Assembly (NCBI GenBank): GCA_903868145.1
Contig: CAIPTY010000087.1
Coordinates: forward strand, 62,001-126,000
Length of the DNA stretch: 64,000 nt
Source of the DNA: an uncultured Desulfuromonadales bacterium
GTDB taxonomy: Bacteria; Desulfobacterota; Desulfuromonadia; Geobacterales; Pseudopelobacteraceae
Direction: 5' to 3'
Notes under the pieces: model-generated
What the model saw: the letters and a program-made list of their open reading frames with translations, nothing else
The model's database searches: none
What the model was told of the DNA's origin: nothing
Program-made: the position numbers and the translations under genes
Part shown: positions 1-64,000 of the stretch, one piece after another
Numbering within the stretch: position 1 is the first letter of the stretch
Layout: the number at the start of each line of letters is the position of its first letter

Positions 1-28
1 ACTTCAATGCTCCCTCTGTAGTAGTCAT
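1..28 (-). CDS. traE: TraE-like transfer gene, first nine codons only
   Basis: The minus strand reads ATG ACT ACT ACA GAG GGA GCA TTG AAG and runs off the window edge. The ATG overlaps the TGA stop of the upstream traL-like gene (ATGA, four bases), so the two are probably translationally coupled. In F-type transfer operons traE follows traL directly, which is the only basis for the name; nine residues cannot identify a family. Confidence 0.5.
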
Positions 29-297
29 TCCTGGAAATCACTTTCGAAGAACTGCGGGTATCCGGTCATTGGAGCCAGACCGATGAAATACAGCACATGG
101 CGCAGGAAGCCACGCGGGTACTGCCGTTTGAAGCGGCTGTATGCCCATGGAATGATGATCATCGTCAGCCAGAGATATCCCCCGAATTGTTGGGCGAGGA
201 TAAAGCTCGCCGTCATGATTGCCAGATCGTCCGGTTCGAACCAGAGAACCTGGAATGGCTGAGTCAGGTATTGGGGAAACTTGCGAATCACTTTCAA
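25..297 (-). CDS. traL: TraL-like conjugative pilus assembly protein
   Basis: This 90-residue protein has the size and pattern of F-type TraL, a small inner-membrane component of the type IV secretion channel needed for pilus assembly. The N-terminus is short and basic (MKVIRKFPQYL), followed by two close hydrophobic stretches at about 25-50 and 63-75, separated by a basic loop (YSRFKRQYPRG). It lies between a pilin-like gene and a gene overlapping its stop codon, matching the F order traA-traL-traE. The family call rests on hydropathy, length and order rather than on a catalytic motif. Confidence 0.75.
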   Translation of the reverse strand: MKVIRKFPQYLTQPFQVLWFEPDDLAIMTASFILAQQFGGYLWLTMIIIPWAYSRFKRQYPRGFLRHVLYFIGLAPMTGYPQFFESDFQE

Positions 298-322
298 CTC
301 CGTTCAGGGTTACCCGCTGGTT

Positions 323-342
323 AGGGGGGCTTTCGCCCCCCT
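323..342 (-). promoter_or_regulatory. GC hairpin with GNRA-type loop between pilin and traL genes
   Basis: An 8-bp perfect stem (AGGGGGGC with GCCCCCCT) closes a four-base loop that reads GAAA on the transcribed minus strand. It lies after the pilin stop codon and before traL. There is no T-run, so it is unlikely to be a full terminator. A stable tetraloop hairpin directly after a pilin gene could protect the pilin message from 3' decay or damp read-through, giving more pilin than channel protein. Confidence 0.6.
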
Positions 343-350
343 GGTTGTGG

Positions 351-650
351 TTAGATGATCATCCCGAGTGAGGTGACGATCTTGTCCGAGTTGATGACGA
401 GCACCCCTCCAAGAATACAGAGGACTGCCGGAACCATTTTTTGCTGGATCATGACGACGACGCCGGCAATGATCGACAGGACACCGGCGATGGCGCCGAA
501 AGGTCCCTTGAGAATGTTGTTGATGAAGAAGTCGTAGGCCTCGAATCCGAACGAACCGGCTACCGGGGCAACGAGGGCCATGGCCTGGGATGCCACCAGG
601 GTTACGATCATCGCAACGGCGGTCATCAGAAGTAGTTTACGTTTGTGCAT
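351..650 (-). CDS. traA: TraA/VirB2-like conjugative pilin precursor
   Basis: The 99-residue product has a basic start (MHKRKLLL), a signal or leader segment ending near AMA at residues 23-25, and a mature part of roughly 73 residues, close to F pilin. The mature part has two hydrophobic helices (about 48-68 and 74-90) separated by a short polar, basic loop (QQKM), the hairpin topology of TraA/VirB2 pilins. The protein would be stored in the inner membrane and polymerised into the mating pilus. A good ribosome site (aggagaaatga) precedes the ATG. Position directly before traL supports the call. Confidence 0.75.
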   Translation of the reverse strand: MHKRKLLLMTAVAMIVTLVASQAMALVAPVAGSFGFEAYDFFINNILKGPFGAIAGVLSIIAGVVVMIQQKMVPAVLCILGGVLVINSDKIVTSLGMII

Positions 651-704
651 TCATTTCTCCTTTAAGCTGTTGGTGTGATGGTCAGACAGAGTTGCCAAAT
701 AGAT

Positions 705-1457
705 TCAGTGCGATTGCGGCTTGCTCACCTCCTTTCCCTTGTCCAGCAACCCGGTTATCCGTTGGATGTCTGCACCATTCACGTGAGCACCTTCGATCCA
801 GAGTGCCGGAGTTCCGCGTACGCCAAGACCAGTCGCAACCTTCTCCATCTCCTCCAGTTGCTGTTGCTGTGCGCCATCGGCAATGGATATCGGCTTCCCG
901 TCCAGCACTCCCTCGAATACGTCATGGAATGCCTTGTCCCTGTCTGGCTGCGACAGGATGTAGCGGGCCTTTTTCTCGGCGTCGGGATGTATTTTGCGTA
1001 ACGGGACGAAATAGACGTAACGGGTCACGTCAGACCGCTTCGAGAGGAATTTGTCAACTTGACGACAGTAGGGGCAGTCCGGGTCGGTAAATTCGATGAC
1101 CTTCTTGGGGCCGTTACCTATTTTCAGGGCTTTATCCAGGGGAAGGTCCTTTATCCGTTCTGCCGCTACCTTCTCTCGCATTTCTGCAGTAAGGTTCTTG
1201 CCGTCCTTGGTCCAGATTTCACCAAAGAAGAGGTAACCTTCGGGGCTGAAGTAAAATACCTGCTCTCCGGCGGTGATCTCATACAGGCCTTTGAGCGGTG
1301 ATTCTCTAAAGCCGTCAACTCTCAGATTTGGAAAACTTTTCATCAGATTCTCTTTCTCGGTTCTCACATCGTCATTTGCCATTGAGAACCCCGCCGCAGT
1401 CACGATAAGCAGCATCAAACCGCCAATCGTCATTCTCTTGTTGTTAATCAGCTTCAC
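705..1457 (-). CDS. dsbC: DsbC-like periplasmic disulfide isomerase of the transfer operon
   Basis: The protein has 250 residues with an N-terminal signal segment (about 8-27), a DsbC-like N-terminal dimerisation part (about 35-105) and a thioredoxin-fold C-terminal part. The active site is CPYC at 128-131 and the cis-proline motif is TP at 216-217. DsbC-type proteins reshuffle wrong disulfides in the periplasm. F-like transfer regions often carry one (DsbC or TrbB) to mature cysteine-rich transfer proteins. Its start overlaps the end of the OmpA-like gene by four bases, so both belong to one transcript. Confidence 0.85.
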   Translation of the reverse strand: MKLINNKRMTIGGLMLLIVTAAGFSMANDDVRTEKENLMKSFPNLRVDGFRESPLKGLYEITAGEQVFYFSPEGYLFFGEIWTKDGKNLTAEMREKVAAERIKDLPLDKALKIGNGPKKVIEFTDPDCPYCRQVDKFLSKRSDVTRYVYFVPLRKIHPDAEKKARYILSQPDRDKAFHDVFEGVLDGKPISIADGAQQQQLEEMEKVATGLGVRGTPALWIEGAHVNGADIQRITGLLDKGKEVSKPQSH

Positions 1458-2059
1458 AACTCCTCCTTTCGATGTTCCTGAATTTCCACGCGCCTGTTCA
1501 GGCGCTTGTCAGGCGAAACTGGGCAACACTTGCCTTTTCCCGCCACGGTGAACACATTAAAACCATTAGCTTTCATTATCCCGGCTACGTGATTCGCCCT
1601 CCTGATCGACAGTTCCTCGTTGTAGTCACTTCTGCCAATCGTGCAGGTAAATCCCGTCACATCGAATGCGCTGTTTCTCGGCAAATCAGCCAGTAGCCCA
1701 TTGAGCTTCTCGCGCTCGTAGAGAGACAACTTTGCACTGTCGAAATCAAACTGAATGGGAACAAGTCGAACCTGTTTAACTGCGGTCTGACCTTTAGTGC
1801 TCAGAACTTGTTGAACTTCAGGCGTAGCAGGAATCTCAGGCTTGAGAGGCGTGTATATTCGCAAAGCCAGTTTTGGAGCCATCGGCATCATGGAGAGTTG
1901 ATTATCCGGACAGTCTGAGCAGACCACGAATTGGTCACCCTCCTTTGCAACCACTGCTTCGAGTGAATAGCTAAATGGTCTCTGGCGAATATCCGTGGCA
2001 TGGCTTGCCAACGGAACGAGCAGGACAAGCGTTGCGATGCTCCATGATTTGATCGTCAT
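1454..2059 (-). CDS. OmpA-like peptidoglycan-binding protein, first gene of transfer operon
   Basis: The product has 201 residues, a signal peptide (about 1-21, cut near SHA-TD), an N-terminal part of unknown role, and an OmpA C-terminal domain from about 102 to 195. The domain begins with the typical FDFDSAKL strand and ends with NRRVEI. The domain binds peptidoglycan non-covalently. Cysteines are unusually frequent (47, 50, 139, 178, 179), which fits the DsbC-like isomerase encoded next. The gene starts about 32 bases after the shared TATAGAT element and leads the transfer operon, so an anchoring role for the mating apparatus in the envelope is likely. Confidence 0.75.
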   Translation of the reverse strand: MTIKSWSIATLVLLVPLASHATDIRQRPFSYSLEAVVAKEGDQFVVCSDCPDNQLSMMPMAPKLALRIYTPLKPEIPATPEVQQVLSTKGQTAVKQVRLVPIQFDFDSAKLSLYEREKLNGLLADLPRNSAFDVTGFTCTIGRSDYNEELSIRRANHVAGIMKANGFNVFTVAGKGKCCPVSPDKRLNRRVEIQEHRKEEL

Positions 2060-2090
2060 AGGACCTCCTGAACGAGTTGTTCATAGAAAT

Positions 2091-2110
2091 AATCTATAGG
2101 GGGGGCAGGT
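2091..2110 (-). promoter_or_regulatory. C-tract/TATAGAT element, copy 1 (transfer operon)
   Basis: Read on the minus strand, this is ACCTG, seven C, then TATAGATT, lying 32 bases before the OmpA-like start codon. The same element occurs at 2408-2427 and 6162-6181, each time 32-47 bases upstream of the first gene of an element operon. TATAGAT has the form and position of a -10 box. No convincing TTGACA lies 16-18 bases upstream here, suggesting an activator or a special sigma factor. Confidence 0.6.
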
Positions 2111-2185
2111 TGACGATGATCCTCGGGTACTGAGAATCAAGCTGTGGAGCGCAGGGAGTCATATGGCGACCATTGGAAACGCACA

Positions 2186-2308
2186 GTGGACATATATTTT
2201 TTTGGTAACGGTAAGGCTGAAGGCGTGGCTGAGATGAAAAAACTGCTGGGGGGCAAAGGGGCCAATCTGGCGAAGATGACCAACATTGGTCTGCCGGTTC
2301 CACCCGGC
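2186..2308 (+). pseudogene. ppdK: 5' fragment of a pyruvate phosphate dikinase gene
   Basis: About 41 codons read like the extreme N-terminus of pyruvate phosphate dikinase: [10 protein letters not shown], then [15 protein letters not shown], then NIGLPVPPG. The sequence then changes abruptly to unrelated codons and stops about 50 bases later; a complete enzyme has about 880 residues. The surrounding open frame runs from 2144 to 2359, but nothing supports an independent small protein. It lies between the transfer operon and the replication genes, so the mobile element has probably captured, or once inserted into, a ppdK gene. Confidence 0.8.
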
Positions 2309-2407
2309 ATGAATAGCCTTCACGCACCTGGTTGTTCTCGTATCAAAAAATTTTTCTAGTTAAATGTCGGGCAGTTAGATTTTTTTTCGGGTCAAAATAC
2401 GAATTGC

Positions 2408-2427
2408 ACCTGCCCCCCTTATAGATA
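2408..2427 (+). promoter_or_regulatory. C-tract/TATAGAT element, copy 2 (alpA-trfA)
   Basis: ACCTG, six C, T and TATAGATA precede the AlpA-like start codon by about 40 bases. The TATAGAT at 2420-2426 lines up with the other two copies. The region 17 bases upstream (around 2397-2402) does not resemble a -35 box, as in copy 1. Confidence 0.6.
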
Positions 2428-2465
2428 TTTAGACAGGGTGAAACACCAAGAACGGAGGAAAAGCA

Positions 2466-2639
2466 ATGGAAGCACTTTTGAGGCAGCGTGACTTGATGGA
2501 GATCATGAATGTATCGCGAGCAACACTCTGGAGGGTGCTGAGACACCAGAATTTCCCCAAGCCGGTCATCTTAATGGGGTGCAAGCGCTGGAGATCTGAA
2601 GATGTCGCTTTGTGGATCGAGGCACGAAAAAGTGTATGA
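2466..2639 (+). CDS. AlpA-family small DNA-binding regulator
   Basis: The 57-residue product begins MEALLRQRDLMEIMNVSR and has the AlpA/excisionase-like winged helix layout: a helix-turn-helix (DLMEIMNVSRATLWRVLR, about 10-27), then NFPKPV, then a wing ending KRWRSEDVALWIEARK. Such proteins are encoded by phages and ICEs, where they regulate integrase and transfer genes or act as directionality factors. A clear ribosome site (cggaggaaaagca) precedes the ATG, and the C-tract element lies just upstream. It is probably co-transcribed with trfA, which starts 44 bases after its stop. The precise target is not known. Confidence 0.8.
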   Translation: MEALLRQRDLMEIMNVSRATLWRVLRHQNFPKPVILMGCKRWRSEDVALWIEARKSV

Positions 2640-2683
2640 GGGCGACAACATACTATCAATGAAGACAATTCGGGAGGTCCCGG

Positions 2684-3523
2684 TTGCATGACCATCTTCA
2701 ACCAATGTTGTTCACTGACTCCACGGAAACGCAATCGTCTGACTCGTTTCAGGAGCTTCTGGCGAGCATTGCAGCCAGACCCAAATACCTTCCCGAGTGG
2801 CCGGAGAGCCACAGGGTGTTACCCAACGAGATTTTGCGTTCGGCGCTTTTCAACTGCCGCAACAGGAACCTTCCCCGCGTGTTCATGAAGGAGGTTGAAA
2901 TAGCAGTGATCGGAGATGGCCAGGTCATCTATCGCGGCGAAGAACTACGACAGGATGATGAGCTTGTCTGGATGCACCTTATGCATCTGATCAAAAAAAT
3001 CCCGTTGGGTGAATGTGTCACGTTTACTCCCTACTCATTCATCAAGGCACTCGGGTGGCCCATCAAGGGCCAGAATTACGAAAGGCTGCGTACCTGTCTC
3101 AGTCGCATGCAGGCCACAGCACTCAGAATTCAGTCGAAGCGACTGGACAGTTTCATCAGCATCTCCTTGATTCAAAAATTCATGTCCAGAAACGACCGGA
3201 ATGAAAATCTTTCCCGATGGGAGGTCTGGATCTGCAAGGAAATGCAGTTGCTGTTCGACGAAGATTTTCTGACCCGGGTGACCTGGGAAACAAGACGTTC
3301 ATTGCCTGACGGTATTGCTTCCAAGTTGTTCGGCTATTGGGCCAGTCACCGCAAGCCGTACCCGGTCAAAATCGAGACGTTATCGAAGCTGTGCGGTTCT
3401 GGAATGAGTGCGAAGCATTTCAAGGCGGAGTTGAAAAAGGCCCTCGATCTTCTGAAAGAGGCGGGTTTCTTGGAGTCGTCGGAATTTAAGGGTGAGCTAG
3501 TCGTCGTTAGCCGAAAGTATTGA
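2684..3523 (+). CDS. trfA: TrfA-family plasmid replication initiator
   Basis: The 279-residue protein resembles the IncP-type TrfA/RepA initiator family: a conserved block with NEILRSALFNCRN, EVEIAVIGDGQVIYRGEEL and DDELVWMHLMHLI, then a TPYSFIKALGW segment and a C-terminal winged helix. TrfA-type proteins bind iterons and recruit DnaA and helicase. A TTG start at 2684 is chosen because GGGAGG lies six bases before it; an ATG at 2705 is the alternative. Six iterons lie immediately downstream and the first overlaps the stop codon. This is strong support for an active or recently active plasmid replication module inside a chromosomal element. Confidence 0.88.
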   Translation: MHDHLQPMLFTDSTETQSSDSFQELLASIAARPKYLPEWPESHRVLPNEILRSALFNCRNRNLPRVFMKEVEIAVIGDGQVIYRGEELRQDDELVWMHLMHLIKKIPLGECVTFTPYSFIKALGWPIKGQNYERLRTCLSRMQATALRIQSKRLDSFISISLIQKFMSRNDRNENLSRWEVWICKEMQLLFDEDFLTRVTWETRRSLPDGIASKLFGYWASHRKPYPVKIETLSKLCGSGMSAKHFKAELKKALDLLKEAGFLESSEFKGELVVVSRKY

Positions 3524-3646
3524 CCTATGACCGACCGGATATTGACTTATGACCGACTCACTATTGACCTATGACCGACTGCTACTGACTTTTGACCGAC
3601 CTGAATATTGACTTTTGACCGACCTGAACCATGACCTATGACCGAC
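3518..3646 (+). repeat. Six iterons of the replication origin
   Basis: Six direct copies of an 18-bp unit (TATTGACCTATGACCGAC and close variants) start at 3518, 3540, 3562, 3583, 3606 and 3629. Spacing is 21-23 bases, about two helical turns, so all face the same side of the DNA. The last eight bases before GAC are nearly invariant (TGACC), and each unit itself contains TGAC twice. Location directly after trfA identifies them as initiator-binding iterons, and overlap of the first with the trfA stop hints at autoregulation or handcuffing control. Confidence 0.9.
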
Positions 3647-3689
3647 TGGCATAGTTCTGATTTCTTAAAATATTCGATTGGTTACAAGG

Positions 3690-3735
3690 TTATCAACACC
3701 CCGCTAACCTTCTTTTAACCAATTTTTAACCATAA
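3690..3735 (+). other. Candidate oriV core: DnaA box and AT-rich unwinding stretch
   Basis: TTATCAACA at 3690-3698 matches the DnaA box consensus TTATCCACA in eight of nine positions. It is followed by an AT-rich stretch with two copies of TTTTAACCA (about 3713-3730). Iterons, then DnaA box, then AT-rich repeats is the usual order of an iteron-type origin. The melting site is inferred. Confidence 0.7.
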
Positions 3736-3765
3736 GAGGCGTCGGATTGACAGGAAGGAATAGCG

Positions 3766-4083
3766 ATGAACTGCCCATTTCCCGATGAAGCAATGAAGAC
3801 CGTGGTTTCGTATCTACGTCGCTCCGGCCAGACCGTTGTCTTATCGGAAGGTTCATTTGTCCTCACGAAAGGGACGCCAAATATCATCGTCATTGGACAG
3901 GCATGCGCAGTCGGTGCGGTGTCTTTGACCGAGGATGGCTCTATTCAGGTATGCGGAACACGAATCATTGGCGAGATGGATACCGTAAAGCTACGCAGAA
4001 GAGTTGAAGATCATCTACGCAAATCGGCTTCGAAGCAGGACATTATCCGCATAGCAGCATGTTTGGGAATCAGATTGAAGTAG
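3766..4083 (+). CDS. Unknown protein of the mobile element
   Basis: This 105-residue protein is not recognised. It looks soluble, with alternating strands in the first 75 residues (QTVVLSEGSFVLTK, NIIVIGQACAVGAVSL) and a basic helical C-terminus (KLRRRVEDHLRKSASKQDIIRIAACLG) that could bind nucleic acid. A ribosome site (caggaaggaatagcg) precedes the ATG. It is the first gene after the replication origin and ends before a structured RNA region with a terminator. A role in copy control or element maintenance is possible, but the sequence does not show it. Confidence 0.6.
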   Translation: MNCPFPDEAMKTVVSYLRRSGQTVVLSEGSFVLTKGTPNIIVIGQACAVGAVSLTEDGSIQVCGTRIIGEMDTVKLRRRVEDHLRKSASKQDIIRIAACLGIRLK

Positions 4084-4261
4084 AAGCTGATTCTCGTTTT
4101 CTGAGAAAGCCATACCAAAAGGGCAGTAACGCGTCTGGATTCGGTCCGTAGCCGTTTCGGGTCGCTTAATCGAATTATTCATTCTGGCACGGCCAGGCTC
4201 ACAGCGTTGAGCACTGGCAAAGCCGGTCATCGAAGCACGACTTCGAGGCCGGCTTTTTTTT
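4084..4261 (+). ncRNA. Candidate structured leader RNA before the sigma-like gene
   Basis: No gene fits this stretch. Its 3' part folds into two tandem hairpins. The first, 4192-4218, pairs GCCAG-GCTCA with TGAGC-A-CTGGC around a six-base loop. The second, 4219-4256, is a terminator. The next start codon is only 17 bases after the T-run, so the sigma-like gene has no room for a private promoter and must be reached by read-through. It could be a leader attenuator or simply the 3' end of the preceding transcript. Confidence 0.4.
4219..4261 (+). terminator. Intrinsic terminator just before the sigma-like gene
   Basis: AAAGCCGG (4219-4226) pairs with CCGGCTTT (4249-4256), and an inner CGAAG/CTTCG stem sits on top. 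The stem is followed by an unbroken T-run to 4261. The downstream ribosome site begins at about 4264. Confidence 0.85.
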
Positions 4262-4278
4262 ATCTGGAGGGTTCCCCT

Positions 4279-4836
4279 ATGGACTTTCAGCAAGCAATGG
4301 CATGGGTAAGTGAGCATGAGTCTGCAATCAAGGGTTATATCGCCAAGTACCGCAATTTTTCACCGTATGAAGAGTGTGACTACATGCAGGAAGCCTTTGA
4401 AGCCGCAATGATTGCGGCTATCCGCAGCAGGGAGAAGAACCTTGCCTTCGAGGCAGTGTTCTGGAAGGTATTCCGAAATCATATCAGTGTCATAACTCCG
4501 TCGCCGAATATTCTGACCCATGGATCAAATTCGATTCCCTCGCATGTCTGTACAGAAGACCTGACGTTCGTTACCGAAAACAGAGCAGATAGAAGACACA
4601 AAGATCCTGATATCGAGATGATCTTTCAGTCAATGCGCCATCACCTTACGGACAAGGAACAACAGGTCCTTTACTATGCCCTCGGAATCGGTATGGAAGG
4701 AAGTATGTCAAATTACGAGATCGCTGATCTTCTGGGGTGTGTCCCGTCAAATATTCGTGACATTCACAAGAGAGCATTTCGACGGATAGAGCAGCTCGTT
4801 AAGAAGGGCATCATTGACCCCAAGTGTTTCGCTTGA
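4279..4836 (+). CDS. Sigma-70-like protein of the mobile element
   Basis: The ATG at 4279 is chosen for its ribosome site (ctggagg), giving 185 residues; the frame is open further upstream but only through the terminator. The N-terminal half (about 20-75) resembles region 2 of group 4 sigma factors (YKEECDYMQEAFEAAM-like pattern). The C-terminal part from about 120 contains a region-4-like helix-turn-helix (LTDKEQQVLYYALG, then SNYEIADLLGCVPSNIRDIHKRAFRRI). It may be a sigma factor or a sigma-derived regulator such as those in phages. Shared -10-like elements without -35 boxes upstream of element operons make it a candidate for their recognition; that link is inference. Confidence 0.65.
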   Translation: MDFQQAMAWVSEHESAIKGYIAKYRNFSPYEECDYMQEAFEAAMIAAIRSREKNLAFEAVFWKVFRNHISVITPSPNILTHGSNSIPSHVCTEDLTFVTENRADRRHKDPDIEMIFQSMRHHLTDKEQQVLYYALGIGMEGSMSNYEIADLLGCVPSNIRDIHKRAFRRIEQLVKKGIIDPKCFA

Positions 4837-4869
4837 TCAATGCAGTTCATAAAATCTGGGAGGTTAACG

Positions 4870-5358
4870 ATGGATTTGGAGCAAGCAGCAACAAAATTTA
4901 GACCAATACCGATGAAAGCACTGAAAAGAATGGTTGGAGAGGGGCTGTTGACTGATCCTTTGGACGAGAAAGATCAACATGCACTGCAACTGCTTTCCCG
5001 CCTTTGGACAGATGAATGGTACGTCGCCCGGATGAACATGTCTTTCAAATCAGATAAGAGAGCGCTGATGCTCGCATTCCCGAACTTCGGCAAGATTGAG
5101 CGATACATTCTGAGTTCATATCTGCCGAAAGAGGGCAGGCCCAGAGTACGGGTATCGGTACAGGACGTTGCCAACAATCTCCGCATCTATTTCCACATCG
5201 AGTATCCGGCGTTCAAGATCAAACGTATCCGCCAGATTGCCTACAACATGCTGCGCAGCTGCAGGGGGGAGTGTCGGAAACTGTACTTTTCCCTGACGGC
5301 TTTGGAACGGCAATCGCTGGAAAATCATCGCAGGAAATCTGTCAAAAAATCCAACTAA
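4870..5358 (+). CDS. Unknown basic protein of the mobile element
   Basis: The ATG at 4870 follows gggaggttaacg and gives 162 residues; an upstream in-frame ATG at 4840 has no ribosome site. The protein is basic and probably helical, with a conserved-looking centre (LMLAFPNFGKIERYILSSYLP) and a basic C-terminus (RRKSVKKSN). The section RVSVQDVANNLRIYFHIEYPAFKIKRIRQIAYNML could form a DNA-binding helical unit. No family is recognised. It follows the sigma-like gene by 33 bases and is probably co-transcribed, so it could be a partner regulator, but nothing shows this. Confidence 0.6.
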   Translation: MDLEQAATKFRPIPMKALKRMVGEGLLTDPLDEKDQHALQLLSRLWTDEWYVARMNMSFKSDKRALMLAFPNFGKIERYILSSYLPKEGRPRVRVSVQDVANNLRIYFHIEYPAFKIKRIRQIAYNMLRSCRGECRKLYFSLTALERQSLENHRRKSVKKSN

Positions 5359-5397
5359 CAAACTTTTCTAAGGAAAAGTCTTTATAGAAAAGTTTGT
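5358..5397 (+). promoter_or_regulatory. 13-bp inverted repeat with an alternative inner arm
   Basis: ACAAACTTTTCTA (5358-5370) is matched perfectly by TAGAAAAGTTTGT (5385-5397) across a 14-base loop. The loop contains GGAAAAGT, which can pair instead with the same left-arm ACTTTTC, so two exclusive hairpins are possible. The left arm begins in the stop codon of the upstream gene and the right arm ends 20 bases before the next start. There is no T-run. It may be an operator or an RNA switch between the two genes. Confidence 0.55.
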
Positions 5398-5417
5398 ATT
5401 ACGACAAGGAGTCTGAA

Positions 5418-6050
5418 ATGAAAAACGAAGATATTGAAGAGCTGCTCAACAGCCGGATCATCGAAGCATATTCGAAAGGATACAGCGTTGTTGAAATCAC
5501 CAGAGCGCTTAAGAAAACGTCCATAGATTTGGTCTACGATCTGTTGCGTGATACGGGCAAAATCCCAGTCATGGAAAGAAGTGAGTACCGCCGCCAATAC
5601 GATATCGACACCAGGCTAACAAGCGCATGCCGGCGGAAAGGTTTTTCCTTTGGACGGTGGTGTCTCGGCTGGCGCTTTGATCCGTTTGTGGCAGTTGCAG
5701 CACTGAAATCTGCTCCTGACGACGAGAACGAGAGTGCTATTCATGCAGCATTGAAAAGAGATTTTCCGGAAATTTATCTCAGCATGTATGAGGGAGCGAA
5801 GATCACAAAGGAAAAGAAGGTAAAATACCGGTCCAAGCCCGATTCCCTGATGATCGAATGGAGTTCAAAAGGAAAAACTTTTGTTGCATCGGTTCCTGAA
5901 CACCCAGGCATCGAAGCCCTCGGCAAGAACTGGGATGATGTTTACTTCGCTATTAAATCGGTGCATCAGATGCACGAATATGTTCAGCGCCTGGATCGAC
6001 TCCTCAATGGTACAGGCAGGGAGCCTGGCCCTGTTAATGGGGTCGAATAG
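5418..6050 (+). CDS. Unknown protein with N-terminal helix-turn-helix-like segment
   Basis: Start at 5418 (MKNEDIEELLNSR) is supported by aaggagtctgaa; the product has 210 residues. Residues about 20-45 (SVVEITRALKKTSIDLVYDLLRDTG) have the pattern of a helix-turn-helix. The middle (FSFGRWCLGWRFDPFVAV) is aromatic-rich, and the C-terminal third has short strands (DSLMIEWSSKGKTFVASVPEHP) before a final helix. No family is recognised. It is the last gene before the partition locus and is preceded by a long inverted repeat. A DNA-binding maintenance or regulatory role is plausible only. Confidence 0.6.
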   Translation: MKNEDIEELLNSRIIEAYSKGYSVVEITRALKKTSIDLVYDLLRDTGKIPVMERSEYRRQYDIDTRLTSACRRKGFSFGRWCLGWRFDPFVAVAALKSAPDDENESAIHAALKRDFPEIYLSMYEGAKITKEKKVKYRSKPDSLMIEWSSKGKTFVASVPEHPGIEALGKNWDDVYFAIKSVHQMHEYVQRLDRLLNGTGREPGPVNGVE

Positions 6051-6058
6051 TCACCTCC

Positions 6059-6158
6059 CCATATTTGCCCTATATTTCGTACCAAGTTTGTTACCAAAAA
6101 TGCGGCAAGTTGCAGAGGTGGCAAATTTGTAGCCATATTTATCACCATATTTGCCACC
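6059..6158 (+). repeat. CCATATTT repeats upstream of parM, candidate centromere/operator
   Basis: CCATATTTGCC occurs at 6059-6069 and 6145-6155, with related CTATATTTCG (6070) and CCATATTTATCA (6133) and an inverted GGCAAAT at 6120-6126. ParM/ParR loci use repeats directly upstream of parM both as centromere (parC) and as operator for ParR. The last repeat contains the TTGCCA -35 box of the parM promoter, fitting autoregulation. Confidence 0.5.
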
Positions 6159-6181
6159 GTTACCTGCCCCCCCTATAGATA
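6151..6181 (+). promoter_or_regulatory. parM promoter with C-tract/TATAGAT element, copy 3
   Basis: The shared element (ACCTG, seven C, TATAGAT) spans 6162-6181 with TATAGAT at 6174-6180, 47 bases before the parM ATG. Unlike copies 1 and 2, a good -35 box (TTGCCA, 6151-6156) lies exactly 17 bases upstream of TATAGAT, so this copy could work with the ordinary sigma factor. Confidence 0.65.
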
Positions 6182-6227
6182 TTTTGTATGGAGGCTTACC
6201 TGCCTTACAAAATTTCTGGGGGTTGAT

Positions 6228-7115
6228 ATGAACGTGCTGGTATGTGATCTCGGATTTTCTTCGGCCAAGTGGATTTACGGGGAGCGCAAGGGAAGGATTA
6301 TTTCTGCGTTCAGCTACAACGGCGACAATCTGCTGGTCGGAGAAGATTCCCTGATGTCGTCAGGCTCTTCCTATCTGAAAACGATGGAAGAGCTTGTTCG
6401 CTACTATCCGGTATTTGTGGAACAGTGCCTGAAACAGGCTGCCTGCGAGGAAGACATTCTACTTGCCGTCGGTTTGCCTTACTCCTACTGGCAGGAACAG
6501 CATAAGCCAGGCGGAGCTGTGCCGGCCTTGGCCAAGTCACTGACCGGGGGAACAATCAAGGATGTGGCAGTTTTCCCGCAGGGGCTGGGAGGCTTGAGAG
6601 ATTATCTTGATGGACTTCCTGAACGACCGACGGGAAATGTTCTCGGCATCGATATCGGCTTCAACACCATTATCTTCACCCTGTTCTCACCCCAAAAGAA
6701 GCAGATCATCCATGGCAAGACCCTCAACAAGCGTGGTGTCCACCAGATGGCGACCAGCTTCCTCCTTCCTCGCATCAAAGACCTTGCACCGTCAGGCACC
6801 TTCACGCCGGTAGAAATAGCTTTCCTGATTGAAAAGGGATATCTGCAATACGGCTTTGAGCGGCACGATGTCACCCGGGAGATCCAGGAAGCCGGCGTTG
6901 CCTATATTGAGCACATAATCCGTGATATTCAGGGTGAGCTGCAGGCGCATGTGGGCATGCATGCAGATTTTGATCGGGTCCTGCTGTTCGGTGGTGGTGC
7001 TGCCTTCCTGAAGAACGGTCTTCCGGCAAGAAATATCGAGGTTATTGTCCTGCCTGAACCGGAGTATGCCAACGCCAGAGGATTTCAGACGCTTGCCTTT
7101 GCCAAGGGGGTGTGA
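6228..7115 (+). CDS. parM: ParM/StbA-family actin-like partition ATPase
   Basis: The 295-residue protein has the actin-fold signatures: phosphate loop 1 DLGFSSAKW (7-15), phosphate loop 2 DIGFN (142-146) and the adenosine motif LLFGGGAAF (252-260). ParM proteins form filaments that push sister plasmids apart after ParR captures the centromere. The ribosome site is tgggggttgat. ParR starts two bases after the stop, and centromere-like repeats lie upstream. Its presence with a TrfA origin indicates that the element spends time as a replicating plasmid. Confidence 0.85.
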   Translation: MNVLVCDLGFSSAKWIYGERKGRIISAFSYNGDNLLVGEDSLMSSGSSYLKTMEELVRYYPVFVEQCLKQAACEEDILLAVGLPYSYWQEQHKPGGAVPALAKSLTGGTIKDVAVFPQGLGGLRDYLDGLPERPTGNVLGIDIGFNTIIFTLFSPQKKQIIHGKTLNKRGVHQMATSFLLPRIKDLAPSGTFTPVEIAFLIEKGYLQYGFERHDVTREIQEAGVAYIEHIIRDIQGELQAHVGMHADFDRVLLFGGGAAFLKNGLPARNIEVIVLPEPEYANARGFQTLAFAKGV

Positions 7116-7116
7116 T

Positions 7117-7425
7117 GTGCCCTTATACTCGCTCAAGCTTTCCACCTATGATCCGGAAATCATAGATGCATTCGAACGCCTGCGCAAAAGCAGAAAACAG
7201 GCGACATTCACCCATGAAGCGATCAAGCAATTTCTTTCAACAGAGCGGGGAAAGCAGGTGCTGGCCAATATGGATTGTAATGCGCCATGTCTACAATCCA
7301 CAAATGCAACATTCGCTATGAACACAACATGCAGTGAATCCACTGGTGAGCGAGTTGCGCTCAACTCATTGAAGTTAACGCCTCAAAGAGGTAGCAGCAG
7401 TATATTGGATAGCATCCTGGAGTGA
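7117..7425 (+). CDS. parR: ParR-like partition adaptor
   Basis: A GTG start at 7117, directly after the parM stop and with an aaggggg ribosome site inside parM, gives 102 residues. The N-terminal part (PLYSLKLSTYDPEIIDAFERLRKSRKQATFTHEAIKQFL) fits a short strand followed by helices, as in ribbon-helix-helix ParR/StbB proteins. The C-terminus is polar and probably flexible, ending in a short hydrophobic tail (SSSILDSILE) that could contact ParM filaments. The call depends strongly on position after parM. Confidence 0.65.
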   Translation: MPLYSLKLSTYDPEIIDAFERLRKSRKQATFTHEAIKQFLSTERGKQVLANMDCNAPCLQSTNATFAMNTTCSESTGERVALNSLKLTPQRGSSSILDSILE

Positions 7426-7597
7426 TTAAGAGAGATGAGTTGGGTGAAAGAAATCAGACTTGGTATGTTGCATCATTTTTCAGAATATCTCACAACGTTT
7501 CTGGGCTAGCCAATGTCAAACGGATGCAAAAACGGATGCACGGGAAATTTAGACAAGAAAAAAGGGTTTAACCAGTTGGCTAAACCCTTGAATTCTT
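7426..7597. other. Element end region between parR and tRNA-Gly
   Basis: No convincing gene is visible; short frames lack plausible products. The stretch holds a direct repeat of ACGGATGCA at about 7522 and 7533 and a terminator-like hairpin at 7562-7589. Its right edge meets the 3' end of tRNA-Gly. The tyrosine recombinase commonly found next to such a tRNA is absent here and may lie at the other, unseen end. Confidence 0.5.
7562..7589. terminator. Hairpin between partition genes and tRNA-Gly
   Basis: AAGGGTTTA (7562-7570) pairs with TAAACCCTT (7581-7589) around a ten-base loop. T-runs are weak on both sides. It would separate parMR from the convergent tRNA transcript. Confidence 0.6.
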
Positions 7598-7672
<75 letters not shown>

Positions 7673-7804
7673 ACAGTGATTCGACTTTCTAACAAATTCA
7701 GGGGCTGGTGTCAATAACTATTACGTGATATTACTAAGGTGGCGTTTACCGACAACCGCACACAATTTGTTGGACTGTGTCAAAAGTTCCACGAATGAGG
7801 AGTA

Positions 7805-8314
7805 ATGCCTGTGTACAAGCCAACATCTGAAGAACTGATTGAACAGTTAGACTTGGTCAAACACCCTGAAGGCGGTTGGTACCGGGAAACGTACCGCTCA
7901 GAAGATGTCATTCAGGGAGCAACTCTTCCTGCCAGGTTTACCGGTGACCGGTCAGTCTGTACGGCCATTTATTTTCTTCTTCAGTCTGGTGAAATTTCAG
8001 CTTTGCATCGCATCCGGTCAGACGAGATCTGGCATTTTTACGCAGGTGAAAAAATGACCATACATGTCATCACGCCTCATGCTGAGTACTACCCGTTTAA
8101 GTTGGGCGCAAATACTCTAGCCGGAGAAACCTTTCAATGCGTTGTGCCATCAGGGTGCTGGTTCGGCGCAGAGGTGTCCGGAGTTGGCTACACTCTGGTG
8201 GGATGCACGGTAGCACCCGGTTTCGATTTTGCTGACTTCGAGATGGCCGGCAGAGAAGCCATGCTGAGGCAGTTCCCCTGCCACTCTGAGCTTATTCGGC
8301 GGTTGACCCGTTAA
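7805..8314 (+). CDS. Cupin-fold protein of the DUF985 family
   Basis: The 169-residue protein starts with LIEQLDLVKHPEGGWYRETYRS and continues with RSVCTAIYFLL, ISALHRIRSDEIWHFYAGE and a C-terminal VAPGFDFADFEMA, the signature of DUF985 cupins. The family folds as a small beta barrel and is thought to bind sugar-like or nucleotide-sugar ligands; no reaction can be assigned. A ribosome site (atgaggagta) precedes the ATG. It stands alone between tRNA-Gly and the ParA-type gene and appears to be chromosomal. Confidence 0.85.
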   Translation: MPVYKPTSEELIEQLDLVKHPEGGWYRETYRSEDVIQGATLPARFTGDRSVCTAIYFLLQSGEISALHRIRSDEIWHFYAGEKMTIHVITPHAEYYPFKLGANTLAGETFQCVVPSGCWFGAEVSGVGYTLVGCTVAPGFDFADFEMAGREAMLRQFPCHSELIRRLTR

Positions 8315-8317
8315 AAT

Positions 8318-8372
8318 CTGATTTCCCCTTTGCAATAGCTTCAGTGCGGGAGCCAGTGCACCGGGAAATCAG
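8318..8372. repeat. 10-bp inverted repeat between cupin and ParA-type genes
   Basis: CTGATTTCCC (8318-8327) is matched perfectly by GGGAAATCAG (8363-8372) across 35 bases. It lies a few bases after the cupin stop and upstream of the ParA-type gene. It may be a loose terminator or an operator. Confidence 0.45.
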
Positions 8373-8394
8373 CGACATAAGAACTGGAGTTTTA

Positions 8395-8502
8395 ATGCAG
8401 AGTACTCACAGGAAACCGGTTGACCATCGGCGTCTAATTGACTACTATCGCTCCCCGGTAAGTTCACGACACCCCACCAACTCTAAAGGCAGCGGAACAT
8501 AG
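8395..8502 (+). CDS. Possible 35-residue leader peptide before the ParA-type gene
   Basis: A frame of 35 codons (MQSTHRKPVDHRRLIDYYRS and on) starts at an ATG preceded by ctggagtttta and ends five bases before the ParA-type start. The product is basic and polar, without membrane segment. Its tight spacing is the main support; it could equally be a chance frame. Confidence 0.3.
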   Translation: MQSTHRKPVDHRRLIDYYRSPVSSRHPTNSKGSGT

Positions 8503-8507
8503 GATTT

Positions 8508-9941
8508 ATGCAAAACTATCCCTACATAATAACCATATCTTCGGAAAAGGGGGGCGTTGGCAAAACCACCCTGGCCACAAATCTTGCTATTTATCTGAAA
8601 GCAATGCGCGAAGACCTCCCGGTTACGGTATTCTCTTTCGACAACCACTTCACCATTGATCGGATGTTTGAGTTGAAAGATCTGAATGAATCCGGAGATG
8701 TCCACGATATGCTGATGGGCGCAACGGCGTCCGAGGTCGTTCATACCGGGCAATACGGTGTCGGCTATATACCCTCTTCAAATGAACTTGCCGACATCCA
8801 CGAGCGCTTCAAAGGTCCCATGACCCTGACACGCATGCTGGCGGAATCGGGATTGTCCGGAATCGTCATTATCGACACTCGCCCGGATCTGAACATCCTT
8901 ACCCAGAATGCACTTTACGCTGCAGATCGGGTATTAATACCGGTCAAGGACATGCCCAGTCTGGAGAATTGTCGCAATATCTTCGCACTCTTTGACAAAC
9001 GGGGAATCGATAAAAAATCCCTTGCGCTCCTCCCCTGCCTGATTGATGAACGTATAAAATTTGATGGCGTATTCAGGGATCAGAAGACCCTGCTGCGGGC
9101 CTTTGCAGCCAACCGCGGTTATCGATGTCTGGATACGTTCATCTCCAAGAGTCCGAAGGTAGAGAGCCTCAATACCAATCCCGACGGCAGGATTTATCCG
9201 ATCCTGACCCATGCCCGCGGTACGGATGTCCATGGTCAGTTTACGGAACTGACTCGCGATATCCTGCGCATATTTGATGCAACCTCTGAATCACGCGCCT
9301 GTTTGTACTACAGCTGGCTTCTGGAAAAAGAGGGAAAGAAAAAGGAATCCTATCTTGTACGTCTGGAGGGTCTGGCCGAACGATGCCCGATCTGTGGAAC
9401 ATCACTGACAGAACAGCCGGAGGGGCGGGGTTTCTACTATGAGACCTCCGACCTGGCGGCTCGCGGATTCCTGCATGCCACATGCCTTACCGACATGCTC
9501 TGCGAAACACTGTACGGCATTACGCAAGACTCTCAGGCTTTTAGTGCTGCACGCCTGGTCATCGCCGAAAAAGCTCGCACATCGGTGACGGTATTCACAT
9601 CAAGAGCACTCAACAATGAAACCCTGCTCGATTATCGTCAGTTCAACACGACTGGACAACAGCTCTTCCAGAAGGATGTCGGTCTGGCCGGATTTTCAGA
9701 AGGCGTTTTAGACGTAAATCACGGCAGGTTGTTTCTGTTGTTGAATGAGGCGTTAGCGGGGTATGAGGGCCGGTTGCGATCCGGAGTCTGGCTGGCGGTT
9801 CACCCGGTTGATCCCTCCGATCCTGAGGCGGTGCTTCAGGAGGAGAGTTATCGCGCCATCCTGAAACTCAAACAGGAGATCGGGACAGCCCTGGCGTTTT
9901 CCACTGCTAGCGCACCAGTTGTGACGCAGGCACAAGCGTGA
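8508..9941 (+). CDS. ParA/MinD-type ATPase with a zinc-binding C-terminal domain
   Basis: The protein has 477 residues. Residues 7-25 hold the deviant Walker A motif (SSEKGGVGKTT); Walker B-like IVIIDTRPD lies near 118-127, so the first 260 residues are a ParA/MinD ATPase. The remaining part is unusual: CPIC at 293-296 and HATC at 323-326 form a likely Cys-Cys-His-Cys zinc site, followed by a mixed domain of about 140 residues. Solitary ParA-type ATPases position cargo such as plasmids, chemosensory arrays or carboxysomes; no partner gene is adjacent. Its 3' end overlaps the convergent deacetylase gene by 35 bases. Confidence 0.75.
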   Translation: MQNYPYIITISSEKGGVGKTTLATNLAIYLKAMREDLPVTVFSFDNHFTIDRMFELKDLNESGDVHDMLMGATASEVVHTGQYGVGYIPSSNELADIHERFKGPMTLTRMLAESGLSGIVIIDTRPDLNILTQNALYAADRVLIPVKDMPSLENCRNIFALFDKRGIDKKSLALLPCLIDERIKFDGVFRDQKTLLRAFAANRGYRCLDTFISKSPKVESLNTNPDGRIYPILTHARGTDVHGQFTELTRDILRIFDATSESRACLYYSWLLEKEGKKKESYLVRLEGLAERCPICGTSLTEQPEGRGFYYETSDLAARGFLHATCLTDMLCETLYGITQDSQAFSAARLVIAEKARTSVTVFTSRALNNETLLDYRQFNTTGQQLFQKDVGLAGFSEGVLDVNHGRLFLLLNEALAGYEGRLRSGVWLAVHPVDPSDPEAVLQEESYRAILKLKQEIGTALAFSTASAPVVTQAQA

Positions 9942-10875
9942 TCCCCTGTTTCTGAAGATCGGGAAGTACGACAGCCAACGTCTGAATCGTTGCGGGATGG
10001 GGGTGACAGATGGCGATTGCCCGCCCTGTTTTGCTGGCAAGTTTGACCGCCTGTCTGATCTGCCCCCTGATATAGGCGTCGTTCTGCTCATTATCGAGAA
10101 ATACGTTTCTGCGTGACGATTTGACCCCGATTTCCTGCGCCAGCCTGACCCCCACCGTCTTGGGCGAGGTCACGCTGTCAATGAAAAACAGCCCACGCCC
10201 TTTCAAAACATCAATCACAACACGCATCTTGTCTTCATGTTCGGTAAATTCCGACCCCATATGGTTGTTAACTCCCAAGGCGTTCGGCAGGGATTTAGTA
10301 AAATCATCAAGCCGCGCACGTATATCTGCGTCGCTCATGGACACCAGCAGACCATTTTGCTCCAGACGACGTTCCGGCCATCCCTGCGACTGCATCGGAA
10401 TGTGGATCATAATCTCAATCCCGTTTGAAGCGGCGAAAGAGGAAACCTCACGATAACTCCGCAACCCCGGAATAATCGAGAAGGTGAGCGGCACACCGAT
10501 AGCGGCAAGTGAACGGGCCTCCTGAAGTGTGGTGCCCATATCGTCGATAATGATGGCCAGTTTAGCGGTGCCGGCGACAGACCTGATCTCTCCATGTTTC
10601 TCGACAGGCACAATCCGGCGGGGAGAAGGGTACAGATGAGCGGAGGAACTGGGGTGCTGGGGAGCTGGTTTGGCAGGAACTGAGGCCTGCGGCCCCGTGC
10701 GGGGGACGGGATGTGGCTGTTTGAGTTCGGCCGGTTGAATTGACGGGGGGGTGGGGCCGCTCCTGAATATGAGATAGCCCCCAACAGCAAAAGCAATAAC
10801 CGTCAGGACAGCCAGGGTGGCGTATCGAACGCCACCCCGGTGGCCTTTGGCCCGGTTAGGTCGGGGGGTTTTCAC
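9907..10875 (-). CDS. Divergent polysaccharide deacetylase family protein (YibQ-like)
   Basis: This 322-residue protein has an N-terminal membrane anchor (about 20-38), a proline-rich linker (45-90) and a divergent polysaccharide deacetylase domain. The domain shows LAIIIDDMG, GVPLTFSIIPG, IHIPMQSQGW, NNHMGSEFTE and ICHPHP motifs. Family members are periplasmic, anchored and possibly act on cell-wall glycans. It is the last gene of the ftsE-ftsX-envC-ctpA unit, an order that recurs in related bacteria and ties it to septal wall remodelling. The substrate is not known. Confidence 0.85.
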   Translation of the reverse strand: MKTPRPNRAKGHRGGVRYATLAVLTVIAFAVGGYLIFRSGPTPPSIQPAELKQPHPVPRTGPQASVPAKPAPQHPSSSAHLYPSPRRIVPVEKHGEIRSVAGTAKLAIIIDDMGTTLQEARSLAAIGVPLTFSIIPGLRSYREVSSFAASNGIEIMIHIPMQSQGWPERRLEQNGLLVSMSDADIRARLDDFTKSLPNALGVNNHMGSEFTEHEDKMRVVIDVLKGRGLFFIDSVTSPKTVGVRLAQEIGVKSSRRNVFLDNEQNDAYIRGQIRQAVKLASKTGRAIAICHPHPATIQTLAVVLPDLQKQGITLVPASQLVR

Positions 10876-10894
10876 TGTTTTCCATCCTCACAGT

Positions 10895-12274
10895 TTACTT
10901 ATCGCTTATCTTCTTCAGAATCTCCCAGCCTTTGAGAAGGTCAAGAGCACGCATTACCTGATAGTCACTCTTGAGCGCATCTTCCGGCTTTACAGGCGCT
11001 GATTTATCTGTTTTCACATCCTTTTTATCTTCCTGCTTCTGATCTTTTTTTCCGCCCTTGTCAGCATCCTTGTCCTCGCCCTCAAAATGGTGCTCCAGAT
11101 CCTTCTCCCGAATATGCATGGTTTCTTTCTTGTCGGATGAAACTTTGGGAAGTTCCAGGCGCTCTACAACAATGTCTGGCGTAATACCCTTGGCCTGGAT
11201 CGAACGGCCCTTGGGTGTGTAGTACCGCGCCGTGGTGAGACGAAGACCTGACTGGTCCGACAGGGGAATGATGGTCTGTACCGAACCCTTGCCAAAACTC
11301 TGGGTTCCCATAACGATGGCACGCTTGTGGTCCTGCAAGGCTCCGGCAACAATTTCCGAGGCGCTGGCACTTCCGCTATTGATCAGTACCACGATCGGAT
11401 ATTTTGGCTCTTTAGTTCCCTTCCGGGATGTGAACTGCATCTTGGAGTCCTTCTCCCGCCCTTCGGTATAGACAATCATCTGGCCATCATCGATGAAATG
11501 CTCAGCAACTTTTACAGCCTGATCCAGCAGGCCACCCGGATCATTGCGCACATCAAGTATTAGCCCCTTGAGATCACCCTTGTTCTCCTCTTTAAGGTTC
11601 TTGAGATATTTGGCAAGGTCGTCGTCGGTTTTCTCCTGGAACTGGGCGATCCGGATATAGCCATAGCCGTCATCCAGCAGCTTTGAGCGAACACTTCTCA
11701 CCTGAATGGTATCGCGCATCAACGCAAATTCCTGCGGCTTATCGAAGCCCTCACGCATGATGGTCAGAATAACCCTGGTTCCCTTCTGCCCGCGCATCCG
11801 TTTGACGGCATCGTTTATGTTGAGGTCTTTGGTGAAGCGGTCATCGATCTTGAGAATCTGGTCACCGGACTTGATGCCGGCCTTGAAAGCCGGAGTGTCC
11901 TCTATGGGAGATATGACCGTCAGGATGCCGTCCTTGATGCTGATTTCGATTCCCAGACCACCGAAGGCACCCTTTGTATCAATTTTCATCTCTTTGTAAG
12001 TATCAGGCGGCATGAATGAACTGTGAGGATCCAGTGAGGAGAGCATGCCGTTGATGGCGCCGTAGATCAGCTTTTTGGTATCCACCTCTTCGACATAGCT
12101 CTTCTTGACGATGGCCATGACATCGGTAAAGAGCTCAATCGACTCGTACTCGCTTCCCTTGCCTTCCGCATCGCAGCGCCGCTGTGAGCTGATGCCGATA
12201 CAAATAACCAGGGCCGCGACCACAATCGAAAACCCCATAAGAACCTTTTTTTTGCTTCTGGCCGGTGTTGCCAT
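10895..12274 (-). CDS. ctpA: C-terminal processing peptidase, S41 family
   Basis: The 459-residue protein has a signal anchor (about 10-29), a PDZ domain (about 95-175) and an S41 serine protease core. The catalytic serine lies in GSASASEI (301-308) and the lysine in FGKGSVQ (about 327-333). A lysine/aspartate-rich low-complexity stretch (about 385-435) precedes the last 25 residues. CtpA enzymes trim C-termini of periplasmic substrates, often peptidoglycan hydrolases; the adjacent EnvC-like activator is a plausible client. ATG follows cggaggtagatgag. Confidence 0.93.
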   Translation of the reverse strand: MATPARSKKKVLMGFSIVVAALVICIGISSQRRCDAEGKGSEYESIELFTDVMAIVKKSYVEEVDTKKLIYGAINGMLSSLDPHSSFMPPDTYKEMKIDTKGAFGGLGIEISIKDGILTVISPIEDTPAFKAGIKSGDQILKIDDRFTKDLNINDAVKRMRGQKGTRVILTIMREGFDKPQEFALMRDTIQVRSVRSKLLDDGYGYIRIAQFQEKTDDDLAKYLKNLKEENKGDLKGLILDVRNDPGGLLDQAVKVAEHFIDDGQMIVYTEGREKDSKMQFTSRKGTKEPKYPIVVLINSGSASASEIVAGALQDHKRAIVMGTQSFGKGSVQTIIPLSDQSGLRLTTARYYTPKGRSIQAKGITPDIVVERLELPKVSSDKKETMHIREKDLEHHFEGEDKDADKGGKKDQKQEDKKDVKTDKSAPVKPEDALKSDYQVMRALDLLKGWEILKKISDK

Positions 12275-12329
12275 CTCATCTACCTCCGTTTGATGCTGTT
12301 TCTGTAGTGTAAACAGTTAATTTATGGAC

Positions 12330-13511
12330 TTATCGGACCCAGGCAGCCGGATCAACCGGCTTGCCCTGATGCCTGATCTCAAAATAGAGCATGGCTCCCT
12401 TACTGGAGTCAGAATCCCCAACCGTGGCCACAGCCTCGTGGCGGGCAACCTCTGCCCCAACCTTCTTTATGAGTTTTGCGGCGTGGGCATAGAGGCTGTA
12501 ATAGCCGCCGCCATGATCAACGATGATCATGTTGCCAAAACCTTTGAAATAATCAGCAAAGATCACGCTGCCCTCGTAAATCGACCTGATCTCGCTCCCG
12601 GCAGCGGCGGAAATCGACACCCCCTTGCTGAAGGTGAATGAATTGAACTCAGGGTGTTTGTGCTTGCCGTAGGTTTCAATAATCTCGCCCCGAACAGGAA
12701 GAGACATCCGCCCTTTTTGAGATGCAAAACCGCGATCCGGCACCGGAGGCAGCTCTGCCAGCGGCTTGGGTTTGCCGCCAGATTTTTCATGGCGCGGCAA
12801 GAGCTTTCTGCGACTCTGGGCTTCAAGACGATCCATCATCGACTGCAGACGGGTTGCATTGGCCTGGAGTTCCTTGAGAGATTTCTCGTACGACGTACGA
12901 TCCTGGCGGACTTTGACCAGATATGCCGACTTCCTGTTTTTTTCCTGTTCGATTTCTTTTTTCTTGACCGCGATACCGTTCTTGATGCGCTCTTTTTTTG
13001 CAGCATCACGCTCAAGTTCTATCTTGAGCTTGCGGAGCTCTTCAATCTTCTGATTGTACTCGGCAAATATTTTTTTGTCGTTGTTCAGAATTGAGCTCAT
13101 GTAACGGATGTTTTCCGCCATCTGGGGAAAGGACTCTGCTGAGAAAAACATCCTTAACGCGCCCAGCTCTCCAGCTTTGTACAGGGAGGAGAGACGCCGC
13201 TCAATCTCATGCTTCTTTCGATTCGCCTCGTCCGTAACCCGTATTATCTCGCGTTCGGTGCGTCCGAGACTTGATTCTACTCCCTTCAGATCACGGTCAA
13301 GGCGGCCGAGATCTGTCTCTTTTTCGTGCAGGGAACGGTTTATCTCCAGCAGTTCGGTGGAAACAACCGCTTCTACCTTACGGGTATTGGAGATGAGCTG
13401 CCTCTTGGCTTTAATCTCCTGCCTGACCCCCTTAAGTTCGTCTTTCGGGTTTACAGCAAATGCCGGAGCAGCTAAAACAAGGATCAACAGTATGCACAGA
13501 AGCTGCATCAT
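12330..13511 (-). CDS. envC: EnvC-like murein hydrolase activator (M23 fold)
   Basis: The 393-residue protein has a signal peptide (1-19), a long coiled coil (about 20-240) and a C-terminal LytM/M23 domain (from about 275). In the LytM domain the expected His and Asp ligands of the first zinc motif are missing (FSKGVSISAAAGSEI), so it is probably catalytically dead and acts by activating amidases, as E. coli EnvC does. FtsEX recruits EnvC through the coiled coil. The gene begins three bases after the ftsX stop, so expression is coupled. Confidence 0.9.
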   Translation of the reverse strand: MMQLLCILLILVLAAPAFAVNPKDELKGVRQEIKAKRQLISNTRKVEAVVSTELLEINRSLHEKETDLGRLDRDLKGVESSLGRTEREIIRVTDEANRKKHEIERRLSSLYKAGELGALRMFFSAESFPQMAENIRYMSSILNNDKKIFAEYNQKIEELRKLKIELERDAAKKERIKNGIAVKKKEIEQEKNRKSAYLVKVRQDRTSYEKSLKELQANATRLQSMMDRLEAQSRRKLLPRHEKSGGKPKPLAELPPVPDRGFASQKGRMSLPVRGEIIETYGKHKHPEFNSFTFSKGVSISAAAGSEIRSIYEGSVIFADYFKGFGNMIIVDHGGGYYSLYAHAAKLIKKVGAEVARHEAVATVGDSDSSKGAMLYFEIRHQGKPVDPAAWVR

Positions 13512-13513
13512 GC

Positions 13514-14482
13514 TCAGACGCTGATAAATCTTTTCAGGGAACTGAGACTGCCGATGAATCCGAGTGCGATGCCTGACAGGATGATGCCTCCGACGTATTC
13601 TGGAGGAAGAAACGCCAGACCCGCGGTTGTGGGATTGAAGGTCAGAAAGCTCCCGGCGTTGTGCAGAAAGCCTTCGTAGAGCGCAAGCAGAAGCAGCATG
13701 GCGATCAGGGCTCCACCGGCCCCCTGAATGATTCCCTCGATCAGAAACGGCGCCTTGATGAAAAAGCGGGTAGCGCCAACTAGTGACATCACCTCCAGCT
13801 CATCGCGACGGGCATAGATGGTCAGTTTGATGGTATTTGATACGATGAAGAGAACCGCCACCACCAGAAACCCGCCCAGCAGAGCGCCTACAAGGCGCAT
13901 GAAGTTCAGCATGGTATTGAAACGACGAACCCACTCTTCACCGTATTGCACCTCTTTGATGCCAGGAACGCGCTTGAGCGCGGCAACATAATTTTCGACG
14001 CCCTGGGTGTCACGATTATCGCGCTTCAGCGCAATTTCAAAGGAAGTCGGCAGGATCTCGGGGCGTACGCCGTCCAGCAGGGTCTCCTGACCGCGCAGCC
14101 TCCCTTTGAAACGTTTGAGCGCTTCGTCGCGCGAAACATAACCGACGCGCGATGTTCCGGGGATCGAGCTGATGTTCTTGTTGAATGTCGCCTGTTCCTG
14201 AGCGGAAAGTTCCCGATCGAAGTAAACGGTCACCTGTACCCGCTCGCTCCATTTCTCCGATGCATTCTCCAGATTGACAAACACCAGGAGAAACAGCGAC
14301 ACGATCAGCAGCGCCAATGTGATGGTTCCGATGGTAACGGCATTGACAAAGACATTCTGGCGGATATTGACAAAGGCTCGATAGAAAAAATAACCGAATC
14401 TCCCGCCAAACCCCTCACCGGACAGTGTCGGTCGTTTAGCCGGCCGATTCGCCGGTATGTTCTTCTTTTTCCATCTGTTCAA
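13514..14482 (-). CDS. ftsX: Cell division protein FtsX
   Basis: The 322-residue membrane protein has four transmembrane segments (about 45-70, 195-220, 245-270, 290-315) and a periplasmic loop between the first two (about 75-190). The loop starts with a typical VTVYFDREL stretch. FtsX forms an ABC-transporter-like complex with FtsE that transmits ATP hydrolysis to EnvC for septal wall cleavage. Its ATG at 14482 lies within the end of ftsE, a 47-base overlap; no better start occurs before the first membrane segment. Confidence 0.93.
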   Translation of the reverse strand: MNRWKKKNIPANRPAKRPTLSGEGFGGRFGYFFYRAFVNIRQNVFVNAVTIGTITLALLIVSLFLLVFVNLENASEKWSERVQVTVYFDRELSAQEQATFNKNISSIPGTSRVGYVSRDEALKRFKGRLRGQETLLDGVRPEILPTSFEIALKRDNRDTQGVENYVAALKRVPGIKEVQYGEEWVRRFNTMLNFMRLVGALLGGFLVVAVLFIVSNTIKLTIYARRDELEVMSLVGATRFFIKAPFLIEGIIQGAGGALIAMLLLLALYEGFLHNAGSFLTFNPTTAGLAFLPPEYVGGIILSGIALGFIGSLSSLKRFISV

Positions 14483-15128
14483 CGATCTCTCCCTTGCAGA
14501 GGATTACCAGACGTTTATGGGCATGATCTATCAGGCGACGATCGTGGGTGGCCACCACCACGGTCGTGCCCCGTACATTTGCCTCTTTGAAGATATTCAG
14601 GATCTGATTCTTGTTTGCATCGTCCAGGTTTCCGGTCGGCTCATCCGCCAGCAGAATCCTGGGGTCATTCACCAGTGCCCGGGCAAGCGCCACACGCTGC
14701 TGTTCGCCACCCGAAAGGCGCTGCGGTGTCAAACCTATTTTGGATTCCATGCCCATCTGCTTGAGTGTGTGCAAAACCTTTTTTCCGATATCGGCACGTC
14801 CCCATCCCAGAACTTCCAGCGTTATCGCCACGTTTTCAAACACCGTGCGCGTGCTCAACAGCTTGAAATCCTGAAATACCACCCCAATCGAGCGGCGCAG
14901 GTACGGGATCTGCGAAGCGGGCAGATGCGAGACATTTTTACCATCGATCATTACCTGTCCACGGGTCGGGCTCAACGCACCGTAGAGCAGGCGAAGGAGC
15001 GTTGTCTTTCCGGCGCCGGACGGACCGGTCAGAAAAACGAATTCGCCCTTCTCAATCTTCAGATTGATTGCATTAAGAGCCGTGGCATCCTTCTGATATG
15101 CCAGCGATACGTTGTGAAGCTGGATCAT
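14436..15128 (-). CDS. ftsE: Cell division ATPase FtsE
   Basis: The protein has 230 residues and carries all ABC ATPase motifs: Walker A GPSGAGKTT (about 35-43), signature LSGGEQQR (about 139-146), Walker B ILLADEPTG and the H-loop ATHD. The first residues (MIQLHNVSLAYQKDATAL) are typical for FtsE. It powers FtsX and through it the wall hydrolase activator EnvC. It is the first gene of a five-gene minus-strand operon. The C-terminus has a short Glu/Lys extension. Confidence 0.95.
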   Translation of the reverse strand: MIQLHNVSLAYQKDATALNAINLKIEKGEFVFLTGPSGAGKTTLLRLLYGALSPTRGQVMIDGKNVSHLPASQIPYLRRSIGVVFQDFKLLSTRTVFENVAITLEVLGWGRADIGKKVLHTLKQMGMESKIGLTPQRLSGGEQQRVALARALVNDPRILLADEPTGNLDDANKNQILNIFKEANVRGTTVVVATHDRRLIDHAHKRLVILCKGEIVEQMEKEEHTGESAG

Positions 15129-15324
15129 GCGCTACCACTCATTCATGAGGTGTGTCGGCCACTGTATTCATCCTGTCTGGCACACCAGGATTGCCGGAGT
15201 AACGTGACATAACGTGTACCAATATCATATCAATCCTGAAAACAAAACACAAAAACCACCGGCAAATCGCCTGTGGCTCAAGATATTCAGCAAGAGGATA
15301 AACATCGTATCCGCATCGACTGCG

Positions 15325-15510
15325 CTACGCGTGTATCATTCCCGCAATCCAGACACCATATGAAACGATCAGAACCGCTCCCCACATGCGCGCCGGTCGT
15401 GCCGCAAACACTCCACGCGCTGGAAACGCGGTGAAAATAAAAACTACCGTGGATGTGATCCAGACTGCAAGCCCTGCAAGAGTGACTATTGACCATACGG
15501 TGTCAGACAT
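15325..15510 (-). CDS. Small two-helix membrane protein
   Basis: The 61-residue product is almost entirely two transmembrane helices (about 4-28 and 42-60), separated by a short basic loop (PARGVFAARPARM). Its ribosome site (aggaaaagg) is good and its start lies four bases after the glycosyltransferase stop, so the two are co-transcribed. No family is recognised. Position suggests a partner of the lipid-linked glycosyltransferase, which is an inference. A frame on the same strand at 15287-15496 is its shadow. Confidence 0.65.
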   Translation of the reverse strand: MSDTVWSIVTLAGLAVWITSTVVFIFTAFPARGVFAARPARMWGAVLIVSYGVWIAGMIHA

Positions 15511-15513
15511 GGG

Positions 15514-16239
15514 CTAACCTTTTCCTGAAATGCGCCTCACAAGCGTGCCCAGTCTCAGTTTCCAGACAAGAATAACCGCTTCGCGCACAATTTTCTTTGA
15601 CATTTTGGAGCTTCCGGCATGGCGATCAATGAATATGATCGGCACCTCGACAATTTTAAGGCCTTTTTCCCTGCAGCGATAATTCATTTCGATCTGAAAC
15701 GAATAGCCATCTGACCTGACCGTATCCAGATCGATGCCCTCCATGGTGGATCTTCGGAAACACTTGAAGCCACTGGTGCAATCCCTGACCGGCAGACCGG
15801 TAATCACACGGGTATAATAACTTGCAAAAACACTCAGCATCAGACGGCGAATAGGCCAGTTGACAACACTGACACCGTTCAGATAGCGTGAACCGATCAC
15901 CAGATCACACTGTTGGATTGTTTCGAGAAAAACCGGAAGCACCCCCGGATCATGGGAAAAATCCGCATCCATCTGAATCAGATAATCCGCGCCCATTTCG
16001 AGCGCCATAGCGAATCCAGCCCGGTACGCCGCCCCCAGGCCAAGCTTGCCGGGACGGTGCATTACCCGAATACGCTGATCCTGAGCCGCCAGCTCGTCTG
16101 CTATTTCACCGGTCCCGTCGGGAGAATTGTCATCAACAAACAGAATCTGCAGCGAGGGGTGTTGAGCAAGAATCTCCACCGCCAGTCTGTGGATGTTATC
16201 CCGTTCATTGTAGGTCGGGATTATAACGATGGCTTTCAC
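15514..16239 (-). CDS. Dolichol-phosphate-mannose-synthase-like glycosyltransferase
   Basis: This 241-residue family 2 glycosyltransferase has the GT-A motifs AIVIIPTYNERDNI at the start, LFVDDNSPDGTG (about 30-41), QMDADFSHDP (about 90-99) and a C-terminal QIEMNYRCREKGLKIVEVPI. It resembles bacterial polyprenol-phosphate mannosyl/glucosyl transferases, which load a sugar on undecaprenyl phosphate. A GTG at 16239 is preferred because aagga precedes it by ten bases and the protein then starts exactly as family members do; the ATG at 16257 has no ribosome site. It lacks the C-terminal membrane domain found in some homologues. Confidence 0.85.
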   Translation of the reverse strand: MKAIVIIPTYNERDNIHRLAVEILAQHPSLQILFVDDNSPDGTGEIADELAAQDQRIRVMHRPGKLGLGAAYRAGFAMALEMGADYLIQMDADFSHDPGVLPVFLETIQQCDLVIGSRYLNGVSVVNWPIRRLMLSVFASYYTRVITGLPVRDCTSGFKCFRRSTMEGIDLDTVRSDGYSFQIEMNYRCREKGLKIVEVPIIFIDRHAGSSKMSKKIVREAVILVWKLRLGTLVRRISGKG

Positions 16240-16331
16240 GTACTCGATTTCCTTCATTCAGACAATTATCCCGGAGGAGGCGCGTAAACTGACAATACGG
16301 GAACGGTTCCGTAAAAGTCAAGGGGTCACTG

Positions 16332-17351
16332 TCATGGGCCTTCCCATAAACCGCCAATCGGGATTCCACACCGGCGGCAGCACCCTCTATCCAGATCATT
16401 TGCCATAATCCGGTAGCCCCTGCGACGGATTAGCACGGCGCCGCATCCCGGACAGCAGGTGTTTTCAATCCCTCCCTCGCAATTGCCCACGTAGATAAAA
16501 TGCAGGCCGGCCCGACTGCCCGCATCCACCGCCCGCTGCAGCGAATCTTCGGGAGTAGCCCCTCGATCAACCATCCTGTGCCGGGGGAAAAAACGCGAGA
16601 TATGCCAGGGGACATCAGCTCCCAGTTCTGATACGATGAAGGCTGCCATGTCCTCAAGCTGTTTCTGGCTGTCATTCTCATCCGGGATGATCAGTGAGGT
16701 GATTTCAATCCAGATTCCTCGCCGGTGGAAATCACGGATGCAGCCAAGAACCTGTTCCAGACTGGCACCGGCAATCCTGTGGTAGAACCGGTCATCAAAT
16801 CCCTTGAGATCGATGTTGGCGGCATCAAGATAGGGCGCAAGGGCATCCAGTGCCTCGGGGGTGATGTATCCGTTCGTCACCATGAAGTTCTTCAGACCGA
16901 CTCGAGACGCCAGACGTGCCACCTCGAGCATGTATTCAAAAAAAATTGTAGGCTCTGTATAGGTGTAGGAAATGGATCGGCACCCTGACGCCAAAGCCCG
17001 CCGCACGATTTCTTCGGGCGGAATGTTATGACCGGGAACAGTGCTGTCACTACCGGGGTCATACTGGGCGATGGCGTGATTCTGACAGTGCCGACAGGTA
17101 AAATTGCAGCCTGCAGTGGCAATTGAATAGGTTGTGGTGCCCGGCAGGACGTGGAACAGCGGTTTTTTTTCAACCGGATCAACCTGTTCGGCCACAACGT
17201 TCCCGTACACCAGCGACACGAGTATGCCGCCATGATTTTCACGAACATGACAGATGCCTCTTCCACCCGGAACAATGCTGCAACGGTGGCGGCAAAGAGA
17301 GCATCTGACTGAGCCGTCCGGATTTTTTTCATAAAATAACGCTTCCTGCAT
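16332..17351 (-). CDS. amrS: AmmeMemoRadiSam system radical SAM enzyme
   Basis: With the ATG at 17351 the protein has 339 residues; the frame stays open 76 codons further but without homologous content. The N-terminus has a CSLCRHRC cysteine pair typical of this subfamily. The radical SAM motif is CNFTCRHC (cysteines 82, 86, 89), followed by YTYTEPTIFFEYM and a C-terminal cysteine-rich tail (CCPGCG, CCRRCG). The family reaction is not established here; members occur with AmmeMemoRadiSam proteins A and B, which are not in this window. Confidence 0.88.
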   Translation of the reverse strand: MQEALFYEKNPDGSVRCSLCRHRCSIVPGGRGICHVRENHGGILVSLVYGNVVAEQVDPVEKKPLFHVLPGTTTYSIATAGCNFTCRHCQNHAIAQYDPGSDSTVPGHNIPPEEIVRRALASGCRSISYTYTEPTIFFEYMLEVARLASRVGLKNFMVTNGYITPEALDALAPYLDAANIDLKGFDDRFYHRIAGASLEQVLGCIRDFHRRGIWIEITSLIIPDENDSQKQLEDMAAFIVSELGADVPWHISRFFPRHRMVDRGATPEDSLQRAVDAGSRAGLHFIYVGNCEGGIENTCCPGCGAVLIRRRGYRIMANDLDRGCCRRCGIPIGGLWEGP

Positions 17352-17508
17352 AAAGACCCGCCTGACCTGTTGCAATTGTTCATATTTTACCGTATAAAGC
17401 TGCAAAAGGCAATTCAGGCATGCCTGTACTGGAAACTGAGTCCATGCACCCTGAATTGTACCGCTTTTTAGGTCAATTCTCCCATTCCCTTGACAACGGA
17501 GTAGCCAG

Positions 17509-17832
17509 ATGCGCCGGAAATGTACACTACAAATTACCCTTGTTCTGATCGGAACCCTTGCGGTTGCCGGGTGCGGCAAAAAAGAGCAGCGCCACCTTTA
17601 CACCAACAAGCAGGACTGTCTGGACGACTGGAACAAAGATCCCAAAAGCTGTGAGGAGGTCCCGCCCACCAGCACGGATCATCGCTCGAACGCCCACTAT
17701 TACTACGGCCCCTGGTTCCGATCCGGTACTGTTCTGAATAGCGGCCAGGGCAGCCGAGCCATTCGCACCATGAGCGTTTCGCGCGGCGGTTTCGGCAGCC
17801 TGGGCGGATTTCATTCTTCCGGTGGCAGTTGA
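17509..17832 (+). CDS. YgiB/YjfM-like (DUF1190) lipoprotein
   Basis: The 107-residue product has a lipoprotein signal peptide ending at the lipobox VAGC (cysteine 22), then a DCLDDWNKDPKSCE segment and a serine/glycine-rich C-terminus (GGFGSLGGFHSSGGS), the layout of DUF1190 proteins. In E. coli, ygiB-ygiC and yjfM-yjfC pair a DUF1190 protein with a glutathionylspermidine-synthase-like ATP-grasp enzyme. Here the same enzyme gene starts two bases after this stop and a yjfL-like gene follows. Function is not known; it may be a substrate of the enzyme. Confidence 0.75.
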   Translation: MRRKCTLQITLVLIGTLAVAGCGKKEQRHLYTNKQDCLDDWNKDPKSCEEVPPTSTDHRSNAHYYYGPWFRSGTVLNSGQGSRAIRTMSVSRGGFGSLGGFHSSGGS

Positions 17833-17834
17833 TC

Positions 17835-18962
17835 ATGGAACGGATTGTCACACCACCCCGTTTTGACTGGCAGGAGAAGGTCGAATCAAGCGGGATGAAT
17901 TATCATACCATTGATGGGCAGACATACTGGGATGAGACAGCCTATTATTCCTTCTCATCTTCTGAAATTGACCAGCTTGAGTCGGCCACGGCCGAACTCC
18001 ATGAAATCTGCATCAGGGCCGCTGAAAAGGTCATCACGCAAAAACTGTACGATAAGCTGATGATCCCTCCCCAGGCCATACCGCTCATCGAGCGTTCCTG
18101 GGAAAATGATGAGCCGTCAATACTTGGACGATTTGATCTTGCCTACGATGGCCACTCTCCGCCAAAAATGCTTGAGTATAATGCGGACACCCCCACTGCC
18201 CTCCTGGAGGCGAGTGTCATCCAGTGGTTCTGGCTCAGGGAACGCTTTCCCGAAGCCGATCAGTTCAACTCCATCCACGAAAAACTGATCGAGGGGTGGA
18301 AGGATCTGGCACAGAATCTTGCACAACCGCTCTTCTTCGGCTGCGTCAAGGATGCCCCCGAAGACTTCGGCAACCTGGAGTACCTGAGAGACACCGCCAT
18401 TCAGGCAGGGATTCAGACCGAACTGGTCTCCGTCGAGGATCTCGGCTACGATTCGATCAACAACCAGTATGTGGACACTCGCGACAATGTGATTGCAAGC
18501 ATCTTCAAGCTCTATCCCTGGGAATGGCTGATGAACGAGTTTTTCGGGCGCTATCTGGAAAAGAGCGGCATCATCATGATCGAGCCGGCCTGGAAAATGA
18601 TTCTCAGCAACAAGGGCATTCTGCCGATCGTGTGGGATATGAATCCCCGTCACCCCAACCTTCTGGAAGCGAGTTTCGATGCCGGTCACTTCAGCGACAA
18701 TTTTGTTTCCAAACCGCTTCTTTCCCGCGAGGGGGCAAACATCACCATCCATAGCAATGGTTCTGTCAAGGACTTCGAGGGATCGTACGGCGGTAACGGG
18801 TTAATCTATCAGGAACTTGCCAGGATGCCATCAATGGGAGGCAATTACCCGGTGATCGGCTCGTGGATGATCTACGGCGAACCAGCCGGCATCGGCATCC
18901 GTGAAGATACCGGCGAGGTGACCACCAACGCGAGCCGTTTTGTCCCTCACCTGTTCAGCTAG
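17835..18962 (+). CDS. ygiC: Glutathionylspermidine-synthase-like ATP-grasp enzyme (YgiC/YjfC)
   Basis: This 375-residue protein matches the C-terminal synthase domain of the family: RFDLAYDGHSPPKMLEYNADTPTALLEA near 100, then KLYPWEWLMNEFFG, IEPAWKMILSNKGILPIVW and a final PVIGSWMIYGEPAGIGIREDTG, forming the ATP-grasp site. It lacks the amidase domain of full glutathionylspermidine synthetase, so it probably ligates another amine or peptide. ATG 17835 is preferred over the in-frame TTG at 17829. It is flanked by YgiB-like and YjfL-like genes, a module also seen in enterobacteria. Confidence 0.9.
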   Translation: MERIVTPPRFDWQEKVESSGMNYHTIDGQTYWDETAYYSFSSSEIDQLESATAELHEICIRAAEKVITQKLYDKLMIPPQAIPLIERSWENDEPSILGRFDLAYDGHSPPKMLEYNADTPTALLEASVIQWFWLRERFPEADQFNSIHEKLIEGWKDLAQNLAQPLFFGCVKDAPEDFGNLEYLRDTAIQAGIQTELVSVEDLGYDSINNQYVDTRDNVIASIFKLYPWEWLMNEFFGRYLEKSGIIMIEPAWKMILSNKGILPIVWDMNPRHPNLLEASFDAGHFSDNFVSKPLLSREGANITIHSNGSVKDFEGSYGGNGLIYQELARMPSMGGNYPVIGSWMIYGEPAGIGIREDTGEVTTNASRFVPHLFS

Positions 18963-19016
18963 GGATACGGCACGCGGCAGCACCGTTATAAATCTGTAAA
19001 AATAAGGAGGTTGGCA

Positions 19017-19430
19017 ATGCAAGGCACGCTGCTCGATTCGTTGTCAGGACTGGTTAATTTCGGCACGTATTTTGGTTCCGCACTGGGGTTTGTGGTGGTT
19101 TTCAGTCTGGTCTACTTCTGGATCACACCATTTGACGAGATGAAACTTATTCATGAGGGCAAGGTAGCCCCGGCAATCAGCTTCGGCGGGGCATTGATAG
19201 GATTCGTACTGCCTCTTTACAGCGCCATAACCCACAGTGTCGGCTTCATCGACATGCTGATCTGGGCCATCGTGGCCATGGTGATGCAATTCACGGTGTT
19301 CGGGGTTGTGAAACTGTTTTTCAAGGATCTGGTGCGCGAGATAGAAAACGACCACTGCGCCGCCGCCACGCTGCTGGCCTTCATTTCCGTAGCAATCGGA
19401 CTGCTGAATGCCGCCAGCATGACATACTGA
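19017..19430 (+). CDS. YjfL-like (DUF350) inner membrane protein
   Basis: The product has 137 residues and four predicted membrane helices (about 15-36, 48-72, 78-98, 113-135) with the DUF350 feature FGGALIGFVLPLYSAI. The ATG follows a perfect AAGGAGG by six bases. In E. coli, yjfL, yjfM and yjfC lie together; this gene follows the ygiC-like gene by 54 bases, giving the same triad. Function is unknown; the triad suggests an envelope modification system. Confidence 0.82.
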   Translation: MQGTLLDSLSGLVNFGTYFGSALGFVVVFSLVYFWITPFDEMKLIHEGKVAPAISFGGALIGFVLPLYSAITHSVGFIDMLIWAIVAMVMQFTVFGVVKLFFKDLVREIENDHCAAATLLAFISVAIGLLNAASMTY

Positions 19431-19433
19431 CGT

Positions 19434-20522
19434 TCAGGATCGCAGCGAACCATTCCGGTAGAAAGGCAGTTCACATACCGTTGCGGTCATGCTGATCCGT
19501 TCGTGGCTGATATCCAGTACGGTACCAAGTGCCGAAAATTCAGGCCTGACAAAACCAATGCCGATACCGTATCCGGCCATGGGTGAAAAGACGCCGCTGG
19601 TGACGGTTCCGATCCGCTGTTCACCGCTATAAATCTCATAATCATGCCGTGGCGCGCGCCGGTTCGACGTTTGAAAAGCGACTTTTTTCCGCGCAACACC
19701 CTGCTCTTTCTGCTGCAGCAAGGCTTCCTTACCGATGAAATTCGTGTCGAAATTGACAAACCCCTCCAGTCCTGCCTCCAGAGGCGTGGCGGCCTCGTCA
19801 ATATCATTGCCGTACAGCGAATAGCCAACCTCCAGACGCAGCACGTCACGCGCTCCGAGACCGGCCGGCCTGACCCGCTCGTCCCTTAGAAGCAGATCCC
19901 ACAGTTCGGCAGTTTTATCGGAAGGGAGAAATATCTCGTACCCCAGTTCTCCGGTATAGCCGGTCCGGCTGACGATAGCTTCCGTGCCGAGGATGTTCAT
20001 GGGGATGAATTTGAAATAGGGAATCGACACCACCTGATCGCCGAAGGCCGAGACCAGTACATCACGGGAGAGCGGTCCCTGAATATCCAGCTTGCCGGTG
20101 GCCGCAGAAATATCCGTGAAGGAACCGCCAAGAAGTCTGGACTTGATGGCGGCAAAATCCTTGGGTGCGGTGGCGGCGTTGACAACAATCATAACCTTGT
20201 CTTCCGTCAACCGGAACACGATAAGGTCGTCGATGATACCGCCCCGGTCGTTGAGGAGAAATCCGTATCGTGAACGTCCGACAGGGATTGTCTTCACGGA
20301 AAATGTAAAGACATCCTCAAGCCCTGCGGTCTCGAAATCACCCTGGAACAGAAACTCTCCCATGTGGCAGATATCAAAGAGTGAGGCCTTGGTACGGCAC
20401 CAGATGTGTTCGGCAATGATGCCTTCATACTGGATCGGCATGTCCCATCCGCCAAACGGTGCCATAAGGGCTTTCAGATCACGATGCCTGCTGCATATCG
20501 GTGTCTGCTGTAACTTTTCCAC
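19434..20522 (-). CDS. gcvT: Aminomethyltransferase, T protein of glycine cleavage
   Basis: The 362-residue protein shows GcvT motifs: PFGGWDMPIQYEGIIAEH, VFDICHMGEF-like SLFDICHMGEF, DIQGPLSRDVL, SRTGYTGELGYEIF, RDVLRLEVGYSLYG and a C-terminal GTVTSGVFSPMAGYGIGIGFV. GcvT transfers the aminomethyl carbon from the H protein to tetrahydrofolate. A GTG at 20522 is preferred since GGAG precedes it by seven bases; a TTG at 20528 is too close. It is separated by 23 kb from gcvH-gcvPA-gcvPB. No glycine riboswitch was seen upstream. Confidence 0.95.
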   Translation of the reverse strand: MEKLQQTPICSRHRDLKALMAPFGGWDMPIQYEGIIAEHIWCRTKASLFDICHMGEFLFQGDFETAGLEDVFTFSVKTIPVGRSRYGFLLNDRGGIIDDLIVFRLTEDKVMIVVNAATAPKDFAAIKSRLLGGSFTDISAATGKLDIQGPLSRDVLVSAFGDQVVSIPYFKFIPMNILGTEAIVSRTGYTGELGYEIFLPSDKTAELWDLLLRDERVRPAGLGARDVLRLEVGYSLYGNDIDEAATPLEAGLEGFVNFDTNFIGKEALLQQKEQGVARKKVAFQTSNRRAPRHDYEIYSGEQRIGTVTSGVFSPMAGYGIGIGFVRPEFSALGTVLDISHERISMTATVCELPFYRNGSLRS

Positions 20523-20539
20523 GATCAATCTCCGTTCTT

Positions 20540-21022
20540 TCAGTGCTGTTTGTAGGAGTTGTGCATCTTGCGGGAGGTGTGTCTGCCTTTTTTCCCGGAT
20601 GCCCCGGAAAGTGCAAGGACATCGCTCAGCTGCATCTTCCAGATATTTTCTTCAAGGCTGAGCTTGAACTCACGGGTGCTGGACTCGGGGCTTCCGGGTG
20701 ACCCTTCCAGGCCGATCCTGGCATATACCGTTGCCTGGGTACGTTTTTCGTTCAGCACCTTGAAGTTTTCCAGCTTTTGAAAACAGCAGGCCGGCCGGAT
20801 GGAGGTGTCTTTCATTTTCCTGATGAACTGTTCCCTTGACGTCTTACCCCGTCGCGCCAGCCGTTCATACAGCTGTTCATGACGCCCCTCCCGCCAGAGA
20901 TCGAGGGTTTCCGACATTGACTTTTCCTGGGCTGTCTGCGCTGTCTCGGCTCCGACGGGATCTACCGGAACTACCAGGGTTATCAAAAGCAAAAGAGCGG
21001 TGAATACGAATTTAACAGGCAT
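20540..21022 (-). CDS. Secreted protein of unknown function upstream of gcvT
   Basis: Start at 21022 follows aggaggtgcgagcag and yields 160 residues with a signal peptide (1-24, cleaved near VGA-ET). The mature part has a helical repeat-like region (SETLDLWREGRHEQLYERLARRGKTSREQF) and a C-terminal strand-rich part (KVLNEKRTQATVYARIGL and FKLSLEENIWKMQLSDVLAL), resembling an NTF2-like or DUF4864-type fold. It ends 17 bases before gcvT and may share its transcript, but has no evident link to glycine metabolism. Confidence 0.7.
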   Translation of the reverse strand: MPVKFVFTALLLLITLVVPVDPVGAETAQTAQEKSMSETLDLWREGRHEQLYERLARRGKTSREQFIRKMKDTSIRPACCFQKLENFKVLNEKRTQATVYARIGLEGSPGSPESSTREFKLSLEENIWKMQLSDVLALSGASGKKGRHTSRKMHNSYKQH

Positions 21023-21210
21023 CTGCTCGCACCTCCTGATTGTGACCATTGAATTTGCGCATGGTAATGCAATTACAATCTCCGCGCAACCTGAAAAAGG
21101 CGCCTGTAAAACAATACACACTCAATATTCGAAACTGCAGGTTTTACTTGAGATAATGTAAATATACGCTAGAATGGCGACGATAATCAGTTTTGAAAAG
21201 GGGTGAGACC

Positions 21211-22449
21211 ATGGAATGTCAAGACGACAAGCTCCGTAAAATTCTCGATCTCGGCTTCGAGATTTCACAGATCAAGGACATCGACCTGCTGCTTGAGAAG
21301 ATTCTAAGCGAGGCTCGTTCCTTCACCAACTGCGATGCCGGTTCGATCTACATCAAGGAAGGAGACAACCTCAGGTTCAGCTATGCCCAGAATGACACCA
21401 TGCTGCGCCAATTGCCGCCCGGTAGAAAATTACCCTATTCCACCTTCAGTGTACCTATCAGCAGCAACTCAATCGCCGGTAATGTGGCATTAAATGGCGA
21501 AATCCTCAACATAGACGATGTCTACGAGATCGCCGACGCCTACCCCTTCTCTTTTAACCGTTCATATGACGACAAAACCGGCTATCGTACCCGTTCGATG
21601 CTGACCATACCGCTTAAAAACTTTCGCGGAGATGTGATCGGTGTACTCCAACTTATCAATGCAATGGACGTCAATGGCACGGTAATTCCCTTCGCCCGGG
21701 AGGACGAGGAAATCATCATCTACTTCGCCAACAACGCGGCCAACGCGGTCGAACGAGCAAAAATGACGCGGGAAATCATCCTGCGCATGAACAAGATGGC
21801 CGAGATGCGGGATCCCAAGGAAACCGGCCCGCATGTCAACCGGGTGGCTTCCTACTCGGTAACGCTCTACGAGGCATGGGCACGCAAAAAAGGGGTATCG
21901 CAGGACGAGATCGACAAGAGCCGCGATGTGCTGCGCATGTCCGCCATGCTGCACGATGTGGGCAAGGTGGCAATTTCAGACATGATTCTGAAAAAACCGG
22001 GGCGCTTTACACCCGAGGAATTCCAGGTTATGAAACTGCATACCCTCTTCGGGTCGAACCTTTTTTCCGATGTGTATTCGGATTTTGATGAATCGGCCGG
22101 CGTCGTTGCGCTCAATCATCACGAGCGATGGGATGGCAAGGGGTATCCCGGCTATATCGACCCCCGCACCCAGGAGCCGTTGCCCGGCTACGAGACCGAA
22201 AACGGCGCTGCCCGCGGCAAGCAGGGGGACGAGATACCGCTCTTCGGCAGAATTGTGGCTCTGGCGGATGTGTATGACGCGCTTTCATGTCGTCGCTGCT
22301 ACAAAGAAGCCTGGGATGAAAATGAGGTGTTGAATGCTATCCGGGACGAGGCGGGTAAACAGTTTGACCCGGAACTTGTGGAGATATTCCTGGAGTGTGT
22401 CGATTCGTTCAAGCAGATAGAAAAGCTGTACCCGGACGAGCACGAATAG
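21211..22449 (+). CDS. GAF-HD-GYP c-di-GMP phosphodiesterase
   Basis: The 412-residue protein has an N-terminal GAF domain (about 10-185: CDAGSIYIKEGD, TGYRTRSMLTIPL) and a C-terminal HD-GYP domain. HD-GYP shows RMSAMLHDVGKVAI, then LHTLFG, ALNHHERWDGKGYPG and ALADVYDALSCRRCYK. The HHERWDGKGYP motif is complete, so hydrolysis of cyclic di-GMP is likely, controlled by a ligand of the GAF domain. It stands alone and ends at a strong convergent terminator shared with aroF. A ggggtgag ribosome site supports the ATG. Confidence 0.92.
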   Translation: MECQDDKLRKILDLGFEISQIKDIDLLLEKILSEARSFTNCDAGSIYIKEGDNLRFSYAQNDTMLRQLPPGRKLPYSTFSVPISSNSIAGNVALNGEILNIDDVYEIADAYPFSFNRSYDDKTGYRTRSMLTIPLKNFRGDVIGVLQLINAMDVNGTVIPFAREDEEIIIYFANNAANAVERAKMTREIILRMNKMAEMRDPKETGPHVNRVASYSVTLYEAWARKKGVSQDEIDKSRDVLRMSAMLHDVGKVAISDMILKKPGRFTPEEFQVMKLHTLFGSNLFSDVYSDFDESAGVVALNHHERWDGKGYPGYIDPRTQEPLPGYETENGAARGKQGDEIPLFGRIVALADVYDALSCRRCYKEAWDENEVLNAIRDEAGKQFDPELVEIFLECVDSFKQIEKLYPDEHE

Positions 22450-22488
22450 CGACGGGCGGCATGGGAACCGGTTCCATGCCGCCCGTCG
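22450..22488. terminator. Bidirectional terminator between HD-GYP and DAHP synthase genes
   Basis: A 39-base near-perfect palindrome (arms CGACGGGCGGCATGG and CCATGCCGCCCGTCG) begins directly after the stop of the HD-GYP gene and ends eight bases before the aroF stop. It would stop both convergent transcripts. Confidence 0.8.
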
Positions 22489-22496
22489 TCACCTCG

Positions 22497-23516
22497 CTAG
22501 AGAGTCCTGTCCGCCGCCTCTGCAAACAACCTCAATTTTTTCATCATCAGATCAAACTTGGCGGGTTTCAAGGATTGCGGCCCATCGCTTGAGGCATGCT
22601 CTGGGTCGGGATGCACCTCTACGATCAGGCCATCAGCCCCGGCGGCAACAGACGCATAGCACATGGGGGCGACATAGTGGTGATTGCCGGTGCCATGAGA
22701 TGGATCGATCACCACCGGCAGATGGGTCTTGCCCTTGAGAACCGGAACGGCGGAGAGGTCGAGGGTATTGCGTGTAGCCGTTTCAAAGGTGCGGATGCCC
22801 CGTTCGCAGAGAATCACGGACTGATTCCCTTCGCTCATAATGTATTCCGCGCTCATCAGAAACTCCTGAATCGTCATGGACATGCCACGCTTCAGCAGCA
22901 CCGGTTTTTTCAACTGACCCACCTTTTTCAGCAGCGCAAAGTTCTGCGAATTGCGGGCTCCGATCTGAAGAATATCCGCATACTTGGCCACCAGATCCGC
23001 CGTTTCGGGATTGATTACCTCGGTAACAAAGGGCAGTCCGGTCAGTTCCCGTGCCTTGGCCAGCAGTTTCAGGCCCTCCTCTTCAAGTCCCTGAAACGAG
23101 TAAGGCGATGTTCTCGGCTTGAAAGCTCCCCCGCGAAGGATGTGCGCTCCCGACTGTTTGACCGCCATCGCAGAATCGATGATCTGCCGCTCACTCTCCA
23201 CCGAGCAGGGCCCTGCCATGATGATGATCCGGTTGCCGCCAATGGCGACATCGTCGCTGATCCTCACCACGCTTGCTTCCTTCCTGACCTCTTTCGAGGC
23301 CAGCTTGTACGGCTGAAGAATCGGCACCACATTTTCCACTCCGTGCAGCGATTCCAGTGACTGCAACACCGCCTTGCCCCGTTCATCGCCGATTGCACCG
23401 ATAACATCCCGGGTTTCGCCATGGATCACATGCGGCTTGTAGCCGAGTTCCCTGATCCGCTTCAGCACCTCATCCTTGTCCTTTTTTGCAGCACCTGCCT
23501 TCATAACGATAATCAT
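22497..23516 (-). CDS. aroF: 3-deoxy-7-phosphoheptulonate synthase (DAHP synthase, type I beta)
   Basis: The 339-residue protein has an N-terminal ferredoxin-like regulatory domain (about 1-70) joined to a TIM-barrel: [64 protein letters not shown] and [18 protein letters not shown]. It condenses phosphoenolpyruvate and erythrose 4-phosphate, the first step to aromatic amino acids; the N-terminal domain usually confers feedback control. ATG follows aaggagcggtac. Its neighbours include trpE at 24.7 kb. Confidence 0.95.
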
Positions 23517-23554
23517 GTACCGCTCCTTGTTTATTGAATACTGCCAGAACCAGC

Positions 23555-24499
23555 CTACGAGGTCAGCTCATCGGCCATTTTTACCAGATCGGGCAGATCG
23601 GGCTTGCTCAGGATGCAGTTTGCTCCCAGTCCGATCCACTTGCGCCGGTTGTCATCGGAGGCAAGGGAAGAGAAGATGGCGATGGGCAGATCCTTGAGAA
23701 GTTCTTCCCTGCGCACCAGCGACGTCAGGTGCAAACCGTCCATCTGCGGCATCTCCACATCGGTGATCAGCATCCTGATCTGCGACCGGACATCGGAGCC
23801 GTCCAGTTCAGACTGTTTGATAATCTTCTGGAACATGTCCCAGGCGATGGCCCCATTCTCAGCCTCCAGAACAGTATAGCCGGCGCCCCGTAAAGTTTTA
23901 CAGAGGGTAGTGCGTATAAATACCGAATCATCTACCACAAGAATAGTTCGTTCCGTGCGCCCGGCGCTTTCGACAGAACCCTCCAGCATGGTGATATCCT
24001 CCACCGGCTTGAGTGCGATCTCGGAACAGAGTTCACCAACAATCTTCTCAAAATCAAGCACTAAAATGATCCGGTCATCCATTTTGACCAGACCGGTCAC
24101 CTGGTCACTGTGTACCGACTTGGCCGGAGGTTCGACGTTTTTCCAGGAGATCCGGTATATGCGTGAAACCGAGTGCACCAGCACCCCCACCATCAGATTG
24201 TTGAACTCCAGCACAACCACCCGGTCGGCCTTGAGATCCCCGGTTTCCTTGTTGAGCACCTGCGCCAGGTTGATAATGGTAATGACCTTGTCGCGCAACT
24301 GGATCATTCCCTCCACGCCGGGCTTGGAGTTGACGACCCGCGACATTTTCGGCAGGTGGATGATCTCCCGCACCTTGGCAACATTGACGCCGTAGTAGCA
24401 CGGAATCACGTCACCATGCCAATCCATTTCATCGATCCTGAACTCGACGATCTCGAGCTCGTTCGTGTCGCTTTCCAGAAGAATATTGCTCTGTCTCAT
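23555..24499 (-). CDS. cheV: Chemotaxis protein CheV (CheW-receiver fusion)
   Basis: The ATG at 24499 gives 314 residues. The N-terminal CheW domain (about 10-165) contains [22 protein letters not shown] and [15 protein letters not shown]. The C-terminal receiver domain (about 185-310) begins [19 protein letters not shown], with phosphoacceptor region [14 protein letters not shown] and conserved lysine in CILSKP. CheV couples receptors to CheA and adapts by phosphorylation. A gaggtg ribosome site precedes this ATG; the frame extends 14 codons further without one. Confidence 0.93.
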
Positions 24500-24674
24500 T
24501 ATCAGGGCACCTCGCCAAGGAATTGCGGCGGAGTATACCATGAAAATCTGAAAAAGACAGGCTGCTGTATCATGCGGCTGATAAATCGGACAAAATCCGC
24601 TTGTCTTGACTATCCTGACCCTTCTGTGCTAGTTCAATCCATACCGTATCGCACCCAATCCATGGAGCCGTCTC

Positions 24675-26150
24675 ATGTTTTCACCCGACATCGCAACCTT
24701 TCGAGAACTCGCCGGGCAGGGAAACCTGATACCGGTCTACCGTGAAATCATGGCTGATATGGATACCCCGGTGACGGCGTTCAAAAAGCTTGACGATGGT
24801 CATTTTTCCTACCTCCTCGAAAGCATCGAAGGGGGCGAAAAGTGGGCACGCTTCAGCTTTCTCGGCTCCAGCCCGTCGCTGATTGTCCGCTCAAAGGGGG
24901 ATCTGGTTGAGATAATCGAAAACGGACAGACGGAGACCATACGGACCGGCGACCCGCTCTCCTGCATCCGTGAACTGCTCGCCCGCTTCACCCCGCTGGA
25001 AGTCGAGGGACTGCCCCGCTTTTTCGGTGGAGCGGTCGGCTATCTCGGCTACGACATGGTTCGGTACTTTGAAGATATTCCATCCGCGAAACCGGCCTGT
25101 CTCGATACCTATGATTCCTATTTTCTGATCACCGATACGATCGTCATTTTTGACAACGTGCGCCAGAAGATCAAGGTCGTATCCAACGCCCACCTTGATG
25201 GGACGACCACGCATGAAGAGGCCTATCAGCAGGCGACTGCCAAGATCGATGCCATTACCCGCAAACTGCGTTCGCCGCTCATGCCTGAAACGCTTCTACC
25301 TTCCGGAAAATCGGTGGCGTTCAGCTCAAACGTCACCCGGAACGATTTTGAATCCGCTGTCGAGAAGGCAAAAGAGTACGTCCGTTCCGGCGACATTATC
25401 CAGGTGGTGCTTTCCCAGCGCTTCAGCGGCGAACTCTCCGCCGACCCGTTCGACATCTATCGTGTATTGCGAACCCTGAACCCCTCTCCCTACATGTTTT
25501 TTCTGCGGCTTGAAGACACCATTGTAGCCGGGGCTTCACCCGAGGTGATGGTGCGCAAGGAAGGCGCGGACGTGGAGTTGCGCCCCATCGCCGGAACACG
25601 GCCACGCGGCGCGAACCCGGCTGAAGACAACCGGCTGGCCGAAGAGCTGCTGGCCGATCCCAAGGAGCTGGCGGAGCATGTCATGCTGGTTGACCTGGGT
25701 AGAAACGATCTGGGAAGGGTCTGCACGGCCGGCTCTGTCAAGGTTTCTGAGCTTATGTCGATCGAGCGCTATTCCCACGTTATGCATATTGTCTCGAATG
25801 TACAGGGACACCTGGATCCGGCTTACGATGCCTTCGACCTGGTACGGGCAACCTTTCCGGCCGGAACCCTGTCCGGCGCCCCAAAGATCAGGGCGATGCA
25901 GATCATCGACGAGCTGGAACCGGTGCGACGCGAGATATACGGCGGTGCGGTGGGCTATTTTTCCTTCTCCGGCAACATGGATCTGGCGATTGCCATCCGC
26001 ACCCTCGTGATCAAGGGGAGCAAGGTACATCTTCAGGCCGGGGCGGGCATTGTGGCTGATTCCGATCCGGCCGCCGAATGGCAGGAAACCGTTAATAAGG
26101 GTATGGCTGTCATAAAAGCGATCGAGCTGGCCGAAAAGGGGTTGGTATAA
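24675..26150 (+). CDS. trpE: Anthranilate synthase component I
   Basis: The 491-residue protein has the anthranilate synthase N-terminal domain (about 25-165) and the chorismate-binding domain, with SGDIIQVVLSQRF, LEDTIVAGASPEVM, PIAGTRPRG, LVDLGRNDLGRV, VSNVQGHL and AGTLSGAPKIRAMQIIDELE. It converts chorismate to anthranilate using ammonia released by TrpG. In many relatives trpG directly follows; here a restriction-modification island of about 8 kb separates them (trpG begins at 34210). Confidence 0.96.
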   Translation: MFSPDIATFRELAGQGNLIPVYREIMADMDTPVTAFKKLDDGHFSYLLESIEGGEKWARFSFLGSSPSLIVRSKGDLVEIIENGQTETIRTGDPLSCIRELLARFTPLEVEGLPRFFGGAVGYLGYDMVRYFEDIPSAKPACLDTYDSYFLITDTIVIFDNVRQKIKVVSNAHLDGTTTHEEAYQQATAKIDAITRKLRSPLMPETLLPSGKSVAFSSNVTRNDFESAVEKAKEYVRSGDIIQVVLSQRFSGELSADPFDIYRVLRTLNPSPYMFFLRLEDTIVAGASPEVMVRKEGADVELRPIAGTRPRGANPAEDNRLAEELLADPKELAEHVMLVDLGRNDLGRVCTAGSVKVSELMSIERYSHVMHIVSNVQGHLDPAYDAFDLVRATFPAGTLSGAPKIRAMQIIDELEPVRREIYGGAVGYFSFSGNMDLAIAIRTLVIKGSKVHLQAGAGIVADSDPAAEWQETVNKGMAVIKAIELAEKGLV

Positions 26151-26249
26151 AATGCTCACGTCAAATCCCTGCTAACTCAGTTCGCAAAGGTAATTTGAAG
26201 TTCTCACCAACGTATCAGATCATTCCAGCATAACCATTTAATTCTGTAG

Positions 26250-29200
26250 TTACACAGCCGCCCACCCTTCGGAAAGCACCTCTGTTTGTTCCAAAACGAT
26301 CTGAGTGGCCTTTTCCTGCTTATCTGGTGGATATCCGTACTTGCGCAGTATGCGCTTGACCAGCACCCTCAACTGGGCGCGGACGTTTTCGCGCATGGTC
26401 CAGTCGATGGTGACGTTGCGGCGCACGGTATCGGCCAGTTCCCTGGCAATAGTCTTGAGGGTTTCGTCACCCATGACCTTAACAGCGCTGTCATTGGTTT
26501 CCAGGGCATCGTAGAAGGCCAATTCATCTTCAGTAAGTCCCAGATCAGCGCCGCGACCGCTGGCCTCCCGCATCTGTTTTGCCAGTGCGATCAGTTCCTC
26601 GATAACCTGTGCGGTTTCGATGGCGCGATTCTGATACCGGCGCAGCGACTCTTCCAGCATTTCGGTGAATGAGCGCGCCTGTACCACATTCTTCCGGCGG
26701 CGACTCTTGATCTCGCCGGACAGTAGCTTGCGCAGCAGTTCCACCGCCAGGTTCCGCTGCGGCATCCCCTTGACGTCTGCCAGAAATTCATCCGACAGGA
26801 TCGATATATCCGGCTTCTTCAGTCCGGCGGCTTCAAAGATATCAATAACCTCATCGGATACCATCGCATTGGAAATGATCTGCCGGATGGCATGATCAAG
26901 CTCCTCATCGGTTTTCTTTACGCCGGTTGTGTTCTTGGCCAGTACCGCCCGCACCGCCTGAAAGAACCCCACGTCATCGCGGATTTCCAGGGCCGCCTCA
27001 TTCGGCACGGCCAGCGCGAATGCCTGCGAGAGGTCTGTAACGGCCCGTAAGAGCCGGTTTTTGCCGTCCTCCTGGGCGAGGATATGCTCCTGGGCGGCGG
27101 GTAACAGAGTGAGGCGCTGTTGTGGCGTGCCGGATATCCAGTGCATCCAGTCGAACCCGTGAAACAACCCCTGGCAGACCTCGTACTTTTCCAGCATCAA
27201 CGCCACGGCTTCGGCCTGATCGATGGCGGTCTTGCCAGTGCCGCCGCTTTCGGTGTAGGTGGCAAGCGCCTTGCGGAGCTCGTCGGCCAGACCCAGATAA
27301 TCAACGATCAGACCGCCCGGTTTGTCCTTGAACACCCGGTTAACGCGTGCGATGGCCTGCATCAGGCCGTGACCGCGCATCGGCTTATCGGCATACATGG
27401 TGTGCAGGCTGGGTGCGTCAAAGCCGGTCAGCCACATATCCCGCACGATTACGAGCTTGAATGGATCTTTGGAGTTGCGGAACCGTTGGGCCATGGATTC
27501 CCGGCGCTGTTTACTGCGGATATGCCCCTGCCATTCCAGCGGATCGGTTGCCGAGCCGGTCATGATGACCTTGATGCTGCCCTGGTCATCATCGGTATGG
27601 TGCCAATCGGGGCGCAGGGCAACGATGGCGTTATACAGTTCAACACAGATGCGGCGGGACATGCAGACCACCATCGCCTTGCCGTCCATGGCCGCCTGCC
27701 GCTCTTCAAAGTGGTTGACCAGATCCTCCGCCACGAGCTTCAGGCGCTTCTCTGAGCCGACCAGTGCCTCCAACTGCGCCCAGCGGGATTTGAGCTTTTC
27801 CTTGCGGTCTACCTCTTCCCCTTCGGTCACTTCCTCGAATTCGGGGTCGATCTTCGGCCTCTCGGTCTCCTTCAGCTCCAACTTTGCAAGTCGGCTTTCG
27901 TAGTAGATCGGCACCGTGGCACCGTCGATAACGGCGCGTTGGATGTCATACACGCTGATGTAATCGCCAAACACTGAGCGGGTGTTCTTGTCGGTCAGTT
28001 CGATGGGGGTGCCGGTAAAACCAATGAAGGAAGCATTAGGCAAAGCATCGCGCATGTGCCGGGCAAAGCCATCAATGAAGTCATACTGGCTGCGGTGCGC
28101 TTCATCGGCAATAACCACAATGTTGCGCCGGTCGGACAGGATCGGATACCGATCCCCCTTTTCTTCCGGGAAAAATTTCTGGATGGTGGTGAATACCACG
28201 CCTCCGGCATCGACTGAGAGCTTGGCGCGCAGGTCTGCGCGATCTGACACCTGCACCGGCGGTTGGCGCAGCAGTTCACTACAGCGGGAAAATGTGCCGA
28301 ACAGTTGGTCGTCCAGGTCGTTGCGATCGGTGAGCATTACCAATGTCGGGTTTGCCATGGCCGGTTCGCGGATCACCCGCCCGGCGTAGAATGCCATGGT
28401 CAGGCTCTTGCCCGATCCCTGGGTGTGCCATACCACCCCGATGCGCCGGTCGCCGGGGTCTCCACCGTGTCGCTGACCGGCTTCCCACCTGCCGGTCTCA
28501 AAGGCAACTCTATCTGCAACTGCCTGTTGGCCTGCCCGGAGGGTTTCAGCGACGGCGGTATTGACGGCATGAAACTGATGATATCCGGCCATCTTCTTGA
28601 TCAGCGCACCGCCGGTATCCTCATACACGATGAAGTAACCGATCAGGTCGAGCAGGCGGCGTTTGTCGAATACTCCCTCCAGCATCACTTGCAATTCCGG
28701 TACATGTGGCCCCGCCAGTGATTCGCCGGTGATAGTCCGCCACGGTTTGAACCATTCTTTACCGGCGGTGAGGGTGCCGATACGGGCTTCAACCCCATCG
28801 GATATGACCAGCAGGCTGTTGTAGGTGAACAGGGTCGGTAACTGTGCCTTGTAGGTCTGAAACTGCTGGTATGCACTCCAGATGGTGGCGTTCTCGTCAG
28901 CGGCGTTCTTCAGCTCCAGCAATATCAACGGTAGGCCGTTGATGAACAATACAACGTCAGGGCGACGGTTGATCTTGTTCTCGATAACTGTGAACTGGTT
29001 GACTGCCAACCAATCGTTTTTATCCGGTGTATCAAAGTCGATCACTCGCGCCTGTGCACCTGCAATATGCCCGTCCTTGTGCCGATATTCCACAGTAACA
29101 CCATCTACCAGTAGTCGATGCACAACACGGTTGCGGCTCTCCAGCGTCGGTCCTTCGGGGTGGAGTAGCTTGCGGAATGCGTCATCAAGAGCAGTGGTCG

Positions 29201-29384
29201 GTATAGCTGGGTTCAAGCGGACAAGGGCGCTGCACAGGCGATCCTCCAGCACCACCTGGCTGTAGTCTTGCCGCTCAGCAGCAGGTTCACCGGGGGCGAT
29301 GTCGAGGCCGTTCTTGACTGCGTAGCCAAGGCTATCCAGCCATGAGAGGGTGGCTTCTTCAATAATGGCTTCCGAAAATGACAT
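26250..29384 (-). CDS. hsdR: Type I restriction enzyme R subunit
   Basis: The 1044-residue protein has the HsdR layout: N-terminal nuclease region with a LILLELKNA motif (about 155), Walker [15 protein letters not shown] (near 310), DEAH box [14 protein letters not shown], motif [11 protein letters not shown], motif VI-like [10 protein letters not shown], and a helical C-terminal domain. It cuts DNA after ATP-driven translocation when the HsdM/HsdS complex meets an unmethylated site. The ATG at 29384 is preferred to a TTG three bases upstream. It is the last gene of the hsdM-hsdS-accessory-hsdR island. Confidence 0.95.
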
Positions 29385-29446
29385 CAATTCGTCCTCAGTC
29401 AGAGTGATTCAAATTAAAGGCTTTCCTGAAAATGCCGAAAAAAGTA

Positions 29447-29476
29447 TTGACAAGGCTATCTGCATTTATATATACA
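29447..29476 (+). promoter_or_regulatory. Candidate sigma-70 promoter opposing the accessory gene
   Basis: TTGACA (29447-29452) is followed after 16 bases by TATATA or after 18 by TATACA. It lies in the gap between hsdR and the accessory gene and points toward the 3' end of the latter, which is on the other strand. No plus-strand gene follows before the hairpin at 29556-29587, so it could drive a short antisense RNA. Confidence 0.4.
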
Positions 29477-29555
29477 TCTGCTCATTCTTGGCTGTATACT
29501 GTCTACAAGTGATAATAATTAAGTGTCTCATCCACCATGTGTGGACAGAGCATCC

Positions 29556-29587
29556 GAAGCCCTTCGATAGCAATATCGCGGGGCTTC
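29556..29587. terminator. Hairpin downstream of the accessory nuclease-like gene
   Basis: GAAGCCC (29556-29562) pairs with GGGCTTC (29581-29587), with an inner CGATA/TATCG stem around GCAA. It begins eight bases beyond the accessory gene stop on the minus strand and would also close a plus-strand RNA from the 29447 promoter. T-runs are short. Confidence 0.6.
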
Positions 29588-29594
29588 AGCCTTT

Positions 29595-30074
29595 TCAGGG
29601 TGTCCAAAACGCACTAAGTTCCGCCTCAAAAGCGGCCCTCCTGCCTGATTTTAGCTCTGCATAGGCCGTCTTCAACATGTAGTAATCATTTCGTTTGGCA
29701 AGTATCACGGCAAAGTCGTGATTACGAGCCCAGATTACCACATGCGTATCACGACCACGTTTGTTCTCCCACCACGGGAAACCATCTCCACCTGCATTTG
29801 CGATAACCCAAGATATCCAGAGGATGCGTTCACACCGTCTAAGGTCAGGGATGCGGTCATCTTCATTTCGGTTTTTCTGGGTTGGCGCTTCCGAGATGGT
29901 ATGCCAAAAGCTATACCCCTTACCTTTGGTCTCTGGGCGAAACTGGGCAGTGACGCGCAATCCCCTGAACTGGATGTTGGCGCGCACGAAAGACTCAAGA
30001 AACGCCTCGTAAATAACATTTTCGTACGTATCCCAATCACCGCTAAAGGGTAGTAGCCCAGGCGGCTGGCTCAT
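29595..30074 (-). CDS. Unknown protein of the restriction island, possible PBECR/EndoU-like nuclease
   Basis: This 159-residue protein has no membrane segment. Its C-terminal half (RCERILWISWVIANAG, THVVIWARNHDFAVILAKRNDYYMLKTAYAEL) resembles the small phage-linked EndoU/colicin/RelE-like nuclease group in the pattern of a charged strand followed by a tyrosine-rich YYMLKTAY strand; this is a weak resemblance, not a motif match. Its ATG overlaps the stop of the DUF3800 gene by four bases, so the two are translated together and probably act as a pair. Confidence 0.55.
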   Translation of the reverse strand: MSQPPGLLPFSGDWDTYENVIYEAFLESFVRANIQFRGLRVTAQFRPETKGKGYSFWHTISEAPTQKNRNEDDRIPDLRRCERILWISWVIANAGGDGFPWWENKRGRDTHVVIWARNHDFAVILAKRNDYYMLKTAYAELKSGRRAAFEAELSAFWTP

Positions 30075-30778
30075 ATTACACCCTTTGGCTGCCAGACCAA
30101 CACATTGAATTTTTCCACTCGCGGCGGCGTTGAACTCAGTAGATTGTGGCCGCTCCGCTCTCGTATTCTGGCAATGATACTCTTTTTTGCCTCAGAGCCT
30201 TCGAGTCTACGATGAACGTATGACAATGCTCCTGTCATCAAATCCGATAATTGAATCAGCGGCACATCGTGAGACTGTACCTCTTCAATATCAGAGATGC
30301 GGCGCCGGTCAAAATCATAATAGGTATTGCATAAGACATCATGGAGTTTTCGTACTTTATCGCGACCTCTCGTGTCTTTTTTGTCAATGAAGACACGGAA
30401 GGTGTTTTGGTCATCCACCACGTGTGTGAGGAGCAGGTACCACATCTTATAGTAAAAGTCGTCGTGAGTCTGGCTGAACCGCCCATGATCCAGTATTGAT
30501 TTGTCCGGCACAACAACAGCTCGAAAGTGCAACATCGGCTCATCGAAAAAAAGGTCAATAAGCGCCATATAGTAGTCGAGTCCAGCCGGTGAAATCTTTG
30601 TCCATTTTATTTCGATTTCTGGCGGTAAACCAAACTGCTTGCGAACCTTCTTGATTTTGCGCCCGAGTGCAGCTCGGTGTGATGCCGGGCACCAGACTGC
30701 GCCAAGCACCATAGCTTTCTGTTGGTCGTGCTCCAGATGGCAAGATTCGTCACAGTAGATGTGAATGGTGTCGTTCAT
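30071..30778 (-). CDS. DUF3800 protein of the restriction island
   Basis: The 235-residue protein begins with the DUF3800 signature IHIYCDESCHLEHD, then AMVLGAVWCP, IKWTKISPAGLDYY, a central FRAVVVPD strand, FRVFIDKKDTRG and a C-terminal VPLIQLSDLMTGAL. Conserved acidic residues (D9, E10, D162-like region, D198-like) fit an RNase H-like fold, and DUF3800 proteins are often found in defence islands. Its role is not established. It lies between hsdS and hsdR and is coupled to the following gene, a possible nuclease or effector. Confidence 0.82.
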   Translation of the reverse strand: MNDTIHIYCDESCHLEHDQQKAMVLGAVWCPASHRAALGRKIKKVRKQFGLPPEIEIKWTKISPAGLDYYMALIDLFFDEPMLHFRAVVVPDKSILDHGRFSQTHDDFYYKMWYLLLTHVVDDQNTFRVFIDKKDTRGRDKVRKLHDVLCNTYYDFDRRRISDIEEVQSHDVPLIQLSDLMTGALSYVHRRLEGSEAKKSIIARIRERSGHNLLSSTPPRVEKFNVLVWQPKGVI

Positions 30779-30852
30779 AGGTTTTCTCTATTCACCTGTC
30801 GTCGTTGCAAAATAGGGTAAATGATTCGCGCAGGCCGAGTAACTAACGTGAC

Positions 30853-30879
30853 GAACCTGTAAGTAATCCTTACAGGTTC
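30853..30879 (-). terminator. Hairpin at the end of hsdS
   Basis: GAACCTGTAAG (30853-30863) pairs perfectly with CTTACAGGTTC (30869-30879) around a five-base loop and includes the hsdS stop codon. There is no T-run on the minus strand. It may reduce read-through from hsdM-hsdS into the DUF3800 pair, allowing separate control. Confidence 0.55.
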
Positions 30880-32217
30880 GTCTGTTCAATATCTTTCACC
30901 CGTACCTCGCCCGACAGCAGTTTCGGCAGCAACGCGTCACGTTGGGCGGCCAAGGTTCGGGATTCAAGAGTATTGCAAAAAGCTCTATCAAAAAGTGGAG
31001 CAATAAGCTTATCGAAGGCAAATAGCACTGAAAGAGGTGGACTACAGACCTGTATTCGCTTCATGTCTGCTATGGTGACGTGCCCAAGTCCTGTTGTCTG
31101 TTTATTCCTTGCAGTCTCAACCAGCACTGGACGAAGAAACTTGAGCAGATAGTAAACAAATCGTTTCTGCGCTGTACTGGAAACTACTACCTTGAAAATA
31201 TGTTGATTCAACAATCCGGAGCCATTAGTCCAAAGGAACGCATCTAACGAAGTGTCTGGACTTCCAGACCATGAATAGAGTAAATCTCCAGTATTGATTC
31301 GCTGAGCGTCATTTGCGTTTCTGCATGAGTACTTCGTTTGAGAGCTGATGCCGTCTTTGAGTTCAGCGATTTTAATTACCGGCAGTCCTTCGTTAGATTC
31401 ACAAAAATCATCATTTTTAAATGCTGCGCCGTTGACATAAGTTGCCGTGTCATACAGTGGTTGCAATTTCCATCCGTTCGGCACCTCGCCCTGCACTAAA
31501 TTTTCGAACGAATCCGGGAACAAGTCGGCGATCTCCTGGGGCAGACCGGTGTCACGGCCTTCAACCTTGGCCCGCACCGGTTCGAAGTCAACGAACCATG
31601 ACTTGAACAGCGCCCGCGCCATGGCCTCCAACGTCTCATTCATACGCCGGTTTAATTCGATCTTGTCGTCAAGGGTACCGAGGATGTGGGCGATGGCTCG
31701 CTGTTCCTCAATCTCATACGGATATAGAATCGTGACATTGCTAAGAATTGCTGTGTTAAGGGATGGCATTGTTGCGCCAACAGCTATTGATCGGATATGT
31801 TCCTTGAAAGCCGGAAGACCAAAGAAGTAAGAAAGATATCTTGAATCAATTTTTTCCGAGTTTGGTCTTACACGAAGGCATCGCCCTGAAAATAGCCATC
31901 CATCCTCATCTTGCCTGACAAGAGACCGTCGGTCAACGGAACCGACTCGACTGAACACAATGTCACCTGATCTAAGTGAGTACTTCACCAATCGATCTCT
32001 ATCCGTATCCGAGACGCGTGGGACATTGTTATGCACTATTCTATTCTCGCCAAGATGTTCTACAGTAATTATTGGTGTACCTACTGCGACATAATCTTCT
32101 TGATGCAGTTGGCTACCAAACGGCCCCGTCTGAATTCCAGTCCTTGGAACACAAATATCCTCTAGGCGAGCCTCTAAAAATTTCGTTGAGAATGCTCCAT
32201 AAGCACTCTCGCGACTA

Positions 32218-32228
<11 letters not shown>
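30870..32228 (-). CDS. hsdS: Type I restriction-modification specificity subunit
   Basis: The 452-residue protein has two target recognition domains joined by conserved helices: TRD1 about 20-185, helix around [39 protein letters not shown] (about 183-220), TRD2 about 245-410, and a C-terminal helix ending [17 protein letters not shown]. HsdS fixes the bipartite DNA site for methylation and cutting. ATG 32228 follows ggaggcttggat inside the end of hsdM, an 11-base overlap. The recognition sequence cannot be read from the protein. Confidence 0.93.
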
Positions 32229-33771
<1,543 letters not shown>

Positions 33772-34209
33772 GGGTATCCTCGTTGATGATGTAGTTAGAC
33801 ATAACGTTAAAGTTTATACCAAGGTTTGTTTGTTCAATCATGTGAGTTCCTTATGGGTGGGTGAAGTATTGGTGTACTGATAATTGTCGGGAACTATAAG
33901 TTTTTTTGACAATCTTTGCAAACAGATAAGGGCTGGTTCTGAAATGGTGGGAGGTAGTCCGAATCGGAAGAAATCATCCTTATCATTCAAAAAGTTGGGT
34001 TAAGCTGCATCATTTGCCATCCTGAACAATATTCATGCAACACCCTATACTTACCGAGTATCTATCGATGCACAATGACTTGTTATTATGCGGTTATCAG
34101 GCTATATTCACACAGGCTGCATAGCACTAAGGGTACCAAAGAAAATTGAGGGTATAAATTCACAAATCAAGAAGTACTGTTCAATAATTTTAAGGAGTTA
34201 CCATATACC
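33772..34209. other. Intergenic region between hsdM and trpG
   Basis: No gene is seen in these 438 bases. The stretch is AT-rich relative to its neighbours and holds divergent start regions for hsdM and trpG (ribosome site taaggag at the right end). GGTATAAA at 34151-34158 also occurs at the end of trpE (26144-26151), a possible but weak trace of the insertion boundary. Confidence 0.5.
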
Positions 34210-34779
34210 ATGCTGCTCATGATCGACAATTACGACTCCTTCACCTACAACATCGTTCAATATTTCAGTCAACTGGGCGAGGATGTGCAGGTACACCGCA
34301 ATAACAAGATCAGCCTGGAGGAAATACATGCTTTGCAGCCGGATCGGCTGGTAATTTCGCCAGGCCCCTGTTCACCGGAAGAAGCAGGCATTTCTGTTCC
34401 CGCAATCCAGCATTTTGCCGGGAAAATCCCGATTCTGGGGGTCTGCCTGGGACACCAGGCCATCGGAGCCGCTTTCGGAGGCAAGGTGGTGCGCAGTGTT
34501 TCCCTCATGCATGGCAAGACATCCCCGATCCACCATGATGGCCGTGAGCTCTTTGCCGGACTGCCCAACCCTTTCCTGGCAACCCGCTACCATTCGCTGA
34601 TCGTCGAGCGCCCTACCCTGCCGGACTCTCTGGAGATTACCGCCTGGGTTGAAAACGGTGAGATAATGGGGATGAGACACAGGGAACTTCCCATCTGGGG
34701 AGTGCAGTTCCATCCAGAGTCAATCCTCACTGAACGCGGCATGGATCTATTGCAGAATTTTCTCGACATCAGCCGGTAA
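34210..34779 (+). CDS. trpG: Anthranilate synthase component II (glutamine amidotransferase)
   Basis: The 189-residue protein has the class I glutaminase triad: nucleophile in [10 protein letters not shown] (Cys near 79), and His/Glu in [10 protein letters not shown]. It starts with [18 protein letters not shown], typical of TrpG/PabA. It delivers ammonia to TrpE. PabA function in folate synthesis is also possible since the enzymes are shared in many bacteria. It is separated from trpE by the hsd island and followed by a convergent terminator. Confidence 0.95.
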
Positions 34780-34786
34780 AATTGAA

Positions 34787-34818
34787 AAGGCCGATTCCTT
34801 CTGAGAGGAGTCGGCCTT
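34787..34818. terminator. Bidirectional terminator between trpG and the MCP gene
   Basis: AAGGCCGA-TCCT pairs with AGGA-TCGGCCTT around a six-base loop, located eight bases after the trpG stop and 28 bases before the convergent MCP stop. Confidence 0.8.
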
Positions 34819-34845
34819 GTGCGTTTAACAGAGCAGCGGCAACGG

Positions 34846-36882
34846 CTATTTGATCCCCTTCTTGTTCATGACCGGGCCGTATTTTTTATCCATGCCCTGA
34901 ATATGGTTGACCAGCCAGTTTTTGAGGAACGTCATTACCTCCTGACCAATGGCGGTACCGGTACGGTATTTCCCCTGAATTTCCAAAGCCTGGGAAAGCA
35001 GTTCTTCGTGTGCGCGTTTCTGTTCGTCATATCCGGAAAATCCGGACTCCTTCATAAGACGCTCTTCGTGTGAAAAATGGGTCTTGGTGTAATCAACCAG
35101 CTCGTTCAGTATGGAGCCGATGGCATCTTTGCTGCGACCTGAACGCATGGCTGCGTACAGGTTGTTGATGATGTCGACCAGACGCTGGTGTTCGCTGTCC
35201 ATCTGGCTGACGCCGACACTGAAGCTCCGGCTCCAGGTGATCATCTTGCCGGATTCAGCCAGTTTGAACTGCCCGACCAGCCGCTCAAGCTCTGCAGACA
35301 GCCTTGACAGGCGTTCCGCCGCCGATGAGGTCTTCCTGGCACCCTCCACCGTGCTCTGCGCCACGTCAGTGATATTGTGAATACTGCTGCTGATCTCACT
35401 TGTCGTGGCGGTCTGCTCTTCGGCTGCCGTAGCAATCTGCTGCACCTGCATATGGAGGGCATTAATCTCGTCCTGAATGTTTCTCAACGCCTCGCCGGAT
35501 CGGGTGGCTTCGCCGGTGCCCTGCTCCACCTCTCTTACACCTTCTTCCATGGCCGACACAGCGGTTTTGGTCTCCTGCTGGATGGCCTTGATCATCAGGC
35601 CGATCTCGCGGGTTGCCTTGGTCGTCCGTTCCGCCAGAGCCCGCACCTCATCAGCAACGACGGCAAAACCACGCCCCTGCTCACCGGCCCGGGCCGCCTC
35701 GATAGCAGCATTAAGAGCCAGCAGGTTGGTCTGGTCAGCGATATCCTCGATGGTGCCCACAATGGCGCCGATCTCGTCGGATCTCTTGCCGAGTGCCTCC
35801 ACGGTTTTGGAAGATGACTGGACTCTTTCGGCAATGCGATGCATGACCGAAATGGACTTGGCCACAACCTCCGTTCCATGTTCGGCGGCAAGGTTTGCCC
35901 GTTCCGCACCTTCGGCTGCCATCTGGCAGTTCTGGGCTATGTCCCCCGATGTGGATGACATCTCCTCGCTGGCGGTCGCCACCATTACGGACTGAATGGC
36001 AACCGTCTCGGCTCCTTCAGCCATTAAAACCGCATTGGCCTGCATTTCGGCAGATGACTCGGACACCTGGGCGGATGAGTCAACCAGCGTCCCGATCATC
36101 TCGCGCAGGTTGTTGACCATTTTTTCGAAGGACTGAGCCAACTGGCCGATTTCGTCATCTGAGCCGACCTCAACGACCACGCCAAGGTCGCCGGATGCAA
36201 CCTGCTCGGCATCCCTGGAGAGCCGTTTCAGTGGCGCGGTCATTGCGCGTGTGATCATGACCACGAAGGTCACACCAATCAGGATGCAGACAACCAGCAG
36301 AACAATAATCCAGACCATTGAAGACTTGGCAATGACAACCGCACTGCTGCTTCTGGCCTTGGACTGTTCGACATTGACTTTTTTCAACCCTTCCAAAGCT
36401 GCCAGCGTCTGGTTGAAGGACTTGCTGGCGACACCCAGGATCAGCTTTGACATGTCTTCAACACTGCCCCCCTGCTGCGCCATCTCCTTTATCTTGGGAT
36501 ATTCGGTCAGATAGACACCCAAGGCGGTCTTGAACTCCGTATAGAGCTTCTTTTCTTCAGGACTGTCCATGAATTTTTCGAATTCAGCCAGCGCCTTGGC
36601 AAGCTTTTCAGCGGACTCTTCATTGCGCTTGAGGTATTTTTCCTTGAGGTCTTTTTCAGACGCAAGGAGCATCAGCATCTCACCACGTCGATGGCTCCCC
36701 ACCAGACTTTCAATCTGGGTAATCGTATTAATGCTCGGAATATCGCTGCCGACTGTCTGGCTAACGATGCTTGTCAGACGACTGTTCTGGACGATTGCAA
36801 AAATGCCGATGACTGCCGACAGTACGATTACAACCAGAAACGTCAGGATCATCTTGGTGCCGATTGACAGGTGCCGGAACAT
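34846..36882 (-). CDS. Methyl-accepting chemotaxis receptor with C-terminal hemerythrin
   Basis: The 678-residue protein has two membrane helices (about 10-30 and 190-212), a periplasmic four-helix-bundle sensor between them, HAMP (about 213-265) and a cytoplasmic signalling domain with the hairpin tip [20 protein letters not shown]. From about 550 a hemerythrin domain follows ([63 protein letters not shown]), with the expected His/Glu/Asp ligands for a di-iron site. Such receptors sense oxygen or redox through the hemerythrin. The start has a gggaga ribosome site. Confidence 0.93.
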
Positions 36883-36990
36883 AATGCGGTCTCCCTTGCG
36901 TGGTTTAAATTAACAGGCGGATTATGGAGGAATCATACCAGACTATAGAAAACATTCAATTTGAATGCAACGGGGAAAAAGCAAAAGCAA

Positions 36991-38226
36991 TCAGACGGCA
37001 ATACTGGCCCGCCAGTTGAATGCTTCAAGTTGAGCCGACAGAAGTTGATCAAGGGAAACCCGGCATTCGTCGAGCAGTGGCAGGACAGCATCAAAATCCG
37101 TGACCTCAAGCTTTTCAGCCAGCGTCAGCAAGGTACCAAGCCGTCCATTGCGGTACAGGAGCGCGCTGGACACTTCGTCGCTCAGGTTGAGACCCGAGAT
37201 AATGTCAAGCATGGGGGTCTCGAAAAGCACCTCCAGCAGGGAGAGTATCCCGGTCATGAAGGCTGCATCGGACGCCTCGTTACTCCCGGACTTACCTTTG
37301 GTTGGCTTGACAAGAATCTCCATCAGCCGGCCACGCACCGCAGCCATCTCCAGGAGCGGGTTATTGATACCCCGGCTGTCGCTGCTGGAAAAGAGCGAAA
37401 GCTGCGTCCAGCGCCGCAGGTTATCTACGCCCAGCATCAGTATGGCATGCCTCAGTGTGCTGATTTTCTCGCGTACGCCCATGGCAACTGAATTTACCAG
37501 ACGCAGCAGGTTGTAGGAAAGACTCGGATTTTCCTTGAAGGTCTGTTCGATTTCATTAAGCGGCGCGTCCATGGTAAGCTGTTGAAGAAGGCGAAGCATC
37601 GCCACTCCGGATACATCGATGCGTTTCTTATTCAATACTACCGGTCGTTGAAAAAAATACCCCTGAAACAGGTCAAATCCAAGCTTAAAGCAGATTTCAA
37701 ACTGTTCTATCGTCTCCACTTTTTCCGCAAGAAGTGTCACCGGTGTGCGACGAAGAGCTTTAACCACCTCGGGTAGCTGATCCATGCCTGTCAGCAATAT
37801 GTCGATCTTTACGATATCCACAACCGCGTAGATGTCGAGAGAATCCTCATTATATTCGTGATCATCCAGAGCCAGTTGAAAACCCATCTCCTTGAGTTCC
37901 CGGCAGCGCTCAACGACCTGCTCGTTCAACTCAATCATCTCCAGCAATTCCAGCACGGTCTTGTCGGTGGGCAGAACCTGAAGCATCTCGGACAGCAACA
38001 CATCCAGCGGGATATTGATAAAACCAAGCTTGCCCCCCAGAACTTCTTCAATGCCGAAGCTTGCCAGAGCGCTGGCTATGACGCTTGTACAGGCAACGGA
38101 ATGACTTTCAAACTCTGCCATGTTGCGCTCGGCAGCCCTGAAAAGAAGCTCATAACCGATGATCTCCTGATTTCTATCAAGAATCGGCTGGCGGCCCAGA
38201 AAAAATTTTTCCTGTACTGGTTCCAT
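36991..38226 (-). CDS. EAL-HDOD signalling protein (YuxH family)
   Basis: The ATG at 38226 gives 411 residues beginning MEPVQEKFFLGRQPILDRNQ. The N-terminal EAL-like domain (about 10-205) keeps parts of the site (YELLFR, LELLE, VKIDI, AEKVET, QGYFFQRP) but the loop expected as DDFG reads DDHEY, so cyclic di-GMP hydrolysis is doubtful. The C-terminal HDOD domain (about 205-400) lacks a catalytic HD pair. The family is common in Geobacter-like genomes and probably works as a protein-binding regulator. The start could also be the upstream ATG at 38292, but this is less supported. Confidence 0.85.
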   Translation of the reverse strand: MEPVQEKFFLGRQPILDRNQEIIGYELLFRAAERNMAEFESHSVACTSVIASALASFGIEEVLGGKLGFINIPLDVLLSEMLQVLPTDKTVLELLEMIELNEQVVERCRELKEMGFQLALDDHEYNEDSLDIYAVVDIVKIDILLTGMDQLPEVVKALRRTPVTLLAEKVETIEQFEICFKLGFDLFQGYFFQRPVVLNKKRIDVSGVAMLRLLQQLTMDAPLNEIEQTFKENPSLSYNLLRLVNSVAMGVREKISTLRHAILMLGVDNLRRWTQLSLFSSSDSRGINNPLLEMAAVRGRLMEILVKPTKGKSGSNEASDAAFMTGILSLLEVLFETPMLDIISGLNLSDEVSSALLYRNGRLGTLLTLAEKLEVTDFDAVLPLLDECRVSLDQLLSAQLEAFNWRASIAV

Positions 38227-38475
38227 ACTCTGTTCCTGTCGGGTCGACCAAACCTTCGACACCACGCTTACGCTGCCAAACTCAAAATTCACAAACCAAT
38301 TTTAATACGACAGAATAACAAAACCGGTCAATAAATCAACGTAAAATATATGACCATTTCCTTCGTGCCTTTACATCAATGGGGCTCCTGTGGTAGCTTC
38401 GCCGGAAATCGGCACCGTGACATGGCGCTTGTCCACACCAGATCGGCCATCTCATGATGCCCCAGGAGTCTTTTC

Positions 38476-39483
38476 ATGAAACGCAAAGCACTTGCCCTTC
38501 TTTCGGGTGGTCTCGACTCCACCCTGGCCATCAAGATGATGCTCGACATGGGCATCGCAGTCGAAGCACTCAACTTCACCTCCCCTTTCTGCACCTGCAC
38601 CGGCAAAAATTCCGGCTGCAGATCAGAGGCCGTCCGGGTCGCCCAGGAGTTCGACATCCCCATCAAGGTCATTCATAAGGGGGTCGACTACCTCGAAATT
38701 GTCCGCAACCCTCAGCATGGCTACGGGCAGGGCATTAATCCCTGTATTGACTGTCGAATTTACATACTGCGCAAGGCCAAAGAGGAGATGGCCGTGTGCG
38801 GCGCCGACTTTGTCATCACCGGTGAGGTGCTGGGGCAGCGGCCCATGAGCCAGCGCCGTGACTCGCTGCGCCTCATCGAGCGGGAAAGCGGTCTGGAAGG
38901 GCTGCTGTTGCGACCGCTCTCGGCACGGCATTTTGAGCCGACCATCCCGGAACGTGAGGGGTGGGTAGATCGTGAAAAACTGCTGGCCATCAAAGGGCGC
39001 TCCCGCAAGGAGCTGTTCGAGCTGGCCCATGATCTTGATGTGAAAAATTACCCCTGCCCTGCAGGTGGCTGCCTGCTGACGGAAATTTCGTTCGTACCAA
39101 AAATGCGCGACGTATTCGACCACAGCGATGACCTGAACCTGCGCGATTTCAGGCTGCTCAAGGTCGGCCGTCATTTCCGGATCGGAGAGCGCACGAAGGT
39201 TATCGTTGGGCGTGATGAGACAGATAACGATCTTCTGGAAACAGCCCGGTTGGAGGGTGAAGCGGCACTTACCTGGATGGACGGCAACACCCCGGTGGGG
39301 GTCATCACCGGCAGACAGGATCCGGAATACATTGATCTGGCTGCACGAATCCTGCTGCGCTACACAAAGGCCGAGCCGGGTGCCGGTTGTAGAATCAATG
39401 TCCGGCACACCAACGCTGAAAGGTGCATGACCGTCAGCAATTCACTGACACCTGCGGACGTCGAGCGGTATATCGTGGCTTAA
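38476..39483 (+). CDS. ThiI-like ATP pyrophosphatase, probable tRNA thiolation protein
   Basis: This 335-residue protein opens with the PP-loop LALLSGGLDSTLAIKMM (about 6-22), then CIDCRIYILRKA, GEVLGQRPMSQRR and CPAGGCLLTEISF. A C-terminal part of about 120 residues (LNLRDFRLLKVGRHFRIGERTKVIVGRDETDN) matches a small domain often fused to ThiI-type enzymes in this group. The conserved cysteines (about 95, 98 and 198, 203) could carry the sulfur. It is likely to adenylate tRNA for thiolation; the exact position is not shown. Ribosome site ccccaggag precedes the ATG. Confidence 0.8.
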   Translation: MKRKALALLSGGLDSTLAIKMMLDMGIAVEALNFTSPFCTCTGKNSGCRSEAVRVAQEFDIPIKVIHKGVDYLEIVRNPQHGYGQGINPCIDCRIYILRKAKEEMAVCGADFVITGEVLGQRPMSQRRDSLRLIERESGLEGLLLRPLSARHFEPTIPEREGWVDREKLLAIKGRSRKELFELAHDLDVKNYPCPAGGCLLTEISFVPKMRDVFDHSDDLNLRDFRLLKVGRHFRIGERTKVIVGRDETDNDLLETARLEGEAALTWMDGNTPVGVITGRQDPEYIDLAARILLRYTKAEPGAGCRINVRHTNAERCMTVSNSLTPADVERYIVA

Positions 39484-39488
39484 TCTTC

Positions 39489-40091
39489 CTACCCCAGCTT
39501 CAGTTCATCCAGAGACAAACGGTACCCCGGCAGGAACTTCTCCATGAAATAGCGCACCTCCTGCAGGGAACTGGCAGAGAGGTTCTCCTCATGCTCTGCC
39601 CGCGCGCGCCGGAATTCCAGGTTGCCGCTTTTCTCTTCCTCGATGCACTTTGTCAGCGCCGCGATCTTGTCGGCGGCCTTGACCAGAGCGACATATTCAG
39701 CCTGATCCTCGAAGAAAAACAGGGACTGATATGAGTTGGCCAGTTCAGGCGGTAGCATGTCCAGCAGTTTGCGACGGGCCCTGTCCTCAAGTTGGTGAAA
39801 GGAATTTTTGAAGTCGGGGTTGAAATGTTTAACCGGCGTCGGCATGTCACCGGTGAATATCTCACTGGCGTCATGGAAGATACCGTACAGCGCGGCACGG
39901 CCGGGGTCAAGCGTGCCGCCGTAATAGGTGTTGCGGATCATCGCCAGGGCATGAGCCAGCACCGCCACATCGAGGCTGTGTTCCTGGATGTTCTCCGGCA
40001 CGGTGTTGCGCATCAAACCCCAGCGGCTGATGTAGCGCATGCGGGAGAGAAAGGCAAAGAAATCGTACTGTTCGGCAGTTTTGTTTTCCAC
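39489..40091 (-). CDS. yfbR: 5'-deoxynucleotidase, YfbR type HD phosphohydrolase
   Basis: The 200-residue protein has the YfbR start (AFLSRMRYISRWGLMRNTVPENIQEHSLDVA) and HD-domain ligands: His in EHSLDVA, the HD pair in YGIFHDASEIFTGDMPTPVKHFN and the later Asp in ALVKAADKIAAL. YfbR removes phosphate from deoxyribonucleoside monophosphates. A GTG start at 40091 lies two bases after the dgt stop, so dNTP hydrolysis and dNMP hydrolysis genes are coupled. Confidence 0.9.
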   Translation of the reverse strand: MENKTAEQYDFFAFLSRMRYISRWGLMRNTVPENIQEHSLDVAVLAHALAMIRNTYYGGTLDPGRAALYGIFHDASEIFTGDMPTPVKHFNPDFKNSFHQLEDRARRKLLDMLPPELANSYQSLFFFEDQAEYVALVKAADKIAALTKCIEEEKSGNLEFRRARAEHEENLSASSLQEVRYFMEKFLPGYRLSLDELKLG

Positions 40092-40093
40092 GG

Positions 40094-41236
40094 TCAGATT
40101 CTCTCGTATGGTTCAAACAACCGTTTGCACTCATCCAGCGCAAAGCGGTCGGTCATACCGGCAATGTAATCACACACCACCCGCTCCAGACCGAAACGTT
40201 CAATTCTCGCGTGATACTTGGGAGGGAGCAGGTTGGGGTAGCGCAGGTAGGTCTCAAACAGGCGGGTTATCAGGATATCGGCCTTGACCCGCATCTTGTC
40301 CACCTTGTGATGGCGATAGAGATTATCAAACAGGAAGCGCTTGAGCTCAAGGTTACGGAGGGTTATGGGGTCGCTGAAGTGGGCAACCGTCCGGTTGACC
40401 CGCCGCAGGTCGTCGAGTGACCTGACGGCGAACTGCTCGATGTTGGCGGAGATGGTGGCACAGATATCGCCGATCAAGTGCCCGATCAAGGCGCTGATGG
40501 TCTGGAATACCAGTCGCCGGTCATCGATGCCGGGATATTTCTGACGAACATCGCTACTCACCTCGCACCACAGTTCTACCTTGTTCAGCATCTCCAGGCT
40601 GATGTGCCCGGATTTCAGGCCATCGTCGATGTCGTGATTGTTGTAGGCGATCTCATCGGCATAGTTGATGATCTGCCCCTCGATCGAGGGAACCGTGCCG
40701 GGCAGAAATTCTGCCATGCCGCCAGATGGGGCATCGTAGGGGCTGGCATGCTTGATGATCCCCTCGCGCAATTCCCAGGTCAGGTTGAGGCCATTGAAAC
40801 CGGGGTAGCGCTCCTCCAGCTCATCCACCACGCGGAATGACTGCAGGTTATGCTCGAAACCGCCGAAGCCTGCCATCAGGCGATTAAGGACATCCTCGCC
40901 GGTATGGCCGAACGGGGTATGCCCCAGATCATGCGCCAGCGCCAGCGCCTCGGTCAGTTCTTCGTTCAGGCGGAGCCTGCGGGCGATGGCACGTCCGATC
41001 TGTGCCACCTCCAGCGAATGGGTCAGGCGGGTGCGGTAATAATCCCCCTCATGATTGACGAATACCTGGGTCTTATACTCCAGCCGCCGGAAGGCGGCGC
41101 AGTGGATGATCCGGTCACGGTCACGCTCAAAAGCCGGGCGATGGTCGCGGAAATCCTCGTGGTGCTTGCGGCCGCGCGATGCGGCGCTGGTACAGGCATA
41201 GGCCGCCAGATCGCTCCGTTCGGTGGATTCGGTCAT
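40094..41236 (-). CDS. dgt: Deoxyguanosine triphosphate triphosphohydrolase-like protein
   Basis: The 380-residue protein has RDRDRIIHCAAFRRLEYKTQVF and the HD motif residues HSLEVAQIGRAIARRL, ALAHDLGHTPFGHTGED and the NYADEIAYNNHDIDDGL segment of dGTPase-like enzymes. They cleave dNTPs to nucleosides and triphosphate. It lies seven bases after gcvPB and two bases before yfbR. A link between glycine-derived one-carbon units and nucleotide pools is possible, but shared transcription may be incidental. Confidence 0.93.
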   Translation of the reverse strand: MTESTERSDLAAYACTSAASRGRKHHEDFRDHRPAFERDRDRIIHCAAFRRLEYKTQVFVNHEGDYYRTRLTHSLEVAQIGRAIARRLRLNEELTEALALAHDLGHTPFGHTGEDVLNRLMAGFGGFEHNLQSFRVVDELEERYPGFNGLNLTWELREGIIKHASPYDAPSGGMAEFLPGTVPSIEGQIINYADEIAYNNHDIDDGLKSGHISLEMLNKVELWCEVSSDVRQKYPGIDDRRLVFQTISALIGHLIGDICATISANIEQFAVRSLDDLRRVNRTVAHFSDPITLRNLELKRFLFDNLYRHHKVDKMRVKADILITRLFETYLRYPNLLPPKYHARIERFGLERVVCDYIAGMTDRFALDECKRLFEPYERI

Positions 41237-41243
41237 CGAAAAA

Positions 41244-42692
41244 TCATCCGACGCAGCAGACGTTCTGCTCTCTGGCCGCCTTGGTCTCGTCCAGCCGTGA
41301 GATCGGCATGGTCAAAGGGGCATCGTGCAGGGCCTGCGGATTGGTTTCGGCCGTTTTTGCCGCCTCGATCATCACCTGGATGAAGGCGTCCATGGTGGCC
41401 TTGCTCTCGGTCTCGGTCGGCTCGATCATGATGGCTTCCTTGACAATCATCGGGAAGTAGACCGTCGGAGGGTGGTAGCCCCGGTCAATCAGAAATTTTG
41501 CGATATCGATGGCATGAACACCATGCTCAAGCTGCTTTGAGGCGGAGAAAACGCACTCGTGCATGCAGGTCAGGTCGTAGGGAAGGTCGTAGTAGGGCTT
41601 CAGTCGCTCCTTGATATAGTTGGCATTCAGAACCGCCTGCTCGGAAACCCGGATCAGGCCCTCGCGCCCCAGCATGATGATGTAGGCGTAGGCCTTGGCC
41701 ATGACCCCGAAATTTCCGAAGAAATTTGCCGTTCGGCCGATACTGCCGGTCAGGCCGGACTGCAGCCGGAACTGTCCCTCGTCGTCCATGACAATGCGGG
41801 GTTGCGGCAGGAACGGGATCAGCTCCTTCTTGACTCCAACCGGCCCGGAACCGGGACCACCGCCGCCATGGGGCGTGCCGAAGGTCTTGTGCAGATTTAC
41901 GTGGATGACATCAAAACCGACATCGCCCGGCTTGACCTTGCCCATGATGGCATTCAGGTTGGCGCCGTCGTAGTACATCAGGGCATCGTGGGAATGTGCG
42001 ATGTCGGCTATTTCCTTGATGTGCGGATTGAAGAGGCCGAGAGTATTGGGGCAGGTCATCATCACCGCCGCCACCTCGTCGTTCATGGCCTTCCTGAACA
42101 GCTCCAGATCCATATCGCCGTAGGATGCGGTCGGCACCGTGATGATCTCGTAGCCGGCAATAGCCGCCGAGGCAGGGTTGGTGCCGTGGGAGGAGTCAGG
42201 CACTACCACGTATTTCTTCTTCGCCTTGTTTCCCCGTGACGCATGATAGGCTGCGATCAGCAGGATGCCGGTCATCTCGCCATGGGCGCCCGCCAGCGGC
42301 TGGGTGGTAACCTCGTCCATGCCGGTGATATCGGCCAGCATCTGCCCCAGGTCATACAGCATCCCCAATGTGCCCTGACAGAAATCCTCACCACCCGGCA
42401 ACAGGGCGGTCATGGGATGGTAAGGAGAAAACAGGGCTGCGGAGTTTTCCAGCACCTTGGCATTATATTTCATGGTGCAGGAGCCGAGCGGATAGAAGTT
42501 GGTGTCCACCGAGAAGTTGCGCCGCGACAGGTTGGTGAAGTGTCGCACCAGATCAAGTTCGGACATCTCGGCCAGGCCTGCTGTTTCCTTGCGAACCAGG
42601 CTTTCAGGCAGAGCGGCGGCGGCAGGAACATCGGAGAGCGGCAACCGGACACCGCGACGTCCGGGGATGGATTTTTCATAGATCAGTTGCAT
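41244..42692 (-). CDS. gcvPB: Glycine dehydrogenase (decarboxylating) subunit 2
   Basis: The 482-residue P-protein half carries the pyridoxal phosphate lysine in NLHKTFGTPHGGGGPGSG and the conserved NFYPLGSCTMKYN near the start. Together with subunit 1 it decarboxylates glycine and loads the aminomethyl group on GcvH. The gene is separated from gcvPA by two small genes; in most genomes with split P-protein they are adjacent. Ribosome site gaggagaaatcacc. Confidence 0.96.
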   Translation of the reverse strand: MQLIYEKSIPGRRGVRLPLSDVPAAAALPESLVRKETAGLAEMSELDLVRHFTNLSRRNFSVDTNFYPLGSCTMKYNAKVLENSAALFSPYHPMTALLPGGEDFCQGTLGMLYDLGQMLADITGMDEVTTQPLAGAHGEMTGILLIAAYHASRGNKAKKKYVVVPDSSHGTNPASAAIAGYEIITVPTASYGDMDLELFRKAMNDEVAAVMMTCPNTLGLFNPHIKEIADIAHSHDALMYYDGANLNAIMGKVKPGDVGFDVIHVNLHKTFGTPHGGGGPGSGPVGVKKELIPFLPQPRIVMDDEGQFRLQSGLTGSIGRTANFFGNFGVMAKAYAYIIMLGREGLIRVSEQAVLNANYIKERLKPYYDLPYDLTCMHECVFSASKQLEHGVHAIDIAKFLIDRGYHPPTVYFPMIVKEAIMIEPTETESKATMDAFIQVMIEAAKTAETNPQALHDAPLTMPISRLDETKAAREQNVCCVG

Positions 42693-42775
42693 GGTGATTT
42701 CTCCTCGTCAGAGATTTTAAATTCAATCGAAAATATGGCCGGATCAAACGCAGCGAACCCGGCATGTTGCGTCAT

Positions 42776-43348
42776 TCAAAACATCCCAACATCCGAAACA
42801 ACCACCTTCCACACATCTTTAAGCCCCAGTGATGCTATAAACTCATCTAACTTTTCTGTAGATATTTCATCACGGGACGCTTCAAGCATCCCTTGTATGT
42901 CTCTGATATGCTTTGGAGAATGCCCTTCTTTGAAATACTCCAGTTTCTTGGCGATGACATATTCAGGCGGCGCGACTCGGATCTGGATTCCTCCCAGAGT
43001 AAACAGACGGGGGTTTCGAATAGCCCAAGCCAGCAGGCTGTCGTTGCCGACCGGGTAGATATCAGCCTTGAAACCGGTTGCATGATGGATAATGTTGAAA
43101 TGACCGCGCGTACTTCGGGCACACTCAACACCGATAACCTCCTCAGGTGGGCAATAAAACTCTTCATCTGGGAACGCAGCGACGAGGCCCATGATCTGTT
43201 GTCGTGAAACCTCCACAACCAGATCGATATCGTGGGTCATGCGGGGATCGCCGTACACGATAACCGCCACTGATCCTGTCACCACATAGCGTATACCCGC
43301 AGATTCAAGCCGTTCAAGAAAAACGGTAAACAGATCAGGAGCGAGCAT
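42776..43348 (-). CDS. Nucleotidyltransferase-fold protein inside the gcv operon
   Basis: The 190-residue protein has a minimal nucleotidyltransferase signature: YVVTGSVAVIVYGDPRMTHDIDLVVEV (residues about 20-46), with D39 and D41-like acidic residues after a GS motif, then ADIYPVGNDSLLAWAI. It resembles AbiEii/DUF6036-type and other MNT toxins or antitoxins. Its start overlaps the end of an upstream 60-residue gene by 14 bases, a toxin-antitoxin-like arrangement. The pair has been inserted between gcvPA and gcvPB. Confidence 0.75.
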   Translation of the reverse strand: MLAPDLFTVFLERLESAGIRYVVTGSVAVIVYGDPRMTHDIDLVVEVSRQQIMGLVAAFPDEEFYCPPEEVIGVECARSTRGHFNIIHHATGFKADIYPVGNDSLLAWAIRNPRLFTLGGIQIRVAPPEYVIAKKLEYFKEGHSPKHIRDIQGMLEASRDEISTEKLDEFIASLGLKDVWKVVVSDVGMF

Positions 43349-43517
43349 ACAGGAAAGACTCCTTCACCCGGCGATCAATCTCGGATTCAGACCATTCGGG
43401 GTGAAACGACTGTAGTGCCGCCTTTTTGAGCGCTCTGGCAGAATGAAACAACTGGTTGGCAACCAGCAGTTTCTCTTCCACGGTCATTTTGGCAAGGATT
43501 TCGCGTTGTGTGGTCAT
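43335..43517 (-). CDS. Small partner protein of the nucleotidyltransferase
   Basis: This 60-residue helical protein (MTTQREILAKMTVEEKLLVA, then SFHPEWSESEIDRRVKESF) is encoded 15 bases after gcvPA and overlaps the nucleotidyltransferase start by 14 bases. Its C-terminal pattern, HPxWSxxEIxRRVRE, is common in small proteins placed before nucleotidyltransferase-like toxin/antitoxin genes. Function is inferred only from position. Confidence 0.65.
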   Translation of the reverse strand: MTTQREILAKMTVEEKLLVANQLFHSARALKKAALQSFHPEWSESEIDRRVKESFLYARS

Positions 43518-43532
43518 CTGATTCCCGATAAT

Positions 43533-44888
43533 CTAAAAACGCACCGTCGCCAGTTCCGTTTTCAAAGCATCCGCCAGTCGGTCGATCTCTTTCCTGCTCC
43601 GCTTCTCGGTTACCGTCACAACCAGGCAGTTTTCTGACCCCTCATAGTACTGCCCCAGCGGCACACCGGCGGCAACACCCATCTTCAACAGCTCGGCCAC
43701 AACCGGGGCGGCTGGCTTCGGCAATAAGACGGTGAACTCGTTGAAGGTCGGGGCGCTTTGCAGCACGGTCACTCCGGGGATCTGCGCCAGACGCTCCTTG
43801 GCATACTCGGACTTGTCGCGATTGAGAACAGCCAGATCGGTCAACCCCTGTTTTCCGACCGAGGAGAGGAAGATCAGTCCGCGCAGGGCACACAAACCCT
43901 GGTTACTGCAGATGTTGGAGGTGGCCTTGTGACGCTTGATATGCTGCTCGCGGGCCTGCAGGGTCAGTACAAAACCGCGCTTGCCGTTGCGGTCGACCGT
44001 CTCACCCACGATTCGCCCCGGCATGTTGCGGATGAACGTTTTATTCGCGGCGATAAACCCGAACGAAGGGCCGCCGAAAGAGAGCGGATTGCCCAGACTC
44101 TGACCGTCACCCACGGCAATATCAACACCCAGTTCACCCGGCGAGGCCAGCAGGCCCAGTGAAATCGGGTAGACCGAGGCGATCAGCAGGGCGCCTTTTT
44201 CGTGAACCTGGTTTGCAAGTGTGCTGAAATCATCGACACAACCGAAGAAATTGGGGTTCTGCACCAGCACGGCGGCCACGCTGTCATCCAGGACCCGCGC
44301 CAGTTCGCCACGGTCAAGCACCCCGTCCAGCGGGGTAATCTCGATAATTTCCACATCCAGATTGAACAGGTAGGTCTTCAGTACCTGGCGGGAAAAGGGG
44401 CTCACACAGCCATCAACGATGATCCTGTTCCTGCCGGTCACACGCAGCGCCATCATGGCAGCCTCGGCACAGGCGGTGCCGCCATCGTAGAGCGAGGCGT
44501 TGGAAACATCCAGCCCGGTCAGACGGCAGATGGCGGTCTGGTACTCGAACAGCGCCTGCAGCGTCCCCTGGGAACATTCTGGTTGATAGGGGGTGTAGGC
44601 CGTGTAAAACTCGGCCCTGCCGGACAGGTGATCGACCACCGCCGGGATGATATGGTCGTAATAGCCGCCGCCGATGAAATGGGTCAGCCCCTGGCCGTTT
44701 TCGGCAGCGATGGCCTGCATTCGGGCAAAGGTCTCGAACTCGGACATGCCGGTCGGGAGATTGAAGGTTGTGGCTCGCAAGGCGGTCGGGATGGGAGAAA
44801 AGAGCTCCTCGACACTGGCAACACCGATGACGGAGAGCATCTCGCTGATCTCGTCCGGCGTATGGGGACAATAATGGCTATCGTTCAT
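43533..44888 (-). CDS. gcvPA: Glycine dehydrogenase (decarboxylating) subunit 1
   Basis: The 451-residue N-terminal half of P-protein has [63 protein letters not shown] and [14 protein letters not shown]. It forms the heterotetramer with GcvPB. The gene starts 12 bases after gcvH. All motifs are intact. Confidence 0.96.
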
Positions 44889-44900
44889 AGAATGTTCCCC

Positions 44901-45275
44901 CTACAACGTCTTCAAAAATGTATCGTACTGATCTTTAGTCATCAGATTGGAGAGTTCTGCCGGATCGGCGATCTCGATTTCCGCCATCCAGGCCTGTTCC
45001 TCGGCGCTCTCGTTGACTAGCTCGGGCGCGGAATCAAGAGCCGAATTCACCGCCACAACCCGGCCGGACAGCGGGGCGTAGATATCACTTGCGGCCTTGA
45101 CCGATTCTATGGCAGCCAGGACCTCGAACTGTTTGAAGCTTTTCCCGATCTGCGGCAGTTCAACGAAGGTGATGTCACCAAGTTCGTGTGCGGCGTGATC
45201 GCTGATACCCACCTTGCCGGTTGTCCCGTCCACCTTGACCCACTCGTGCTCTTTTGTAAAATAGATATCTGACAT
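44901..45275 (-). CDS. gcvH: Glycine cleavage system H protein
   Basis: The ATG at 45275 gives 124 residues starting MSDIYFTKEHEWVKVDG. The lipoylation lysine lies in LAAIESVKAASDIYAPLSG (the lysine of SVKA, about 61). GcvH shuttles the aminomethyl group between P, T and L proteins. A ggaaaggagacatagcaag ribosome site precedes this ATG; the frame extends 23 codons further upstream without homologous content. It is the first gene of the gcvH-gcvPA-pair-gcvPB-dgt-yfbR operon. Confidence 0.96.
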   Translation of the reverse strand: MSDIYFTKEHEWVKVDGTTGKVGISDHAAHELGDITFVELPQIGKSFKQFEVLAAIESVKAASDIYAPLSGRVVAVNSALDSAPELVNESAEEQAWMAEIEIADPAELSNLMTKDQYDTFLKTL

Positions 45276-45481
45276 CTTGCTATGTCTCCTTTCCCTTCCG
45301 GGGTTTTTGATCAGAAAAATGTTCGGGATATGTACTACAATCAACCGACAAAGTAAACGGACAAGTCACGGTGTGTCCGTAATTTCGGAGTCGCCTAACG
45401 TCTGACGACCAAACGCAGAAAGCCCCCGGTTTCCCGGGGGCATTCTGTACCGTGTCCACAATTGTCCTGACTTTTTTGATT
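45276..45481. other. Leader region before gcvH
   Basis: No gene is seen. On the minus strand the first part is the terminator of the upstream membrane operon (45422-45441), and the remaining 145 bases lead to gcvH. I looked for a glycine riboswitch and found no convincing match. Confidence 0.5.
45422..45441 (-). terminator. Terminator of the three-gene membrane operon
   Basis: GCCCCCGG pairs with CCGGGGGC around a four-base loop; on the minus strand TTTCT follows. It lies 40 bases after the stop at 45482. Confidence 0.8.
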
Positions 45482-46531
45482 TCAGGATTTCTGCACAAGA
45501 GATTTTTTCATCGGCCCGTTCATACGGATTGCGGTGGCAAACTCCATCCAGAACACCAGATAGATGGAAACCATCAGAGACAACCCGATGTTCTGGTTTT
45601 CAGCCCCCAGCGCCTTGGCGAGGATCGGCGAGGCGAAACCGGCACCCAGATTGCCGGTTACCCGCTCCAGCAGGTAGAATACCGGCAGGGTAAGCAGTGT
45701 GCCGACAACCATTATGGCGATACCGGTCGGGCGTTTGATCCAGTATTTCGGGGAAAAACCGTACATGCGCATGAAGATGACCACCCAGATGATCCAGACC
45801 GAGTAATCGACGGCGGCATCCGGCAACGCCAGCTTGTTTTTTACGAGGACAATCTCAAGAACCGTTACGATCCCCAGCAGGGTAAACATCCAGTTGAACT
45901 TTTCATTTGCCTGGGTCTGCCAGTTGCGGCTGTCCGGTGCCTGAACCTCGCTGAAGGAGTGACTGTGGGTTCCCAGCGCCGAGAACAGGATGGCAAACCA
46001 GATACCGGCATTGTGGAACAGCAGCGAGGCATGGTTGCCGGCAACGTTGGCTATGCGTGACATGGGCTCGCGGGCAAAATCACCGGCGATGCGCATCAGG
46101 AAGAGGTTGGCTACAATCGAACAGGCTATGATGACCGCAATGGTGAATATCTTGCGCGGCAGAAGGTAGGGATCGACCTTATCAGGGAAACCGATGATGA
46201 AGGCAAACCAGATCAGATACATGATCAGCGGGATACCGAAGCAGATGCCGTACACCGACTTGCCCGCAAAGTCTCCGCTTTGGGCGTAGATGACATAATC
46301 GTTCGTTTTGTCGTTATCTGTATTGGCAGCTTTGACCACGTCCTTGGGTACTTTCTTAACATGGGGAAGCAGCCCCATGGCATACCAGCCATGGTCGCCC
46401 TGGGTCTGGTCGATAACCCAGTACTGATCTCCCATCATCTCGTCAAGACCACCAAAAAGCTGCATGTTGAATGCTGCACAGACGACACAGACAACCAGCA
46501 GAAGCAGAGCGTTAGATATTTTCATCGGCAT
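45482..46531 (-). CDS. Unknown polytopic membrane protein
   Basis: The 349-residue product has an N-terminal membrane segment (about 5-22), a periplasmic-looking acidic segment (35-90) and about seven further helices (roughly 95-120, 128-150, 170-190, 215-235, 245-265, 275-300, 315-335). No family is recognised. A perfect aggaggaatacgaca ribosome site precedes the ATG at 46531; the frame is open 20 codons upstream without sense. It is the third gene of an operon with two small membrane proteins, pointing to a membrane complex. Confidence 0.7.
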   Translation of the reverse strand: MPMKISNALLLLVVCVVCAAFNMQLFGGLDEMMGDQYWVIDQTQGDHGWYAMGLLPHVKKVPKDVVKAANTDNDKTNDYVIYAQSGDFAGKSVYGICFGIPLIMYLIWFAFIIGFPDKVDPYLLPRKIFTIAVIIACSIVANLFLMRIAGDFAREPMSRIANVAGNHASLLFHNAGIWFAILFSALGTHSHSFSEVQAPDSRNWQTQANEKFNWMFTLLGIVTVLEIVLVKNKLALPDAAVDYSVWIIWVVIFMRMYGFSPKYWIKRPTGIAIMVVGTLLTLPVFYLLERVTGNLGAGFASPILAKALGAENQNIGLSLMVSIYLVFWMEFATAIRMNGPMKKSLVQKS

Positions 46532-46544
46532 TGTCGTATTCCTC

Positions 46545-46796
46545 CTATTCCTTGTGAGTGGTCCAGAACATGGATACTGCGTTAGCGGCAAACAGGCCGT
46601 ACAGCCACATGGTGTTCCATGCCGGGCCTGACCAGTGACTGCCGCGTCCGCCGCCGACTACTCCCGACGCGACCACGATACCGATCAGCGCCGTAAACGC
46701 AACCATGGCCACCGAACGCAGGATGGCGCTGTTGCGCCAGGTATGACGTTCCAGTTCCTCAATCCTCTGCAGCAGTTCAAGCTCTCTTTCGTTCAT
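46545..46796 (-). CDS. Small membrane protein, second gene of the membrane operon
   Basis: The ATG at 46796 follows aaggagaagagag; the product has 83 residues. A charged helix (MNERELELLQRIEELERHTW, coiled-coil-like) precedes two membrane segments (about 24-42 and 60-78). It starts inside the 3' end of the 40-residue gene and ends 13 bases before the large membrane protein, so all three are coupled. Function is unknown. Confidence 0.7.
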   Translation of the reverse strand: MNERELELLQRIEELERHTWRNSAILRSVAMVAFTALIGIVVASGVVGGGRGSHWSGPAWNTMWLYGLFAANAVSMFWTTHKE

Positions 46797-46899
46797 CTCT
46801 CTTCTCCTTTGCATAGGTAATGACTATAAACAGCAGGGAAACGGACAGGGCAATTACTTCATTGAGACCGTGAATATGTGTCGCCAGATTGAAAAACAT
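46777..46899 (-). CDS. 40-residue membrane protein, first gene of the membrane operon
   Basis: The minus-strand frame reads MFFNLATHIHGLNEVIALSV and on to KEKRDERKRA. It has one membrane helix (about 14-30) and a basic tail, positive inside. A good ribosome site (caggagaaagct) precedes the ATG and its last 20 bases overlap the next gene. Spacing and topology favour a real small protein. Confidence 0.6.
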   Translation of the reverse strand: MFFNLATHIHGLNEVIALSVSLLFIVITYAKEKRDERKRA

Positions 46900-46935
46900 A
46901 GCTTTCTCCTGTACATGGGGTACGATGGTCTTCGA

Positions 46936-47127
46936 TCAGCATTTAACCAGATCGGGCAGTTCACCCGGAAATCTGTCAGCAAGTTCCAGGTATTTGGAAC
47001 ATTCGAGATGCCGACCGCTGCAGTAGCGGATAATCATGTTGACATCATGGGTCGAAATGTAGCCGCAGCCAACGTCACAGTAGTCATCATTCTTGCCATA
47101 GAAGGGACAGATGCAGGTATTTCCCAT
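46936..47127 (-). CDS. Small cysteine-rich protein, possible metal or FeS binder
   Basis: The ATG at 47127 follows gagaggcgctca and gives 63 residues with seven cysteines (CICPFY, DYCDVGCGY, YCSGRHLECSKY, final KC). The pattern CxC-x9-Cx3C-x10-Cx6C-type suggests a metal site or iron-sulfur cluster. It precedes the three-gene membrane operon by only 37 bases in the direction of transcription and could be co-transcribed with it. No family name is offered. Confidence 0.65.
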   Translation of the reverse strand: MGNTCICPFYGKNDDYCDVGCGYISTHDVNMIIRYCSGRHLECSKYLELADRFPGELPDLVKC

Positions 47128-47463
47128 TGAGCGCCTCTCGATAACGTGTTCGACGATGTATAAAGCACAACCCGTGCCAGACAGGGAATATAGATAATTA
47201 GTATAGTTATAACGGATAGTTGGAATATAGTCATCCTTTTGAGAACGGTGAAACTCAGGCAGCATTTCGCATAATTGCAAATACACTGGCTTGCCAGTCC
47301 GGCTGTACGGCAGAGCCAGGAGACAACGGTTACAGAGAGATGCGATTTTTACCTGCAATTCAGGGATGTTGCATGTCGGAATTGCGCGCATCAGACTTTT
47401 TGCACGCATGCAAACTTCACAGAACCACACTTTTGCATGTATGCAAAAAACCGGGAGGAGAGA
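47128..47463. other. Divergent intergenic region with two palindromes
   Basis: These 336 bases separate the cysteine-rich gene (minus) from the methyltransferase (plus). An AT-rich block lies at about 47155-47235. Frames crossing the region lack ribosome sites and homologous content. Confidence 0.5.
47398..47448. promoter_or_regulatory. Pair of TTTTGCA-type palindromes, candidate operators
   Basis: TTTTGCACGCATGCAAAC (47398-47415) and TTTTGCATGTATGCAAAA (47431-47448) share arms TTTTGCA/TGCAAA; the second is a perfect 8-bp-arm palindrome. Their centres are 33 bases apart, about three helical turns. The second ends just before the ribosome site of the methyltransferase, so a bound dimeric repressor would block its expression. 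Confidence 0.6.
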
Positions 47464-48039
47464 ATGGAGTCTGACAGAATCAAATGGAACAGACGTTTCG
47501 GATCGGAAGACTCATACCTGGGCGAACGTCCATCTCCCTTTCTCCTGCAGGAGATCGGAAGGATCAGGCAACTGGCACCGGGCAGGCGGGCGCTGGACAT
47601 TGCCTGCGGCGAAGGTCGCAACAGCGTCTTTCTGGCACAGCACGGGTTTGGCGTCACGGCGCTGGACATTTCTGACACGGGACTCGCCAGAGGACGAAGG
47701 AGGGCTGAAGAGGCGGGTGTTGACGTTGATTTCCAGCAGATTGACCTTGAGGGATTCAACATATCGGGACAGTACGATCTGGTGATAAACTTCAATTTTC
47801 TGCTGCGGGATCTGATTCCGGCCGAGGTGCAGGCCCTTTCGCCGGGGGGAATACTTGTTTTTGACACGATCCGTGAATCAGAGGCGCTGCTGGCCTCCCA
47901 CAACCCTGCCTATCTGCTGGGCACGGGAGAACTCCGGCGCATCTTCGAGGAGTTCAGCGGCGATATTCTGCTGTACGAAGAGGTTAATGCAGGAGAGATG
48001 CCGACTGCACGGCTTCTGTTCAGGATGGCGTTTCCCTGA
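47464..48039 (+). CDS. SAM-dependent methyltransferase (TehB-like)
   Basis: The ATG at 47464 (gggaggagaga) gives 191 residues. The SAM-binding motif I is RRALDIACGEGRNSVFLAQHG (about 37-57) with motif II-like VTALDIS (about 60-66) and FQQIDLEGF. It starts with WNRRFG.EDSYLG, as in TehB/tellurite-type or thiopurine-type small methyltransferases. Substrate is unknown. Two palindromes upstream suggest regulated expression, perhaps by a toxic metalloid or xenobiotic. It ends inside the convergent transglutaminase gene by 20 bases. Confidence 0.85.
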   Translation: MESDRIKWNRRFGSEDSYLGERPSPFLLQEIGRIRQLAPGRRALDIACGEGRNSVFLAQHGFGVTALDISDTGLARGRRRAEEAGVDVDFQQIDLEGFNISGQYDLVINFNFLLRDLIPAEVQALSPGGILVFDTIRESEALLASHNPAYLLGTGELRRIFEEFSGDILLYEEVNAGEMPTARLLFRMAFP

Positions 48040-49942
48040 ATTTTTGGCGCATGATCAGGAGCAGCTGCTCATATTCATCATCCGTAAGCTTTCTGTCCCG
48101 ATACACCGCTCCGGCATAGATATCGACGAAAGCGCGTACACCCGGATTGCCGGACGCGGCGACAATCTCGAACAGCCCCTGTTTTCCCCGCTGAACCGGA
48201 AGGTCGTATTCACGTTCGATCTGCCGATAGAATCGGCGCAGCAGACGTTCCTCCCGCGAGATAAAAATCCTGCTTCGGAATACGAACATCGCTGAGATAC
48301 CTGCCACCAGAAACAGCAACAAAAGATAGGGAATTGCTGCAGAGAGGAAACCGCTGACCTTAATCCCCTGGAATCGTCTGCCGGCGTTCAAGGCTGCTTC
48401 CACCTGCCGATCGGAGTCGTAGGTTATGACCATCCGGTTCCAGCTATGATCCAGAGAATCCAGCATCAGACGCAACCTGAGCATCGGACTCTGTGCGTGT
48501 GCGCCTCCCCACACGGTGCCGGCATTCGCCGCAAAACTGCTTGGGTCGATCCGCACCCACCCTTTTCCCTCGATATACGCCTCCACCCAGGCATGCGCCA
48601 TGTCCTCGATCACGAGATAATAGCCGCCCAGATCATTGTATTCGCCTCCCAGATAACCGCCAACCACGCGGGAAGGCACACCGGCCGAACGCAGAAGCAG
48701 GGCAAAGGATGAGGCAAAAAACTCGCAGTGCCCCTGCCGGGATTCAAACAGGAAAAGTTCCAGAGCATGTTCACCGGTTGGCAGACCCTGTCTGCTGTAG
48801 CTGAAACCGCCATTTCTGAAAAAGAGTTCCAGCTTTTCCAGTCTTCCGGCATCGCTGGGGGCCTGACTCCGGATAGTCCCCGCCAGTTCCCGAATCCGGG
48901 GAGACAGCTTTTCGGGCAGTTTCAGATAGAAGTCACGATCAATGCCGCCACGCGTCGGAAGGATCCCGGTAACAACCGACCCGGCAGAATACGTAAGCCT
49001 TCTGCCAGCCGGTCCGAGCCATTCGTAAGTGCCGTCTGGCGAGCGCTTTGAACGGGTCAGGGATATTCTGCCAGGTGCGTCCAGCGCCAGCAGCGCCCGG
49101 GAAGAGCCAGGTTCCGGATAGATCGTCTGGGTAACAAGACGTCGTGGATACATGACTTCTTCTGCCGGAGCAGCGGACCGTTCCCAACTGGTCCCTTTCG
49201 GCTTGCTGAAAACGGCGCCGCGCCAGTAGAGCTGTGACTGAGACTGACGAGGCATTTCGGCCCGGAAGGCAAGAACACGTGATTCGCCGATACTCTGACT
49301 TCTACCCGGTTCAACCGAGTCACCGAAACCTGCCGAGCGCGTAGTCGGAACAACCATAAAGTTCCAGAGCGGCAGCGGTGTACGTGGCAGCAGCGGAAAA
49401 AACAGAACCAGCAGTGGCAATGAAACCACAGGCATCAGGAGGCCTGCGGCCAGCACCTTGCGATAATCGCCGGGAGGTAGCGACATGCCGCTGTCCTGGC
49501 TGTAGAACGTCAGCAGCACCATCAGAACAGCAACCAGCACCAGCATCACGGTGAGATACAGAAGAAATACCGGGCTGAGATTGAACAGTGATGAGGATGC
49601 CAGGCAGAAAAGCGACAGGGCGGCGCTCTGCAGATAGTAACGACCGCTCTTGGGACCCGCCAGCCTGACCGCCAGCATGATCGCAAGGATACTGACTACC
49701 GGCTGAATCGGCTGAGCACGGCTGAACTGGGCGGCGTAGAAGAGGAAAACCGGTACAACAGCAGCATTGAACATCCAGTTTTTAACCGGCCAGGCCCTTG
49801 TACGATCCTGCCAGATACCGGCAGCCAGGCCGATCACAACGGCACTGCGTGGAACTATTTCCAGCCAGGGAAACAGTGGCGTAATCCCGCACAGCGCAAT
49901 GGCGTAGGCGAGTATGGCTATCAGCGAGCTAATCGAGACCAT
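48020..49942 (-). CDS. Transglutaminase-like membrane protein (TgpA family)
   Basis: The 640-residue protein has seven to eight N-terminal membrane helices (about 5-190), a DUF3488-like segment, a transglutaminase core with catalytic Cys in GHCEFFASSFALLLRSAG (about 410), His in MAHAWVEAYI and Asp in IDPSS, and a further helix (about 548-568) with a cytoplasmic DUF4129-like tail. With MoxR and DUF58 proteins it forms a common three-gene unit whose substrate is not known. Confidence 0.9.
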   Translation of the reverse strand: MVSISSLIAILAYAIALCGITPLFPWLEIVPRSAVVIGLAAGIWQDRTRAWPVKNWMFNAAVVPVFLFYAAQFSRAQPIQPVVSILAIMLAVRLAGPKSGRYYLQSAALSLFCLASSSLFNLSPVFLLYLTVMLVLVAVLMVLLTFYSQDSGMSLPPGDYRKVLAAGLLMPVVSLPLLVLFFPLLPRTPLPLWNFMVVPTTRSAGFGDSVEPGRSQSIGESRVLAFRAEMPRQSQSQLYWRGAVFSKPKGTSWERSAAPAEEVMYPRRLVTQTIYPEPGSSRALLALDAPGRISLTRSKRSPDGTYEWLGPAGRRLTYSAGSVVTGILPTRGGIDRDFYLKLPEKLSPRIRELAGTIRSQAPSDAGRLEKLELFFRNGGFSYSRQGLPTGEHALELFLFESRQGHCEFFASSFALLLRSAGVPSRVVGGYLGGEYNDLGGYYLVIEDMAHAWVEAYIEGKGWVRIDPSSFAANAGTVWGGAHAQSPMLRLRLMLDSLDHSWNRMVITYDSDRQVEAALNAGRRFQGIKVSGFLSAAIPYLLLLFLVAGISAMFVFRSRIFISREERLLRRFYRQIEREYDLPVQRGKQGLFEIVAASGNPGVRAFVDIYAGAVYRDRKLTDDEYEQLLLIMRQKFRETPS

Positions 49943-50891
49943 ACATCGCCAGCTCCGTCAACAGATGTGCGCCATGCCGCGGTCCGATCCGCGCAGCGAT
50001 CTCGCGCCCTCCCAGATTCAAACCCACCGGACGTGCGCCAACCCATCTGCGCACCAGCCAGGCAGCCCGGGAAATACGTTCCTCCAGGCTGTTCCCGGCC
50101 AACGCGTCCAGATCGATCACCAGGGGCACAGCCGATTGTCGTCCAAATTGCTTGACCTGCAGATCGTTTGAGCGTGCCGAGAGCTTCCAGTGAATAACCC
50201 TCAGCGGTTCACGCCCCGAGTATGCGGCGATTTTTTCCAGTTCACCATCGTCTCCCCTGTCCCGTCGCGGCGCAATTCCCTTTGGTTTAGCCTCGTTCCC
50301 GTCTCCGGTGTGCAGACTGGGCTGCAATCGGGGAAAGACGATCACGTCGGAATCCAGCGTTATTTTCCAGTAGCGGTTGAAGAAGTTGACCGGAAACGGA
50401 GAACTGATGGTTATGGTAGCGATGCGGGCAGGCCCGCGCCGATCGAAGATGAGTCCGATATTCTCTTCAATCGTCGAACCTCCGGCAATAACCGGCAGTG
50501 TGAGGGGGTGCGCTCCATTGCATTCAAGCCTGATCAGAAATGACGGGATATGACGTTTGGTATTATGGAGTCTGAAGCGGAAGGGGGCAGCCGTTCCGGC
50601 AAATATTTCGGACGGCGGCAGCAGTTCGGGAACAAGCCACTTGATGTTGATCATTCCGGCCATACCGGTGACCGACATGAAGGCCAGCAGGCCGGAGACA
50701 ACAAGAAACAGAAGGTTATTACCGGTATTAACGGCCGAAAAGCCCAGCAAAAGGGTAATCACGACGTACAGTACTCCGGCCGTGCTGACCTTCAGACCAA
50801 AGGCAGCGGTATGGTGGCGACGATTGCGCGTAGAACCCCTCCCCTGTCGACATTTTCGTGCTCGGAGCGCATCACCAGCCGATGAGCGCAC
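49929..50891 (-). CDS. DUF58 protein
   Basis: The 320-residue protein has two adjacent membrane helices (about 37-57 and 60-80) and the DUF58 stretch IAAYSGREPLRVIHWKLSARSNDLQVKQF (about 225-255). Its only visible start in frame is the ATG at 50891, inside moxR, a 100-base overlap; no GTG, TTG or ATG occurs later before the first helix, so either the overlap is real or a non-standard start is used. The end overlaps the TgpA-like gene by 14 bases. Work with a MoxR ATPase is the family norm. Confidence 0.88.
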   Translation of the reverse strand: MRSSAGDALRARKCRQGRGSTRNRRHHTAAFGLKVSTAGVLYVVITLLLGFSAVNTGNNLLFLVVSGLLAFMSVTGMAGMINIKWLVPELLPPSEIFAGTAAPFRFRLHNTKRHIPSFLIRLECNGAHPLTLPVIAGGSTIEENIGLIFDRRGPARIATITISSPFPVNFFNRYWKITLDSDVIVFPRLQPSLHTGDGNEAKPKGIAPRRDRGDDGELEKIAAYSGREPLRVIHWKLSARSNDLQVKQFGRQSAVPLVIDLDALAGNSLEERISRAAWLVRRWVGARPVGLNLGGREIAARIGPRHGAHLLTELAMYGLD

Positions 50892-51736
50892 ACCGCCTGC
50901 GCAATCCGTTTCACATCCTCGGGTGCCACAAAATCCCGCCCTTCAAGAAAGGCCGAAGCGCGTGCGGCCTGGGCAAGACTGATGGCCGCCCTGGTGGAAA
51001 GCCCGGTCTGGATCATGGAATGACAGCGGGTTGCCGCAACAATTGCGTGAATATAGCTGACCACCTTCTCCGAAAGAAAGACATCATGCCCAACAATCCG
51101 GCGTGCGGACAGGATATCCCCGGTGGTGCTGATTGCCGCTATGTTGACGATCTTCTCGCGGATACCGCCTCCGGCGATAATCATCTTTTCCAGGTGTTCA
51201 GGCGGATAGCCTATGCCGGTGCAGATCAGAAACCGATCCAGCTGCGACTCGGGCAGCGGAAAGGTTCCGCTCTGGTCTGAAGGATTCTGGGTGGCAAAGA
51301 CTATAAACGGATCGGGCAGATGGTGTGTCACCCCCTCGACTGTCACACGGCGCTCCTCCATGGCCTCAAGCATGGCGCTCTGGGTGCGGGGCATGGCGCG
51401 GTTGATCTCATCAAGAAGGACGATATTGCTGAAGACCGGGCCCGGCACGAAGATGAAACGCCCCTCCTCGCGATTGAACACCGAGAGACCGGTGATGTCA
51501 GATGGAAGCAGGTCACTGGTACACTGCACCCTGCCGAATGAAAGCCCGGTGGCTGCAGCCAGTGCCAGGGCAATGGTCGTCTTTCCCAATCCGGGAAGAT
51601 CCTCGATCAGGATATGGCCACCGGTCAACAGCGCAATCAGCGACAGGCGCAGAACTTCTTCCTTTCCCTGAAGGTGATCGCGGGAAAGCACACCGAGTAT
51701 GTCGGTGATTGCGGTATGGTTATGGGTTTTTGTCAC
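50792..51736 (-). CDS. moxR: MoxR-family AAA ATPase
   Basis: The 314-residue AAA ATPase has Walker A LIEDLPGLGKTTIAL (about 37-51), RVQCTSDLLPSDITG, Walker B VLLDEINRAMPRTQSAMLEAM and sensor FATQNPSDQSGTFPLPESQLDRF. MoxR proteins act as chaperones for VWA or DUF58 partners; the latter follows directly. A GTG start (agg.ctgcgc) is used. The frame ends TIPLPLV. Confidence 0.93.
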   Translation of the reverse strand: MTKTHNHTAITDILGVLSRDHLQGKEEVLRLSLIALLTGGHILIEDLPGLGKTTIALALAAATGLSFGRVQCTSDLLPSDITGLSVFNREEGRFIFVPGPVFSNIVLLDEINRAMPRTQSAMLEAMEERRVTVEGVTHHLPDPFIVFATQNPSDQSGTFPLPESQLDRFLICTGIGYPPEHLEKMIIAGGGIREKIVNIAAISTTGDILSARRIVGHDVFLSEKVVSYIHAIVAATRCHSMIQTGLSTRAAISLAQAARASAFLEGRDFVAPEDVKRIAQAVCAHRLVMRSEHENVDRGGVLRAIVATIPLPLV

Positions 51737-51839
51737 GCGCAGACCTCAATTTCTTCTTGATTTTAATGAGATAAAAGGATACCTCCTACAAGCTGCATGG
51801 AAGCATACCGATTTAACGGCGCTCGTTGGAGGTTCCCAG

Positions 51840-52127
51840 ATGGTTTTCAAGCGTAACATCTTTTCCAGGACACTTTCAAATGGAATGAGAGCAGACTTTG
51901 CCATTGGCATGGAAAACGGGGTTTATATAGCCGTTCTGTATGTAGGTGGACGCCTTATTCCAGGGCCGACACAGCCCCAGCCGCTCGTACCCCCAAAAGA
52001 TGATGTCACCCACTGGATGGGCAATCGCCCCAGCGTCGGCCTGAGCGACGCAGAAACAGAAAAAATCATCCAGGCTGTCTCACTGGAAAACAGTGTGCTG
52101 CAACACCGCATACCCAAAAAAGGCTGA
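51840..52127 (+). CDS. Unknown small protein, divergent from moxR
   Basis: The ATG at 51840 follows ggaggttcccag and gives 95 residues (MVFKRNIFSRTLSNGMRADF, then VYIAVLYVGGRLIPGPTQPQPL). The open frame extends upstream into the moxR promoter without a ribosome site. It looks soluble with a short strand-rich start and a polar C-terminus. No family is recognised. Confidence 0.5.
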   Translation: MVFKRNIFSRTLSNGMRADFAIGMENGVYIAVLYVGGRLIPGPTQPQPLVPPKDDVTHWMGNRPSVGLSDAETEKIIQAVSLENSVLQHRIPKKG

Positions 52128-52250
52128 CTGACGCCCCGCACCGCAGTCATACCACATCCCTGTAATCCTCTCCACCCTTACCGGGTTGATTTAACCGGCG
52201 TCATCAGGTATATCATTGAAAAATATGAGTGTATACATGCTGGTGGCATT

Positions 52251-53777
52251 GTGAACGAGATACTCCATAAACTGAAACTGCGCTGGAAGCTGCTCGCTCT
52301 GGTATTACCACTGGTGATTGTTCCAATTTTTGTGGTTGCCGGAGTCATCGGCTTCATCGCAAACCATCAGGCCTATCTGGGAATCACCCATTCCAGCATG
52401 GATGATCTGGAACATATGGCATCGTTCACCCTTGACCTCCTCGGGTCACACGATCAGCAGTTTAATGATTATCGCGGCGGCAAACCCGGCGATCTCACCA
52501 GCGAACTTTCATCCAATTCGTTTACCGCTCTCAAAAAAAGAATCAAGGCTAAAAAGGTTGGCGCCAGCGGTTATATCTACTGCATGAGCCGGACCGGAAC
52601 CCTGACCATTCATCCCGACTCCGAGGGCATGACTATCATTGACGCCAGAGACTCCAGCGGGAAATTCTTCATCCGCGAAATGTGCGAAAAGAAAAACGGC
52701 TGGATCCGCTACCCCTGGAAAAATCCCGGCGACAACTCGCCACGCATGAAAATAGTCCGCTACACATATTTTCCCCAGTGGGACTGGATCGTTGCCGTCG
52801 GATCCTACGAGGACGAATTCTACCACGAGGCAAACAAGATCAAGGAACACATTTTGTTGAGTATGCTCCTGCTGATCTTCGTGGTCGGCACACTGGCAGT
52901 GCTCCTTGTTTTCAGGGCATCTACACTCATTACCAGCCCGATCACCCATATGATAGAGGTCATCAGACGGGTCAAGCGCGGAAACCTGGAGGAAAAGATG
53001 GCCGTCCAGGGGGAGGATGAGCTGGCTGAAATGGCAGGGTCCTTTAATCGTATGACCGATATAATCCGTCATACGATGGAGATGGAAGCATCGCTGGCGC
53101 AACAGGGGAAAATGGCGTCTCTCGGGGTTTTATCCTCTGGCGTAGCCCACGAGATCAACAATCCGCTGGGGGTTATTCTCGGTTATGCCGCCTACCTTGA
53201 AGGCAAGATGTCACCGGAAGACCCGAACTACACGTACATCCATGAGATAAAACGTGAAAGCAAACGCTGCAAGAAGATCGTCCAGGATCTGCTCAGCTAT
53301 GCCCGCACGCCGCGCCCTTCACGGGAAGCGCTTGATCTGAATGCACTGCTGCATCAGATCGTCGATTTTGCCGCCAATCATACCGATATGCGCGGGGTTG
53401 TGATAACTACTGTGTTTGCCCCGGATCTGCCGGCGGTCATGCTGGATGGAGACCAGTTGCGGCAGGTTGCCATCAATCTGATCCTCAACGCCGGCGGGGC
53501 GATGCCGGAGGGGGGAACGCTTGAAGTGAAGACCGGAATCGAGGACCCGCACCACGTTCACATACTTTTTCAGGACAATGGCTGCGGAATTCCGCCTGAA
53601 AACATCGAAAAGATCTTTGAACCGTTCTACACCACCAAGGATCGCGGCACCGGGCTCGGACTGGCGATAACCCGCCAGATCATCGAACAGCATCAGGGCG
53701 AAATCCGGATTGAGAGTGTAACCGGCATGGGTACGACCGTCAAGGTTGTGCTTCCCGTAAACTGCGAGGAGTTGTGA
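52251..53777 (+). CDS. Sensor histidine kinase with Cache-type input domain
   Basis: A GTG start yields 508 residues with a membrane helix (about 18-38), a periplasmic Cache-like sensor (about 60-195: GASGYIYCMSRTGTLTIHP, PQWDWIVAVGSYEDEF), a second helix (about 200-222), HAMP (about 223-275), and kinase domains with the phosphoacceptor SSGVAHEINNPLGVILGY (about 299-316) and ATP site DNGCGIPPENIEKIFEPFYTT and GTGLGLAI. It overlaps the following response regulator by one base. It senses a small extracellular ligand not identified here. Confidence 0.93.
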   Translation: MNEILHKLKLRWKLLALVLPLVIVPIFVVAGVIGFIANHQAYLGITHSSMDDLEHMASFTLDLLGSHDQQFNDYRGGKPGDLTSELSSNSFTALKKRIKAKKVGASGYIYCMSRTGTLTIHPDSEGMTIIDARDSSGKFFIREMCEKKNGWIRYPWKNPGDNSPRMKIVRYTYFPQWDWIVAVGSYEDEFYHEANKIKEHILLSMLLLIFVVGTLAVLLVFRASTLITSPITHMIEVIRRVKRGNLEEKMAVQGEDELAEMAGSFNRMTDIIRHTMEMEASLAQQGKMASLGVLSSGVAHEINNPLGVILGYAAYLEGKMSPEDPNYTYIHEIKRESKRCKKIVQDLLSYARTPRPSREALDLNALLHQIVDFAANHTDMRGVVITTVFAPDLPAVMLDGDQLRQVAINLILNAGGAMPEGGTLEVKTGIEDPHHVHILFQDNGCGIPPENIEKIFEPFYTTKDRGTGLGLAITRQIIEQHQGEIRIESVTGMGTTVKVVLPVNCEEL

Positions 53778-55171
53778 TGTCCGCAAAAAAACGCATCCTG
53801 GTGATAGACAACGAAGAAGGGCTCTGCCGGATGATGGAGCAGATACTGCTGGACAACGGCTATCTGGCGCAGGCCTGCACCTCTCCCCGCACAGCGGTGG
53901 ATGAATTCCGGCCCGGCGCCTGGGACCTGGTCATCACCGACATCAAGATGCCCGGCATGAGCGGTCTTGAGGTTTTGCAGCGGATCAAGGAACTGTCCCG
54001 GGATACCCCGGTCATCATGATCACGGCCTACGCCACGGTGGACATGTCGATTCAGGCACTGCGAAAGGGCGCATATGACATGCTGACCAAGCCCTTTGAA
54101 CCTGAGGAGCTGATTTTTCGGGTGAAGAACGCCCTGCAGCAGTCGGATCTTCTGGAGGAGAACCGGGAGCTTCGCAAGGAGCTGGAGGGAAAATTCAGTT
54201 TTGACAACATCATCGGGGCATCCGAACAACTGCGGAGTGTGCTGGGAAAGGTGGAAAAGGTCGCCGTGCGCGACACCTCGGTGCTGATCACCGGGGAGTC
54301 CGGCTCAGGCAAGGAGCTGATCGCCCAGGCCATTCATTACAATTCACCGCGCCATGAACGCAGATTCATGGCAATAAACTGCGGTGCCCTGCCTGAAACC
54401 CTGTTGGAAAGCGAGCTGTTCGGCTACAAAAAAGGAGCCTTCACCGGTGCCAAAGATAGTCGTCAGGGGCTGCTTGAGGCGGCAGATGGCGGCACCCTCT
54501 TTCTGGACGAAGTCGGCAACCTGCCCATGAATGTCCAGAAAACCCTGCTTCGTTTTCTGCAGGAGAAGGAATTCAACCGCCTGGGAGACACCTCGCCGAC
54601 GCGAGTCGATGTGCGGGTGCTCTCCGCCACCAACTCCAACCTCAAAGATGCCGTAAAAAACGGCGCCTTCCGGGAAGACCTCTTCTATCGGCTCAATGTT
54701 GTGAACATCCACCTGCCCGCCCTCCGGGAGCGGAGAGACGACATACCGCCGCTGGCGGCACACTTCATACACCTGCAAAACCAGAAGTTCGGCACCTCGG
54801 TGAAGGGATTTGAAAAGGATGCCCTTCAGGCGCTCTGCAGTTTTGACTGGCCGGGCAATATTCGCCAGCTCAGAAACGTGATAGAGGCCTGTATGGCCTT
54901 GGGAGTGGAAGACAGTATCTGTCGGGAGTCACTGGGGCAATTCATCGACATCACGGACGTTTCCCATGAGAACCTTCAGAGCGCTCAACTGCTCCATGAC
55001 GGTGTTCCGTTCAGCACAGCCCTTGACAGATTCGAGACGGACCTACTCAAGGATCTGCTGGCGAAACATCGGGGGAATATTGAAGCCGCCGCCCGCGAGG
55101 CCGACATGAACATGGCCACGATCTACCGGAAGATCAAGAAATACGGCATCAGGAAGGAAGACTTTTCCTGA
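53777..55171 (+). CDS. Sigma-54-dependent response regulator
   Basis: The 464-residue protein has a receiver domain (1-120, ILVIDNEEGLCRMMEQ; phosphoacceptor Asp in VITDIKMPGMSGLEVL about 54), an AAA+ domain (about 140-370) with Walker A ITGESGSGKELIA and the sigma-54 contact loop GAFTGA intact, and a Fis-type helix-turn-helix (IEAAAREADMNMATIYRKIKKYG). It activates sigma-54 promoters after phosphorylation by the upstream kinase. The ATG at 53777 overlaps the kinase stop (TGATG). Confidence 0.95.
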   Translation: MSAKKRILVIDNEEGLCRMMEQILLDNGYLAQACTSPRTAVDEFRPGAWDLVITDIKMPGMSGLEVLQRIKELSRDTPVIMITAYATVDMSIQALRKGAYDMLTKPFEPEELIFRVKNALQQSDLLEENRELRKELEGKFSFDNIIGASEQLRSVLGKVEKVAVRDTSVLITGESGSGKELIAQAIHYNSPRHERRFMAINCGALPETLLESELFGYKKGAFTGAKDSRQGLLEAADGGTLFLDEVGNLPMNVQKTLLRFLQEKEFNRLGDTSPTRVDVRVLSATNSNLKDAVKNGAFREDLFYRLNVVNIHLPALRERRDDIPPLAAHFIHLQNQKFGTSVKGFEKDALQALCSFDWPGNIRQLRNVIEACMALGVEDSICRESLGQFIDITDVSHENLQSAQLLHDGVPFSTALDRFETDLLKDLLAKHRGNIEAAAREADMNMATIYRKIKKYGIRKEDFS

Positions 55172-55305
55172 AAAAAGTTCGTGCGCAGTGAATATATTTT
55201 CGAGCAATGAATGCCCGCTTCAGGATGATTGACATTAACATTGCCGTATGAGACACCCGCATTAAATAAAGCTTGAACATTTCCCCGTCATCAAGGACGT
55301 GCCAC

Positions 55306-56592
55306 ATGCAAAAAATGACTGGTTTTCTGAATGTTATGCGCGTTACAGAAATTATCCAGTGGCTCGTCAGCAGCAAACGCACAGGTACGCTCATTCTGAT
55401 TCAGGATGACCGGCAGAATAAAATATACTTTCAGGATGGAAAGATCATCTATATCTGGTCTAACTGCGAGGCAGACGAGACCGTCAATTTTCTGGAGTGC
55501 CAGTCACACAGCAGACGTGATGAACTTGCAAGTGCCAGCGCTAATTCGGAAGCGCTCGGACTGCCGTTAATCGGCTACCTTCTGTCGCAAAAGTTTTTCA
55601 GCAGCGAGCAATTTGAGGCGCTGCTCAAAGAAGGCGCCGAGACGCTCCTGACCAGTGTTCTCACGTGGGATACCGGTACATTCGATTTTGATCCTGAACT
55701 ACCCCAATTTCTTCTTAATAGTCCTATCGGTCTGAATACATTCCATATTCTGTTTGAGTCTACGCTTCGCCTGGATGAAAGCCACCGAGACAGCCAGGTT
55801 GATGCCGAAATGGTGATGAACAAAATCCGGGGATTGATTCAGGAGGGTGGTTTTGAGCTGCCGCCCATGCCCGAGGTCATGCAGCAGCTTGCGGAAAAAA
55901 TCGACACCCCTACGATCTCGATCGATGAAATCGTAGCATGTATTACCGACCAGATTCTGGTTTCCAAAATCCTCAAAATCTTCAATTCACCCTACTACGG
56001 TCGACACGGCCATGCTTCCAGCCTCAAAGATGCGGTGGTTTTCATCGGGCTCAAATCACTCATGAGCATTGTCACCGTTCATGCGATGAGCAGCTACAGC
56101 CCACGGAACTCAAGGAAAATCAAGGGCGTGCTTCAGCATAGCCTGGTATGCGCCATGATAGCCCGTCAGATTGCCAGAGACATGAGCGCCAACTTTGAAT
56201 TGGCCTTTATCTGCGGACTTCTGCACGACATCGGCAAGACCATCCTGCTTGAGATGCTGAGTGACTTCACGCTGCCGGCGGATCTTCAGGTGCAACTGAT
56301 TGAAGAGAACCACTCCGAAATGGGATATGTGCTGGCGCAACAGTGGAATTTCGGGAGTGACATTACAGATGTCATCCGGTATCACCACACCCCGGAGCTG
56401 GCCGCCGATCACACCAGAATGGCGGAGATTATCAATCTTGCCGATACGATGTCATATCTCAACGGCCAGCCGGTAGAAGTCACGGACATGGCATTTACAA
56501 GTTTCGACCTAAGTCAGATCAACGTCGATGACATCCTTGGAGAGTTGGACACTCTCGGAAATGAGGCAGCCCAGATCGTAGACCTGGGCTGA
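55306..56592 (+). CDS. PATAN/DUF4388-HDOD signalling protein
   Basis: The 428-residue protein has an N-terminal DUF4388/PATAN domain (about 1-130: VTEIIQWLVSSKRTGTLILIQDD, KIYFQDGKIIYIWS) and an HDOD domain (about 165-400: GGFELPPMPEVMQQLAEKIDTPTISIDEI, KILKIFNSPYYG, SLKDAVVFIGL), with a partly kept HD signature (FICGLLHDIGKTILLEM, FGSDITDVIRYHHTPEL). It probably binds partners rather than hydrolysing nucleotides. The ATG at 55306 is the first good start, though its ribosome site is weak. Confidence 0.85.
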   Translation: MQKMTGFLNVMRVTEIIQWLVSSKRTGTLILIQDDRQNKIYFQDGKIIYIWSNCEADETVNFLECQSHSRRDELASASANSEALGLPLIGYLLSQKFFSSEQFEALLKEGAETLLTSVLTWDTGTFDFDPELPQFLLNSPIGLNTFHILFESTLRLDESHRDSQVDAEMVMNKIRGLIQEGGFELPPMPEVMQQLAEKIDTPTISIDEIVACITDQILVSKILKIFNSPYYGRHGHASSLKDAVVFIGLKSLMSIVTVHAMSSYSPRNSRKIKGVLQHSLVCAMIARQIARDMSANFELAFICGLLHDIGKTILLEMLSDFTLPADLQVQLIEENHSEMGYVLAQQWNFGSDITDVIRYHHTPELAADHTRMAEIINLADTMSYLNGQPVEVTDMAFTSFDLSQINVDDILGELDTLGNEAAQIVDLG

Positions 56593-56608
56593 GCAGCTCC
56601 CGAATACG

Positions 56609-57517
56609 TTATGCGCCTGTTTTGATAGGTATCAGCAGGAGCGGGACTTTGCTCCAGCTGCAAATCTTGTGCGTTACACTCCCCGCCCAAAACGCTTCCA
56701 TACCCGCTTTACCATGGGTCGCCAGCACAATCAGATCTATCTCGGCACGGTCGGCGGCCTCAACGATCGTTTTTGCCGGATCCCCCCGCAGCACATGTGC
56801 GCTCGCCGTAAATCCCTGATCGACCAGGGTACGCAGCAGGAACTGAAGATATTTTTCTGCATCCTGATACGCCAGTTCCAGCATGCGCGAGGTCGTACCC
56901 GGAAGCATTCTGCCGGTCAGCGTCATATTCCCTGAAAGCGTGGTCAGACGCGGGATGACCATGGCAAGGTGAACGGAGGCACCACAGGCTCGGGCCACCC
57001 CTTCCGAACAGGGCACAGCCTGGGCATGTTCAGGATGTTCATCAAGGGGAACCAGTATCTTCCCGCACGAAAAGGGGGGCGCTTCACCCTGCTCGTTCGG
57101 ATGAGTGATCAGAACAGGTCGTGAATCCAGGGCGATAACCGACTGCGCGATGCTCCCCATGAACAGGTGCAGAGCCTTGCCCCCGCCATGGGAACACATG
57201 ATCACCAAGTCGTGATTCAACTCGTCGGCATGAGCAACTATGCTCCGTGAGACGTCTTCCACTGCGGCTTCATGCACATGACATTCCACCGCGTTGCCTT
57301 CCGGAAACCCCCGCTTAGAAACCCCGTTCAGATAATTGACCGCGTCGTTCACGTTCTTCAAGTGAGGCTGACCGTGGACTTCACGCGGCGCATTTTTCTC
57401 TATCACGTGCATAAGGGTGACACGGGCTCCGAACTTTCCGGCGAGAAAAGCGGCGGCAGGAATGGCGGATTCAGCCATCAGTGAGCCATCTAGGGGTACG
57501 AGGATATGATTGAACAT
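56609..57517 (-). CDS. Universal stress protein with two UspA domains
   Basis: The 302-residue protein repeats the UspA fold twice: domain 1 (1-145, MFNHILVPLDGSLMAESAIPAA; CSHGGGKALHLFMGSIAQSVI) and domain 2 (about 152-300, GKILVPLDEHPEHAQAVPC; ATHGKAGMEAFWAGSVTHKI). The ATP-binding G-2x-G-9x-G-S pattern is visible in both ends (HGGGKALHLFMGS; HGKAGMEAFWAGS). It follows the Nramp transporter by four bases, so it may be induced with metal stress. Confidence 0.93.
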   Translation of the reverse strand: MFNHILVPLDGSLMAESAIPAAAFLAGKFGARVTLMHVIEKNAPREVHGQPHLKNVNDAVNYLNGVSKRGFPEGNAVECHVHEAAVEDVSRSIVAHADELNHDLVIMCSHGGGKALHLFMGSIAQSVIALDSRPVLITHPNEQGEAPPFSCGKILVPLDEHPEHAQAVPCSEGVARACGASVHLAMVIPRLTTLSGNMTLTGRMLPGTTSRMLELAYQDAEKYLQFLLRTLVDQGFTASAHVLRGDPAKTIVEAADRAEIDLIVLATHGKAGMEAFWAGSVTHKICSWSKVPLLLIPIKTGA

Positions 57518-57521
57518 GCGA

Positions 57522-58718
57522 TCACCCTGTCACGAACGTTTTATAGAGAAGATACAGATTGAGGGCTATGATGACTGCCGCAATCAGGTATGTAAGCATC
57601 GATGTAAACGGCTTGTTGACCAGATCACCCATGATATCGGGTCGGCGGGTAAACATTACCAGCGGAATAATGGCAAACGGCAGCCCGAAACTGAGCGCCA
57701 CCTGACTCATGACGAGGGTGCGGGTCGGGTCAAGCCCCATGGCGATAACGACCAGCGAAGGCCCCATGGTCACCAGACGCCTGATCCAGACCGGGATGTG
57801 CCGCTGAATAAAACCCTGCATGATTACCTGTCCGGCGCTGGTTCCCACTGTTGACGACGAAAGCCCTGAAACCAGCAGCGAAAGACCGAATATCCATTTT
57901 GCCGAAGACCCCAGAAGCGGCTCCAGCGTGCGGTGGGCCTCTTCGATGGTGGCGATGTGCGTGAGTCCGCTTGTATGAAACGTGGCCGCTGCCATTATCA
58001 GCATGGCAACATTGACAAAACTCGCAATCCCCATGGCGATTACGACGTCTATGATCTCGAAATGATACAGGCTTTGCAGCCGAGCTTTGTCCCTGACGAC
58101 AATCCGCCCCTGCATCAGAGCCGAATGCAGAAAAATGGCATGGGGCATGACCGTGGCGCCCAGAATCCCGGAGGCCATGAGTACGCTTTCAGCCCCTGAC
58201 AATTGCGGGACAAAGGCATGGTAGACAACCTGCCCCCAATCAGGCTTGACGATGAAAATTTCCAGGAGATAACAGGCGGCAATCACCGCCACCATGGCGG
58301 AGATAACGGCCTCCAAAGGCCTGAAACCGTATCGTTCAAGGCCGAGGATAATCATGGTGGTCAATGCAGTCAGAATGGCTCCGACAAACAGGGGAACCCC
58401 CAGCAGGAGCTGGAATCCGAGGGCGGCGCCGAGGAACTCCGCCAGATCGGTCGCCATGGCCACCAGTTCCATCAGAAGCCAGAGTGCGATCACCACCGGT
58501 TTTGGAAACCTTTCCCGGCAGTGTTCGGCAAGATTCATCCCGGTTGCAATGCCAAGCTTGGCAGAAAGAGTCTGGATCAGCATGGCCATCAGATTGCTGA
58601 CCACGATAACCCAGATCAGCATGTATCCGAACTGGGCCCCCCCCTGGATATTGGTGGCAAAATTGCCCGGGTCTACATACGCGACACTGGCAATGAAGGC
58701 CGGCCCCAGAAACGGCAT
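57522..58718 (-). CDS. mntH: Nramp-family divalent metal transporter
   Basis: The 398-residue product from the first in-frame ATG has eleven-helix Nramp features: DPGNFATNIQGG (about 16-27) metal-binding motif of TM1 and MPHAIFLHSALMQGR (about 193-207) of TM6. It takes up manganese or iron. The frame stays open upstream to about 58870 and reads like an N-terminal extension (LDVLSTPQKKNSLARL before the ATG), but contains no ATG, GTG or TTG, so the true start may be a rare codon or the extension is lost. The stress protein gene follows by four bases. Confidence 0.9.
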   Translation of the reverse strand: MPFLGPAFIASVAYVDPGNFATNIQGGAQFGYMLIWVIVVSNLMAMLIQTLSAKLGIATGMNLAEHCRERFPKPVVIALWLLMELVAMATDLAEFLGAALGFQLLLGVPLFVGAILTALTTMIILGLERYGFRPLEAVISAMVAVIAACYLLEIFIVKPDWGQVVYHAFVPQLSGAESVLMASGILGATVMPHAIFLHSALMQGRIVVRDKARLQSLYHFEIIDVVIAMGIASFVNVAMLIMAAATFHTSGLTHIATIEEAHRTLEPLLGSSAKWIFGLSLLVSGLSSSTVGTSAGQVIMQGFIQRHIPVWIRRLVTMGPSLVVIAMGLDPTRTLVMSQVALSFGLPFAIIPLVMFTRRPDIMGDLVNKPFTSMLTYLIAAVIIALNLYLLYKTFVTG

Positions 58719-59001
58719 CAGCCGCGCCAGGCTGTTTTTTTTCTGGGGAGTGCTCAGTACGTCCAGGGCCTGCTGAACCGTTTTTGAGCCTGCCTGCTGC
58801 CGGGTATGCTCTGCTTGAGTATTGATAGGGACACTCCACCTGCTTTTTTTACGCTGGCGGATTGTATCAGCGGTTCACTGAGTTGCACCACATAAATTTG
58901 AGACATTGTCCACAATTCAATCTTGACCTCAATTGCACTTTCACATATAGGTTCGCAGATTCGGTGGATATTTACAGAGTACTCTATTCTCGCGCCCCCT
59001 G

Positions 59002-59259
59002 TCAGACGTACACCGAGAAGCTTTCCTTGAGCGCTTTTCTTTCAACAGGTGTCACCGGCAACGAAGGCTTTTTATTCACACCAGAATCAGCAGTCAAAAA
59101 ACGGCTTGCCGAAATATTTACGATATCACCTGGAAGGTTGAGAGCATCTCTGGCCGCAAATCTTTTAACCGGATGAGAAGACGTTTCCCTGTTCCCCGGC
59201 ACTCTCTGTCGGGGGGAATCGACCTGATTCAGTAATCGGCTGTCGTTTACCGGCTGCAT
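59002..59259 (-). CDS. Small protein of unknown function
   Basis: The 85-residue product is mostly polar and helical, ending KKPSLPVTPVERKALKESFSVYV. The ATG follows gggagagtagcc. No family is recognised; similar short proteins with a serine/valine-rich end occur in Geobacter-like genomes. It stands alone between the Nramp gene and the truncated lipoprotein. An open frame on the other strand (58862-59176) is rejected in its favour. Confidence 0.55.
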   Translation of the reverse strand: MQPVNDSRLLNQVDSPRQRVPGNRETSSHPVKRFAARDALNLPGDIVNISASRFLTADSGVNKKPSLPVTPVERKALKESFSVYV

Positions 59260-59483
59260 GGCTACTCTCCCTTGCTGACAGATTCAGATAATCAATCTGC
59301 GTCGTATACGACAATGTGATTGACAAAGCATAAGCCGTACCACTTTACTAACAATCAGTATTTAATGGTTTTTTTAGATATATGTATCCTGATTTGCACT
59401 GAAGGTCAGAGTAATGACGGCATGTCGAGTTGATCCGTGACAAGTTTCTGACGTGACTGAAACAAGCTTGATGGGGGAGGTGT

Positions 59484-59747
59484 ATGAGATTTTTTCTGGC
59501 GGGAAAATATATTCTGATTGTGTGTGTTGCTCTGGCTGTTTTTTCTGCGTGCGACCGACAGGCATCCACTCGCGTTCTTTTCATCGGAAACAGTTACACC
59601 TTTGTCAACGGTGGTCTTGATAAACAGCTGAGAGGTCTGGCGCCTTCCATCGAAACTGCCAGCGTGACTGCAGGTGGATATACCCTTGAGAGGCATTGGA
59701 CTGATGGCAATGCCCTCATAAAAAAACGGGAGTCACCTCCCGATTGA
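59484..59747 (+). pseudogene. Truncated SGNH-hydrolase-like lipoprotein
   Basis: The 87-codon frame encodes a lipoprotein signal (lipobox FSAC, Cys 23) followed by the start of a GDSL/SGNH hydrolase (STRVLFIGNSYTFVNGGLDKQL, with the catalytic Ser in GNSYT). The protein stops after about 60 residues of the domain; functional members have 200 or more. The end (ALIKKRESPPD) is unrelated and lies on the terminator of the methyltransferase gene. It is a decayed gene, perhaps cut by the event that brought the methyltransferase. Confidence 0.75.
59721..59742 (-). terminator. Terminator of the O-methyltransferase gene
   Basis: CGGGAG (59727-59732) pairs with CTCCCG (59737-59742) around TCAC; on the minus strand six T follow. 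It lies 24 bases after the gene stop and inside the truncated lipoprotein frame. Confidence 0.85.
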
Positions 59748-59766
59748 CGAGCCGGATAATCAGGGT

Positions 59767-60768
59767 TTATGGCTTGCGTCCCCGTATCACTCCAGCGCCG
59801 TTAGGAAGTTCAAGATCAAGCCTCTTCACATCAGACAGTCCTGCCTTCACCATCATGGAAGTCAGCTCTCTTTCGGAATATGACTGGCCTGTATCAGTCC
59901 CCAGAAGCATGTTGAGTGAAAAGAGAGCAGGAAATGTCGGGCCGTTTCTGGCATCGTTCTGTATAAACTCCTGAACCATCAGGATACCACCTGAATTCAG
60001 TGAATCAACAGCCTTGCTCAGAAGAGCGGCACATGCTGCGGGTCCATCAATATGGAGAATATGGGACATCCAGACGACGTCAAACCCTGACGGCATCGGG
60101 TCGGTATGATAGTCTCCGGCAGCAAAGGTAATCCTCTCTGAAAGGTTGAAGCGGGTAATAGTTCTTTCGGCATATCCTCTGGTTGTAGGAAGATCAAGGA
60201 CAACCGCAGTCAACTCAGGGTTGGCCAGACAGAAATGGACTGCATATGTTCCGGGACCACCGCCAAGATCAAGAAGAGTATGACGACCTGCCAGCCCTAT
60301 TGACCGGGTAACCTTTGGAGCCAGAAGGCTCGCCAGATTAAACATCCCCATCAGGAAACTCTCCCTGCTGGACTCGTCAACTCCGTGCGAATCATTTGTG
60401 CGGATCGGACTGCCTGTTGCTACTGCCTCATCCAAGCGACTCCAGCTTGGCAGTAGATGGTTATGATGCATGATGATATGTCCCAGGAAATCGGGAGAGT
60501 TTTTCGACAGATATGCAGCGGCGAAGGGCGTTGCAGCATACATATTTTCGGACTTATCCAGCAGACCAAGTGATGAAAGTGAATCCAGCAGCATGCCGGT
60601 GGCACGTAAGTCGGTCGTCAGCAATCGCGCAACATCCTCCGCAGACCGGGCAGTTCTATCAAGAACGGTGAATATGTCGAGCTTGACAGACGCATGAAGT
60701 GTACAGGTGCTCCAATATCCTCCCGCCATTTCCAGTAATTCAGGGACGGTCCATTCAGTCGTTTCCAT
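59767..60768 (-). CDS. O-methyltransferase family 2 protein
   Basis: The 333-residue protein has an N-terminal winged-helix dimerisation domain (about 10-90: LHASVKLDIFTVLD, ATGMLLDSLSSLGLLDK) and a SAM-binding domain with motif I HTLLDLGGGPGTYAVHF (about 163-179), VVLDLPTT and FVVWMSHILHIDGP. Such enzymes methylate hydroxyl groups of small aromatic or other metabolites. The catalytic His may be that of SHILH. It lies near an NCS2-like permease transcribed in the same direction (52-base gap). Substrate is unknown. Confidence 0.87.
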   Translation of the reverse strand: METTEWTVPELLEMAGGYWSTCTLHASVKLDIFTVLDRTARSAEDVARLLTTDLRATGMLLDSLSSLGLLDKSENMYAATPFAAAYLSKNSPDFLGHIIMHHNHLLPSWSRLDEAVATGSPIRTNDSHGVDESSRESFLMGMFNLASLLAPKVTRSIGLAGRHTLLDLGGGPGTYAVHFCLANPELTAVVLDLPTTRGYAERTITRFNLSERITFAAGDYHTDPMPSGFDVVWMSHILHIDGPAACAALLSKAVDSLNSGGILMVQEFIQNDARNGPTFPALFSLNMLLGTDTGQSYSERELTSMMVKAGLSDVKRLDLELPNGAGVIRGRKP

Positions 60769-60820
60769 TATGGTATTTTCCTTTCAGCTGTTTGATATTC
60801 CATGGTGAGGCATAGTCGGT

Positions 60821-62383
60821 TTAGTGTGAAATTTCGCGCGTTTTTTCAGGTTCTTCGCCGCGACTATAGTAGTGAAGAACGACCAGCAGCACAGATGAAA
60901 TCAGGTAGGACAACGCAAACGCTTTGTCTGCGCCGAAACCGAACCTGTTTTGCACGCCCGCCGGAGTGAGAACATACGAATGGATAACGCCAAAGAAGGA
61001 GAGAACAGCGGCGGTTGCCGTCCAGAGAGCGGCCTTCACAAACTCTCCTTCGACCACAAAAACCATCATAGCTGACAGAATCATGCATGTGAGCATGAAA
61101 CCCTGACTCAGCGATATGATGCCAAAAATGTAAAGATCACCGCCAAACTTTGGCGCCACATCGTACAGGCTGGATCCTGCCTTCCGCAGGGTCGTTTCAA
61201 TCAGCAGGAGCGCCCACGATGCAAGTGCCGGCATAAGTCCGAGTGCCACCGCCACGCTGTGCTTTCTTGGTACTTCTTTAAATGCCTGGGCTGTGATTAT
61301 GAGTCCAATCCAGAGCAGGATACCGATCATTGCTTCCATCGGAACCACCTTGAGTACCAATGTGACCCCGCCGATCAGACAGAGAACTGTAATCACCGCA
61401 CCGTTTAATATCGAGTATCCCCATCTGGCACCCATGGCCTTCCAGCCCGGATGACCGATGTAGATCGTGGTCGGAAAGGGGTTCCCCAGGCACGCCGCCA
61501 CAATCGAGCCGAACCCGTTAACCAGGAGGGATGACTTCGTGTCGTAGCGGTCACCGGCAGCTTCCGCACTTTCCAGATTCTGGAGTGAGCCGATCACGTT
61601 GAACAGTGCCATCGGGAAGATGACCGAAAAGTATTTCCATCCCTGACCGTTTGTCAGAAAAACAAGCATGTCGGCAACAGCAGATTGGGGTACATGGACG
61701 GCAAAGTGGTACGCTTCCTGACTCGGCTGGAAATAAGGGTATCCGGCCCACTTGAGCATCCATCCCAAGCCCACTCCCAGTGCAACTGCAATGAAACCTC
61801 CGGGCAGTCCCCAGGGCAGCTTGATCTGGCCCCCGTAGACAACGATCACGAACAACGCAGGCACAACCGCAATGGCAGGCATGGCAAAGATCTGGAAGAC
61901 AAACCCCATGGAGATGAAGGTAATTGCAATGCCGGCCAGCGATGAGAGCAGTGCCGCCCGTGGCGTATGCCTGCGGAGCCAGTCGCCGGCGAACGCCCCG
62001 ACACATTCCAGAACAGCACTGACAAGACACGCAAACAAGCCGGCCTGCCAGGCAAGCTTTGGATCCCTCGTTTCAAAATATATCGGGGCAATGATCAGGA
62101 ATACGAATGCGATCAGGCTGACGGTGTTTATTCCATATGGCAATGCCGTTACGTCAGAACGGCCAGTCCTGATTGCCAGCCTTCTGGCCTGCCACGCATA
62201 AAACACATTTCCGAAGAGGATCGACAGGGCCGCTCCGGGGAGAATCCTTCCGTAAACAAGCTCCGGCGGCATACCGCATACATTCCCGCAGAGAACCGCG
62301 ATCAACATCAGTTGCAAGAGATTGTCGACGAACAAGCCGAAGAAACCGTCTATATCGCCGTGGACAAACCAACCTACTTTCAT
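60821..62383 (-). CDS. NCS2-like purine/xanthine permease family membrane protein
   Basis: The 520-residue protein has 12-14 membrane helices and the NCS2 pattern: ALPYGINTVSLIAFVFLI near 80, IGSLQNLESAEAAGDRYDTKSSLLVNGFGSIVAACLGNPFPTTIYIGHPGWKAMGARWGYS (about 265-325) with the acidic residue of helix 8-like. Members of this subgroup are annotated as xanthine, uracil or sulfate-like permeases; the substrate is uncertain here. Start ATG follows aaggaaactg. Genes upstream (the methyltransferase lies downstream in the transcript) may share its transcript. Confidence 0.8.
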   Translation of the reverse strand: MKVGWFVHGDIDGFFGLFVDNLLQLMLIAVLCGNVCGMPPELVYGRILPGAALSILFGNVFYAWQARRLAIRTGRSDVTALPYGINTVSLIAFVFLIIAPIYFETRDPKLAWQAGLFACLVSAVLECVGAFAGDWLRRHTPRAALLSSLAGIAITFISMGFVFQIFAMPAIAVVPALFVIVVYGGQIKLPWGLPGGFIAVALGVGLGWMLKWAGYPYFQPSQEAYHFAVHVPQSAVADMLVFLTNGQGWKYFSVIFPMALFNVIGSLQNLESAEAAGDRYDTKSSLLVNGFGSIVAACLGNPFPTTIYIGHPGWKAMGARWGYSILNGAVITVLCLIGGVTLVLKVVPMEAMIGILLWIGLIITAQAFKEVPRKHSVAVALGLMPALASWALLLIETTLRKAGSSLYDVAPKFGGDLYIFGIISLSQGFMLTCMILSAMMVFVVEGEFVKAALWTATAAVLSFFGVIHSYVLTPAGVQNRFGFGADKAFALSYLISSVLLVVLHYYSRGEEPEKTREISH

Positions 62384-62671
62384 ACAATACAGTTTCCTTT
62401 ATGTTTCAATTATGTTGGTAACTCCTTGATATCTCAATCAGACTCACATCATGTTCCATGATAGTAAGGTTCCTGTGCCAACTATGCAACAACTTTCAGT
62501 TTTATACCTGTATCATCAAACGGCTAAATGTTTAAAAATTGAATTATGAAATTGACACTTGACCAATTCTAAAGTGATGGTATTCTGGACTAATATAAGA
62601 ACACGTCGTTTCAGTAAGGTGATGATAGAGCGTATCAGCAGGTGACTATTCCCATTGAAAGGAGCACACAG
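62384..62671. other. Divergent intergenic region
   Basis: No gene is seen. The stretch is AT-rich and separates the permease (minus) from the basic protein (plus). A TTGACA at about 62552 lies upstream of the latter without a clear -10 partner. Confidence 0.4.
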
Positions 62672-63085
62672 ATGGCAAGACAGAAAAAAGCGACCGCACC
62701 GGTAAAGGCAGCAGTGGTAAAAACGAAGAAAAACAAGGCAGTAAAACCGGCAGCCGCAGTAAAGGTTCGCGCAGCAAAGGCCCCGGCTGCACCCCGCAAA
62801 ACGGACGGGGAACTGATGGTCGATAATCTTGCGGTAATGACCCAGTTGGTAAAGTCAGTTGCAGAAACAGTGGAGATGCTGGTATTGAAGACTGAGAGCA
62901 TGGCTTTCCACATTATCGCAACCGAGGAGATCCTGGCTGAGCTTGTTGCCGATAATGGTCTCAACCTGAACCGGGTCAACGCCCGCATTCGGCAGAAATT
63001 ATCCGCAGGCTCGGATAACTCAACCGATCCCGCTAAAGCAATTGATGTTGCAGCCTCAATCGTATCACCTCTGCCACGCCGCTAG
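62672..63085 (+). CDS. Basic Ala/Lys-rich protein, histone-H1-like tail
   Basis: The ATG follows aaaggagcacacag and the product has 137 residues. The first 50 residues are alanine, lysine, proline and valine only in large part (MARQKKATAPVKAAVVKTKK, then NKAVKPAAAVKVRAAKAPAA), like the C-terminal tail of bacterial histone-H1-like proteins or PHA granule proteins. The rest is a helical coiled segment (GELMVDNLAVMTQLVKSVAETVEMLVLK). DNA or RNA binding through the tail is likely; function unknown. Confidence 0.7.
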   Translation: MARQKKATAPVKAAVVKTKKNKAVKPAAAVKVRAAKAPAAPRKTDGELMVDNLAVMTQLVKSVAETVEMLVLKTESMAFHIIATEEILAELVADNGLNLNRVNARIRQKLSAGSDNSTDPAKAIDVAASIVSPLPRR

Positions 63086-63110
63086 AACAAAAGCGCATGG
63101 ATGCGAGTTT

Positions 63111-63145
63111 CACAAAAGCCTTCCCGTCTTGGGGGGGCTTTTGTG
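63111..63145 (+). terminator. Terminator after the basic protein gene
   Basis: CACAAAAGCC (63111-63120) pairs with GGCTTTTGTG (63136-63145) around 15 bases. The right arm contains the short T-run. Confidence 0.7.
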
Positions 63146-63206
63146 CTGAATCCGGGAGTGCCGGGCCGAAACACTGAGTCGCACAGAAATGCTGCGTGGA
63201 GACCAG

Positions 63207-63953
63207 ATGATACAATTTCCGGGGAAATTACGGGCCGATGCCGTCATATTCGATTTTGACGGCGTCATAGTGGATACGGAGCCACTCCATTATGCGGCGT
63301 TCCAGCGACTGCTGGAGCCAATCGGACGCGGCTTCACGTGGGAAACGTATGTTAAGGTCTACATGGGATTTGACGACCGGGACGCATTTCTTGAGGCGTT
63401 CAGGGGGAGCGAATCCGTTTTTGACGCTCAGTATCTGCAGGAGATGATTGACCGGAAAGCCGCGCTGTTCCAGGAAATTATCCATGACGGTAGTATCCGT
63501 ACCTATCCCGGGGTCGTCAGCCTGATCAGGAAAATTCACGATTACAGGTTCCCGCTTGCCATCTGTAGTGGTGCTCTGCGGTCTGATATCCTGCCTGTTC
63601 TGGAAACTCTCAATATTTCTTGCTGCTTTGATGTTATCATTACGGCGGAGGATGTTGCCAGAAGCAAGCCGGACCCGGAATGCTACCGGCTGGCACTCCG
63701 TAAACTCAATCAGTTCCGCTCGCTCGACCTGCCGGCGAGTCGGGTCATTGCCATCGAAGATACACCTGCGGGCATCGAAGCAGCCAGCAATGCCGGGCTA
63801 CAGGTTCTGGGCGTAACAAACAGCTATCCTGCCGAATATCTCTCCCGCGCAGACTGCATCATCGAATCACTGGATACTGATGAAATCGTCCCTGAGTGCC
63901 AGATCATTTTCCAGGAAGCAGCTTCAAACGGCCTGCCGCAAGACACCGCCTGA
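63207..63953 (+). CDS. HAD-family phosphatase (beta-phosphoglucomutase-like)
   Basis: The 248-residue protein has the HAD motifs AVIFDFDGVIVDTEPLHY (motif I, nucleophile Asp), PLAICSGALRSD (motif II), RSKPDPECYRLAL (motif III lysine) and VIAIEDTPAGIEAASNAG (motif IV). Cap domain lies between about 30 and 95. It may remove phosphate from sugar phosphates or act as a mutase. ATG at 63207 follows tggagaccag; an upstream in-frame ATG at 63189 has a weaker site. Confidence 0.87.
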   Translation: MIQFPGKLRADAVIFDFDGVIVDTEPLHYAAFQRLLEPIGRGFTWETYVKVYMGFDDRDAFLEAFRGSESVFDAQYLQEMIDRKAALFQEIIHDGSIRTYPGVVSLIRKIHDYRFPLAICSGALRSDILPVLETLNISCCFDVIITAEDVARSKPDPECYRLALRKLNQFRSLDLPASRVIAIEDTPAGIEAASNAGLQVLGVTNSYPAEYLSRADCIIESLDTDEIVPECQIIFQEAASNGLPQDTA

Positions 63954-64000
63954 CATCAGCCCCACTTTTACATGCAAGTACTTTCCGCGCCAGCTTGCAA

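Follow-up and report, generated by a model that had tools for sequence, protein, structure and literature searches.

We propose that the leader preceding a sigma-like gene in the window, that is, the whole stretch of 64,000 nucleotides analysed here, is a protein-responsive transcription attenuator, in which the product of the upstream open reading frame orf105 binds a nascent RNA structure (P1-loop-P2) and permits read-through into the sigma-like operon, a reading to which we assign a probability of about two in three. The reading frame orf105 (3766–4083, + strand; 105 amino acids) lies directly upstream of the leader, and the sigma-like gene (4279–4836, +; 185 amino acids, ATG at 4279) follows it, its product matching TIGR02937 with an E-value of 5.8e-11 (42.3 bits against a cut-off of 42.9) and PF04545 with 22.2 bits (cut-off 24.1). 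The likely effector, the 105-amino-acid protein encoded just upstream of the leader, had been overlooked in the earlier note on this DNA.

Folding of the leader gives two hairpins in tandem on the + strand, hairpin 1 at 4192–4218 and hairpin 2 at 4219–4256, the latter running into eight T (4254–4261) to form an intrinsic terminator (4219–4261), after which comes the Shine-Dalgarno sequence of the sigma-like gene (GGAGGG, 4266–4271). The hairpins and the T-run, 17 nt before the sigma-like gene, thus lie where the earlier note had placed them, and they fold strongly: the segment 4186–4262 reaches −40.9 kcal/mol (z = −6.15), with none of 200 dinucleotide shuffles equally stable, and the whole 4084–4278 stretch has z = −2.81, with 3 of 200 shuffles equally stable. 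The terminator is predicted from the sequence by the usual features of the intrinsic type, a stable G+C-rich hairpin and then a U-tract; a simple terminator scan of the window did not list the 4219–4261 site, probably owing to a bulge in the stem. Rfam release 15 returned nothing but a tRNA for the whole window at the gathering threshold, and no family match for the region 3524–4400 up to E = 5.

A third helix competes with this arrangement. In the predicted folds, five pairs formed by CUGGC (4184–4188) and GCCGG (4222–4226), here called P1, extend hairpin 1 (P2 and its apical stem) across a 3x3 internal loop with ACG on its 5' side (4189–4191) and AAA on its 3' side (4219–4221), the latter also being the 5' A's of the terminator stem. 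Because the 3' strand of P1 is at the same time the 5' base of the terminator stem, P1 and the complete terminator are mutually exclusive. All 28 distinct leaders can form the three core pairs of P1 (L004 with a shifted 3' anchor), these pairs are present in the predicted nascent-RNA fold of all 28, and the finished terminator is predicted to be more stable than the P1 state by 3.1–9.3 kcal/mol (mean 6.4) in this set. The internal loop is almost constant, with ACG in 26/28 and AAG in 2/28 leaders on the 5' side, and AAA in 27/28 and AAG in 1/28 on the 3' side.

Homologues of the sigma-like protein were found in 37 of 147 related genomes, and a leader with a T-run lies upstream in 33 of the 43 loci read, with the distance from the end of the T-run to the start codon being 17 nt in 23 of these 33 (range 9–19). 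Across the aligned leaders GGCACGGCC and GCAAAGCCGG are nearly invariant, and conservation is poor upstream of about 4180. A covariance model built from 21 distinct leaders matched 38 places with at least 47 bits in 29 of 141 genomes of the order, the next match scoring 33.6 bits; 33 of these places precede sigma-like genes, four precede a transfer operon and one precedes a lone orf105. Five of the weak matches (below 34 bits) were inspected and rejected as ordinary terminators without GGCACGGC. A loose pattern, GGCACGGCN{8,30}AAAGC, was uninformative, as it matched 140 of 141 genomes and, by eye, no oftener than its reversed control. A search around genome G022 matched 11 of 38 genomes, all of them already known.

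Covariance analysis in related elements, which the earlier note had proposed as a check, bears out both hairpin stems. In the 21 distinct leaders 93.2% of cells in hairpin 1 and the terminator are paired (22–44% in slid controls), although P2 is interrupted by one mismatch each in L010 and L002. The covariation score is 0.245 against 0.140 ± 0.012 in shuffles, and nine pairs change on both sides against 5.0 ± 1.3, where the shuffles keep relatedness in and the structure was drawn from the same leader sequences. This conservation and covariation is stronger proof than fold energy that the leader structure is real. P1 itself is too invariant and therefore beyond the reach of the covariation test, as none of its five pairs is changed on both sides and 92.4% of cells pair. 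It is nevertheless supported, at the level of sequence comparison, by wobble exchanges (C-G to U-G in L146, U-G to C-G in three of the four copies before the transfer operon) and by the leader of genome G114, which differs in sequence yet keeps P1, the 3x3 loop (ACG/AAG) and P2.

The same module is present in Geobacter argillaceus, Geomobilimonas luticola, Geomesophilobacter sediminis and Trichlorobacter thiogenes, as well as in metagenome-assembled genomes, two of which are labelled Chlorobiaceae; these two orf105-leader loci (L135, L148) perhaps lie on mis-binned contigs. The source genome of the window has a second, divergent orf105-leader-sigma-like set (G000:C44:54274-55274, L002), whose sigma-like protein is 38% identical. 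In L027, L028 and L029 further sigma-like matches adjoin the first sigma-like gene, the one in L029 being just 42 amino acids long. Distant homologues of the sigma-like protein (about 31%) are encoded on two plasmids, NC_008607 of Pelobacter propionicus and CP014964 of Geobacter anodireducens.

Several observations bear on how the sigma-like gene is transcribed. The orf105 stop codon lies just 31–39 nt before P1 in several relatives, and the consensus scan of the + strand from 3000 to 4279 found no sigma-70-like site, so that the leader transcript probably comes through orf105. A promoter inside or after the terminator was among what the earlier note had named as evidence against its view, and on the strength of the scan we rejected a consensus sigma-70 promoter ahead of the sigma-like gene. 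A sigma-54 promoter was considered for TGGCACG, which resembles a −24 element, and was rejected, since the aligned leaders, read by eye against the consensus, have no −12 element (GC at fixed spacing). The earlier note had held that the gene can only be expressed by read-through. Conditional read-through is well backed by the comparisons, through the conserved terminator and its distance to the start codon, the alternative antiterminator helix, the closeness of the orf105 stop codon to P1 and the result of the promoter scan, whereas the word "only" goes too far, as another type of promoter is possible.

Judged from sequence, the leader RNA tracks orf105 and not the sigma gene. We found orf105 in 30 of the 147 genomes, and all 29 genomes with the motif are among these 30; in the remaining one, G048, the motif is cut by the contig end. 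All 27 orf105 loci of the genome-contig scan give a motif match (L150 a truncated one, 41 bits). When the sigma-homologue loci were sorted by the core 8-mer, 33 had both orf105 and the 8-mer (counting G124), six had neither, one (L030) had the 8-mer only and none had orf105 only, for a sample of 40 of the 43 loci, L026, L039 and L043 having been dropped for too little upstream DNA. These co-occurrences of full-length orf105 and the leader fall almost wholly within one order, and the counts are not phylogenetically independent. Among the individual loci, L040 has a sigma homologue with neither orf105 nor the motif, and in L030 GGCACGGC stands before a distant sigma homologue without T-run, terminator or orf105, where it is either a relic or due to chance. 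In G124 (L005, L060, L123) stop codons interrupt orf105, whereas both leader and sigma-like gene persist. The T-run of G124 is broken as well; we dropped this as evidence for a link between orf105 and the leader, because the transfer-operon copies also have interrupted T-runs.

In G114 the counterpart of the window stretch 3733–4243 has been replaced between flanks that are 92% and 91% identical. The replacement brings a 44%-identical orf105 together with its own, different leader, and the right-hand homology restarts inside the 3' arm of the terminator. Such a natural joint replacement of protein and RNA makes the specificity of orf105 for its leader directly testable. The pair also occurs away from sigma genes. 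For example, the second orf105 of G134 has the motif 16 nt before its start codon, with no sigma homologue found beside it on a contig that ends about 0.8 kb further on, and four extra motif copies in three genomes (G022 on two contigs, G013 and G135) stand directly before a transfer-operon gene set, which by eye is the counterpart of the window transfer operon led by OmpA-like and DsbC genes (from 2059, − strand). The window transfer operon itself has no such leader motif. The earlier note had regarded the sigma-like protein as the switch of the element; the leader does precede the sigma-like gene, but given the four copies before the transfer operon and the one before a lone orf105 it is not specific to sigma genes.

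The protein orf105 is predicted to consist of an N-terminal part of alpha/beta type and, at residues 72–104, a basic C-terminal domain of two helices. The structural model has a mean pLDDT of 70.8, with the N-terminal part fairly confident and the C-terminal helix pair weak (about 50–60), and the model predicted without an alignment is poor (44.4). A Pfam scan gave no family at E <= 1; comparison with Pfam, NCBIfam, PHROG and PDB gave no convincing relative; a Foldseek search of the model against PDB gave nothing at E <= 0.001 (best 0.51); and the C-terminal 34 residues had no match up to E = 5 in the phage and plasmid record collections. A search of the phylum with orf105 gave matches in 5 of 395 genomes, namely three known members and two borderline ones. 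We propose orf105 as a candidate RNA-binding antiterminator of an undescribed family.

In the mechanism that we hypothesize, transcription from orf105 or further upstream would enter the leader, and the nascent RNA would first fold as P1, the 3x3 internal loop (ACG/AAA) and P2. Without the effector, the more stable terminator would invade P1 and halt RNA polymerase 17 nt before the sigma-like gene. With it, the basic C-terminal two-helix domain of orf105 may bind the P1-loop-P2 RNA, hold P1 and thereby shorten the terminator stem, so that read-through would reach the sigma-like operon and, in some relatives, the transfer operon. The binding of orf105 to the leader, the read-through direction of the response and the controlling signal are what we infer here. 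The direction is suggested by the geometry: without P1 there is no such loop, and with P1 the complete terminator cannot form, so that a protein that recognizes the loop should favor read-through.

Alternatively, orf105 might be an autogenous negative regulator, which binds the RNA, promotes termination and limits the sigma-like and transfer genes as it accumulates. Such feedback would suit a gene that lies ahead of the terminator and probably shares a transcript with it, and the terminator is already the more stable state by prediction; however, the near-invariant loop exists only with P1 formed, and P1 excludes the full terminator, which makes this alternative unlikely. The leader might also do without orf105 altogether. 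A terminator and a P1 helix competing around a conserved internal loop also occur in riboswitches, and the leader of G124 persists beside a broken orf105, as would be expected if the leader were a small-molecule riboswitch or an attenuator read by a host factor, with orf105 merely a neighbor in the module. However, the motif and orf105 occur together in the order-level searches except in G124 and the contig-end case G048, they were replaced jointly in G114, both recur without a sigma gene, the orf105 domain recurs beside viral leaders of similar logic (see below), and the Rfam search up to E = 5 gave no match; we consider it quite unlikely that orf105 is a bystander.

A terminator that is simply leaky and thereby fixes how much orf105 is made relative to the sigma-like protein, without any switch, would be enough to account for the conservation of the terminator and of its spacing. 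It would leave the near-invariant 5' GGCACGGCC, which is superfluous for a terminator, and the P1 pairing unexplained, and we therefore regard it as very improbable. It is also conceivable that P1-loop-P2 is a nut-like loading site, from which orf105 boards RNA polymerase and passes this and later terminators processively. Conjugative elements do use such systems, conAn and canT (PMC8955417, PMC11658703), but the overlap of P1 with the terminator itself points to local action, and the transfer operon, where it is concerned, has its own leader copy. Processive action thus seems improbable for orf105, and we continue with the protein-responsive attenuator acting locally.

Protein-controlled antitermination is a known kind of regulation, and we would file the orf105 leader there, with the protein family and the RNA as undescribed; we found no description of the orf105-leader module in the open-access literature searched. 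Among known systems, the BglG/LicT/SacY proteins stabilize an antiterminator stem with internal loops (RAT) against an adjacent terminator in a 5' leader (PMC3369936, PMC9981650). The orf105 leader likewise has, by prediction, a helix mutually exclusive with the terminator. However, orf105 has no CAT or PRD domain (Pfam scan, E <= 1), RAT has two asymmetric internal loops where the orf105 leader has one symmetric 3x3 loop, and the controlled genes are sugar operons in one case and belong to mobile elements in the other. ANTAR targets are two stem-loops with A1 and G4 in their loops. The orf105 leader has stem-loops before a terminator too, whereas the window apical loop, CAGCGU, is without A1 and G4 and the second window loop is CACGA, so that they do not qualify as an ANTAR target; the loops differ in length and sequence between leaders, the conserved residues here being in the internal loop, and orf105 has no ANTAR domain (Pfam scan, E <= 1). 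The ANTAR proteins NasR, AmiR and EutV are thought to stabilize an antiterminator that overlaps the terminator stem (PMC3369936). By analogy with CAT proteins on RAT, and with what is proposed for ANTAR proteins (PMC3369936, PMC9981650), a loop-binding orf105 would favor read-through.

In conjugative elements, conAn1 and conAn2 of pLS20-type plasmids are a protein and an RNA that control the conjugation operon by antitermination, and canT provides terminator/antiterminator control in the integrative and conjugative element Tn916 (PMC8955417 and PMC11658703). Both differ from the orf105 leader in being Gram-positive and processive, and in conAn, which is set apart here on its description, the RNA antiterminates and the protein is the processivity factor. 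A likeness of another kind is offered by phages: the orf105 leader, too, combines a basic helical protein part with an RNA hairpin. In phage lambda, a short arginine-rich helix of the N protein is paired with the boxB hairpin; N recognizes boxB through the loop of the hairpin and, together with Nus factors, acts processively, the comparison being one of general descriptions.

Proteins encoded on IMG/VR contigs, most of them 41–88 amino acids long and one of 179, share the C-terminal domain of orf105. Three of these viral contigs share the next downstream gene, and a search with that gene yielded 18 contigs, in 15 of which (14 distinct) a small basic reading frame precedes a leader, as judged by eye; it is absent in L174, L179 and L180. 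A profile of the 14 viral small proteins aligned with the C-terminal 32 residues of orf105 at an hhalign probability of 96.7% (E 4e-10), and a profile of the 11 proteins found only via the downstream gene did so at 95.3% (E 2e-8), compared with 1.5% for an unrelated control; each of these E-values refers to a single comparison, and taken individually L177, L178 and L182 look weak. The covariance model had no match in the three such viral loci to which it was applied, and a pattern scan of the viral contigs found no relative of the sigma-like protein.

To describe the RNA side, we used a signature, GC-ANN-GC ... GC-ANN-GC with at least four of six P1 pairs and at least three of four P2 pairs. 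On both strands of the 18 viral loci (231,932 bases) it occurs at seven places, all on the coding strand between the small reading frame and the next gene, so that 7/14 viral leaders carry the signature with P1 and P2 and the other 7/14 are without it, under criteria set after some of the viral leaders had been read. The P1-bearing signature is absent from dinucleotide shuffles of the 14 viral leaders (300 each). In all seven signature-bearing leaders the fold predicted for the nascent RNA contains P1 (three to six pairs) and P2, and that of the full leader no longer has P1, the 3' strand of P1 being mostly re-paired downstream in six of them and at one position in L176. Four loci, L152, L157, L159 and L160, have the domain and lack the exact 3x3 signature; in L152, inspection by eye shows CGCC facing GGCG in a pairing whose position overlaps with a terminator base. 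The scan is unspecific on G+C-rich DNA: besides the leader, it picks up three further places in the window, and across the 27 orf105 loci it yields three places that do not coincide with the core motif, together with an additional core-like one in L134, which lies about 0.7 kb beyond the leader and is probably due to chance.

From these comparisons one may sketch an undescribed, widespread class of antitermination, in which a basic two-helix domain (about 32 residues), which makes up almost the whole of the small viral proteins and follows an N-terminal domain in orf105, would recognize a 3x3 loop flanked by G-C pairs (GC-ANN-GC ... GC-ANN-GC), hold the helix against an overlapping terminator and gate the sigma-like factor and the transfer operon of conjugative elements. 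We consider the chances for and against this wider generalization to be evenly balanced. If true, a new RNA-binding domain and its RNA target would join the short list of protein-controlled antiterminators, termination control would be placed at the front of a Gram-negative conjugative element, and phage-like genomes, which seem to rely on this domain and this RNA logic too, would be linked to it. Many of these viral contigs (L165–L182) have, before the conserved gene, long-hairpin leaders with a CTTTTTGTCGTTTTTTG-like tail, and for one member of this downstream gene family neither Pfam nor PHROG gave a match at E <= 0.1.

Some features of the surrounding element are worth recording. The homology between the window and G114 stops precisely where a tRNA-Gly gene (7598–7672, −) has its 5' end, at 7672, and the element probably ends at or in this gene. 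The region 2684–3732 has the look of a replication origin within the element: after a TrfA-family replication gene (PF07042) come TATTGACCTATGACCGACC-like repeats in tandem and phased repeats of TTTTAACC. Between the transfer operon and trfA, the segment 2144–2636 (+) contains a PPDK_N-like fragment (22.1 bits, cut-off 27) and a 57-amino-acid AlpA-like reading frame (PF05930, 23.8 bits, cut-off 21).
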